Below, piece by piece: positions 1 to 39,279 of a stretch of DNA of 39,279 nucleotides. This stretch comes from an uncultured Thermoanaerobaculum sp. (lineage in GTDB: Bacteria > Acidobacteriota > Thermoanaerobaculia > Thermoanaerobaculales > Thermoanaerobaculaceae): the NCBI GenBank assembly GCA_937934115.1, contig CALHAH010000037.1, forward strand, positions 1-39,279. The letters are read 5' to 3'. Every line of letters starts with the position of its first letter. Position 1 is the first letter of the stretch. Made by a program: the position numbers and the translations under genes. The notes under the pieces were generated by a model. That model was given only the letters and a program-made list of their open reading frames with translations, did not search any database and was not told the origin of the DNA.

Positions 1-874
1 TGGCGCACTGCTCCCGCAAGCGCTCTACAGCAGCTTTCGCTTCCACAAGCTTTTCGCCCACACCCACTTCCCGCAGTTTGGAACCAGCGGTGTTGATTTC
101 CCGCAGCATTTCTTGTACCAAAAAGTCCAGCTTGCGGCCCACCGCCCCTCCCTCCGCCAAAAGCCTACGGAAATGCGCCACATGCGCCGAAAGTCGGCTC
201 TGCTCTTCCGCCACATCCGCGCGCTCGGCCAAGAAAGCCGCTTCTTGCAAAAGTCTTTGCTCCTCTACCCGCTCCCCCAGCAAGCTGGCCATGCGCTCGG
301 CAAGCCGTCGGTACAAGGCTTGGCGCAAGCCCTCACCTTCCCGTGCTAGGTACGCTGCGAACCCCTCAATGACCGCCAACTCTTTTTCGAGAAAGGGCAG
401 CAACAGCGTGGCTTCATGCGCGCGCGCGGCGGCCAGCTCACTGACGGCATCGCGTACCAACCCCAAAAGACCTTCTTGTTCGTGGGGGGTGAGTCCCTCG
501 TCGCTGGCTTCCACAAAGCCGGGGATACTCAAAAGCTCACCCAAATGCAACGGTGCCAGTTCCAGCCCGGAAGGTCTAGTCGCAAGCTGCGCCGCCAACA
601 CGCCCGCCAACTGCCAGTTAAAGCGCAAGGCGTCCTGCCAGTCAGTGCGCTTGAGCTCCACCACCACGTGCACCCGACCTCGACTCACACGCTCGCATAG
701 CTCTCGTCGGCAGGCGAGCTCCAGCTCGGGGTAATCCCCTCGCGGAAGGACGCGCAGGTTGATCTCCAAGCCTTTGGAGTTCACCGACCACAGCCGCACG
801 CGAGCGGAAAGCCGCGGCGAAAGGGTCCCTGCCGCCTCGCCCAGGCCGGTCATGGAGTAAAGCGTTCCCATCAT
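1..874 (-). CDS. yicC: YicC-family endoribonuclease, C-terminus cut by window edge
   Basis: Reading from ATG at 874 the minus strand is open to the first base of the window, giving about 291 residues. The N-terminus has the family start SMTGLGEAAG (E. coli has a similar MTGFG motif), and the end carries the DUF1732 signature GRKLDFLVQEMLREINTAGS followed by a K-x-VEAK-x3-E-x-LREQ tail. That tail is close to the usual C-terminus, so only a few residues should be missing. YicC proteins are RNA-cleaving or RNase-assisting factors; in E. coli YicC is linked to turnover of a small RNA. The start codon overlaps the stop of the upstream ABC transporter gene as ATGA, so the two are probably translationally coupled. 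Family assignment is firm; the physiological substrate is unknown. Confidence 0.88.
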   Translation of the reverse strand, partial: MMGTLYSMTGLGEAAGTLSPRLSARVRLWSVNSKGLEINLRVLPRGDYPELELACRRELCERVSRGRVHVVVELKRTDWQDALRFNWQLAGVLAAQLATRPSGLELAPLHLGELLSIPGFVEASDEGLTPHEQEGLLGLVRDAVSELAAARAHEATLLLPFLEKELAVIEGFAAYLAREGEGLRQALYRRLAERMASLLGERVEEQRLLQEAAFLAERADVAEEQSRLSAHVAHFRRLLAEGGAVGRKLDFLVQEMLREINTAGSKLREVGVGEKLVEAKAAVERLREQCA

Positions 875-2724
875 TCCACCAACCCCTGCAGCTCCGCCAA
901 ACGCGCGTACAGCCCGCCGCGGGCCAAAAGCTCCCTGTGCGTACCTTCTTCCACCACCCGCCCCTCACTCATCACCGCAATGCAAAAAGCGTTGCGCACC
1001 GTGGCCAAACGGTGGGCAATCACCAACGTGGTGCGTCCACGCATGAGGTTTTCCAGTGCTTTTTGCACCACCGCTTCGGCTTCCGCGTCCAACGCCGAGG
1101 TGGCCTCATCCAGGATGAGGATTGGTGGATCCTTGTACAAGGCCCTTGCCACCGCTATGCGCTGGCGCTGACCACCGGAAAGCTTGACCCCAGCTTCCCC
1201 TACCACCGTGTCGTAACCCTCGGGGAACTCCAAAATAAACTCCTCGGCAAAGGCGGCGCGAGCACAGGCGCGAAGTCTTTCCTCGTCTACCTGCTCTTGG
1301 CCGTAGGCGATGTTGGCACGAATGGTGGTGTTGAAAAGCACCGTCTCTTGCGTAACCAAGCCAATAGCGGCCCGCCATGAAGCCAGCGTAAACTCGCGGA
1401 TGTCCACGCCGTCAGCAGTAATCAGGCCGGAATCCACGTCCCAAAAACGCGGCAGAAGCTGCGCTACCGTGGATTTACCGGCCCCTGATGGCCCCACCAG
1501 GGCCACCACCTTCCCCGCGGGGATAACCAGGTTGAAATCCCGCAGTACCGGTTTTTCCGGTTCGTAGGCAAAAAAGACGCTTTCAAAGCGTATGGCGTGG
1601 CGCAGGCCACCGAAGGGCTTGGCGCCAGGCGTATCGGCAATAACCACCGGCGCATCCAACACCGCAAAGACCCGCTCGCCGGCAGCAATGGCCATTTGCA
1701 TGGCGAGGTTAAGCTTGTTGAGCCGCTTTATGGGGTTGTACATGCCGTAAAGGGCAAACAAAAAAGAGGTAAAAAGCCCTACGGTCATCTCCCCGCGGGA
1801 AATCAAGTGCGAGGCGTAGCCAACAAGCGCCATGGCTCCCGCTACCCCCAGCACCTCCATAACCGGTGCGTTGAGAGCTTGCACCTTGCGGGCCTTGAGG
1901 TTGGCCTTGAAGTGGCGGCGAGTCGCCTCGCGGAAGCGTGCCGATTCAAAGCGTTCCATGCCGAAGGCTTGTACCACACGGTGGCCCTTGAACACCTCGT
2001 CCAACACCATGTTCATCTCGCCCAGCCGCTGCTGACTTTGGTGTGAGCGCTTTCGCAGCTTACGGGAAAAGTGCCAAATGGGAGCCACAAGCAGTGGTGC
2101 CACCACCAGCGCTGCCAAAGCGAAGCGAAAGTTCAAAGAAAAGGCGTACACCAAAAGCCCCACCACCGTAAAGGAATCCTGGAAGAGATCCCCAAAACGA
2201 TCGGAAATGGCCGCGGTGATTTGCTCCACATCGTTGGTGACGCGGGACATGAGCACGGCCGTGGGTTGCTTTTGAAAGTACACCGGAGACTGTCGAAGCA
2301 AAGCGTCCACCAGTTGGTCCCGCAGATCTTTCACGGTGGCAAGGCCCGTGCGGTAAAAGGCGTAATGCCCGAAGTACGTAAGGGCGTTCTTCACGAACAC
2401 CGTGAGCAACACCAGCACCGCCAAAGACCAGCGGTCCGATGGCAAGTGGACCGAAAGCACACCCCTTGCCCGCTCAAACTGCTGCTGGAGGGTGCGCACG
2501 ATGGGATTAGGCGCTTTTTTTGGTGCAGCCGAAGCCTGGCCTGCCACGCTCTTGCCCAGAATCTGCTGGGCCGCCCCCGCCCCCAGCATGTTGTCAAAAA
2601 GCGGCACCACCAGGTACATGAGAAACACCGTGGCCAACGCCACGCCCACCATGCCCACCACCGCCACCGCCGCCCACCCCACGTGCGGCCGCGTGTAACG
2701 CAAGAGGCGCCACAAAACCTTCAC
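871..2724 (-). CDS. msbA: MsbA-like lipid A exporter ABC transporter (fused permease-ATPase)
   Basis: This 617-residue half-transporter has an N-terminal six-helix exporter membrane domain (about residues 1-330) and a C-terminal nucleotide-binding domain. The ATPase motifs are complete: Walker A GPSGAGKST near residue 411, signature LSGGQRQR near 513, Walker B ILILDEATSALD near 533, and the switch histidine in VIAHRLATV. Length and domain order fit MsbA, which flips lipid A-core across the inner membrane as a homodimer. The neighbour upstream is lpxB, the lipid A disaccharide synthase, which supports a lipid A substrate; other exporters of this fold handle drugs or peptides, so substrate is inferred from context. 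Its 5' end overlaps the 3' end of lpxB by four bases, and its stop overlaps the yicC start. Confidence 0.88.
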   Translation of the reverse strand: MKVLWRLLRYTRPHVGWAAVAVVGMVGVALATVFLMYLVVPLFDNMLGAGAAQQILGKSVAGQASAAPKKAPNPIVRTLQQQFERARGVLSVHLPSDRWSLAVLVLLTVFVKNALTYFGHYAFYRTGLATVKDLRDQLVDALLRQSPVYFQKQPTAVLMSRVTNDVEQITAAISDRFGDLFQDSFTVVGLLVYAFSLNFRFALAALVVAPLLVAPIWHFSRKLRKRSHQSQQRLGEMNMVLDEVFKGHRVVQAFGMERFESARFREATRRHFKANLKARKVQALNAPVMEVLGVAGAMALVGYASHLISRGEMTVGLFTSFLFALYGMYNPIKRLNKLNLAMQMAIAAGERVFAVLDAPVVIADTPGAKPFGGLRHAIRFESVFFAYEPEKPVLRDFNLVIPAGKVVALVGPSGAGKSTVAQLLPRFWDVDSGLITADGVDIREFTLASWRAAIGLVTQETVLFNTTIRANIAYGQEQVDEERLRACARAAFAEEFILEFPEGYDTVVGEAGVKLSGGQRQRIAVARALYKDPPILILDEATSALDAEAEAVVQKALENLMRGRTTLVIAHRLATVRNAFCIAVMSEGRVVEEGTHRELLARGGLYARLAELQGLVE

Positions 2725-3824
2725 CGACCTGCCACCTGGAGGACTTCTTCCGCTGCCCGGCGCGAGGCGCCGGGACCACCAAGTCTTTCCCGCACCAGGG
2801 AAAGTTTACGCCGTTGGCTTTCTCCCTCCTCGCCCAGCAACGCTCGCCCCGCCACCGCCAAGGAGCCGGCATCCAGCGCATCCTGTACCAGCTCGGGGGC
2901 CACCCGCTCCCCTGCCACCAAGTTCACCAAGCCCACGTGAGGGACTTTCACCAAAAGTGAGGCCAGTATGAAGGACAGGGGGTGCAGGCGGTAGGTAACA
3001 ACCATCGGCACACCCAACAGCGCACACACTAACGTAGCTGTTCCCGAAGCCACAAAGGCTCCTTGGCACTGGGCAAGCGATCGGTAGCGCTCGCTGGTCA
3101 CAAACTCCAAGCCGGAAGCAGCGGGGCCTGCCAAAAGCTTAAGTTTCTCGGTGGCGAGACCAGGGGCAACGATGACCTTGCCTTCCAGCGTCGGGTCCTC
3201 GGCGCGCAACCGGCCAAAAGCCTCCAACATCACCGGCAACAGCGCCTCCACCTCGTGCCAGCGCGACCCGGGCATAAGGGCGAGGGCATGCTTGCGTTGC
3301 TCGCCTCCTTCTGCCACTACCGGCGCCAACTCATCCACCAAAGGGTGCCCTACGAAACTCGCATCCACGTTGTGCTGGCGATAAAAATCCACCTCAAAAG
3401 GCAAGATGCAGAGGACCTTGCGTACCACCCGCCGAATGACCTTCACCCGACCGGAGCGCCAAGCCCAAAGCTGCGGAGAAACGTAAAGCACCACCGGGAT
3501 CCCAGCTTTTGCCAAATGGCGGGCTAAAGGCAAATGAAAATCGGGGGAGTCAATGAGTATTGCCACATCGGGGCGAAACTCCAAGGCCAGCCGCCGCACC
3601 TTGCGGGCCAACCGCCACAGGCGCGGAAGGTGCTGCCACACCTCGAAAAGACCCATGACCGACAGTTCTTCGGCGCAAGCCACCGGCAAGAGACCCTGGG
3701 CCCGCAACCGCTCACCACCAACCCCCCGAGCATCTATCGGCTCACGGGCTTGTAGCTCCCGCAAAAGATGCGCCCCATGCTGATCGCCGGAAGCTTCCGC
3801 AGCGGAAAGGAAAACTTTTAGCAT
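2721..3824 (-). CDS. lpxB: Lipid-A-disaccharide synthase
   Basis: LpxB joins UDP-2,3-diacylglucosamine to lipid X to form the lipid A disaccharide at the inner membrane (glycosyltransferase family 19). The protein opens with the diagnostic SAAEASGDQHGAHLLREL. It continues with DSPDFHLPLA, the YVSPQLWAW block, GHPLVDE, the LMPGSRWHEVE stretch, and ASGTATLVCALLGVPMV near the C-terminus; all are typical LpxB landmarks. I chose ATG at 3824 (367 residues) rather than the in-frame ATG at 3842, because the conserved N-terminus MLKVFLSAAEASGD starts there. The gene overlaps the upstream VanZ-like gene by seven bases and msbA by four. It implies that the organism makes lipid A and hence has an outer membrane. 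Confidence 0.95.
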   Translation of the reverse strand: MLKVFLSAAEASGDQHGAHLLRELQAREPIDARGVGGERLRAQGLLPVACAEELSVMGLFEVWQHLPRLWRLARKVRRLALEFRPDVAILIDSPDFHLPLARHLAKAGIPVVLYVSPQLWAWRSGRVKVIRRVVRKVLCILPFEVDFYRQHNVDASFVGHPLVDELAPVVAEGGEQRKHALALMPGSRWHEVEALLPVMLEAFGRLRAEDPTLEGKVIVAPGLATEKLKLLAGPAASGLEFVTSERYRSLAQCQGAFVASGTATLVCALLGVPMVVTYRLHPLSFILASLLVKVPHVGLVNLVAGERVAPELVQDALDAGSLAVAGRALLGEEGESQRRKLSLVRERLGGPGASRRAAEEVLQVAGR

Positions 3825-4141
3825 CGCCGATGGAAAAGCCAAGCGCCCATTAAGGACCCGAAGGCGTCAGCCACCAGGTCCGAAACCTCTGCCGCGCGGC
3901 CGGGGATACTCCTTTGTAGCCACTCCAAGAAAAACCCTTGGCTTAAAGCCCCCGCGAAGGCCGTTGCCCAGCCACCTACCCCTCGGCGTAACACCCAGGC
4001 CAGAACCCCGTAAGCCAAGGCGTGGCCCAGCCAATCGGGAAAAAGACCCAACGCCGGGTGCAGCCGCGGGCGTGTGCTTACCCACAGGTAAAGCACGCTC
4101 AAAGCCACCGCAAGCACCTGATAGAGCCGTTTTTCTGTCAC
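3818..4141 (-). CDS. VanZ-like small membrane protein
   Basis: The protein has about 107 residues from a GTG start at 4141, which lies just downstream of the preceding gene's stop. An ATG 21 codons upstream (4204) is also in frame but would overlap that gene and adds a basic, unlikely N-terminus. The sequence has about three to four hydrophobic segments and the VanZ-type pattern: an early loop PDWLGHALAYGVLAWVLRR, then E-W-L-Q followed by PGRAAEVSDLVADAFGSLMG, resembling the family's E-x2-Q...PGR...D...N..G pattern. VanZ-like proteins are poorly understood; VanZ itself gives teicoplanin resistance. The position inside an envelope-gene chain fits a membrane role, but no specific function can be stated. 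Confidence 0.72.
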   Translation of the reverse strand: MTEKRLYQVLAVALSVLYLWVSTRPRLHPALGLFPDWLGHALAYGVLAWVLRRGVGGWATAFAGALSQGFFLEWLQRSIPGRAAEVSDLVADAFGSLMGAWLFHRRC

Positions 4142-4154
4142 CGACCAGCCCGAA

Positions 4155-4340
4155 CTACGACGGGCGCGGGAATGGGTACATGAGCCAACCCACCGCCACC
4201 GCACCCAAAAGCAAGATTAAAAACACCTTGATAAGGTAGCGGCGCCGCTCGGCTTTATCCCGCTTCCAAAGGAAGGAAAAAAAGGTCGCCAACAACAGGG
4301 CGTGGAGGGCCATGAGAGTGAAGTGATCGGCCATCACCAA
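4155..4340 (-). CDS. Small membrane protein, unknown function (61 aa)
   Basis: The predicted 61-residue protein has a hydrophobic segment near the N-terminus (ALHALLLATFFSFLW), a charged loop KRDKAERRR, and a second hydrophobic segment (VFLILLLGAVAVGWLMY) ending in PFPRPS. This gives a two-helix hairpin with a positive loop, probably cytoplasmic. It overlaps the upstream membrane-protein gene by seven bases and is followed 13 bases later by the VanZ-like gene. The tight packing on the same strand is the main reason to believe it is real. I do not recognise the family. Confidence 0.62.
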   Translation of the reverse strand: MVMADHFTLMALHALLLATFFSFLWKRDKAERRRYLIKVFLILLLGAVAVGWLMYPFPRPS

Positions 4341-4729
4341 TCCTTTTTACCCACCGCGATATCGTAGGCGTCCAACATCAAAAGCAGGTTCATCACACCC
4401 GCGGTGAGCAGGAACGCATTTCCATATTCATACGTCACAGCCGTGGAAACCCCATCTCCCAAGCCTAAGAGCTTCGCAATAAAAAACAAAATCCCGTTGC
4501 CCAAGGTAGCCACCGTGGCGACGAAAGAGAGCGGATCGCCTTGTTTGGGAAGGATCAGCTCCCCTTGACAGAGGATGCCCACCACGAAGCTGGCCACCAC
4601 CACCAGGGCAAAAACCGCTGCCCTCTGCCTGCGATGCAAGAGCAGGTGACCTAACCCCGGCACGAGCCACGCCAAAGCCACCACCAAGGTGGGGGACATG
4701 GGCAGGCGACGTTCCTCAGCGGCGGGCAT
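4334..4729 (-). CDS. Membrane protein, DUF6677/TM2-like, unknown function
   Basis: The reading frame gives up to 131 residues. The likelier start is the internal ATG at 4699 (MSPTLVVALAWLVPGLGHLL), since the first ten residues are polar and overlap the HIT gene. The opening AWLVPGLGHLLLHRRQRAAVF resembles small membrane proteins in which a P-G-L-G-H turn separates two helices, as in TM2-like and DUF6677 proteins. Two or three more hydrophobic stretches follow, including LTAGVMNLLLMLDAYDIAVG at the end. Function is unknown. It lies in the same overlapping gene chain as lpxB and rpsA. Confidence 0.65.
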   Translation of the reverse strand: MPAAEERRLPMSPTLVVALAWLVPGLGHLLLHRRQRAAVFALVVVASFVVGILCQGELILPKQGDPLSFVATVATLGNGILFFIAKLLGLGDGVSTAVTYEYGNAFLLTAGVMNLLLMLDAYDIAVGKKDW

Positions 4730-5225
4730 CGTTCCCCTCCAACGCGCGGGTCAGCTTTTCCCAAGTAACCTCCAGATCCTCAGGCACCACCCTCACGCCC
4801 GCGTTGGTGGTCATGAAGTTGGTGTCTCCCCGAAACCGGGGAACGATATGGAGGTGCAAATGGTCAACAATGCCGGCACCCGCCGCTTCGCCCAGGTTGA
4901 AACCCAGGTTGTAGCCGTGGGGGCGGTATACCCTGTCTAAAGCACGCACTAGTTTTTGCCCCATTTCCATAAGCTCAGCCAGGGTTTCCCGATCCAAGGA
5001 GGTGAGGTCACCGGTGTGCGCCTTCGGTGCCACCATAACGTGGCCCGCGGTGTACGGGTAGCGGTTGAGGAGGGCAAAGACGTTCTCCCCCACCGCCACC
5101 GTCAAGGTTTCGCGCCCCCCGGCAACGGCAGCGCAAAAGATACAGGAGCCGGACGCTTCGCTGGCCTTGGACACGTACGCGAAACGCCAAGGAGCAAAAA
5201 GGTGAGCAAGCCGACCGCCGCTCAC
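4716..5225 (-). CDS. HIT-family nucleotide hydrolase/phosphorylase
   Basis: The histidine triad motif HLHLHIVPRFRGD lies near residues 121-133 and gives this family its name; the middle histidine is the nucleophile acting on nucleoside phosphates. A Cys pair (CIFC) near residue 29 is typical of Zn-containing HIT proteins related to Ap4A hydrolase/phosphorylase and ATP adenylyltransferases. At 169 residues it is in the range of those longer HIT proteins. The conserved NRYPYTAGHVMVAPKAHT block is also present. The start overlaps the stop of the HU/IHF gene upstream. Exact substrate (Ap4A, AMP-conjugates) cannot be read from the sequence. Confidence 0.9.
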   Translation of the reverse strand: MSGGRLAHLFAPWRFAYVSKASEASGSCIFCAAVAGGRETLTVAVGENVFALLNRYPYTAGHVMVAPKAHTGDLTSLDRETLAELMEMGQKLVRALDRVYRPHGYNLGFNLGEAAGAGIVDHLHLHIVPRFRGDTNFMTTNAGVRVVPEDLEVTWEKLTRALEGNDARR

Positions 5226-5494
5226 CCCAGTTGCTCCTTCAGCTCCTTTCCTGGCTTGAAGTAAACGACTCTCTTGGCGGCCACGGCTACCTTTTCTCCG
5301 GTGCGGGGGTTACGCCCGGTGCGGGGTTTTCGCTGCCGAAAGCGAAAGGACCCAAACCCCCGCAGCTCAATTTCCTCCCCCCGCCGCAAAGCTTGGACCA
5401 TGGCTTCCAACACCACATTCACCGCCTCGCTGGCGCTCTTTTGCGGCAAATCCAGGTGGTTGGTAAGGGCCTCCACGATTTCCGCGCGGGTCAT
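5222..5494 (-). CDS. HU/IHF-family DNA-bending protein
   Basis: At 90 residues this is a normal-size HU/IHF subunit. It starts MTRAEIVEAL, has two short helices for dimerisation, and contains the family signature ELRGFGSFRFRQR followed by the DNA-arm segment KPRTGRNPRTGE with the proline that intercalates in the minor groove. The arm sequence GRNPRTGE and the loop around FGSF are closer to IHF than to classical HU, but assignment to a subunit type is uncertain. Its start codon overlaps the stop of rpsA (ATGA). An ihf-type gene directly behind rpsA also occurs in proteobacteria (rpsA-ihfB), so this is a conserved neighbourhood. Confidence 0.93.
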   Translation of the reverse strand: MTRAEIVEALTNHLDLPQKSASEAVNVVLEAMVQALRRGEEIELRGFGSFRFRQRKPRTGRNPRTGEKVAVAAKRVVYFKPGKELKEQLG

Positions 5495-7278
5495 GCCTCC
5501 TCCTTACCCTCGGTCTCGGGGACCACCGATCCCTCCGTTGGCTCCAAGAACTCTGCGGGCTCGTCGCCCAGTTCGGGAATGGTTGCTTCTTGGAACTCTT
5601 CCGCCTGTGCTTCTGGAGCAGCGGCTTGCTCTGCACTCCCATCAGGCTGGGTGATACCGCGTAGCGAAAGGCCAATGCGACGCTCGGCGAAATCCAAGCG
5701 GATCAAGCGGCAACGCACCTTGCGTCCCTTGGGGAACTCCTCCGCCAGAGGTCCCGAAGACAGCCGCTCTACCTCCGAAACGTGGCACAACCCCTCCACT
5801 CCCGGAGCGAGCTCCACGAACAAGCCAAAATCCGTGACGTTGGTAATGTATCCGTCCACCTCGTCGCCCACTTGGTGCGCGGAAGCAAAGGTATCCCACT
5901 CGTTGGGAAGCAGCTCCTTCATGGAAAGGGAAATCCTCTGGTTCACCACGTCCAAGGCCGTAATGATGGCCTCCACCTCTTGCCCCTTTTGGAGGACCTC
6001 AGAAGGGCGGGTGATGCGGCGACTCCAGGTCATATCGGAAATGTGGACCAAACCGTCCACACCCGGAGCGAGCTCCACAAACGCCCCAAACTCCGTGAGG
6101 TTGCGGACTTTGCCGGTGACCTTTTCGCCCACGCGGTGGGTAGCGGCAAAGTCCTCCCACGGGTTGGGCTCGGCTTGCCGCAGCGAAAGGGAAAGCCTCC
6201 GGCGCTCCACGTCCACTTCCGTAACCACCACCTCCACTTCTTGACCCACGCGCAAGATCCCCTTGGGGCTTTTGACCTTTTTCGTCCAGGAAAGCTCGGA
6301 AACATGAACCAACCCCTCCACGCCTTCCTCCAACTCCACGAAAGCCCCGTACTCCGCAAGAGACGTCACCTTGCCGCGCACTTTTTTGCCCAGGGGATAC
6401 TTGGCCTCCACATGGGTCCACGGGTCTTCGAAACGCTGCCGGTAGCCCAAGGAAACCCGGCCCTTATCCCGGTCCACCTTGAGCACCACCACTTTGGCTT
6501 CGTCGCCCACTTTGAAGTACTCGCTGGGGTGCCCCACCCGACCCCAGGAAATGTCGGTAACGTGTAAAAGCCCGTCAATACCACCCACATCAATGAACAC
6601 GCCGTAGTCGGTCACGTTCTTGACCGTGCCGGTAACGATCATCCCCTCTTCCAATTTGGCCAGGGTTTCTTCGCGCTGGGCTTGCAGCTGCTCTTCCAAA
6701 ATTGCCTTGCGGGAAATCACCACGTTGTTGCGCCGACGGTCAAAGTTGATGATGCGGGCTTCCACATCCTGACCGATGTAGTCCTCTAACCGGCGGATGG
6801 GGCGCACGTCCACCAGGGAACCGGGCAAAAACGCGCGCACCCCAATGTCCACGGAAAGGCCCCCCTTGACCCGCTCCAGTACACGCCCACGTACGGGTGT
6901 CTTCTCCCGGTACGCGGTTTCCAAGACCTCCCAAATGCGGATGCGCGCCGCGCGCTCGCGGGAAAGCTTAATCTCGCCAGTGGTAGGATCAAACTTTTCC
7001 ACCAGCACATCCACCTCGTCGCCTACGTTCACCGTGAGATTTCCGTCGCGATCGAGAAACTCCGCGCGCGGGATCACGCCCTCGGTCTTAAAGGAAACGT
7101 CCACCACCACGTCGTCGTCCGTGATGGCCACCACCACGCCGGTAACCACATCACCGGCTTGCAGGTGACCAAAGGACTCCGCCATGAGCTCTTGCAGGGT
7201 TTCCCGGTTCAGCTTGCTGGTTTCCTCCTTGACAGGCCCTCGCCCCGTCTTGGCTTCGTCGTTGCTGATGGTGCCCAC
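5491..7278 (-). CDS. rpsA: Ribosomal protein S1, six S1 domains
   Basis: This 595-residue protein carries six S1 RNA-binding repeats at about residues 38-105, 120-186, 207-276, 293-362, 380-449 and 467-540. The last four contain the strong DYGVFIDV/EYGAFVEL/EFGAFVEL/DFGLFVEL plus GL-HVS pattern, while the first two are divergent, as usual for domains that bind the ribosome. S1 recruits mRNA to the 30S subunit. After the sixth repeat comes an acidic, low-complexity tail rich in Glu and Ala. The gene is preceded by an apparent promoter and followed by an overlapping HU/IHF gene. The start ATG at 7278 has a good ribosome-binding site (GGAGG seven bases upstream). Confidence 0.95.
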   Translation of the reverse strand: MGTISNDEAKTGRGPVKEETSKLNRETLQELMAESFGHLQAGDVVTGVVVAITDDDVVVDVSFKTEGVIPRAEFLDRDGNLTVNVGDEVDVLVEKFDPTTGEIKLSRERAARIRIWEVLETAYREKTPVRGRVLERVKGGLSVDIGVRAFLPGSLVDVRPIRRLEDYIGQDVEARIINFDRRRNNVVISRKAILEEQLQAQREETLAKLEEGMIVTGTVKNVTDYGVFIDVGGIDGLLHVTDISWGRVGHPSEYFKVGDEAKVVVLKVDRDKGRVSLGYRQRFEDPWTHVEAKYPLGKKVRGKVTSLAEYGAFVELEEGVEGLVHVSELSWTKKVKSPKGILRVGQEVEVVVTEVDVERRRLSLSLRQAEPNPWEDFAATHRVGEKVTGKVRNLTEFGAFVELAPGVDGLVHISDMTWSRRITRPSEVLQKGQEVEAIITALDVVNQRISLSMKELLPNEWDTFASAHQVGDEVDGYITNVTDFGLFVELAPGVEGLCHVSEVERLSSGPLAEEFPKGRKVRCRLIRLDFAERRIGLSLRGITQPDGSAEQAAAPEAQAEEFQEATIPELGDEPAEFLEPTEGSVVPETEGKEEA

Positions 7279-7336
7279 TCATGCCTCCTTCGAGCGATGC
7301 CGGACGGCACCGCGATGCTTGCTCCACAAGCGCGAA

Positions 7337-7366
7337 AGCTTAGCGGTTTTAAACTTTTGCTGTCAA
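7337..7366 (-). promoter_or_regulatory. Probable sigma-70-type promoter of rpsA
   Basis: On the minus strand a perfect TTGACA (7366-7361) is followed after 18 bases by TAAGCT (7342-7337). That leaves a leader of roughly 50 bases before the rpsA start. The -35 match is perfect, the -10 match weak. The same TTGACA plus TAAGnT combination appears upstream of the PpiC-like gene at 38680-38708, which makes both calls somewhat stronger. Confidence 0.45.
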
Positions 7367-7409
7367 GTTTTGCCGTGCACTGGAGGTCGTGCCCGGGGCA
7401 AAGGTTTGC

Positions 7410-8099
7410 CTATCCGCCAAGACGTTTTTGGGTGCGCCTGTAAAGCTCTTCCACCACCTCTTCCAAGGTCAAATCAGAGGTATCCACCACCACGGCGTCC
7501 GGTGCTGGCCGTAACGGCGCCACCGCCCGCGTGGAATCTCGCAAATCCCGCTCGCGAATCTCGCCAATGATCGCGTCCAGGTCAGCACTTTGCCCTTGTT
7601 TTGCCAGCTCGTCGCGGCGGCGCTGGGCTCGCACCTCGGGGCGAGCGGTAAGGAAAAACTTCACCTGAGCGTTGGGGAAAACCACGGTACCGATGTCCCG
7701 CCCCTCCACCACGGCGCCGTGCCGACCCAGGGCACGCTGCAGTTTTACAAGCTCCTCCCGCACCTCAGGAACTGCCGAAACGACCGAGGCCGCTCGCGAA
7801 ACCTCCTCCCGCCGCAAGGCCGAGGTTACATCCCTTGCTCCCAGAAAAACCTTAGGATTTTCCGGCGTCCCTGCGAACCGCACAGGCAAGTGGCGAGCGA
7901 GCAGCACCAGTCGAGCCTTAGCCGTCTCGTCAGGGGGTAAGGCAATCCCTTCTTCCCAAGCCAAAAGCGCCACCGCCCGATACATGGCACCGGTGTCCAC
8001 GTAAGGCAGACCAAGTCGCTGGGCCAAAAGCCGCGCCGCCGCCGACTTGCCGGCCCCCGCCGGCCCATCAATGGCAATCACCAAGGGTCCTTCCAGCAC
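7410..8099 (-). CDS. cmk: Cytidylate kinase
   Basis: Cmk phosphorylates CMP/dCMP with ATP. The P-loop IDGPAGAGKSAAARLLA is at residues 9-25, followed by LPYVDTGAMYRAVALLAW, the invariant D-TGAMYR block of bacterial CMP kinases. The GRDIGTVVFPNAQVKFFLTA segment and the R-x2-RRDE lid region are also present. Length 229 is typical. The first codon is GTG at 8099. The gene cmk commonly sits directly upstream of rpsA in bacteria, as here, with a 131-base gap holding an rpsA promoter candidate. Confidence 0.94.
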   Translation of the reverse strand: MLEGPLVIAIDGPAGAGKSAAARLLAQRLGLPYVDTGAMYRAVALLAWEEGIALPPDETAKARLVLLARHLPVRFAGTPENPKVFLGARDVTSALRREEVSRAASVVSAVPEVREELVKLQRALGRHGAVVEGRDIGTVVFPNAQVKFFLTARPEVRAQRRRDELAKQGQSADLDAIIGEIRERDLRDSTRAVAPLRPAPDAVVVDTSDLTLEEVVEELYRRTQKRLGG

Positions 8100-8107
8100 G
8101 GGCTTGG

Positions 8108-8131
8108 AGTTTACCAGCAGCCAGCTAGACT
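8108..8131. promoter_or_regulatory. Overlapping divergent -10-like elements (cmk / DNPH1-like gene)
   Basis: Only 38 bases separate the divergent starts. On plus, TAGACT (8126-8131) ends six bases before the ATG at 8138. On minus, TAAACT (8113-8108) ends eight bases before the cmk GTG. Both would start transcription at or very near the start codon, implying leaderless mRNAs. No ribosome-binding site is visible for either gene. A weak -35 (TTGGAG, 16 bases upstream of TAGACT) exists for the plus strand. Confidence 0.35.
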
Positions 8132-8137
8132 TACCGC

Positions 8138-8560
8138 ATGCGGGTGTATTTGGCGGCGGCTATGACCAACCCTCAAAGGGATACCAGGGTCGTGGAAGAG
8201 GTGCTTAAGGCTTTACATGAAGCTGGACACGAGGTACTCACCCCGCACGTGGTTGGCGAGGTGGAAGACGCCTCCGATGCTCACGTGTCCGACGCCCAGC
8301 TCGCCCAGCGCGATCTCGCGTGGCTCCAACAAGCGGACTGCTTGGTGGCTGAGGTGTCCACGCCGTCCCACGGCGTGGGCATCGAGGTCATGGCCGCGGT
8401 GAGCGCAGGTAAACCAGTTCTTGCCATTGCCCGCGAAGGAGCTCCAGTTTCTCGTTTACTCTCCGGGCTTCCTGGCCTCACCCTTACCCGTTACGCGAGC
8501 CAAGCGCAAGCCGTGGCTTTGGCCTGCGCCTTCTTGGAACACCTTGGCGGCAGAGCGTGA
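8138..8560 (+). CDS. Nucleoside 2-deoxyribosyltransferase-like protein (DNPH1 type)
   Basis: The 140-residue protein has the nucleoside 2-deoxyribosyltransferase fold signature: MRVYLAAAM at the N-terminus, a central D-x2-W-x3-AD block, and VAEVSTPSHGVGIEVMAAV, which closely matches the DNPH1 (2'-deoxynucleoside 5'-phosphate N-hydrolase) motif with its catalytic Glu in GIE. Family members cleave the N-glycosidic bond of deoxynucleotides or swap bases in nucleotide salvage. It lies head-to-head with cmk, also a nucleotide-metabolism gene, and its stop is followed three bases later by the ATG of a transporter gene. Hydrolase versus transferase activity cannot be told from the sequence alone. 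Confidence 0.82.
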   Translation: MRVYLAAAMTNPQRDTRVVEEVLKALHEAGHEVLTPHVVGEVEDASDAHVSDAQLAQRDLAWLQQADCLVAEVSTPSHGVGIEVMAAVSAGKPVLAIAREGAPVSRLLSGLPGLTLTRYASQAQAVALACAFLEHLGGRA

Positions 8561-8562
8561 CC

Positions 8563-9459
8563 ATGCCACCCCGCAGCCGCTCCCCCCTAGGGGTTGCTGA
8601 CCTTGTCCTCGCCACGCTCATCGTCGTTTGGGGTGCCAACTACTCGGTGATTAAAGCTTCCTTTCGCTTTTTCTCCCCCCTTGCTTTCAATGCAGCCCGC
8701 TTTACCTTAGCCACCCTCACGGTGCTCATCTTGGTGAAGCTTTCAGGGCAAAGCCTGCGGCTTCCCCCTCGGGAACGCAAACAGGCGGCTCTCGCTGGGC
8801 TTTTGGCAAACACCGTGTACCAGCTCTTTTTCATCCTGGGCTTAGCCCGCACCACCGCCGGCAACGCCGCCTTGATTCAAGCCACGATGCCCCTGCAAGT
8901 GGCGGTCTTAAGCCACATCTTGGGACGGGAGCGGCTTTCGGTGCGAGCCTGGGTCGGGGTGGCTCTGGCTACCGGGGGTTTGGGCATGCTCATCGTTTTG
9001 CGGCAGGGGGTGAGCTTGGAGCTTCGCCATTGGGGAGGAGACGCGCTGATGCTGGCAGCGGCGTTCACCTGGGCCTGTTACACCCTTTACGCCGATCCCC
9101 TTTTGGCGCGAGCGCCAGCCATGCGCGTTACAGGCATTGGGTTTTTGGCCGGGGCTCCACCTTTGATCCTGGCCGCTTTTCCCCAGCTCGTCACACAGCA
9201 GTGGGGAAAGCTGCCGTTGGCAGCTTGGGGGGCGCTGGCTTTTTCGGGAGGTCTGGCCATTGGCCTGGGTTACTTGGGTTGGAACTACGCCCTTCGCCAG
9301 TTGGGATCTACCCGCACTGCCGTGTATTCCAATGCCACACCGGTGGTAGCGGCGGTCACGGCCTGGCTCACCCTCGGCGAGCGCTGGACGCCCGGGCAGG
9401 TGGTAGGTGCTGCCTTGGTCCTTGTGGGTGTGATCATCACCCGAACCGCGAGGAAATGA
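8563..9459 (+). CDS. EamA/DMT-family membrane transporter
   Basis: About 298 residues with ten hydrophobic segments arranged as two EamA repeats (roughly residues 10-140 and 150-295). The first opens with LVLATLIVVWGANYSVIKAS, the usual W-G-x-N-x-x motif. The second repeat ends ...TPVVAAVTAWLTLGERWTPGQ, with the G-E-x-W/L motif typical of the family. DMT transporters export amino acids, sugars or drugs, but substrate cannot be deduced. A GTG at 8557 is also in frame; I prefer ATG at 8563, just behind the stop of the DNPH1-like gene. A strong terminator at 9576-9613 follows. Confidence 0.87.
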   Translation: MPPRSRSPLGVADLVLATLIVVWGANYSVIKASFRFFSPLAFNAARFTLATLTVLILVKLSGQSLRLPPRERKQAALAGLLANTVYQLFFILGLARTTAGNAALIQATMPLQVAVLSHILGRERLSVRAWVGVALATGGLGMLIVLRQGVSLELRHWGGDALMLAAAFTWACYTLYADPLLARAPAMRVTGIGFLAGAPPLILAAFPQLVTQQWGKLPLAAWGALAFSGGLAIGLGYLGWNYALRQLGSTRTAVYSNATPVVAAVTAWLTLGERWTPGQVVGAALVLVGVIITRTARK

Positions 9460-9575
9460 ACCCACCACCTGGCGCTTTATCTAGGGGTGCCAACCACCAA
9501 AAATGGGAACAAAAGACCACGGCTTTCTGGTTTTTGGAAGGCGGAGGCCTTGCCTCCCCCGGGCTCCTGCTCGGG

Positions 9576-9613
9576 CGGGCCGCTTTTCGGGGGGGAAGCG
9601 GCCCGGTTTTTTT
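9576..9613 (+). terminator. Rho-independent terminator after the EamA gene
   Basis: A ten-base-pair stem (CGGGCCGCTT / AAGCGGCCCG) with a ten-base loop is followed by G and seven T. A smaller hairpin (GGAGGC-CTT-GCCTCC, 9543-9557) precedes it. It separates the EamA transporter from the aldehyde dehydrogenase, which therefore needs its own promoter or read-through. Confidence 0.85.
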
Positions 9614-9637
9614 GGCTACCATGGGAGCGGAGGAGCT

Positions 9638-11071
9638 ATGCGAGAGGAAGGCTTACTCCTGGCGGGAGAGAAACGACAGGGGGACACCGCCAAAACTGTC
9701 CGTTCTCCGTTCCATGGTCGGGTCGTAGCACAGGTGGCGCAAGCCGGTCCCGAAGAGCTGGACCTTGCCCTGGCGGCAGCACGGGAGGCGAGAACACAGA
9801 TGGCCAGTCTACCCTCCCACCGGCGCGCGGCCATCTTGGAACAGGCAGCGGCAATGGTTAAGGCCCAAAGGGAAGCGCTTGCCCAAGTGCTGGTGGAAGA
9901 GGCGGGGAAACCCTTGGCCCTCGCCCGTATTGAGGCCGACCGGTGCGTGGAAACCTTTTTGGAGTCGGCCCGGGTAGCCAGAACCTCCGAAACCAAGCTT
10001 TTAGATCTCGGTGCGTTCCCCTCGGGAGAAGGACGTTGGGGTTTACTGCGCCGGGTGCCGGTGGGAGTGGTGGCGGGTATTACGCCTTTCAATTTTCCGC
10101 TCAACTTGGTGGCTCATAAGCTCGGCCCGGCGGTGGCTGCCGGTTGCCCCATCATTCTCAAACCAGCCTCGCAAACGCCCTCGCCGGCTTTGCACTTGGG
10201 CCGCATTTTGGTGGCGGCGGGACTGCCGCCTGCAGCCATTTCCGTGCTCCCTTGCCCGGGTTCCGCGTTCCAGCCAACGGTCACGGCCCGTGAGGTGCGT
10301 CTCGTGACGTTTACAGGCTCGGCGGCGGTGGGTTGGAACCTCAAGAAGCTTTGCTGGGACAAACGGGTAACTCTGGAGCTTGGCGGCAATGCGGCAGTGA
10401 TCGTGGATGAGGACGGGGGCGATGTCCAAGTTTTGGCTCAGCGCATTGCTTTAGGGGCCTTTGGTTACGCCGGGCAATCGTGCATTTCGGTGCAGCGCGT
10501 GTTGGTAGCGCGGCGCATGTACCACACCTTGCGCGATGCTTTGGTGGCAGCAGCCGAACACTTTGCCACCGGCGACCCTGGTAACAGTGAGGTCCTGTGC
10601 GGGCCGATGATCACGCGGGAGGATGCCAGCCGGATCGAAGGGTGGATTGCCAGCGCCCGTAGCCGTGGGGCCACGCTTTTGACCGCCTGGCGGCGGGATG
10701 GCTCGGTGGTTTGGCCGCAACTTTTGGAAAACGTCCCCCATGATCATCCGCTATGGTGCGAGGAAGCCTTCGCGCCGGTGGCGGTGCTGGAACCTTTCGA
10801 CACCTTTGGGGAGGCCATCGCCAAGGTAAACGATTCGCGTTTTGGCTTGCAATGCGGGGTCTTTACACGAGATGTGGGCAAGATCCAACAAGCCTGGGAA
10901 AGCATCGAGGTGGGCGCTGTAATTGCCAACGATATCCCCTCCTGGCGCACCGACCCCATGCCCTACGGCGGGGTTAAACAGTCAGGGTTTGGGCGGGAAG
11001 GTCCCGCTTGGGCAGTGGAGGAGATGACCGAGCTCCGGTTTTTGGTGCTCACCAGGCCGAAAGCCCCCTAG
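9638..11071 (+). CDS. NAD(P)-dependent aldehyde dehydrogenase (lactaldehyde/semialdehyde type)
   Basis: From ATG at 9638, with a GGAG-type ribosome-binding site, the protein has 477 residues, the normal ALDH length. An in-frame upstream ATG at 9503 would run through the terminator and is rejected. Catalytic landmarks are present: PFNFPLNLVAHKLGPAVAAG, KPASQTPSPA, the general-base Glu in LELGGNAAV (about residue 246) and the nucleophile Cys in GYAGQSCISVQRVLV (about 281), then EEAFAPVAVLEPFD and PYGGVKQSGFGREG. The AGQSCISVQR form is characteristic of the ALDH21-like group that includes lactaldehyde, phosphonoacetaldehyde and succinate-semialdehyde dehydrogenases. The precise substrate is not determinable. 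Confidence 0.88.
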   Translation: MREEGLLLAGEKRQGDTAKTVRSPFHGRVVAQVAQAGPEELDLALAAAREARTQMASLPSHRRAAILEQAAAMVKAQREALAQVLVEEAGKPLALARIEADRCVETFLESARVARTSETKLLDLGAFPSGEGRWGLLRRVPVGVVAGITPFNFPLNLVAHKLGPAVAAGCPIILKPASQTPSPALHLGRILVAAGLPPAAISVLPCPGSAFQPTVTAREVRLVTFTGSAAVGWNLKKLCWDKRVTLELGGNAAVIVDEDGGDVQVLAQRIALGAFGYAGQSCISVQRVLVARRMYHTLRDALVAAAEHFATGDPGNSEVLCGPMITREDASRIEGWIASARSRGATLLTAWRRDGSVVWPQLLENVPHDHPLWCEEAFAPVAVLEPFDTFGEAIAKVNDSRFGLQCGVFTRDVGKIQQAWESIEVGAVIANDIPSWRTDPMPYGGVKQSGFGREGPAWAVEEMTELRFLVLTRPKAP

Positions 11072-11128
11072 CCCTCTGAGACAACGTCAGCCGTTTCCTC
11101 GCCGGCTGCATTCTTGAGAAACACTCCA

Positions 11129-11157
11129 TTGACAGAACCTGCCAATCGTCACATATT
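11129..11157 (+). promoter_or_regulatory. Promoter candidate for the small RNA at 11164-11274
   Basis: A perfect TTGACA (11129-11134) is followed after 17 bases by CATATT (11152-11157), four of six matches to the -10 consensus. Predicted transcription start is near 11164. There is no open reading frame of note between it and the terminator at 11248-11274. Confidence 0.5.
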
Positions 11158-11163
11158 GTTGGA

Positions 11164-11274
11164 GGAGCGCTTCCAGCGCTCAACGGTACTTGCTCCCCCC
11201 AGCGCGGTGGGAGCACCCGGTGCGCCACTCCGGGAAAACCACCGCAGTGCGGGACTTCGGTCCCGCATTTTTTT
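11164..11274 (+). ncRNA. Candidate structured small RNA with intrinsic terminator
   Basis: Between the promoter candidate and a clean terminator lie about 110 bases with no plausible ORF but with successive perfect hairpins. These are GAGCGC/GCGCTC (11165-11170 with 11176-11181), TGCTCCC/GGGAGCA (11191-11197 with 11209-11215) and CCCGG/CCGGG (11216-11220 with 11230-11234), followed by the terminator stem. An alternative pairing, GCGGTGG (11204-11210) with CCACCGC (11239-11245), would compete with the second hairpin, so two folds are possible. It does not show the SRP RNA apical motif and is too short for 6S or tmRNA. It could instead be a structured 3' UTR of the aldehyde dehydrogenase mRNA. 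The downstream gene is convergent, so it is not a leader of a coding gene. Confidence 0.5.
11248..11274 (+). terminator. Rho-independent terminator with TTCG tetraloop
   Basis: Eight-base-pair stem TGCGGGAC / GTCCCGCA closed by a TTCG loop and followed directly by seven T. It is oriented on the plus strand. It ends either the aldehyde dehydrogenase transcript or the candidate small RNA. Confidence 0.92.
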
Positions 11275-11298
11275 GCGCGCTCACACTTATGGGAAAAC

Positions 11299-12441
11299 TC
11301 ACGCGTGTGCCAGTGGCTTACTGTAAAGGCGGTAAACCTTGGTGAGCCTAGCATCCATCAGGCGTACGGTACGTTTGGCCAGCTCGTTGTCCTCCAGAAT
11401 CCACGAATACTCGCACCAACGGTAGCCGCGCTCCAAGGCCGCTTGCAGGCCATGGTAAAACATCACGCCTTCAATGCCCCGCAAGCGGTACTGCTGCTTA
11501 ACCCCCATGGTAATAAGGCGCAACCCCACGGGCCTCCGCCCCACCCAATAGGCCCGCAAAAGCCGCCACGGGTTAGCCATGCTGCCGTTAAGCTCGGCCA
11601 AAGCAGGGTTGACATCGGGTAGGGCCAAAAGAAAGCCCGCAGGGTTACCGTCGTAAAAGGCAATGTAAAGCAGCTTGGGATCCACCAGGGGCTTGAGCTC
11701 GCGGGCTAGCCATGCAAACTCCTCGTCGGAGGTGGGGACAAACCCCCAGTTCTTCTCCCACGCCTGGTTGTAAATGTCCTGAATGATCCGCACCTCGTTG
11801 GCAAAGTCCTTGAGGTTGACGGCGCGAACCGTAAGACCAGGCTCGCGCTCCTGCGTACGCTGGGAAAAGCGTCGCAGCCGCTCCAAGGAACCGGGGTGCA
11901 CCGGTGACCAGTACGCGTAGAGGTCCTTGGCCTTAACCAAACCCCAACCCTCCAGGAGGCCGGCGTAGTAGGGCGGGTTGTACGTCATCATGACCGTGGG
12001 CGGCGTATCAAAGCCCTCCACCAGCAAGCCACACTCGTAGTTGGTGGACGGGTTCACCGGCCCAACCATAGCCTCACACCCTTTTTCCTTGAGCCACTGG
12101 GCCGCTGCCGCCAGCAGTTCCCCCGCCGCCTCGGGGTCATCCTCGCACTCAAAAAACCCAAAAAAGCCCCAGCGATCGCCATGGAACCGGTTGTGAGCGC
12201 GGTTAAGGACTGCGGCAACACGCCCCACGGGCCGGCTTCCGCGATAGGCAAGAAACACTTGGCGCTCGGCGCGCCCATGAGCATAAAACGGGTGCCTCAG
12301 GTCCAGGTAGCCTTTCACTTGTTTCTTGAGCGGTGGCACCCAGCACGGGTCACCTCGGTATATCCGCCAGGGAAGGTCCAAGAAATGCCGCCACTGCTCT
12401 CGGTTTTGGACAATCTCCAAGCGGAGGGGAAGCGAATTCAT
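11299..12441 (-). CDS. YghO-type GNAT acyltransferase, candidate bacterial ceramide synthase
   Basis: This 380-residue protein belongs to the long GNAT-like family that includes E. coli YghO. It starts with a block around PWRIYRGDPCWVPPL and continues with HPFYAHGRAERQVFLAYRG, VGPVNPSTNYECGLLVEGFD, and the C-terminal YRLRGIEGVMFYHGLQAAL. The last resembles an acyl-CoA-binding loop plus helix. In Caulobacter a protein of this family is reported as the bacterial ceramide synthase (bCerS), which N-acylates 3-ketosphinganine. Here it sits directly downstream of, and overlaps by four bases, a serine palmitoyltransferase-like gene, and a candidate ceramide reductase is next. The function is inferred from family and neighbourhood; the family-level call alone would be only 'N-acyltransferase'. 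Confidence 0.72.
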   Translation of the reverse strand: MNSLPLRLEIVQNREQWRHFLDLPWRIYRGDPCWVPPLKKQVKGYLDLRHPFYAHGRAERQVFLAYRGSRPVGRVAAVLNRAHNRFHGDRWGFFGFFECEDDPEAAGELLAAAAQWLKEKGCEAMVGPVNPSTNYECGLLVEGFDTPPTVMMTYNPPYYAGLLEGWGLVKAKDLYAYWSPVHPGSLERLRRFSQRTQEREPGLTVRAVNLKDFANEVRIIQDIYNQAWEKNWGFVPTSDEEFAWLARELKPLVDPKLLYIAFYDGNPAGFLLALPDVNPALAELNGSMANPWRLLRAYWVGRRPVGLRLITMGVKQQYRLRGIEGVMFYHGLQAALERGYRWCEYSWILEDNELAKRTVRLMDARLTKVYRLYSKPLAHA

Positions 12442-13655
12442 GGGATCAAACCCACCTCGCGCCCCACCTTGGCAAAGGCCCGCAACGCCCTTTCCAAATG
12501 CGCGCGGGTGTGGGTCGCCATGTAGGAGGTGCGCAGCAGGGCGCGGCCGGGAGGCACCGCCGGGGAAATCACCGGGTTCACAAACACCCCCTCCTCCTCC
12601 AAACGCTTGGCCATGAAAAAGGCCAAGCGATCCTCACCCACCACCACCGGAATCACCGGAGTCTGAGAATCGCCGGTATTAAAGCCCAAATTGGCCAGCT
12701 CGCGCTTCATGAACGCGGTGTTCTCCCAAAGCTTGGCCCTCCGCTCGGGCTCCCTCTCGATGATTTCCACGGCCTTGAGCACGGCCGCTACCGAGGCCGG
12801 CGGCGGTGCGGCGGAGAAGATAAGCGAACGGGCTCGGTGCTTGATCCAGTTGACAACCCTCTCCTCACCGGCAATGAACCCCCCCACCGAAGCCAACGAC
12901 TTGGAAAACGTGCCCATGATGAGGTCCACTTTGTCCTCAAGACCAAAGTGCTCGGCGGTACCACGGCCGTGCTCGCCCAGGACTCCAATGCCGTGGGCGT
13001 CATCCACCATAAGGCGCGCCCCGTATTTTTGGCATACCTCCACAAGACCGGGGAGGTTGACGATGTCGCCTTCCATGGAAAAAACACCGTCTACCACCAC
13101 CAGAGCGCCGCGGGAAGGATCCTTTGAAGACATTCGGCGCTCCAAATCGCCCACGTCGTTGTGCTCGTACTTCACCACGGTGCCAAAGCCCAGCCGCGCG
13201 CCGTCAATGATGCAGGCGTGATCCAGCTTGTCCAGGTACACGATGTCCCCGCGCTCCACCAAGCAGGAGACCGTTCCCAAGTTCACTTGGAAGCCGGTGG
13301 AAAATGTAAGCGCCGCCTCCTTGCGCATGAACTGGGCTAGTTTCTCCTCCAGCTGCACGTGGATGTCCAAAGTACCGTTTAAAAAGCGCGAGCCCGCGCA
13401 CCCCGTACCGTACTTCGCCACAGCCTCTTGTGCCGCCTTTTTCACCTCCGGGTGGTTCGTGAGCCCGAGGTAGTTATTGGAACCTAACATCACCACCTCG
13501 CGGCCATCCATCACCACCACCGGATCTTGGGCCGAGGAAATTGTCCGGAAGTAACTATAAAGCCCTGCGGCTTTCACCTCATCGGCATCGCGGAAGTCGT
13601 AACACTTTTGAAAAATGTCCACGCTTGTACCCCTTTCGCGCGTTCCGTCAGTCAT
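12438..13655 (-). CDS. spt: Serine palmitoyltransferase-like alpha-oxoamine synthase
   Basis: This PLP enzyme of the alpha-oxoamine synthase family condenses an acyl thioester with an amino acid. It has LGSNNYLGLTNHPEV, GTGCAGSRFLNGT, the DDAHGIGVLGEHGRG block (about residue 215), and the PLP-lysine motif TFSKSLASVGG (Lys about 249). Relatives are KBL, AONS, ALAS and Spt. The N-terminal D-I-F-x-K-C and AGLYSYFRTISSAQDP style is that of bacterial Spt/KBL-like proteins that make 3-ketosphinganine, and the flanking genes support Spt. Start choice is open: ATG 13655 gives 405 residues, ATG 13673 overlaps the upstream gene, and GTG 13622 has the best ribosome-binding site (AAAGGGG) and would begin at the conserved VDIFQKC. 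Confidence 0.82.
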   Translation of the reverse strand: MTDGTRERGTSVDIFQKCYDFRDADEVKAAGLYSYFRTISSAQDPVVVMDGREVVMLGSNNYLGLTNHPEVKKAAQEAVAKYGTGCAGSRFLNGTLDIHVQLEEKLAQFMRKEAALTFSTGFQVNLGTVSCLVERGDIVYLDKLDHACIIDGARLGFGTVVKYEHNDVGDLERRMSSKDPSRGALVVVDGVFSMEGDIVNLPGLVEVCQKYGARLMVDDAHGIGVLGEHGRGTAEHFGLEDKVDLIMGTFSKSLASVGGFIAGEERVVNWIKHRARSLIFSAAPPPASVAAVLKAVEIIEREPERRAKLWENTAFMKRELANLGFNTGDSQTPVIPVVVGEDRLAFFMAKRLEEEGVFVNPVISPAVPPGRALLRTSYMATHTRAHLERALRAFAKVGREVGLIP

Positions 13656-13659
13656 AGGT

Positions 13660-14718
13660 TCAAATCTTAGCATGCGGCAGCCACCCTTGCCTGCGATACC
13701 AGGCCCACGTGAGCTGGGCGCCCTGCCGAAAAGGCACCGGCTCCGGCAAGCCCAAAGTCTTAAGCGCAGGTCCCGTTTGCGCGGTCCAATGGTGCGCCAA
13801 AAGCTCCCTGGCCTTATCGGAGGTCATGGGCACCTCGTCAAAACCCAAAAGGTGAAGGCCGTCGCCCACCCAGCCCGCTACCCGAAAGAAAAAACCAGGC
13901 AAAGGCACGACCCTCGCCCGCACCTGCCCCGCTTCTGCCAACGTCTCCAACAGCACCCGCATACGGTAAGGCCTTGGCTCCCCCAGGTAAAAAGCCCGCG
14001 CGGAAAGCCCGCTGGCGGCAGCGCGCAGCACCGCCAGCACCACGTCCCCCACAAACGCCACCGTGACGTAGCGTTCCCCCCGCGGGTAGAAAAGCCAACC
14101 TCTGCTTGCCATCTTGAAGAACTGCCACACGTCGCGGTCTCGCGGGCCGTAAATGGCGGGTGGTCGCAGGATCACCCAGCTCCCCGTGTACGCGGCCAGC
14201 GCCTTTTCCCCGGCAAGTTTGGAACGCCCGTACGCGGAAATGGGAGACGGTGGGTCTTCCGGTTGGTGACCTTCGCTGCGGGGCGAAGGCCCGGCGGCGG
14301 CCAACGACGAAACGTAAACAAACCGCGGTTCTGCCGATGCCTTTTGCGCTGCAGCCAGTAACTTGCCCGTTGCCACAGCGTTGGCAAGGAAGAACTGTTG
14401 CGCACGCCGAGCTCGAACCAAGCCCGCCAGGTGCAGCACCGTTCCCAAGCCCGCTACGAACCGTTGCAACGCGGTTTCGTCCCCCAAATCCCCAACCACC
14501 ACCTCCACATGGGAAACTTTGAGCGGGGGGAGTTTTGCGGGGTCCCGCACCAAGAGCCGCAGGGAAGCGCCCCCCGCCACCAGGGCCTCCAAGAGGTGGC
14601 TGCCCACGAAACCCGTAGCACCGGTGAGCCCGATGGGCTGGGGGATTTGCATACAAAGGGTCGCCAGGTCCTGAGAATCCAGCGGCGGGACGAGGGGTGT
14701 CTTTGGGCCTTCGTTCAT
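13660..14718 (-). CDS. NAD-dependent epimerase/dehydratase (extended SDR), candidate ceramide reductase
   Basis: The protein has 352 residues from ATG 14718, which overlaps the stop of the PTPS-like gene as ATGA. It has a Rossmann cofactor motif LTGATGFVGSHLLEAL near residue 28 and the catalytic Y-x3-K in AYGRSKLAGEKAL near residue 160, as in extended short-chain dehydrogenases. VLHLAGLVRAR and YVSSLAAAGPSP complete the fold signature. In Caulobacter an SDR protein of this kind (CerR) reduces the keto group of oxidised ceramide. The gene directly precedes the Spt-like gene and the YghO-type acyltransferase, which points to the same role here. Other extended SDR activities, such as sterol-type or sugar-nucleotide epimerisation, cannot be excluded from the sequence. 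Confidence 0.75.
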   Translation of the reverse strand: MNEGPKTPLVPPLDSQDLATLCMQIPQPIGLTGATGFVGSHLLEALVAGGASLRLLVRDPAKLPPLKVSHVEVVVGDLGDETALQRFVAGLGTVLHLAGLVRARRAQQFFLANAVATGKLLAAAQKASAEPRFVYVSSLAAAGPSPRSEGHQPEDPPSPISAYGRSKLAGEKALAAYTGSWVILRPPAIYGPRDRDVWQFFKMASRGWLFYPRGERYVTVAFVGDVVLAVLRAAASGLSARAFYLGEPRPYRMRVLLETLAEAGQVRARVVPLPGFFFRVAGWVGDGLHLLGFDEVPMTSDKARELLAHHWTAQTGPALKTLGLPEPVPFRQGAQLTWAWYRRQGWLPHAKI

Positions 14719-15176
14719 GCTTCGCTGTACTCCGCCCAAGTGTTTGGGGTTTCCCAAAGACGAACGGCCAAAACACGAACTTCCGGGCGCCAGCGGTAGG
14801 GAGCAACGCGTTGCGGCTCAGCCAAAGCCTCTGCAAAAACCCTCTTTATTTGGAAAAAAATGTGCTGGGCTAAGACCTCGGCGCTGGGCTCAGCGTCCAG
14901 GGCAACTACCCTTTCCCCAGCTTTCTCCAACACTTCGCGGAGGGGGTCTTCCCGCCACAGGATCATGGCGTGGTCTAAAGGAGCAAGCACCGAGCGCACC
15001 AAAAGCGATAGGGCTTTGTAATCGCAAACCATGCTGCCAGGGTCGAGAGAGGGAGCCTCCACGACCACTTCCACTCGGTACGTGTGCCCGTGAGGGTGGC
15101 GGCAAAGTTCAGGGTGGGAGGGCAGACGATGGCCAGCGTCAAAGGTGAACTGCTTCGCTACCTTAAAGCTTCCCAT
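14715..15176 (-). CDS. 6-pyruvoyltetrahydropterin synthase / QueD family protein
   Basis: The protein has 153 residues from ATG 15176, preceded by GGAGGG at good spacing; the longer frame from 15284 is rejected. The N-terminus KQFTFDAGHRLPSHPELC followed by RHPHGHTYRVEV contains the zinc histidines (H16, H29, H31) and the catalytic Cys25 in the C-x3-HGH form typical of QueD and PTPS. The enzyme acts on 7,8-dihydroneopterin triphosphate, giving 6-carboxytetrahydropterin (queuosine route) or 6-pyruvoyltetrahydropterin. The protein is somewhat longer than E. coli QueD at its C-terminus. It overlaps the candidate ceramide reductase gene, probably by shared transcription rather than pathway. Confidence 0.88.
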   Translation of the reverse strand: MGSFKVAKQFTFDAGHRLPSHPELCRHPHGHTYRVEVVVEAPSLDPGSMVCDYKALSLLVRSVLAPLDHAMILWREDPLREVLEKAGERVVALDAEPSAEVLAQHIFFQIKRVFAEALAEPQRVAPYRWRPEVRVLAVRLWETPNTWAEYSEA

Positions 15177-15304
15177 CTTCCCTCCGTCCCAAAGTGTAGC
15201 GAAATGGCTTTCGGGCCATGAAAAACCTTGGAATTTTCCCGCCCGTCCTGGCCACACTGGTGGCAAACAGCGGGAAGTGGGCAACCGGCCACCGAACCCG
15301 CGCT

Positions 15305-16792
15305 TTACGTGGCTTCCGAATCTTGGGCGTACCAGCGCACGACGGGTTGGCGAGCGGCACGGACCTCATCTACACGCCGCACCGGTGTGGTGTGGGGTGC
15401 GGTTTTGAGCAACTCAGGGTTTTCTTTCGCCTCCTGGGCGATGGCTTTCATAGCTTCCACAAAAGCTTCCAGCTCCGCCAAGCTCTCACTGTCGGTGGGC
15501 TCGATCATGAGGGCCCCATGCACGACCAGCGGGAACGAAACAGTCGGGGCATGGAAGCCGTAATCCAAGAGCCGCTTGGCGATATCCATGTTGGAAACCC
15601 CAAAAGGCTTTTGCCACGAATCGTCAAAGACCACTTCGTGGAGCGTGGGGCTCTGATACGGCAGGTGGTAATGGTCTTGCAGTGCACGACGCAGGTAGTT
15701 GGCGTTGAGAACCGCCGCTTCGGTCATGGCCTTCAGGCCGTTTCGCCCCAGGGAAAGGATGTACGCCAAGGCCCGCACCATGATCCCAAAGTTGCCGTAA
15801 AAGGAGCGAACCTTGCCGATGCTCTTCGGCCGATCGTAGTCCAAGGCGAAACGGCCGTCTCGTTTGTCCACCACTGGCACCGGTAAGTAGGGTTCCAAAA
15901 GACGCGAGACCGCCACCGGCCCCGCTCCCGGCCCTCCCCCACCGTGGGGTGTAGAAAACGTCTTGTGGAGGTTGATGTGAAGCGCATCCGCCCCCATCTT
16001 CCCCGGGGAAGCAATGCCCACAAAGGCGTTGAGGTTGGCGCCGTCCATGTAAAGGAACGCCCCCTGGTCGTGGAGCATGGCGGCAGCTTTGGCAATTTCC
16101 GGCTCAAACACACCCAGGGTGTTTGGCACCGTGATCATCAACGCCGCCACATCCCCCGCCTCCAGCTCACGCCTCAAAGCGTCCAAATCCAATGTGCCAG
16201 CGGAAGTGGAAGCCAACTCCTTCACCTTAAAGCCGGCAAAAACCGCCGATGCTGGATTGGTACCGTGGGCAGAGTCAGGAATCAGCACGGTGTGCCGCGC
16301 CTCCCCCCGATCCTGAAGAGCCTTGCGGATCATGAGCATGCCCGTAAGCTCGCCGTGAGCTCCCGCCGCCGGCTGCAGGGTCACGCGCGCCATACCCGTA
16401 ATGCCGATAAGCGCTTGCTCCAGCTCCCACATGAGCCGCAAGGCCCCTTGCACCTCGCTTTCCGGCTGCAAGGGGTGCACCTGGGAAAATCCGGCAAGCC
16501 GCACCAGCTCTTCGTTGATGCGGGGGTTGTACTTCATGGTACAGGAGCCCAAAGGGTAAAGGCCGTCGTCCACCGCGTAGTTCCACTGGGAAAGGCGGTG
16601 AAAGTGGCGAACCACATCCACTTCCGAAACCTCGGGCAAACCCTGGATTTCCTCGCGCACCAAGTTCGCACCCAGCGTTTGCGCTGGGTCCACCTTCTCC
16701 ACGTCAAAGGCGGGAAGTTGGTAGCCTACGGTTCCCGGGGTGGAGCGCTCAAAGATCAGGGCTTCCCGTGAGCGCAAGCTTTTGCTTTTCAT
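15305..16792 (-). CDS. gcvPB: Glycine dehydrogenase (decarboxylating) subunit 2
   Basis: This is the PLP-binding half of the split P-protein, 495 residues from ATG 16792, which overlaps the gcvPA stop as ATGA. It contains the PLP lysine in the HINLHKTFSTPHGG block (Lys about 276) followed by the glycine-rich GGPGAGPVAV. PLGSCTMKYNPRINEE and LQPAAGAHGELTGM are further landmarks of GcvPB. Together with GcvPA it decarboxylates glycine and loads the aminomethyl group on lipoylated GcvH. It is the last gene of the gcvT-gcvH-gcvPA-gcvPB run. Confidence 0.96.
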   Translation of the reverse strand: MKSKSLRSREALIFERSTPGTVGYQLPAFDVEKVDPAQTLGANLVREEIQGLPEVSEVDVVRHFHRLSQWNYAVDDGLYPLGSCTMKYNPRINEELVRLAGFSQVHPLQPESEVQGALRLMWELEQALIGITGMARVTLQPAAGAHGELTGMLMIRKALQDRGEARHTVLIPDSAHGTNPASAVFAGFKVKELASTSAGTLDLDALRRELEAGDVAALMITVPNTLGVFEPEIAKAAAMLHDQGAFLYMDGANLNAFVGIASPGKMGADALHINLHKTFSTPHGGGGPGAGPVAVSRLLEPYLPVPVVDKRDGRFALDYDRPKSIGKVRSFYGNFGIMVRALAYILSLGRNGLKAMTEAAVLNANYLRRALQDHYHLPYQSPTLHEVVFDDSWQKPFGVSNMDIAKRLLDYGFHAPTVSFPLVVHGALMIEPTDSESLAELEAFVEAMKAIAQEAKENPELLKTAPHTTPVRRVDEVRAARQPVVRWYAQDSEAT

Positions 16793-18123
16793 GTCAGCCT
16801 CCCCACCGCTTCCACGAGACGGTCGCAATCCCCCTTGCTGTTCTTTTCGGTTACAGCCACCAAAATACCGGGCGGCAAATAGGGAGCTAAGCGGCTCGTG
16901 GCCACGCCCCCAAGGATCCCCGCCTCCGACAACCGTGAAAGCAACGCCTCAGGCTCCGGGTGCAAGAGGAGAAACTCGTTGTACGTGGGGCTGTGGGGAA
17001 AAGCAAGCTGCACCTTCGGTGCCAGCAATGCAAAGCGCTTCCTGAGGTATTCCGCCTTGGCGTGAGACACCCAAGCCAGCTCCCGCACCCCTTTTTTACC
17101 CAAAAGCGACAACACCACCGTAACTCCCAAAGCCATAAGGGAATGGTTTGTGCAAATATTCGAGGTGGCCTTGGCACGCCGGATGTGCTGCTCGCGGGTA
17201 GAAAGGGTGAGCACAAACGCCCTCTGCCCATCCTCGTCCACCGTTTGCCCCACGAGCCTTCCTGGCATTTGCCGCAGGTACTCCTTGCGGGTGGCAAAAA
17301 ACCCCACGTGCGGCCCACCAAAGGACGGCGGCAAGCCAAAAGCTTGCATGTCCCCGCAGACCACGTCAAAGCCAAAGCGGCCCCCAGGAGCCAAAAGCCC
17401 CAAGGAAGTGGCTTCCGCCACCACCTGCACGGCCAGCGCCTCGCCCGCAGCTTTCTTCGCCGCCCCTAGATCTTCCACCACGCCTACGACGTTGGGCGAC
17501 TGCACCACAACGGCCACCGCTTCCTCGGGCCGAACCGCCTCTAAGTGCGTGCGGCCGGAGGCATCCCAGGGCAGCTCCACAAGCTCCAATTCCGCCGCCT
17601 CGGCGTACGTGCGCAACGTGCCCAGGTAATCGGGGTGCAGAAGCCGCGAAACAAAAACCTTTCTCTTTTCCGGCCGCAGGCGGGCGGCCATGAGCACAGC
17701 TTCCACCACGGCGGTGGCACCGTCGTAAAGGGAAGCATTGGCCACGGGCATTTCTGTCAACAGGCACACGTACGTTTGGAACTCAAAGATGGCCTGGAGG
17801 GTACCCTGGCTTACCTCGGGTTGGTACGGGGTGTAGGCCGTAAAAAACTCAGCCCGGGAAAGAACCGCATCCATGACCGACGGCACCACATGCCGGTAAA
17901 CACCAGCCCCTAAAAAGCTGATGGTGTCGTCAGCGGTGACGTTTTCCGCCGCCCACTGGCGAAAAACCCTACGCACTTCCTCTTCCGCCATGCCCAAAGG
18001 CAAAGGCAGTTCCCCCACCCTCAGGTCCTGGGGGATGGACGTGAAAAGCTCTTCAGGGGAGCTGAGGCCAAGAGCCTGAAGAATGCGCTGGCGATCCCCC
18101 GCACCCGGCTGGTACCGGTGCAT
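16789..18123 (-). CDS. gcvPA: Glycine dehydrogenase (decarboxylating) subunit 1
   Basis: 444 residues, the usual size of the GcvPA half. The N-terminus has FTSIPQDLR and FLGAGVYRHVVPSVMDAVL, then FFTAYTPYQPEVSQGTLQAI and ANASLYDGATAVVEA, all characteristic of the subunit. It forms a heterotetramer with GcvPB. Its start overlaps the stop of gcvH by one base (TGATG), and its stop overlaps the start of gcvPB. Confidence 0.96.
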   Translation of the reverse strand: MHRYQPGAGDRQRILQALGLSSPEELFTSIPQDLRVGELPLPLGMAEEEVRRVFRQWAAENVTADDTISFLGAGVYRHVVPSVMDAVLSRAEFFTAYTPYQPEVSQGTLQAIFEFQTYVCLLTEMPVANASLYDGATAVVEAVLMAARLRPEKRKVFVSRLLHPDYLGTLRTYAEAAELELVELPWDASGRTHLEAVRPEEAVAVVVQSPNVVGVVEDLGAAKKAAGEALAVQVVAEATSLGLLAPGGRFGFDVVCGDMQAFGLPPSFGGPHVGFFATRKEYLRQMPGRLVGQTVDEDGQRAFVLTLSTREQHIRRAKATSNICTNHSLMALGVTVVLSLLGKKGVRELAWVSHAKAEYLRKRFALLAPKVQLAFPHSPTYNEFLLLHPEPEALLSRLSEAGILGGVATSRLAPYLPPGILVAVTEKNSKGDCDRLVEAVGRLT

Positions 18124-18509
18124 CAGTGGCCCCCTTCCTCCTGCACAAACTGCTCGTAAGCCTTGGCATCCATGAGGTCGGCAGGCACTTGCGCCACCTT
18201 AATCTTGACTAACCAACCCGCACCGAAGGGGTCCTGGTTTACGAGCTCCGGGTGGGCCTCCAGCTGGCCGTTAACCTCCACCACTTCCCCCGAAACCGGG
18301 GAAAACACCTCGGAAACGGCCTTTACCGATTCCACCGTGCCCATCTCCTGCCCCGCAGCTACGGTTTTTCCCACGGGTGGAAGGTCCACCATCACCACGT
18401 CTCCCAGCTGTTCCTGGGCGTAGTCGGTAATCCCCACCGTGGCGATTTCCCCATCCACCCGCACCCATTCGTGAGTTTTGCTGTACACGAGGTTTTCCGG
18501 TCGCGCCAT
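18123..18509 (-). CDS. gcvH: Glycine cleavage system H protein
   Basis: 128 residues with HEWVRVDGEIATVGITDYAQ at the start and the lipoyl-lysine loop GTVESVKAVSEV (Lys about 63), followed by SPVSGEVVEVNG. H protein shuttles the aminomethyl group between P, T and L proteins on its lipoyl arm. It lies 19 bases after gcvT and overlaps gcvPA. The L protein and the lipoylation enzymes are not in the window. Confidence 0.96.
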   Translation of the reverse strand: MARPENLVYSKTHEWVRVDGEIATVGITDYAQEQLGDVVMVDLPPVGKTVAAGQEMGTVESVKAVSEVFSPVSGEVVEVNGQLEAHPELVNQDPFGAGWLVKIKVAQVPADLMDAKAYEQFVQEEGGH

Positions 18510-18528
18510 GTTTGCCTCCCTCTTTTCC

Positions 18529-19635
18529 CTACTTCGCCCGCCGGTAAAACGGCGTTGGTATCACCCGTGCCGGCACCTTTTGCCCGCGGATATCCACAAA
18601 AAGCTCGCTGCCTTCCCCCGCCAACTCTACGGGAACATACCCCAAGCCCAAGGGCTTGCCCAAGGTTGGCGACATGGTTCCCGAAGTTACATAGCCGATC
18701 TCGTGGCTCGCGTGAAGAATCGGGTACCCATGGCGGGGAATCCCCTTTCCCACCATCTCAAACCCCACCAACTTACGTTTCACGCCGGTAGCCTTTTGGT
18801 GAAGCAACGCTTCCCGGCCAAGGAACGGGCCTTTTTCCAGTTTCACGATCCAGTCCAGTCCCGCCTCATAAGGCGTGGTGGCGTCATCAATGTCGTTGCC
18901 GTAGAGAGGCATGCACGCTTCGAAACGCAGCGTATCCCGGGCGCCCAAGCCGCAGGGCTGGATTTCAAACTCCGCCCCCGCCTCCATGATTGCTCGCCAA
19001 AGTCCCACCGCTGCCTGGGGGGCAACGTACACCTCAAATCCATCCTCCCCCGTGTAGCCAGTACGGGCTATGATGGCAGGCACTCCCGCTACCTCGCCTT
19101 CCACGAACCGGTAGTACTTGATTTCCGCGAGGTTTTGGGGCGTGAGCTTTTGCAGCACCTTTTCCGCCAGGGGGCCTTGAATGGCCAGCTGCGCATACTC
19201 GGCGGAGCGGTCATGCACATCCACGTCATCGAAGGCAGGGGCTTGGGCGCAGAGGTACGCGTAGTCCTTATCCTTGTTAGCGGCGTTGACCACCAAAAGG
19301 TAGCGATCCGGTGCCAACATGTGCAGCAAAAGGTCGTCCACAAACGTGCCGCGGGGCGTCATGAGCCCCGAATACTGAGCGCGACCTGGGGTGAGACGAG
19401 AAGCATCGTTGCACGTCACATACTGCACGAAATCCAACGCCCTCTTCCCCACGACTTCTAGCTCGCCCATATGGGAAACGTCGAAAAGGCCAACGCCGGT
19501 ACGCACCGCCCGGTGTTCCTCTAACACCCCTCTGTACTTTAGGGGCATTTCCCAGCCGGCGAACTCCACCATCTTGGCGCCCGCCTCTACGTGCACGACG
19601 TAAAGCGGCGTCTTTTTTGCTGGAGTGGGTGTCAT
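18529..19635 (-). CDS. gcvT: Glycine cleavage system T protein (aminomethyltransferase)
   Basis: 368 residues from ATG 19635, which has an AGGAGG ribosome-binding site; the in-frame ATG at 19653 lies upstream of that site. The sequence has FAGWEMPLKYRGVLEEHRAV, FDVSHMGELEV, VARTGYTGEDGFEVY (here with I-A-R-T-G-Y) and GLGARDTLRFEACMPLYGND, the folate-binding landmarks. GcvT transfers the one-carbon unit to tetrahydrofolate. A short GC hairpin (GGCGC-TGGAT-GCGCC) ends right before the ribosome-binding site. The upstream gap to the EnvC-like gene is only about 70 bases, so there is no room for a glycine riboswitch. Confidence 0.96.
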   Translation of the reverse strand: MTPTPAKKTPLYVVHVEAGAKMVEFAGWEMPLKYRGVLEEHRAVRTGVGLFDVSHMGELEVVGKRALDFVQYVTCNDASRLTPGRAQYSGLMTPRGTFVDDLLLHMLAPDRYLLVVNAANKDKDYAYLCAQAPAFDDVDVHDRSAEYAQLAIQGPLAEKVLQKLTPQNLAEIKYYRFVEGEVAGVPAIIARTGYTGEDGFEVYVAPQAAVGLWRAIMEAGAEFEIQPCGLGARDTLRFEACMPLYGNDIDDATTPYEAGLDWIVKLEKGPFLGREALLHQKATGVKRKLVGFEMVGKGIPRHGYPILHASHEIGYVTSGTMSPTLGKPLGLGYVPVELAGEGSELFVDIRGQKVPARVIPTPFYRRAK

Positions 19636-19702
19636 GCACTCCTCCTGGCGCATCCAGCGCCGGTTGTGAAGGCTATCACTTTTGGCCTATGAATGACAAA
19701 TC

Positions 19703-20716
19703 TCAGCGGGGCTCGCGTGCGGGTTTTGCACCGAGGAGCGTATTCAAAGGCACCGCCTCCCCCTCCAGGCTGGCGGAAGGGTCAGCCAAGCGTTGGTCCA
19801 GTTGCGGCAAGGGCAAGGAGAGCTGGACCAAAAGCGGGTCCACTGGCCGACTGAGCCCTTGGTAAGGCCAACGCACCTCGAAGTACAAAGCCGCAACCCG
19901 AGTCCAGCCGGAAGTTCCCACCGTGCCCAAAGGTTGGGCCCGCAAAACCCTTTGTCCAGCACGCACCTGCACGCTACCCAAATGCCCGTAAAGGCTCCAC
20001 ACCCCGCCACCGTGGTCCAGGAGCACCATGGTCCCCAGGCGGGTCCAAAGGTTGGTCTTTCGCTCCCGAGGCGTGCCGGCAAACGCCACCAACCCGCCGC
20101 CGGCAGCCAGCACTCGGGTTCCGGCCGGCGCCGCCAGGGTCAAGCCCCAATGCGGCTCCTCCTTGCCGGTGAAAGGTGACACCCGAACACCAAAGAGCCC
20201 CACCGGCACCGCGTGGCGCAAATCCAATGGCACACCCGTGGGCAAGTTGTCCAAAGGGCAGGGAGGTTGCGACGAGGTCGCTAAAGCAGCTGCAAGCTCT
20301 AAGAGCTTTTGGCTTTCTTCCAATAGCCACCGGAGCGTTTCTTCCGCCGGCGCGTCGGGGGCGGGAGGTTCACCAAAGGAAACCCTGGGCACACCCAGCA
20401 TCCAAGCCAAGCGCGAGCCGCGGTTGACGCGGGCGGCAAGCTCTTGGGTCAATTCCTGGGTTGCTTCCCAAAGCTGTTGGCGAGTTTGCTTCAAACGCTT
20501 GTTTTCTTGCTTTGCGGCCTTGACCGTGAACTTCTCCAAATACCCGCGCACGCCCACCGGCAACGCCCCAATGAGCGCCAAAAGCAAAACCAACAGCAAC
20601 GCCGCCGCCACTCGCAGCTGCCAAAGACGGCGGCGCGTGATGTACATGCGCCGAACCCGTTGACCCCGGAAGCCGTGCCATTGCACTTCCCAAACTGGCT
20701 CGCCCCCTATACCCAC
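19703..20716 (-). CDS. EnvC/NlpD-like protein with degenerate M23 (LytM) domain
   Basis: The 337-residue protein has a basic N-terminus, one membrane anchor (about residues 33-52), a coiled-coil segment rich in Q, E, K and R (about 60-95), and a C-terminal M23/LytM domain (about 185-300). The fold signature is clear (TLAAPAGTRVLAAGGGLVAF, LLDHGGGVWSLYGHLGSV, RAGQRVLRAQPLGTVGTSG). However, the zinc site is broken: the H-x-G-x-D motif reads HWGLT and the H-x-H of the FEVR strand reads ALYFEVR. So it should be inactive as a peptidase. Degenerate LytM proteins such as EnvC activate cell-wall amidases. The GTG start at 20716 has GGAGG upstream and overlaps the LolC-like gene, so coupling is likely. 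Function as an activator is inference. Confidence 0.78.
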   Translation of the reverse strand: MGIGGEPVWEVQWHGFRGQRVRRMYITRRRLWQLRVAAALLLVLLLALIGALPVGVRGYLEKFTVKAAKQENKRLKQTRQQLWEATQELTQELAARVNRGSRLAWMLGVPRVSFGEPPAPDAPAEETLRWLLEESQKLLELAAALATSSQPPCPLDNLPTGVPLDLRHAVPVGLFGVRVSPFTGKEEPHWGLTLAAPAGTRVLAAGGGLVAFAGTPRERKTNLWTRLGTMVLLDHGGGVWSLYGHLGSVQVRAGQRVLRAQPLGTVGTSGWTRVAALYFEVRWPYQGLSRPVDPLLVQLSLPLPQLDQRLADPSASLEGEAVPLNTLLGAKPAREPR

Positions 20717-21882
20717 CGCAGCACCTCCGCAGGCTGCCTCCGAGCCAACGGCCAGGCCGCGGCCATGCTTGCCAGAAAGACCTCAGCGCTTCCCGCCGCC
20801 ATCACCCAAAGCACATCCCCCAGGCGCACCTGCCATGGGATACGGTTGACCATGTAAATGCTGGCCAACTCAGAAGAAAAGCGGGGGACCCCCAGGGTAT
20901 CCAGCACGGCTACCAATGCAAGCCCAAAGGCGGTCCCTGCCACCACCCCGCTCAGGCCCAAAAGCCCCCCTGCCAGCACCACCGCTCGTCGCACAAAGAA
21001 AGGTGAGGCCCCCATCGCCAAAAGGATTCCCAGCTCTCGGCGCTTCTCGGCGATAAGAACCACCAAAGCGGAAGCCACCTCAAAGGCGCCCACCCCGACG
21101 ATCAGCGACAACACCAGCGCCAGCGTGATTTTTTGCCAGCGCAAGGCCACAAAAAGCTCCCGGTTCATCTCCGACCAACTGCGGAACACGGCTCTGGCAC
21201 CTAACCTCCTCTCCCACTGTTCGGCAAAGGCATTGGCGTCATTGGGGTCGTGAAGGTAAACCTCCACCAGCGCCGTGCCCCAGTTTCCCCCGCGCCGAAC
21301 CAGATCTGAAAAGCGACAAAAAAGCCAGCTTTCCCGTAGCTCCGCAAAGCCCGTGGCGAAAACCGCCGCCACCCGCGCCGGTGTGTACGCGAGCCGCCCC
21401 GAGGGTTGTGCCAGCTGCAGGAAAACCGTGTCGCCAACCTTCACCTTAAGCTTTAGGGCGAGGCCCTCCCCCACGGCCACCGGCAAGGGACCCACGGCAT
21501 TGGCATCAAGCTCGCCTACAAAGGGCGGCAGCAGCTCCGTAGCCTTGAGAGTGATGACCTCACCCTGGGCTTGGGGAGAGGTCGCCAGAAGCCCAGGGAG
21601 AAAGATGCTTTTCCCTGTGGCTGCCACGCCTTCATGCCCCGATAACACCCGCGCCAGTTCTTGCTCGGACTCGCCAGCAGCCGGCAGCACCAGCACATGA
21701 CCGCTGGCTGCTAAGATCCCCTGGGTAAGGGCCAGCCGGTAACCCGACATCAGCGCCAGAACCACCACCAGCGCCGCCACACCAAAAGCTACCGCCGCCA
21801 GCGCAGCCCTGGACGAAGCGGCCAAAAGCGGACTTGACCGCCGGCGTAAAAACCTAGAGGCTAAAAGCCAGGTCACGCGCAC
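20707..21882 (-). CDS. LolC/LolE-like ABC transporter permease
   Basis: 391 residues with one N-terminal transmembrane helix (around 25-48), a large periplasmic MacB-type domain of about 200 residues, and three C-terminal helices (around 260-285, 310-335, 355-380). This is the LolC/LolE arrangement. The N-terminus LASRFLRRRSSPLL...ALAAVAFGVAALVVVLALMSGY matches the lipoprotein-releasing permeases. LolCDE extracts lipoproteins from the inner membrane. No LolD-type ATPase gene lies in the window, so the partner must be elsewhere. The immediate downstream gene encodes an EnvC-like protein, an arrangement reminiscent of FtsX with EnvC, but the sequence is closer to LolC than to FtsX. Confidence 0.83.
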   Translation of the reverse strand: MRVTWLLASRFLRRRSSPLLAASSRAALAAVAFGVAALVVVLALMSGYRLALTQGILAASGHVLVLPAAGESEQELARVLSGHEGVAATGKSIFLPGLLATSPQAQGEVITLKATELLPPFVGELDANAVGPLPVAVGEGLALKLKVKVGDTVFLQLAQPSGRLAYTPARVAAVFATGFAELRESWLFCRFSDLVRRGGNWGTALVEVYLHDPNDANAFAEQWERRLGARAVFRSWSEMNRELFVALRWQKITLALVLSLIVGVGAFEVASALVVLIAEKRRELGILLAMGASPFFVRRAVVLAGGLLGLSGVVAGTAFGLALVAVLDTLGVPRFSSELASIYMVNRIPWQVRLGDVLWVMAAGSAEVFLASMAAAWPLARRQPAEVLRWV

Positions 21883-21900
21883 CTGGCGATTGTAGCCCCC

Positions 21901-23097
21901 CTAGCGCTTGTCCCCCAGGGCAAGGGCCCATCCCGCAAGCGCTCCCCAAGCCAAGACCGAAAACACGAGGCTATCCCGCAGCGGACCCCACCACCCCACA
22001 CTTGCCCACCACGCCCCTGGCAAAAACCCTGCAGCCAGCGCCGTAGCTAGCCAAAACGCCTGCGCGGGCGGCCAGGCAGCAACGAGCAAGATGGCTGCCA
22101 ATGGCACACCCCCACCGCCTGTCCACAAGCCGCCCGCGGCAGCCACCACCGCAGCTGTCGGTGCTAGCCGTCCTAACGGTGAAAGCAAAACCCTCCCACC
22201 CGCACCCATAAGGTCCCCGAGGTAGCCGGCCACCAGCGGCCCCGCCAGCATCAGCATCCAACGCGAGGGCACCGCGGCCAGCCCCACCGCCCAATCGGGA
22301 GCGCTCAAAAGCCCCAAGGTCCATCCCCCACAAAAACCCAAACCCACCGACCACCACGTGGGTTTATGGCCAAAAGCCGGGAGGACAAAAGCGCACGCTG
22401 CCACCACTGCCAGGACCAAAGCGGAAAAAGCTTGAAACAACAACAGGCTCACAAAAGGCCGCACCCCCGGCGCAAAAATTGGCCAAACCGCGCGGCTTGC
22501 CCCCAGCACCGCGAAAACCAAAAAAAGACAACCCATCGTCACCGCCCGCCGCAGCCCGGGGGCTCGTGGCTGCGGGCGCGTACGACGATGCACAGCGCCG
22601 GCAAGTAAAAGGCCAGCTGCAACCGGCAGCGGCCAGGAAACGGCAGCGGCAAAAGGTTTGCGAGGTCCAGGTTTACCCGCAAGAACCGTCCCTACCACCA
22701 TACCCTCGGCGAGCCACCAGTCACGGCGGGCCAAGGCTTCCACGAACCCCAGAGGTTCCTCTCCGCTCAGGTGTCGCACCGCACTTGCGGAAAGCCGTCC
22801 GCCTGGCAGCCAAGAAGCAGCCTCCAACGAAGGCCTCTCCGGAAGACCCAAATCCGGCACGCGCACCGTTACCACCCAAGCCCCATGGGCAGGCTGGTAG
22901 ACGATCCGCCAGCTTTGGCCCTCGCGGGAAAAAGCTCGAAGCTTGCCCCACACCACACCTAAAGAGGGCGCCTGGCTTTCCGCCCGTCGAAGGGCCCAAG
23001 ATGGGGGTCCGGCCAGTTCCTTTTTGGGGACCACAAAGGCTGCCACCACCATAGGGGCAAAGACAACTCCAAGCTTTACCGCTTTTTCCCAGGCCAC
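21901..23097 (-). CDS. Polytopic membrane protein, unknown function
   Basis: About 398 residues if it starts at GTG 23097, which has GGGGAG at good spacing and overlaps the upstream gene by 22 bases; a start at ATG 23049 is also possible. The protein has one N-terminal hydrophobic segment, an extracytoplasmic stretch of about 120 residues rich in Trp and Pro, and then about eight hydrophobic segments with many Gly, Ala and Trp. I see no conserved catalytic motif. Its layout (anchor, soluble part, multi-helix bundle) parallels that of the gene before it, so the two could be distant duplicates or partners. Function unknown. Confidence 0.6.
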   Translation of the reverse strand: MAWEKAVKLGVVFAPMVVAAFVVPKKELAGPPSWALRRAESQAPSLGVVWGKLRAFSREGQSWRIVYQPAHGAWVVTVRVPDLGLPERPSLEAASWLPGGRLSASAVRHLSGEEPLGFVEALARRDWWLAEGMVVGTVLAGKPGPRKPFAAAVSWPLPVAAGLLLAGAVHRRTRPQPRAPGLRRAVTMGCLFLVFAVLGASRAVWPIFAPGVRPFVSLLLFQAFSALVLAVVAACAFVLPAFGHKPTWWSVGLGFCGGWTLGLLSAPDWAVGLAAVPSRWMLMLAGPLVAGYLGDLMGAGGRVLLSPLGRLAPTAAVVAAAGGLWTGGGGVPLAAILLVAAWPPAQAFWLATALAAGFLPGAWWASVGWWGPLRDSLVFSVLAWGALAGWALALGDKR

Positions 23098-24443
23098 AGC
23101 AGGCTCCCCACAACCCAAAGGAACAGCAACTGCCACGTTTCTCCCCACGGAAACTGTGGGGCAAAGTAGCCAAGCCGTAAAAGTTCCCAAACCCAGCGGC
23201 TCGCCACCGCCCAGCCCCAACCGTATTGCCAGGCCAACCAGCCCAAAACCCCCTGCGCCAAAAGCTCACCCAAAATCCCTGCGGGAAGGGGTACGGCTGG
23301 CAGCGGGTGCAAAAGGCTCCCTACCGTGGCTGCCAACAGATAGGCTGCCCAAGGGCCCAAAAAAGGCCGCAAAAGCCACGGTATGCCTCCGCGCAGGAGG
23401 GGCTCTTCCCCGAGAGCACGAAAGCCTGCTTCGGCTACAACTAAGGGCCAAGGTTCGTTAAGCACCACGCCGGTACTGGGCATCCAACCCCCGGCACCCC
23501 TCACCATTTGCGGCCACAGCAAGCTGCAAAAGCCCAGGACAAGCCCCACCGGAGCAAAAGCCTTCTGGCCCCCTGTCGCCGGGGGCGCAAAACTGTGCAA
23601 AACCACAGCTGAGAAAAGCACCGCCACTGCCCAAAAAACCGTCACCGGAGAGGAATGACCCGTGCTCTTGCCCAAACCCCAACAAACCGCGGCCAGAAGG
23701 AGCGCAGAAAACCAAGGCAAGCGCAAACGAAACCAATAGGCCTCGAAAGCAGCCACCAACAACCCCAAAACCGCCAGGGCTGCCGCAAAAAAAGCCAGCC
23801 ACCGGGCCTTTTGTAACTCTGCCACCCTCCCGACCACCACGCCCAGGGGATCGGGGTCGGGGAGCAGCCGCCGGGTCAAAGCCACCACCGTGCTGCCGGC
23901 CACCTCTACCTCCAGCTCCTCCTGCCACCCTTCCGGCAACGGCTCGCCCCGCAAGACCAAGTACGCCCGATGCCACGTAACTCCGGCCTCCACGCGGGAA
24001 GCCAAGCGCCGCAGGGAAAAGGCAAGAAACTCGGGAATCACCGGCGAAAGCTTGTGCCGGAGGTGCTCTTCCACCAAGGTTGGAGGTATAGCTACCCCCG
24101 GGTCAGTGGGCAGAGGACGGCGGAACCGCACAATCTTTTCTTTCTCGATGGCCACTTCCCCACCCCCAAGGAAACGAACCGTGGCCACCGACTCCAGCGG
24201 ACGAAAGCGCCTCAGGCCTCGCGTCGCCCAGTCCCAAGCCCACGAAAGCCCCTGGCTTGTTTGGTAAACGGTAGTGCCTACAGGACCGGGGGAGAAACCC
24301 AGTTGTTCCGAAAAGCGCGTGGCCAAAGGCCCGAGGAGCTTTCGGTCGCGGTAAGGGCGGGCGCGCTGGAGCGCGTGCAAGGAAACCCCCAACATCACGA
24401 GGACCGCAACCCCCAGCACCCACCAAACGCCAGTCCCCCGCAT
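23076..24443 (-). CDS. Membrane protein with CPBP (CAAX-protease-like) C-terminal domain
   Basis: The protein has 455 residues from ATG 24443. It has an N-terminal signal-anchor (about residues 5-25), an extracytoplasmic domain of about 190 residues, then about eight membrane segments. Near residue 365 it contains GEEPLLRGG, matching the E-E-x3-R-G motif of CPBP intramembrane metalloproteases (CAAX protease family), followed by AATVGSLLHPLP, a fit to the second F/S-x3-H motif. This supports a glutamate/histidine-type membrane protease or related carrier protein. The start lacks a ribosome-binding site and lies ten bases from a TAAACT element (see promoter entry). It begins a minus-strand run that continues with a second membrane protein, a LolC-like permease and an EnvC-like protein. 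Confidence 0.66.
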   Translation of the reverse strand: MRGTGVWWVLGVAVLVMLGVSLHALQRARPYRDRKLLGPLATRFSEQLGFSPGPVGTTVYQTSQGLSWAWDWATRGLRRFRPLESVATVRFLGGGEVAIEKEKIVRFRRPLPTDPGVAIPPTLVEEHLRHKLSPVIPEFLAFSLRRLASRVEAGVTWHRAYLVLRGEPLPEGWQEELEVEVAGSTVVALTRRLLPDPDPLGVVVGRVAELQKARWLAFFAAALAVLGLLVAAFEAYWFRLRLPWFSALLLAAVCWGLGKSTGHSSPVTVFWAVAVLFSAVVLHSFAPPATGGQKAFAPVGLVLGFCSLLWPQMVRGAGGWMPSTGVVLNEPWPLVVAEAGFRALGEEPLLRGGIPWLLRPFLGPWAAYLLAATVGSLLHPLPAVPLPAGILGELLAQGVLGWLAWQYGWGWAVASRWVWELLRLGYFAPQFPWGETWQLLFLWVVGSLLWPGKKR

Positions 24444-24453
24444 GCTACAAACG

Positions 24454-24463
24454 AGTTTACACT
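24454..24463. promoter_or_regulatory. Overlapping divergent -10-like elements (CPBP-like gene / archease)
   Basis: Just 27 bases separate the divergent starts at 24443 (minus) and 24471 (plus). On plus, TACACT (24458-24463) ends seven bases before the archease ATG. On minus, TAAACT (24459-24454) ends ten bases before the CPBP-like ATG. The two elements overlap. This would give leaderless or nearly leaderless mRNAs; neither gene has a Shine-Dalgarno sequence in the gap. Confidence 0.35.
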
Positions 24464-24470
24464 TAGGCCC

Positions 24471-24881
24471 ATGGGAGCGGTGCGATTTCGGCAGCTGCCC
24501 CACGTGGCTGACGTGCGGCTAGCAGTTTATGGCCAAAACGAAGAGGAGCTCATGCGCCACTTGCTTTTGGGTATGGCCCGCTTGGTGCTGGGGCGCACAC
24601 CGCAGGGTTTGGCAAGGTTGTCCTCGCGTTTCTTCCTACCCCCGGATGACCTCGCCGCGCGTCTGGTGCGGGTAGGCAACGAGGCGATCTTCTGGCTTTT
24701 CGCCAAGCGGCAGGTGCCTGTGGACATCACGCTTCACGGAGAGGAAGCTGAGCTGCACCTTCGCCCCTTGGGCCGTCGCGCCACGCTGCGCTTCGAAATC
24801 AAAGCCGTCACCTTTCACGCGTTGCGACCGCAAGCCAAAGGCCAAGCGGGGCTTTCTGCGGTCTTGACGCTGGATCTTTGA
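24471..24881 (+). CDS. Archease-family protein
   Basis: 136 residues from ATG 24471; the longer open frame upstream is a shadow of the opposite-strand gene. The protein has the archease landmarks: HVADVRLAVYGQNEEELMRHLLLGMARLVL at the start (compare the usual H-T-A-D-V-x-x-x-A-x-G), a central NEAIFWLFAKRQVPV block, and the C-terminal EIKAVTFHALRP ending in LTLDL, where the family has K-A-V-T-Y-H and a final Asp. Archease speeds up the RNA ligase RtcB and related nucleotidyl transfers. There is no rtcB in the window. It is convergent with metK, 19 bases apart. Confidence 0.8.
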   Translation: MGAVRFRQLPHVADVRLAVYGQNEEELMRHLLLGMARLVLGRTPQGLARLSSRFFLPPDDLAARLVRVGNEAIFWLFAKRQVPVDITLHGEEAELHLRPLGRRATLRFEIKAVTFHALRPQAKGQAGLSAVLTLDL

Positions 24882-24900
24882 GCTTGCTTTTTTGCCACAC

Positions 24901-26127
24901 TCAAGACCAACGTGCCGCTTCCCTCTTGAGATCCTCCACGTGATGGAGGCTTTCCCAAGTGAACTCCGGCTCGTTACGGCCAAAGTGGCCATAAGCTGCG
25001 GTCTTGCGGTAAATGGGCCGCCACAGATCCAGCTCGCGAATGATACCCCGGGGTGTGAGGTCAAAAACATCCGTAATTACCTTGGTAAGCCGCTCATCAG
25101 GGATGACCCCCGTGGCAAACGTGTCTACCATCACCGAAACCGGCTCTTTCAGGCCAATGGCGTACGCCAGTTGCACCAGCGCTTGGCGGGCCAAGCCGGC
25201 TGCCACAATGTTCTTTGCAATGTGGCGAGCCATGTAGGTGGCAGAGCGGTCTACTTTTGTGGGGTCTTTTCCGGAAAAAGCACCGCCGCCGTGTGGTGCC
25301 CAACCACCGTAGGTGTCCACGATGATCTTGCGCCCGGTCATACCGGTGTCGGACTGGGGGCCACCCACCACGAACTTGCCAGTGGGGTTCACGTAAAACT
25401 TCGTGGGTTTTTCCACGTCCACGAGCTCTTTTGGCAACACAGCCCGCCCAACTTTTTCGATGATTTCCTGCCTTGCCTCTTCGGTGATTTCCTTACCATC
25501 GGGACGCAAAATGTCCTCGGTGTGCTGACACGAGATGACCACGGTATCCAGCCGGTAGGGACGTCCTTCTCGATATTCAACGGTAACTTGTGCTTTCCCG
25601 TCGGGCCCTAGGTACGGCAGAATTTGCTTGCGCCGCACTTCCGCAAGCCTCTTGGTAAGGGCGTGGGCAAGGGCAATGGGCATGGGCATGAGTTCAGGGG
25701 TTTCATCGCACGCGTAACCCACCATGAGGCCCTGATCACCAGCACCCCCCTGGTCCACCCCTTGGGCTATGTCCGGGGATTGGCGTCCAATAGCGTTGAG
25801 GATGCCGCAGGTGGCGTAGTTGAAGCCGTACTTGGCGTCGGTGTAGCCAATTTCCTTGATGAGCTGTCGCACCAAATCCTGCACATCCACCCACGCCTTG
25901 GTGGTAATTTCGCCGCCCACGATCACCAAGCCCACGGTGATAAAAGTTTCGCAAGCCACGCGCGAACGGGTACGCCAAGGGTCCTCACCGGGATGCTCAG
26001 CTTCGTAGGCGTTGTCGAATTTGAGGACCTCATCAAGGACCGCGTCAGAAATTTGATCACACACCTTGTCCGGGTGACCTTCGGTGACCGACTCGGACGT
26101 AAAAACGTGAATTCCGTGGGCGTTCAT
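24901..26127 (-). CDS. metK: S-adenosylmethionine synthetase
   Basis: 408 residues, typical for MetK, which makes SAM from methionine and ATP. The start [20 protein letters not shown] includes the ATP-binding His. [12 protein letters not shown] and the P-loop-like [17 protein letters not shown] are diagnostic. ACQHT-type (ISCQHTEDI) and the final [11 protein letters not shown] are also present. ATG 26127 is preceded by AAAGGGGG. Only 37 bases separate it from the membrane protein gene upstream, too few for a SAM riboswitch. It is probably co-transcribed with rimO and ribF. Confidence 0.97.
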
Positions 26128-26164
26128 AGCCTCTACCCCCTTTCTGCTAACCCCACTCCCTGGC

Positions 26165-27040
26165 TCAAGATTCTATCCCGGCCTCGGTTTCCGTAAAAAG
26201 GCGGCGGGCCCGTTCCCGCAAGCGCCCCAGCTCCACAGCTGCGGTACTGTGGTGCTTGCCCTTCCCGGCCAGGTAGGCCTTGCACGCTGCCAGCCGCACC
26301 ACCAAACGCACCATGGCCTGGCGTTCGTCGCGCCGCGCTGCCCACCTGCGGGAAAAACGCCGCCAAAAGCGCGCTCCCTTTTCCGCAACCCAAGGCGGCA
26401 TGAGGCCAAAGCCCACCTCTTCCAACAACTGCGGGAAAAGCACGCGGGCCTCCGCCCACAAGCCGCAAGCCAACGCCAATAGCACCACGCTGGTGGCCAA
26501 AAGCCAGAGCACCCACGCCTCTTCCACCGCCACAAAAACCGCCGCCCACCCCCAAGCCCATGGCACCACCAAGGCCAGGGAAAGGACGCCTATGGCCAGT
26601 TTGCCCCCCAAAAACGGCCACAGCCACGTCATCCCCAAAAGGCTGCCAAAGACCACCCCCGCGGTAAGACCAACTACCGGCAACCAAGGCTCAGAAAGCC
26701 CCCCTAAACCTGCCACCACCCCTACGCCGGAACCCACGGCCAGCCCCATCCAGGTGGCATCCAAGGGCGTTTCCACCCGTGGCCAGCGGGCAAAAAGCCA
26801 AAGCCCCGCCAAGGCCGCAAGCGAGACCAGAGCACCACCTGCCCATGGCCACCGGGATACCAGCGGCGCCAGAAGCGGAACCCGCCCTGCCCCCAAAGCC
26901 GCACCGCCCAAAATCCCGCCACAAGCCCAGCCCAGCCACAGGAAGCCCAAATCTCGGGTTTCCCGCCGCTCCCACAGGCAAAGCAACAGCACCAAAAGGA
27001 AAAACACCATCGGCAGGCCCATGGACAACCCTTGGCTCAT
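26165..27040 (-). CDS. Polytopic membrane protein, unknown function
   Basis: 291 residues with about seven hydrophobic segments over the first 200 residues and a basic, helical, probably cytoplasmic C-terminal tail (residues 210-291, rich in Arg and Ala, with [17 protein letters not shown]). The start ATG overlaps the ribF stop (ATGA), indicating translational coupling. I do not recognise a family. Many Trp and Gly residues and lack of charged residues in the helices give no hint of substrate. Confidence 0.6.
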
Positions 27041-27999
27041 GGCAAAACACAGAACTCGGTGGCGAAACCACCGGCAAAAAAGGCACGCGCCTGGTCAATA
27101 TCCGCGCGGACTTGCGCGGTCAAAGCCAAAACGTCCGGGAATCGTTTTTCATCCCGCAGGCGTTTTAGAAAGTACAGCCGCACCGGTTCCTTATAAACAT
27201 CAGCCGTGAAATCCAAAAGGTGGGTCTCCACCATCAACCTGTGGTTTTCGTAAAGCGTGGGGCGCACCCCCACGTTCGTCACCCCAGGGAAAAGCCGTGA
27301 AAAGGAAGAAATATATGTGGCGGTGATATACACGCCTCTTCCTGGCAAAAGCTCGTTTTCTGGTTCCAAATTCAAGGTGGGAAAGCCCAGCCGTCGCCCA
27401 AGCCGTTTCCCCACCGAAACCTTGCCATCCACGAAGAGGTACCGGCCCAGAAGTTCCCTGGCCTCCTCCACCGCACCCTGAGCTACCACCTGGCGCAGCC
27501 GCGAGGAAGAAACCGGACCCTTATCGTCTTCCACCGGCGTCATCCCCACCACAGCAAAGCCCAGTTCAGCGCCAACCCTTTGGAGAAAAGCCACATCCCC
27601 CTCCCGGCCTTGGCCAAAGCGGAAATTGAAGCCCAGGTGAACCTCGCGGGGACGGAGCCTCGCGAAAAGAAAACCTCGCGCAAAACGGTCCGCGGAAGTT
27701 GCCGCAAACTCTTTGGTAAACGTCAGCTCCACCAGTGTATCAAGCCCTGTTTGCGCCAAAAGCTGCAGTTTTTGCTCCCGCGTGGTAAGGAGCTTCAGCC
27801 CGGAATCCGGACGCAACACCTTCTCAGGATGCGGCCAGAACGTCACACCCAAAGCCGGGACACCTAAGTCCCGGGCTCTGGCCACTGCCCCCCAAAGCAG
27901 CAGCTGATGGCCGCGATGCACGCCGTCGAAGTTGCCGATGCTTACCACGCCCCCTTGGGGAAGCTCCGTCCACGGAGAGGGATCGCGGATAACCTCCAT
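27037..27999 (-). CDS. ribF: Bifunctional riboflavin kinase / FAD synthetase
   Basis: 320 residues, standard for RibF, which converts riboflavin to FMN and then FAD. The N-terminal FAD synthetase domain has VVSIGNFDGVHRGHQLLL (nucleotidyl transferase HxGH-like motif), GVTFWPHPEKVL and HLGFNFRFGQGREGD. The C-terminal flavokinase domain has GKVSVGKRLGRRLGFPTLNL and GVYITATY. ATG 27999 is three bases beyond the rimO stop. Confidence 0.96.
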   Translation of the reverse strand: MEVIRDPSPWTELPQGGVVSIGNFDGVHRGHQLLLWGAVARARDLGVPALGVTFWPHPEKVLRPDSGLKLLTTREQKLQLLAQTGLDTLVELTFTKEFAATSADRFARGFLFARLRPREVHLGFNFRFGQGREGDVAFLQRVGAELGFAVVGMTPVEDDKGPVSSSRLRQVVAQGAVEEARELLGRYLFVDGKVSVGKRLGRRLGFPTLNLEPENELLPGRGVYITATYISSFSRLFPGVTNVGVRPTLYENHRLMVETHLLDFTADVYKEPVRLYFLKRLRDEKRFPDVLALTAQVRADIDQARAFFAGGFATEFCVLP

Positions 28000-28002
28000 A
28001 GA

Positions 28003-29406
28003 CTACCGAGCCACCACCGGCAGGCGCGCGCTGGGCTTTTCGACCTGACTCCCCACCACCTCCAGCACCTCGCCCACCAAGTCGTAGTCAGCGGTGGAGG
28101 TGATCCTCACGCGCACGAAATCGCCGCAAGCCACAGGACCGCCGGAAAGCACCACGACGCCGTCCACCTCCGGGGCTTGCGTGGCCAGGCGTCCTTGCAT
28201 GACCCAGGGGTGCTGGGGAGAGGGCCCATCTACCAGCACCACCGCCTCTCGTCCCCGGAGCGCCCTCAAGCGCCCACGGGAAAGCCGTCGCTGCAGGGAC
28301 AGAAGTTTTTCTCGGCGAGCTTCCTTCACCTCCTGGGGGATCGGATCCCCCAGCGCTGCCCCTGGGTTTTCCTCTTGGAACGAGTAGGTGAAGACGCCTA
28401 GATGGTCAAACCCCACCTCCTGCACAAAACGGCAAAGCTCGGCAAATTCTTCCTCCCCTTCTCCAGGAAAACCCACAATAAACGTGGTGCGCACTGCCAA
28501 ACCTGGCACCATGGCCCGCGCCTGGGCAATGAGCCGGCGGTAAGCCTCCGCGTCGCCGCCACGCTTCATGAGCTTGAGCACCTTTCGAGATGCGTGCTGG
28601 AGGGGAATATCCAAGTACGGCACCAGGCGGGAGTTGGCAGCCATCAACTCAAAAATCCCCTCGTCCAAGGTAGCGGGGTAGGCGTAAAGAAAGCGAATCC
28701 AAGGCACATCGGTTTCCGCCAAAAGCCTTTGCAAAAGCGTGCGCAGCCCAACCCGTCCCCAACCCAAATCCTCGCCGTACCTGGTGGTGTCTTGGGCAAT
28801 GAGAATGAGCTCGCGCACCCCGCGTTGCGCCAGAGCTCGGGCTTCTGCCAGCAGTGACTCCACTGAGCGCGAACGAAAAGCCCCCCGCATCCTCGGGATA
28901 TGGCAAAAGGCGCAAGGGTTGTTACAGCCTTCCGCCACTTTCAGGTACGCGTACACGCCACCAGTAGCCAAAAGCCTAGGCGTCTCGTGGTCGTAAAGGC
29001 GAACGGACGCCACTTGGTCGGGGATGTGTTCGCGGGAAAGCTTTCCAAAGACGGCTTCTGGTGCTCTCTCCAGTTCGTCGAGCCCCACAAAAGCGTCAAT
29101 TTCCGGGATTTCCGCTGCCAGTTCTCGAGCGTAACGCTGCACCATGCACCCCGCCACTACCAGCCGCTTCAGGTGGCCCGATTCCTTGAGCTGAGCCAAT
29201 TCCAGGATGGTTTCGATGGACTCCCGTTTGGCGTCTTCCACGAAGCCGCAGGTATTCACGATCACCACGTCTGCGTCTTCGGCATTTGGGGTAAGTTGGG
29301 CTCCTTGCTGCGCCAAAAACCCCAGCATCACCTCGCTGTCCACCAAGTTCTTGGCACAACCCAGGGAAACTACCCCCACCTTCAGCCGACGGTCCCTCCC
29401 CGCCAT
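28003..29406 (-). CDS. rimO: Ribosomal protein S12 methylthiotransferase
   Basis: 467 residues. RimO methylthiolates Asp89 of ribosomal protein S12 using two [4Fe-4S] clusters and SAM. The UPF0004 domain starts VGVVSLGCAKNLVDSE, with further cluster cysteines in VNTCGF and VAGCMVQRY. The radical SAM motif is C-x3-C-x2-C in EGCNNPCAFCHIPRMRG (first Cys about residue 161). A C-terminal TRAM-like domain is present (residues about 395-460). The start ATG at 29406 has no ribosome-binding site but lies eight bases from TAGAAT (29420-29415), suggesting a leaderless mRNA. Confidence 0.95.
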   Translation of the reverse strand: MAGRDRRLKVGVVSLGCAKNLVDSEVMLGFLAQQGAQLTPNAEDADVVIVNTCGFVEDAKRESIETILELAQLKESGHLKRLVVAGCMVQRYARELAAEIPEIDAFVGLDELERAPEAVFGKLSREHIPDQVASVRLYDHETPRLLATGGVYAYLKVAEGCNNPCAFCHIPRMRGAFRSRSVESLLAEARALAQRGVRELILIAQDTTRYGEDLGWGRVGLRTLLQRLLAETDVPWIRFLYAYPATLDEGIFELMAANSRLVPYLDIPLQHASRKVLKLMKRGGDAEAYRRLIAQARAMVPGLAVRTTFIVGFPGEGEEEFAELCRFVQEVGFDHLGVFTYSFQEENPGAALGDPIPQEVKEARREKLLSLQRRLSRGRLRALRGREAVVLVDGPSPQHPWVMQGRLATQAPEVDGVVVLSGGPVACGDFVRVRITSTADYDLVGEVLEVVGSQVEKPSARLPVVAR

Positions 29407-30258
29407 AAGCGGCTATTCTAGCGGAACCGTTTCCTTAAGTCCGGCGTTTGCGAAAGCACCGTTGCTGGGACGCCACTGGCGCCAGCACCTTTCAGCAGGA
29501 CTTACGAGCGATCGCGGGCAAGGCCCGCACCCGTAGCGCCGGCTGTGGCCACTGGTAAGCAGCCGAAGCCGATAACAGAAAGGGCACACCCGCCCAGTTT
29601 GGGACGCCACCGGCCAACAGCGTGGTCAAAATCACATCGCGAGGGGTACGAGCCTCAACCTCCCAAACTGCGTGATCGGCGGCCACATACGCTGCGGCCT
29701 TGAACGCCGTCCTACCACGATTTCCACCCCGATGGCGTCGGCCTTTGTAAGCTCCGCCGCACCAACCAAAGCATCGCCGCTGTCACTGCAAGGCTACCGC
29801 TGCTCCCACTGGCAACCTGGCGAGCACGTAAGAGAAAGCCCCGCATCATCAACCACCGAGAGGTCGACAAGCGCCGCAAACCGGTTTATAAGGTCCTTTC
29901 TCCCTGTAAAGCGGCAGGATTTTGCCAATACCATCAACCCTCTCAAGCTTTGGCTGGTGTTGCGGTGGCTGGCAACCGCTTGGCTTTTGCGTGAAAGCGA
30001 GTATCCACATGCTACGCACCTTGAAGTGGCGCGCCGGGGTCTTTTTGTCGTGCAGTCTCTACAAGGGACAGTGGCGTTACACGAGGTTCGAAAGCAAGCT
30101 GCCCAGAATGCCTGACAACGGCCCCCAACCCTTGACCTCTAAGGAAGCCCCCCATGGCGATGTGCAACCAATCGCCTTTCACACCCTGCCATTTGTGACC
30201 CTTGCAAACCGCCACGCTGCCTGTTTTAATGTGCCGATGAGAGGCACTCTATGACGCT
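29407..30258. other. 850-base stretch without an intact gene; possible decayed gene on minus strand
   Basis: No frame gives a convincing full-length protein. On the minus strand, pieces read like degraded coding sequence: a frame around 29850-29930 (LINRFAALVDLSVVDDAGLS), then GDALVGAAELTKADAIGVE near 29740. After a one-base shift comes AAYVAADHAVWEVEARTPRD and ILTTLLAGGVPNWAGVPF, ending at a stop at 29492. At least one stop codon and one frameshift interrupt it. I do not recognise the parent family. No tRNA, rRNA or CRISPR is visible. The region directly precedes the DUF262/HNH gene and may be part of the same acquired or eroded segment. Confidence 0.3.
29415..29420 (-). promoter_or_regulatory. 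-10-like element of rimO
   Basis: TAGAAT on the minus strand ends eight bases before the rimO ATG. No convincing -35 (the best is GGACTT at 17 bases). It places transcription start almost at the start codon. Confidence 0.4.
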
Positions 30259-32043
30259 ATGAGCGACCTACTGTTTAAAAAAGTCGATTACACCGTGGGC
30301 AAGCTCCTCCAAGACATTGCCTTCGGCGATATTGGCCTGCCGGACATTCAAAGACCCTTCGTTTGGGACACCACGAGGGTGCGGGAGCTCTTCGACTCGA
30401 TGTACCGCGGTTATCCCATTGGCACTTTACTCTTCTGGGAAAACGGCTATCCAGAGGAATACAAGTCAATCGGTGTGGAAGCAAAGCAGAAGATCCCTCA
30501 TCTTCTCATCGTCGATGGGCAGCAGCGGCTCACTGCCCTGTACGCAGTGACCAGGGGTGTCCCCATCGTGGACAAGGACTTCCGGAAGCGACAGCTTCGA
30601 CTTGCCTTCAACCCGCTCGAAGAACGATTTGAAGTGACCAGTGCAGCCATTGAGCGTGACAGTGCCTGGATCCCCGATATTAGCGTCTTGTGGCACCCGG
30701 ATTTTGACCAATACGCCTTCGTTTCCAACTTCTTAGAACGCCTCGGCAAAAAGGGAGAACTTTCTCAAGACGTGCGCAAGCGAGTTCCGCAAGCCATTCA
30801 GCGCCTTGTTAACCTCATTAATTATCCCATGACCGCTCTGGAAATTTCCTCATCCGCAACAGAGGAACAGGTGTCAGAGATCTTTGTGCGCATCAACAGC
30901 CAAGGCCGAACCCTTAATCAGGCCGATTTCATCTTAACATTAATGTCAGTGTTTTGGGACGAGGGCCGCTCCCAGCTCGAAGAGTTCGCGCGCCTCGCCA
31001 AGCAGCCGCCGTCCGATAGCAAGCCATCACCGTTCAACCCCTACTTCCAGCCTTCTCCCGACCAATTGGTCCGCGTTTGTGTGGTATTGGCCTTTCGCCG
31101 AGCTCGCCTCGAATACGTTTACGGGGTCCTCCGCGGCAAGGATCTTGAAACTGGAAAATTTTCCGGGGAATGCCGCAACGCGCAATTTATGTTGCTCCGC
31201 GAAGCGCACACAAAGGTTCTCGATCTTCAAAACTGGCATGATTTTCTCAAGGTTATCAAGCAAGCTGGTTACGTCCATCCCAAGCTCATCACATCGCAAA
31301 CAGCTTTGGTTTACACCTACGCTCTTTGGCTCGTCGGTAAATACCATTTTGGCTTAGCTTACCATCCGCTTCGCAACATCATGGCCCGTTGGTTTTTCAT
31401 GAGCTCTTTGACGGGAAGGTACACAGGGTCCCCAGAAACTCGAATGCATCAAGACTTGGCCCTCCTACGCGGTCTGACCACCCCCGAAGAATTTGTGGCG
31501 GTTCTCGATCAGGAAATCAACGCTGTTCTCACCCCTGACTATTGGCAGGTAACGCTTCCCAACGAGCTCGCGACGGCTTCAGCCAGGAACACCGGACAGT
31601 CAGCATATTTTGCGTCTTTATGCATTTTGGACGCCCCGGTACTTTATTCCCACCTTAAAGTCCGAGAGCTCTTTGATCCTCTTGCCCAAGCCCATAGAGA
31701 AGCGGTGGAGCGACATCATCTTTTTCCGCGACAGTACCTCATTCGCTTAGGAATCACAGACTGGCGCCAGATCAACCAAGTAGCCAACTACGCGCTGGTA
31801 GAATGGCACGACAACATTAAAATCGGCGATAAGCCTCCGTCAGCCTACGCACCACAACTGGAGAACATTTTCCAACAACAATTGAACCAGATGTATTATT
31901 ACCATGCCTTACCTGAGCGTTGGTATGAAATGGACTATCATAGTTTCCTTCTTGACCGCCAGAGAAGGATTGCGCGCGTAATCAGGGATGGATTCGAAAG
32001 GCTCTCGCATCAGTTGAGGAGCACACCTCCATGCGAAGCTTGA
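30259..32043 (+). CDS. DUF262 / HNH (GmrSD-type, single chain) putative restriction nuclease
   Basis: 594 residues. The N-terminal DUF262 domain shows DIQRPFVWDTTRVRELFDSM at residues 29-48, YPIGTLLFW, and the hallmark VDGQQRLTALYAV at 85-97, seen in the nucleotidase/nickase-like GmrS half of type IV enzymes. The C-terminal part carries an HNH-like signature: ERHHLFPRQYL (about 484-494), then NQVANYALVEWHDN-K-GDKPPSAY (about 506-529), as in DUF1524-type nucleases. GmrSD enzymes cut modified phage DNA with nucleotide help; single-chain relatives are widespread in defence islands. Base composition is visibly more AT-rich and codon use looser than the neighbours, which suggests horizontal transfer. 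No methyltransferase or partner gene is adjacent. Target is unknown. Confidence 0.8.
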   Translation: MSDLLFKKVDYTVGKLLQDIAFGDIGLPDIQRPFVWDTTRVRELFDSMYRGYPIGTLLFWENGYPEEYKSIGVEAKQKIPHLLIVDGQQRLTALYAVTRGVPIVDKDFRKRQLRLAFNPLEERFEVTSAAIERDSAWIPDISVLWHPDFDQYAFVSNFLERLGKKGELSQDVRKRVPQAIQRLVNLINYPMTALEISSSATEEQVSEIFVRINSQGRTLNQADFILTLMSVFWDEGRSQLEEFARLAKQPPSDSKPSPFNPYFQPSPDQLVRVCVVLAFRRARLEYVYGVLRGKDLETGKFSGECRNAQFMLLREAHTKVLDLQNWHDFLKVIKQAGYVHPKLITSQTALVYTYALWLVGKYHFGLAYHPLRNIMARWFFMSSLTGRYTGSPETRMHQDLALLRGLTTPEEFVAVLDQEINAVLTPDYWQVTLPNELATASARNTGQSAYFASLCILDAPVLYSHLKVRELFDPLAQAHREAVERHHLFPRQYLIRLGITDWRQINQVANYALVEWHDNIKIGDKPPSAYAPQLENIFQQQLNQMYYYHALPERWYEMDYHSFLLDRQRRIARVIRDGFERLSHQLRSTPPCEA

Positions 32044-32216
32044 AAAGCGCAGAACATGCCACGAGGATCGTACTAAAACCTAAGGATTTCTAAAAAAGGT
32101 ACCGTCTTTTTCCCCCGACACCAGCTTAGGCGAATGATTCAAAACAAAATGCGCGTGCGAACGCAAGTCAAAACAAACGAGACTCCTTTTGGCAAATCTT
32201 CCCTGAAAGTTCTGCC
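32044..32216. other. Intergenic gap between the convergent DUF262 and asnS genes
   Basis: 173 AT-richer bases with no recognisable gene. An A6-GGTACC-T5 type segment near 32092-32115 might form a weak bidirectional terminator, but the stem is too poor to call. Confidence 0.4.
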
Positions 32217-33512
32217 TTACGGATACAGCCGGTAGAGCATGCGCGGGTAAGGGATGGTTTCGCGCACGTGGTCCAGGCCACACAGCCACGCCACCACCCG
32301 CTCAATCCCCATGCCAAAGCCGGAATGGGGGAAGGCCCCGTAACGGCGGATGTCCAAGTACCACTGGAAAGCTTCGCGGGGTAAGTTGTGCTCGCGAAGG
32401 CGCTGCTCCAAAAGCTCATAGGAAGAAATGCGTTCGCTACCGCCGATAATTTCCCCGTAGCCTTCGGGGGCAATCACGTCTACCGCCAACGCGCGCGTGG
32501 GGTCTTGGGGATCGGGCTCCATGTAAAAGGCCTTGATGTGGGCCGGGTAGCGCGTGATCATCACCGGCCTTCCCGACTCATGAGCAAGGGCCGTTTCTTC
32601 GTCACCCCCGAAATCGTCCCCAAATTGCACGGAAAACCCCTTCGCTTGTAACGTGGCGATGGCATCCGCGTAATCAATACGCGGGTACGGCCTTTTGGTG
32701 GCCGGCTCCAGTTTGCTCGTATCACGTTCCAAACGCTTGAGCTCCTCCTGGCAACGATCCAAGACCCGCGCCACCAGCTCCGACACAAATTCCTCTGCCA
32801 AGTCCAAAAGTTCAGGAAAGCGCATCCACGCCACTTCCGGCTCCACCATCCAAAACTCCATGAGGTGGCGACGAGTCTTGGACTTTTCCGCGCGGAACGT
32901 AGGGCCGAAGCAGTAAACTTTGCCATGAGCCGCCGCTGCGGGTTCGAGGTACAGTTGCCCCGACTGCGAGAGGTACGCCTTTTCCCCAAAGTAATCGGTT
33001 TCAAAAAGAGTCGAGGTGCCTTCGCAGGCGGCTGGGGTAAGAATGGGCGAGTCAATGAGCACAAACCCCCGCTGGTAAAAGAACTCGCGAATGGCGAAGC
33101 ACAGCTCGTTGCGCACCCGCATGATGGCGTGCTGGCGACGGGAGCGCAGCCAAAGGTGGCGATTGTCCATGAGAAAGGCTACCCCGTGCTCTTTTGGGGT
33201 GATGGGGTAATCTTGGCACAGTTGGTAAATCCCCAGTTCTTTTACCGTCAGTTCCACACCCCCAGGGGCCCTGAGGTCTTCCCGGACGGTACCACAAACC
33301 CAAAAAGAGGACTCTTGGCCCAGACTTTCAGCGTCTGCCCACACTTTCTCCGGCACTTCCGCTTTAAACACCACCGCTTGCAGGAAACCCGTGCCATCCC
33401 GGACAATCAAAAACTGGAGCTTGCCGGAGGAGCGCTTGTTAAAAAGCCATCCTCGGATTCGCACTTCTTGCCCCACAAGTTCAGGGAGTTGTCGAATTTC
33501 AGCGTCCTGCAT
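32217..33512 (-). CDS. asnS: Asparaginyl-tRNA synthetase
   Basis: About 431 residues from ATG 33512 (an adjacent ATG at 33515 lies too close to the GGGAGGG ribosome-binding site; the long frame from 33728 is rejected because it runs under the divergent carbonic anhydrase gene). An N-terminal OB-fold anticodon-binding domain (about 1-110) has [19 protein letters not shown]. The class II core follows: motif 2 [19 protein letters not shown], with EPEVAW, and motif 3 [20 protein letters not shown]. AsnS rather than AspS is indicated by the [18 protein letters not shown] pattern. It charges tRNA-Asn directly. Confidence 0.95.
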
Positions 33513-33529
33513 CATTCCCTCCCGCCGGC

Positions 33530-33544
33530 ATTGTACGGTAAAAT
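33530..33544. promoter_or_regulatory. Divergent -10-like elements between asnS and carbonic anhydrase
   Basis: On minus, TACAAT (33535-33530) lies about 17 bases from the asnS ATG and leaves a short leader that includes the Shine-Dalgarno sequence. On plus, TAAAAT (33539-33544) would start transcription near 33551, ahead of the carbonic anhydrase. No good -35 boxes are seen on either strand. Confidence 0.35.
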
Positions 33545-33571
33545 GCTCGCTCGCCGCGAGACGGTTGCGGA

Positions 33572-34186
33572 ATGGAGGAGCTACGCGTGCGTGAACTTCC
33601 AGCTTGGTTGACAAAGGGGTTTGCAAACTTCCAGCGGCGTTTTGTCTCCGGCGAGGATCCAAGCTTCCGGCACGCCGTGCATTTCGGTCAAAGCCCCAAG
33701 GCCATGGTCGTGGCGTGCGCCGACTCACGGGTAGATCCAGCCCTGCTCTTTTCAGCTCGCCCCGGCGAGCTCTTCGTGGTCCGTAACGTAGCCGCCCTCA
33801 TCCCACCTCCGGAGGAGGATTCGGGTTTTCACGGTGTCAGTGCAGCGCTGGAGTTCGGGGTGGTGACCCTACAGGTCCCACAGGTGCTGGTGGTTGGCCA
33901 TAGCCTTTGCGGTGGTGTTCGCGGTTTTATGGGACAGGTTGGCACTGATCCCAAGTCCTACCTGGGGCGGTGGCTGGCACTCCTGCGCCCGTTACAGGAG
34001 GAGTTTCCGGAGTTGGGGGCGTGTGAGGAAAAGGAAGTGGGTCAAGCCGCCGTAAAGTTGTCGCTAAGGCGCTTGGCTTCCTTCCCTTTCGTGGCGGAGA
34101 AGCTAGCCTCGGGCAAACTGGCGGCCTTCGGACTTTACTTTCAGCTGGATCCCCCAAACCTGGAGCTGGTGGAAGCCATCCCGTGA
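33572..34186 (+). CDS. Beta-type carbonic anhydrase
   Basis: 204 residues. The zinc ligands and catalytic pair of beta-carbonic anhydrases are present: [11 protein letters not shown] (Cys about 48, Asp 50, Arg 52) and [13 protein letters not shown] (His about 110, Cys 113). [12 protein letters not shown] and [18 protein letters not shown] are typical flanks. The enzyme interconverts CO2 and bicarbonate. The first ATG (33572) overlaps a GGAGGAG sequence that serves equally well as ribosome-binding site for GTG 33587, so the protein may be five residues shorter. Confidence 0.93.
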
Positions 34187-34411
34187 AGGCAAAGGGTTCA
34201 AAAGCCAAACGGCCACAGGTTTTTCCCCAAGCGCTTGACAAACCCCAAAAACCTGTCAAGCTAAGCCTGCCTCGCCTACAAGCGATGCCCGCTTCAAAAT
34301 CGGTTGGAGCGCGTAGAACACCGCGGGTGGTAAAGCGCACCCGGGGTTTTGGAGAAGGCTGGGAGGCCCCAGCAAGCAGCACGGCCGAGGAAGGCCGGCA
34401 AGGAGAGCAGC
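34187..34411 (+). promoter_or_regulatory. Leader region of the cold-shock gene with nested inverted repeats
   Basis: The 225 bases before csp hold two perfect, mutually exclusive inverted repeats. ACAGGTTTTT (34215-34224) pairs with AAAAACCTGT (34247-34256), and GCTTGACA (34233-34240) pairs with TGTCAAGC (34254-34261). The right arms overlap and the left arm of the second lies in the loop of the first, so only one can form at a time. TTGACA within the second repeat could also be a -35 box, but no -10 fits at normal spacing. The region may be a structured 5' UTR, a double operator, or part of the carbonic anhydrase 3' end. Confidence 0.45.
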
Positions 34412-34612
34412 ATGGCTAAAGGTACGGTGAAGTGGTTTAACGAGTCTAAAGGTTTTGGTTTTATTACCCAGGAGAGCGGCGAGGACGTGTTCATTCACTA
34501 CTCAGCAATCCAGGGTGACGGGTTCCGCACGTTGCGCGAGGGTGCACGGGTGGAGTTCGACGTGGTACGCGGTCCCAAGGGGCTGCAGGCGGCAAACGCC
34601 CGCGTCATCTGA
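34412..34612 (+). CDS. csp: Cold-shock domain protein
   Basis: 66 residues, a single cold-shock domain. [18 protein letters not shown] contains RNP1 (KGFGFI) and DVFIHYSAI contains RNP2. The end is [13 protein letters not shown]. It binds single-stranded RNA/DNA as an RNA chaperone. The start at 34412 follows a GGAG Shine-Dalgarno; a longer frame from 34349 is not supported. It is followed by a strong terminator and preceded by a leader with competing hairpins. Confidence 0.96.
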
Positions 34613-34634
34613 CGTCCACACTGCGACCATAACT

Positions 34635-34663
34635 GGGCGGCGCTCTGCGCCGCCCCTTTTTTT
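34635..34663 (+). terminator. Rho-independent terminator after csp
   Basis: Eight-base-pair stem GGGCGGCG / CGCCGCCC with loop CTCTG, then C and seven T. It closes the cold-shock gene. Confidence 0.92.
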
Positions 34664-34728
34664 GGACAACGACGCCCAGCGTTTGACAATTTTGGACAAG
34701 GAACCTACCCCGAGCCGCGGGCACTGCC

Positions 34729-35438
34729 CTGGAGCTCAAAGTTCGGGACGTGGCTAAGCTCCTGGGGGTCTGCGAAAAGACCATGTACCGCTGGCTTGCC
34801 GAAGGCAAGATGCCGGCCTACCGTTTGCACAAACAGCACCGGTCCTTTGAAGCTCAGGTTTTGGCCTGGGCGCAAGCGCTGCGGGTGCCAGTCGCTCCGG
34901 AAGCCCTCACCAAAGCCTCATCGGGCCAGGGAGTATTGCTGGCGCAAGTACCTCAGCGGGGAGGAATCCTCTACCGCCTCCCGGGGGACGATAAGACCGC
35001 GGTCTTGCGGGAGCTGGTAGCAACCATGCCGCTACCTCCGGGTCTTGACCGCGAGTTTCTCTACCAAGGGCGCGTAGCGCGGCACACCATGGCTTCCACC
35101 AGCATCGGCAACGGAATTGCCCTGCCCCACCCTCGCACCCCAATCCTGGCGGTGGGGGCACCGCCCCAGGTAACGTTGGCCTTTCTCCAACATCCGGTGG
35201 ATTTAGGGCCTTGGACGGCCAGCCTGTTTTTGCCCTCTTTGCCATTTTGATGCCCTCCTCGGCAACCCACCTCAAGCTTTTGGCACAGCTTGCCTTCGCC
35301 CTCAAAGACAACGATTTCCCAGCGCTCATCCAGGCAATCGCCGGCAGGCGTCGCACGCTCACAAACGCCGCGAAAAGCGATAGGATCCTCCTGGATTGGT
35401 CGCAAGCCTCAAAAGCTCACTTACGGCGCAAGCGCTAA
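34729..35438 (+). pseudogene. HTH + PTS EIIA-like protein gene, frameshifted
   Basis: The N-terminal part (to about residue 45) is an excisionase-type helix-turn-helix: VAKLLGVCEKTMYRWLAEGK followed by MPAYRL. The C-terminal part is a PTS EIIA (nitrogen-type) domain with the phospho-acceptor His in IGNGIALPHPR. This fusion occurs in Acidobacteria and Deltaproteobacteria as a regulator. At 35206-35208 the frame is lost. Adding one G to the GGG run restores continuity into the frame beginning ALDGQPVFALFAILMP, which carries the rest of the EIIA fold to the stop at 35438. The start is unclear: GTG 34750 is in frame, and the conserved sequence extends a few codons upstream to CTG 34729. Either a true pseudogene or a one-base sequence error. 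Confidence 0.7.
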
Positions 35439-35451
35439 GCGTGGGGCGTAA

Positions 35452-36341
35452 CTGGTAGAAACCGTAGCTGGAGACAGCACCGTTGCTCACACCCAAGCCT
35501 ACTGCCAAGCACTGGAGGCCCTTTCAGGCGTACAGGTGCCTCCGCGGGCAGCCGCCCTACGGGCCGTGGCGTGGGAGCTGGAAAGGCTCGCCAACCATGG
35601 GGGAGATCTGGCTGCGTTGGCACAAGACGTGGCCTTCCTCCCCACCGCGTCGTACTGCGGCCGGCTGCGCGGCGAGTTACTGAACCTCACCGCCGAGCTG
35701 GGCGGTAACCGCTTTGGACGCGGACTGCTGCAACCTGGCGGTACGCGGTACGACGTCACGGCGCAAACACGAACCACCATCCACCGGCGCCTCACCGGCT
35801 TACGGCGGGAACTCCAGGCTGCTGTGGCGCTGATGTGGGATTCGCCCTCGGTGCTGGGTTGGTTTGAGGAAACCGGCCAACTCTTTGGCGAAGTAGCTCG
35901 GGATTTGGGAGTTCTGGGAGTGACTGCCCGCGCCAGTGGCTTGAGGGTGGACAGCCGCTCCCAATTTCCCGCGGGAAGGTACCGCTTTTTGCATGTGCCG
36001 GTGCTCACCAGCGGCTTCGGGGATGTCTTCGCCCGGGCCTGGGTTCGCTGGTTAGAGGTGCCACACTCGCTCACACTCGTGGAGAAACTCCTCCAAAGCC
36101 TCCCCGGCGGGGTAATCTTTGCTCCGTTGGGACCTCCCGAGGCTTCTTCCTTGGCCGTGGGGTTGGTAAAAGGCTTTCGCGGGGAGGTCTGCCATGTGGC
36201 CATCACCGACAAACGGGGGAACTGTTGGCTTACACGACCGCCGACCCCTCGCTCCACAACTGGCCGGCCCTAGCCTACGTGATGCGGGGCCAGGATACCT
36301 CTGAGTTCCCCTTGTGCAATAAAAGCTTTACCTTGTCGTAA
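35452..36341 (+). pseudogene. Ehr-type/complex I-like large subunit (hydrogenase-4 G-like), truncated and frameshifted
   Basis: From 35452 the frame reads VETVAGDSTVAHTQAYCQAL, then ALRAVAWELERLANHGGD, SGLRVDSRSQFPAG, FGDVFARAWVRWLEVPHSL, characteristic of HyfG/NuoD-type large subunits. Where [NiFe] enzymes have the L1 motif R-x-C-G-x-C the sequence is ETVAGDST, and the C-terminal Cys pair is missing too (NKSFTLS then stop), so it is the Ni-free, Ehr- or NuoD-like type. The expected 100 or so N-terminal residues are missing. Around 36215-36219 the frame is lost in a run of five G; adding one G links it to ELLAYTTADPSLHNWPAL and the end at 36341. Together with the next two entries it is a broken three-gene cluster. 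Confidence 0.72.
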
Positions 36342-36367
36342 TGTGGCTTTGATTTGTAGGAGGCGGC

Positions 36368-36692
36368 GTGTGGTCCGTTCTTAAATCTCGAGGCACGCAA
36401 ACCGCCAAGCCCTACCCCTACCCCGCAAAGCTCCCTGTTTTGCTTGGGCGTTTTGGTGGCCTGCCCGTCTTGCATTCCAGCCGCTGCCAAACCGGCTGCA
36501 GGGCTTGTGTGGAAATTTGCCCACCCACGCCATCCCAGTGGAGCCGTGGCGCTTAGATATGGGGCGCTGTCTGTTCTGCGGTCAATGCCAGGACGCGTGC
36601 CCCCCGCAGGCCTTAACCTTTTCACTCACGAGTTCCGCCTGGCCACCTGCCGACGGCAAGACCTCATCATTAGCGCAGAAAAGCAGTTTTAG
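36368..36692 (+). pseudogene. Ferredoxin-like subunit (hydrogenase-4 H / NuoI-like), two frameshifts
   Basis: An intact AGGAGG precedes GTG 36368. The protein starts MWSVLKSRGTQTAKPYPYP, the usual N-terminus of HyfH-type iron-sulfur subunits. The first cluster motif reads CQTGCRACVEICP, with one residue more than usual between the first two Cys. After that the frame breaks at a CCC run near 36531; adding one C joins THAIPVEPWRLDMG and the second cluster CLFCGQCQDACP. A second break in a TTTT run near 36619 is repaired by one T, leading to THEFRLATCRRQDLIISAEK and a stop at 36692. The repaired length, about 109 residues, is close to that of short HyfH-like subunits. Confidence 0.72.
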
Positions 36693-36719
36693 CTTGCACA
36701 AGCGCTAGAGGTAGAGCTT

Positions 36720-37141
36720 GTGCGCGTTTTTGGTGGCTCCTTGCGCTTGCGGCGGGTGAGGGCGGGTGGTTGCAACGCGTGGCAAGCCGATGCCAACGTC
36801 CTGGAAACAGCTACCTTCGATACGGCTCCCTTTGGCGTGCAGTTCGTGGTGTCACCCCTCCACGCCGATGGTCTTCTGGTCACAAAGCCCGTCACCGAAA
36901 ACCTGCGCGAGGCCTTGCTTGCACCCTACAAGGCGGTGCCCCACCCAAGAATCGTCATAGCTTCGGGGGCTTGTGCCACTTCCCTTGGGCCCTTCGCCGA
37001 ATTTTCCGCAGTTCACAACGGCGTGGATAGGTTTTTACCCGTGGACCTCTACGTTCCTCGTTGTCCGCCCAGCCTTGGACGCTTTTGGATGGCATTCTTC
37101 GTCTCTTGCGCCGTGTGCATGGCGAGTCCCAAAGCCCCTAA
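36720..37141 (+). pseudogene. Small subunit (hydrogenase-4 I / NuoB-like), frameshifted, one cluster Cys lost
   Basis: Starting at GTG 36720 (GAGGT upstream) the protein reads MRVFGGSLRLRRVRAGGCNAW, then FGVQFVVSPLHADGLLVTKP, IVIASGACATSLGPF and PVDLYVPRCPP. These match the electron-transferring small subunit that holds the proximal [4Fe-4S] cluster. But the C-x2-C pair G-S-C-N-x-C is GGCNAW here (second Cys to Trp), SPRHAD is SPLHAD, and PGCPP is PRCPP. Each differs from the consensus by one base. Near 37068-37070 the frame is lost in a CCC run; adding one C gives TLLDGILRLLRRVHGESQSP and a stop at 37139-37141. Substitutions at invariant sites argue for real decay. Confidence 0.7.
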
Positions 37142-37245
37142 ACCAGCGCAGCGCTACTTGCCGGCACGCTGGGCATCGTTTGCTACCACTAAGCCAGCAG
37201 CGGACCCACTACGGTTCCTTCCTAGCTCTGTTTCGACCTGGTTTT

Positions 37246-37650
37246 TCACCCGTCAGAGCGCGATAGCTTCCTCACGAGGTCGGCGTCAGCCGGTGGCATC
37301 GGCAGCCTCCCCAGTTCCTCTGCTTTGAACCAAGCCACCTCTTGCCCTTGCAAGCCGCGAGGATTCCCGTGGGCAATTTCGGCATCGTAAAAGAGCAACA
37401 ACACATCCTTACCGGGCTCTCGGTGCCAAGCAAAGGTGCGAGGACCCAAAATGTTCACCCGCACCCCCAACTCCTCTTCAAGCTCGCGAACCAGCGCTGC
37501 CTCGGGTAGCTCCCCATCCTCTACCCCCCCACCAGGAAACTCCCAAAGGCCACCGAGGTGCGCTTGGGGTAAACGACGGGCCAGGAGGTAGCGGCCCTCC
37601 TGGCCCCGAATAACTGCTGCTACTACCAAGCGAAAGCTAGTGCTTGCCAC
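37246..37650 (-). CDS. NUDIX hydrolase (MutT-like)
   Basis: 134 residues. The Nudix box G-x5-E-x7-REL-x-EE-x-G is complete around residues 41-63 (GGVEDGELPEAALVRELEEE). RRLPQAHLGGLWEFPGG before it is characteristic of MutT-type 8-oxo-dGTP diphosphatases, which clean the nucleotide pool. The start GTG 37650 overlaps the stop of the PpiC-like gene upstream, so coupling is likely. Substrate specificity is inferred only. It is convergent with the broken hydrogenase-like cluster. Confidence 0.88.
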   Translation of the reverse strand: MASTSFRLVVAAVIRGQEGRYLLARRLPQAHLGGLWEFPGGGVEDGELPEAALVRELEEELGVRVNILGPRTFAWHREPGKDVLLLFYDAEIAHGNPRGLQGQEVAWFKAEELGRLPMPPADADLVRKLSRSDG

Positions 37651-38641
37651 CGTCCTTCGGCTTTTCCTGGGGAGGCGCCGGGGGAGCCGCTTGTAAAGCC
37701 GCTTTGATTTCCGGATCTACAGGCTCAATTTTGGCTTTGGCCTTCCGCGCTTCCACAGCTTGTTGCAAAAGTTCCGAGCTCTTCCGCTGGGAAAGCATCT
37801 GTGCGAGGTTATCCTTCACTTCTTCCAGGGTGTAAAGCCCAGCCGGGCGCCGCTCGGCCACCCGAAAGATGTGATACCCGTACTTGCTCTCGAGGACCTT
37901 GGAGATACCCCCAGCCTGGAGTGCGAACACCGGCCCTTCCAGCTCCGGCAAGAGCATTCCTTTGCGCACCCAACCCACTTCGCCGCCCCGGGCCTTAGAA
38001 GGATCGTCAGACACCTCAGCAGCAACCTTAGCAAAATCCTCACCAGCTGCCAGGCGCTTGGCCGCTGCTTCGGCTTTGGCTTTGGTCTCAGCCTTAGCCT
38101 TGTCATCCGCCCCCTGGGGCAGCATGGCCAAAATCATGTAAAGCTTTACCTGCTCTTCGTGCTTAAACTCGTCGGGGTGGTCTTTGTAGTACTTCTCCAC
38201 ATCAGCCGCGGAAGGCTTCGCCTTTGGGCTGACTTCCTTTTCAATGTACTGCTGGATGAGAAGGCGCTGCTCCTGGAGCCGTGCCAGCTCCGCTTCGGTA
38301 AGACCCGCAGATTTTAAGGCCGCCTCGAAAGCCTGTTGACCACCCATCTGTGCTTTTTCTTGTTCTAAGGAAGCCTTCACTTGTGCCGTATCCACGGCGA
38401 TTTTCGCTTCCCTCGCTGCCTGTGCCAAAAGCTCCATGGCCACGAGTTGGTCCACCGCTGCTTTGGTCAAAGCGCCCTCATCCACCATCCCCGGCTGCAG
38501 ACCCATGCGCGCCATGAGCGCGTTCTTAGCCAAGCTCACCTGCGCCTTGCTGATTTCCTGCCCGTTGACCTTAAGCGCCGTTTGCGCTTGCGCACCCAAG
38601 GCAAGCAAAACGAAAAGAGAAACCGCAAAAACCTTCTTCAT
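37637..38641 (-). CDS. SurA/PpiC-type periplasmic peptidyl-prolyl isomerase
   Basis: 334 residues with a signal peptide (MKKVFAVSLFVLLALGAQAQ, cleavage likely after AQA about residue 19). A helical SurA-like N-terminal domain follows (about 20-150). A parvulin-type rotamase domain lies at about 160-265, with GGEVGWVRKGMLLPELEGPV and the final KYGYHIFRV. The tail is Pro/Lys/Ala-rich. Such proteins help fold outer-membrane and exported proteins in the periplasm. ATG 38641 follows AGGAAAGGA. A promoter candidate lies upstream. Confidence 0.92.
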   Translation of the reverse strand: MKKVFAVSLFVLLALGAQAQTALKVNGQEISKAQVSLAKNALMARMGLQPGMVDEGALTKAAVDQLVAMELLAQAAREAKIAVDTAQVKASLEQEKAQMGGQQAFEAALKSAGLTEAELARLQEQRLLIQQYIEKEVSPKAKPSAADVEKYYKDHPDEFKHEEQVKLYMILAMLPQGADDKAKAETKAKAEAAAKRLAAGEDFAKVAAEVSDDPSKARGGEVGWVRKGMLLPELEGPVFALQAGGISKVLESKYGYHIFRVAERRPAGLYTLEEVKDNLAQMLSQRKSSELLQQAVEARKAKAKIEPVDPEIKAALQAAPPAPPQEKPKDGGKH

Positions 38642-38679
38642 GCTCGTATATCCTTTCCTGGCGGCTTACCGCCCGCCCC

Positions 38680-38708
38680 ACCTTACGCTTCTTGCGCCTC
38701 GGTGTCAA
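38680..38708 (-). promoter_or_regulatory. Probable sigma-70-type promoter of the PpiC-like gene
   Basis: On the minus strand, TTGACA (38708-38703) and TAAGGT (38685-38680) at exactly 17 bases spacing. A leader of about 30 bases precedes the start codon at 38641. The -35 box is perfect; the -10 box has three matches, as at the rpsA promoter. Confidence 0.5.
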
Positions 38709-38849
38709 ACGGCCTGTATTCGTCCATAACTTTTGGCACGCCTTGGTGGATTGGGAGAAAACCTGGATAGGGGTTTTGCGTCTTCCGGCGTGGTGGGGGA
38801 GTTGCGTGCCTCCGCGAATGAGGAACTGGGCGAGCTTGCAGCTTTTAGG

Positions 38850-39015
38850 TCCAAGGCGGTGAGGAGCAGATCGACGTTAAAGTTGATGCCCATGTCCTGA
38901 AGGGTGCGGCTTGCCCGCTCCACGAAGGGGTTTTCCTTGGGGGAGCCGAAAGTAGGTCCAGAAGTGTTCGAGACCGAAGGCGTGCAGGGCTTTTGGAACT
39001 TGCCGGCGAACTCGG
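38850..39015 (-). mobile_element. Remnant of an IS481-type/integrase-core transposase
   Basis: On the minus strand, FGSPKENPFVERASRTLQDM (38952-38893) resembles the DDE-integrase C-terminal block S-P-x-E-N-x-x-V-E-R-F-x-R-T-L-Q. Just upstream in another frame is KALHAFGLEHFWTYF, the expected preceding segment. The two join with a one-base shift near 38955. Downstream sequence is degenerate, and the catalytic Asp residues and N-terminal part are not seen. It is a decayed element; family assignment to IS481 is tentative. Confidence 0.45.
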
Positions 39016-39027
39016 AAACGCTGCGGT

Positions 39028-39240
39028 CCTCGCCCCTGTGGGGCCAACGCGAACAAATGTGGGGCCGCCGGTTATCTGACGCGGGGGGCACGGCCACGCT
39101 CCTCCCACCCACCCGTGGCCGGCTCAGCCCCCCGCACCCCAACGCTTCGCCCAGCAAAGCCGGGCCTCGCTCCTGTGGGGCCAACGCGAACAAATGTGGG
39201 GCCGCCGCGAGAAAAGTGTGGGGCCGCCGCTCCGCGGCGG
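39028..39240. repeat. Degenerate 21-22 bp tandem units and a 43-bp direct repeat
   Basis: The block 39028-39070 recurs at 39165-39207 with one mismatch (43 bp; a perfect 36-bp core at 39035-39070 and 39172-39207). Inside each, TGTGGGGCC recurs every 21-22 bases, followed by A/G-C-GCGA-A-like spacers; a further copy starts near 39218. In total five GTGGGGCC copies lie in about 190 bases. They sit beside the transposase remnant and may be transposase-binding sites at an IS end (IS21-type elements carry repeated end motifs), or an unrelated interspersed repeat. Confidence 0.6.
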
Positions 39241-39279
39241 CTATGAACCGTTTCCTGTGAAACCCGCGCATAGCGCGAG

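What the first reader, a model, noticed from the sequence alone, without database searches (positions are those of the whole stretch)
35452..37141. Broken Ehr-type (Ni-free hydrogenase-related) subunit cluster
The order large subunit - ferredoxin - small subunit matches hyfGHI, with intact ribosome-binding sites between genes. The large subunit has GDST in place of the first Ni-binding Cys motif and lacks the C-terminal Cys pair, so it belongs to the Ehr/NuoD-like type. All three genes are disrupted and the first has lost its N-terminus. The membrane subunits expected for an ion-pumping complex are not in the window. This shows a respiratory-type module in loss.
Basis: partly seen in the sequence, partly recalled or inferred. 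Interest (0 to 1): 0.6.

Follow-up and report, generated by a model that had tools for sequence, protein, structure and literature searches.

The report
Dead remnant of a respiratory-type complex
This stretch is the wreck of an operon for a membrane-bound, nickel-free relative of hydrogenases (an 'Ehr' complex) that a sister species still carries whole at the same place; it is a clear snapshot of gene loss in a known kind of system, and it shows that a sugar-phosphotransferase-type regulator gene belongs to that operon.

Summary
The window (whole contig G000:C37, probably Thermoanaerobaculum) carries a pseudogenised Ehr (Ech/Hyf-hydrogenase-related, Ni-free) operon. Same-genus genome G001 has it intact between the same neighbours (CspA; MutT and SurA): HTH+PTS-EIIA regulator, HyfB, HyfC, HyfE, HyfF, large subunit, then ferredoxin and small subunit FUSED in one gene. 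In the window the regulator is frameshifted, about 5.6 kb (membrane genes plus the N-half of the large subunit) is gone, and the rest carries frameshifts, two nonsense codons and a lost Fe-S ligand (Cys to Trp). Substitution-type damage and accelerated change rule out a pure sequencing artefact. No HyfB or HyfC orthologue exists elsewhere in the assembly. A third species of the genus lacks the operon at that place, giving intact, remnant and absent states. Beyond the finding: the HTH-EIIA gene is a near-constant partner of this Ehr type (59 of 63 testable loci across many phyla; 27 of 29 genomes in the class); I found no report of this in the papers I could search. The remnant itself is ordinary gene loss.

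The parts
34729..35400 (+). Pseudogene of the HTH (excisionase/MerR-like) + PTS EIIA(Ntr/Fru) regulator; start codon ATG->CTG, -1 frameshift at ~35201; C-terminal ~20 codons replaced after ~35349
   Evidence: PF12728 7.7e-10, PF00359 split over two frames; 77% identical to intact G001:C16 gene; start codon
35350..35457 (.). Deletion scar: ~108 bp with no detectable similarity to the G001 operon; replaces ~5.6 kb (hyfB, hyfC, hyfE, hyfF and the N-half of the large subunit)
   Evidence: local alignment scores at or below shuffles; no repeats at the junction; spacing taken from G007:C239
35458..36359 (+). C-terminal ~60% of the Ehr large subunit (NuoD/HyfG-like, Ni-free): ETVAGDST motif; -1 frameshift at 36215; nonsense TAA 36339-36341; original stop TAG 36357-36359
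   Evidence: PF00346; 73% identity to G001 orthologue; DNA alignment; motif alignment with HycE/HyfG
36358..36363 (+). Shine-Dalgarno AGGAGG before the Fd-small gene, preserved
   Evidence: sequence; same position in G001
36368..37141 (+). Pseudogene of the FUSED ferredoxin (2x[4Fe4S]) - small subunit (NuoB/HyfI-like): indels at 36522, 36621-36622, 36722/36728, 37069; nonsense TAG 36690-36692; N2-type ligand Cys->Trp at 36780-36782
   Evidence: intact 257-aa ORF in G001 and relatives; frame pieces; indels; ligand alignment
34349..34612 (+). CspA-type cold-shock gene, intact left flank, syntenic with G001:C16
   Evidence: 13 of 13 codon changes vs G001 synonymous
37246..37650 (-). MutT/Nudix gene, intact right flank, syntenic with G001:C29 and G002:C10
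37637..38641 (-). SurA/parvulin gene, intact right flank (91% identical to G001, 76% to G002)

Best explanation
The locus is the remnant of a once-complete Ehr operon (HTH-EIIA regulator, HyfB, HyfC, HyfE, HyfF, large subunit, ferredoxin-small fusion). Shown: the intact operon in the sister species at the same place, a large internal deletion, point and frameshift damage in every remaining gene, and no replacement membrane arm in the genome. Inferred: when intact, electrons from a soluble donor (ferredoxin, or a formate dehydrogenase as suggested for other Ehr complexes) pass through the two ferredoxin clusters to the small-subunit cluster at the large-subunit interface; the large subunit cannot make H2 because the Ni ligands are gone, so the acceptor is probably a quinone or similar as in complex I; the redox step drives ion pumping by the HyfB/HyfF antiporter-like subunits; and the HTH-EIIA protein, whose phosphorylatable His is conserved, probably sets operon expression by PTS phosphorylation state. 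In this lineage the complex became dispensable, a deletion removed the pump and the remainder is drifting.
For: Intact orthologous operon with the same flanks in G001, split over two contigs. Same neighbours without the operon in G002. No HyfB orthologue (best 30%, complex I subunits) and no HyfC in G000. At residues conserved in seven other species, 10 changed only in the window against 1 only in G001, sign p = 0.012; tree branch 0.34 against 0.13. Amino-acid-changing codons vs G001: 76 of 298 (large) and 67 of 253 (Fd-small) with one new stop each, against 27 of 331 (SurA) and 0 of 66 (CspA). Cys-to-Trp at a position that is Cys in all 68 small subunits where the motif was found. Ehr membership: Ni ligands C,C,C of HycE/HyfG replaced by A,S,L; GD[ST][ST] type motif in 68 of 80 loci.
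Against: Read coverage could not be inspected; the genome is a 52-contig assembly. About 58% of differences are still at codon position 3, so constraint was lost only recently or part of the signal is older. The -1/+1 pair at 36722/36728 and small compensated indels in the large subunit may be alignment choices. Nothing tests the electron donor, acceptor or pumped ion.
Confidence: 0.93

Rival explanations
1. Assembly or sequencing artefact: the operon is intact in the organism, and the breaks and the deletion come from base-calling and mis-joining.
For: Several breaks are single-base indels in short homopolymers (e.g. 35201, 36215, 36522); the region lies 2-4 kb from the contig end; no coverage data.
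Against: Two nonsense substitutions, a Cys-to-Trp ligand loss, a start-codon change and faster amino-acid change are not indel errors; flanking genes CspA, MutT and SurA are intact and the rest of the contig tiles with long ORFs; HyfB and HyfC are absent from the whole 96.7%-complete assembly.
Confidence: 0.05
2. The pieces are still used: the large-subunit fragment or the Fd-small pieces are expressed as a reduced, membrane-free redox protein, or rescued by recoding.
For: Preserved Shine-Dalgarno before GTG 36368; both ferredoxin 4Cys motifs are still readable; the net frame over Fd-small returns to the original.
Against: Four separate frame breaks plus a TAG in one gene, a lost N2-type ligand, and no constraint signal matching the neighbours; no membrane partner in the genome.
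Confidence: 0.02
3. Remnant of a true [NiFe] group-4 hydrogenase (Hyf/Hyc/Ech) or of a second complex I, not of an Ehr complex.
For: Generic models score NuoD/NuoB highest; the nearest solved structure is HycE of formate hydrogenlyase (7z0s, E 2e-61).
Against: Ni-ligand motifs are absent in the window fragment and in the intact relatives; the tree puts it in a clade apart from HycE/HyfG and from the two NuoD of its own genome; all NuoD hits are far below the curated cut-offs.
Confidence: 0.02

Closest known systems
Ehr (Ech-hydrogenase-related) complex of Geobacter sulfurreducens, GSU0739-0745 (subunits named in the papers read: EhrA-1, EhrA-2, EhrB, EhrC, EhrL, EhrS)
   Same: Hyf-like membrane subunits plus a large and a small subunit; Geobacter and Geomonas homologues sit in the same clade; described as lacking the NiFe centre (PMC13194489) and as abundant in formate-grown cells (PMC7894505)
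   Different: Here the operon is deleted and broken; the intact G001 version has one HyfB-like subunit directly after the regulator, while many relatives, Geomonas included, appear to have two
Ehr complexes of Margulisbacteria, Saganbacteria and Melainabacteria (PMC6349859)
   Same: Group-4-like complex lacking Ni/Fe ligands with Mrp-like subunits
   Different: nuoE/F-fdhA partner genes next to this locus were not looked for; the main text of PMC6349859 does not mention PTS
E. coli hydrogenase 4 (hyfA-R) and formate hydrogenlyase (hyc)
   Same: Gene order B-C-E-F-G-H-I; window large-subunit fragment 27-28% identical to HyfG/HycE, G001 small subunit 38% to HyfI/HycG
   Different: Ni ligands absent, HyfH and HyfI fused, no hyfD counterpart seen in G001, regulator is HTH-EIIA and not an FhlA-type activator
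EIIA(Ntr)/PtsN
   Same: PTS_EIIA_2 domain with the active-site His (GIALPH)
   Different: Fused behind an excisionase/MerR-like helix-turn-helix; scores well under the PtsN cut-off (69.5 against 138.7)

Membership tests
Ehr complex (Ni-free group-4-hydrogenase-related) | Large subunit homologous to HyfG/NuoD without the Ni-binding Cys motifs | tested here: met
Ehr complex (Ni-free group-4-hydrogenase-related) | Small subunit with [4Fe4S] ligands and a two-cluster ferredoxin | tested here: met
   Homology met and both ferredoxin motifs readable; in the window one small-subunit ligand is lost (Cys->Trp), intact in G001
Ehr complex (Ni-free group-4-hydrogenase-related) | Antiporter-like and NuoH-like membrane subunits in the operon | tested here: not met
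   Absent in the window and in the assembly; present in the intact relative G001. The window is therefore a remnant, not a working member
Ehr complex (Ni-free group-4-hydrogenase-related) | Phylogenetic placement with known Ehr | tested here: met
   100/96 clade with Geobacter and Geomonas homologues; G. sulfurreducens EhrL itself not included
[NiFe] hydrogenase group 4 (Hyf/Hyc/Ech) | RxCGxC and DPCxxC Ni ligands | tested here: not met
Respiratory complex I (NuoD/NuoB) | Score above the curated NuoD equivalog cut-offs | tested here: not met
   178 bits against 360 for the intact G001 protein; G000 has two other NuoD-type genes elsewhere
Pseudogene | Disrupting mutations against an intact orthologue plus relaxed constraint | tested here: met
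PtsN / EIIA(Ntr) | EIIA_2 domain with phosphorylatable His | tested here: met
   phosphorylation itself not testable
PtsN / EIIA(Ntr) | Stand-alone PtsN equivalog score | tested here: not met
   69.5 bits against cut-off 138.7

The most novel reading that the evidence does not exclude
Ehr complexes of this type form a conserved module with a dedicated HTH-EIIA protein, so that a PTS phosphorelay (PEP/pyruvate status) controls a Ni-free, ion-pumping redox complex in many bacterial phyla; the window lineage lost regulator and complex together.
Probability: 0.55. Interest if true: 0.55.

Novelty: new member of a known kind. Interest (0 to 1): 0.3.

Why it matters
It documents, inside one genus, the intact, decaying and absent states of an Ehr operon, so the complex is dispensable in this lineage. 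It also gives a testable regulator for a class of complexes whose physiological role is unknown: HTH-EIIA presence tracks Ehr presence in 27 of 29 genomes of the class.

Tried and rejected
Looking for homology or repeats in the 108-bp scar (none above shuffles). The idea that the membrane genes moved elsewhere in the genome (only complex I type antiporters). The idea that ferredoxin and small subunit are separate genes (rejected: fused in all 75 testable loci). Rfam: no RNA family in the window. Literature searches for an EIIA link to Ehr or hydrogenase-4 found nothing relevant; the library lacks most subscription papers, among them the original Ehr descriptions, so absence of a report is not shown. 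Structure prediction was not run because sequence families and the catalytic His already settle the EIIA call.

Full report
WHERE. The window is the complete contig G000:C37 of a 2.42-Mb, 96.7% complete assembly. A genome of the same family, G009, has a contig of the same length and matching content as a record named Thermoanaerobaculaceae bacterium Prado014, so the window belongs to Thermoanaerobaculaceae; the genus Thermoanaerobaculum is an inference from genome size and placement.

WHAT IS THERE. On the + strand: CspA (34349-34612), an HTH + PTS-EIIA gene (34729-~35400), a large-subunit fragment (35458-36359), and a ferredoxin-small-subunit gene (36368-37141), then MutT and SurA on the - strand. 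The same-genus genome G001 has this arrangement intact but split by a contig break: C16 carries CspA, HTH-EIIA (229 aa), HyfB (643 aa), HyfC/NuoH-like (303 aa) and the start of HyfE; C29 carries the end of HyfF, the large subunit (500 aa, NuoC-like N-domain plus NuoD-like domain), the ferredoxin-small fusion (257 aa), MutT, SurA, MazG and then a complex I operon. DNA identity is 76% over 3.3 kb on the right and 83% over 1.1 kb on the left.

WHAT IS BROKEN. Against G001: EIIA start ATG to CTG (34729) and a -1 indel at 35201; similarity stops at 35349 and resumes at about 35455, in the middle of the large subunit; the intervening 108 bp resemble nothing in the G001 operon. In G007, where the operon lies on one contig, the same two points are about 5.7 kb apart, so about 5.6 kb is missing. 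The large subunit then has a -1 indel at 36215 and TAA at 36339-36341. The Fd-small gene has indels at 36522, 36621-36622, 36722/36728 and 37069, TAG at 36690-36692, and TGG for the Cys of the GGCNAC motif at 36780-36782.

IS IT REAL DECAY. Indels alone could be sequencing errors, but nonsense codons, the ligand change and the start-codon change are substitutions. At 110 columns identical in seven other species, the window alone differs at 10 and G001 alone at 1 (sign p = 0.012). The window branch is 0.34 against 0.13 for G001. Amino-acid-changing codons make up 76/298 in the large subunit and 67/253 in Fd-small, against 27/331 in SurA and 0/66 in CspA; MutT (30/155, measured with a start extended upstream of its true one) is not a clean control. 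The third-position share is still 0.58-0.59, so the loss is recent relative to the split from G001.

IS THE MEMBRANE ARM ELSEWHERE. Five Proton_antipo_M genes exist in G000, in two clusters. The G001 HyfB finds only these, at 28-32% identity, and the G001 HyfC finds nothing. In G002 the NuoG-F-E-A, MazG, SurA, MutT block is followed by an unrelated membrane gene; G002 has no orthologue of the large subunit, of HTH-EIIA, of HyfB or of HyfC. Whether G002 lost the operon or its ancestor never had it there is not decided.

FAMILY. Aligned with E. coli HycE and HyfG, RVCGIC corresponds to TVAGDS and DPCYSC to FNLSYC in G001, so three of four Ni ligands are gone and one Cys position remains in intact relatives. 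A GD[STA][STA]-type motif is found in 68 and NKSFxLSY in all 80 of the closest named loci, which include Acidobacteria, Planctomycetes, Lentisphaerae, Kiritimatiellota, Spirochaetes, Deltaproteobacteria and Geobacteraceae. This is the Ehr kind, described for G. sulfurreducens as a complex without the NiFe centre (PMC13194489), abundant in formate-grown cells (PMC7894505), and for other phyla in PMC6349859.

THE OVERLOOKED PARTNER. In 59 of 63 of those loci with enough upstream sequence an HTH-EIIA gene is present, 57 on the same strand, often abutting HyfB. In 120 genomes of the class, 27 have both the Ehr large subunit and HTH-EIIA, 2 only the former, 2 only the latter and 89 neither (Fisher p = 3e-22, not corrected for relatedness; families f1, f5, f6, f7, f10, f14 are represented; the two lists were drawn by score, leaving out weaker hits that are Ni-type hydrogenases or EIIA without HTH). 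The His of the EIIA active site is invariant in 29 aligned sequences, and PTS enzyme I is present in all 18 genomes checked, with or without Ehr. A regulatory role is inferred, not shown.

JUDGEMENT. The finding is a well-supported pseudogene locus of a known kind of complex. It is not surprising as such. The conserved HTH-EIIA linkage is the part worth following.

Noticed in passing
L090-L169 (upstream of the Ehr large subunit): An HTH + PTS-EIIA gene is a near-constant first gene of Ehr operons across phyla; no report of it was found in the searchable papers.
   Followed up: yes
window 33572-34186: The carbonic anhydrase gene is inverted relative to G001:C16 while the genes on both sides keep their orientation.
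   Followed up: no
window 39037-39207: A repeat TGTGGGGCCAACGCGAACAAATGTGGGGCCGCCG occurs twice (39037 and 39174) at the contig end and may explain why the assembly stops there.
   Followed up: no
L054 (G001:C29): The complex I operon next to the Ehr locus reads nuoA-E-F-G-H-J-K-L without nuoB, C, D or I among its genes.
   Followed up: no
L091, L095, L124, L132, L135 and others: Between HTH-EIIA and the best HyfB match there is often a ~2-kb gap that probably holds a second HyfB-like antiporter gene; G001 has only one.
   Followed up: partly
L134 (Methylococcaceae isolate 8), L149 (Rhodopirellula bin.212): Ehr large and Fd-small genes without membrane genes directly upstream (L134: none found; L149: on the opposite strand).
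   Followed up: no
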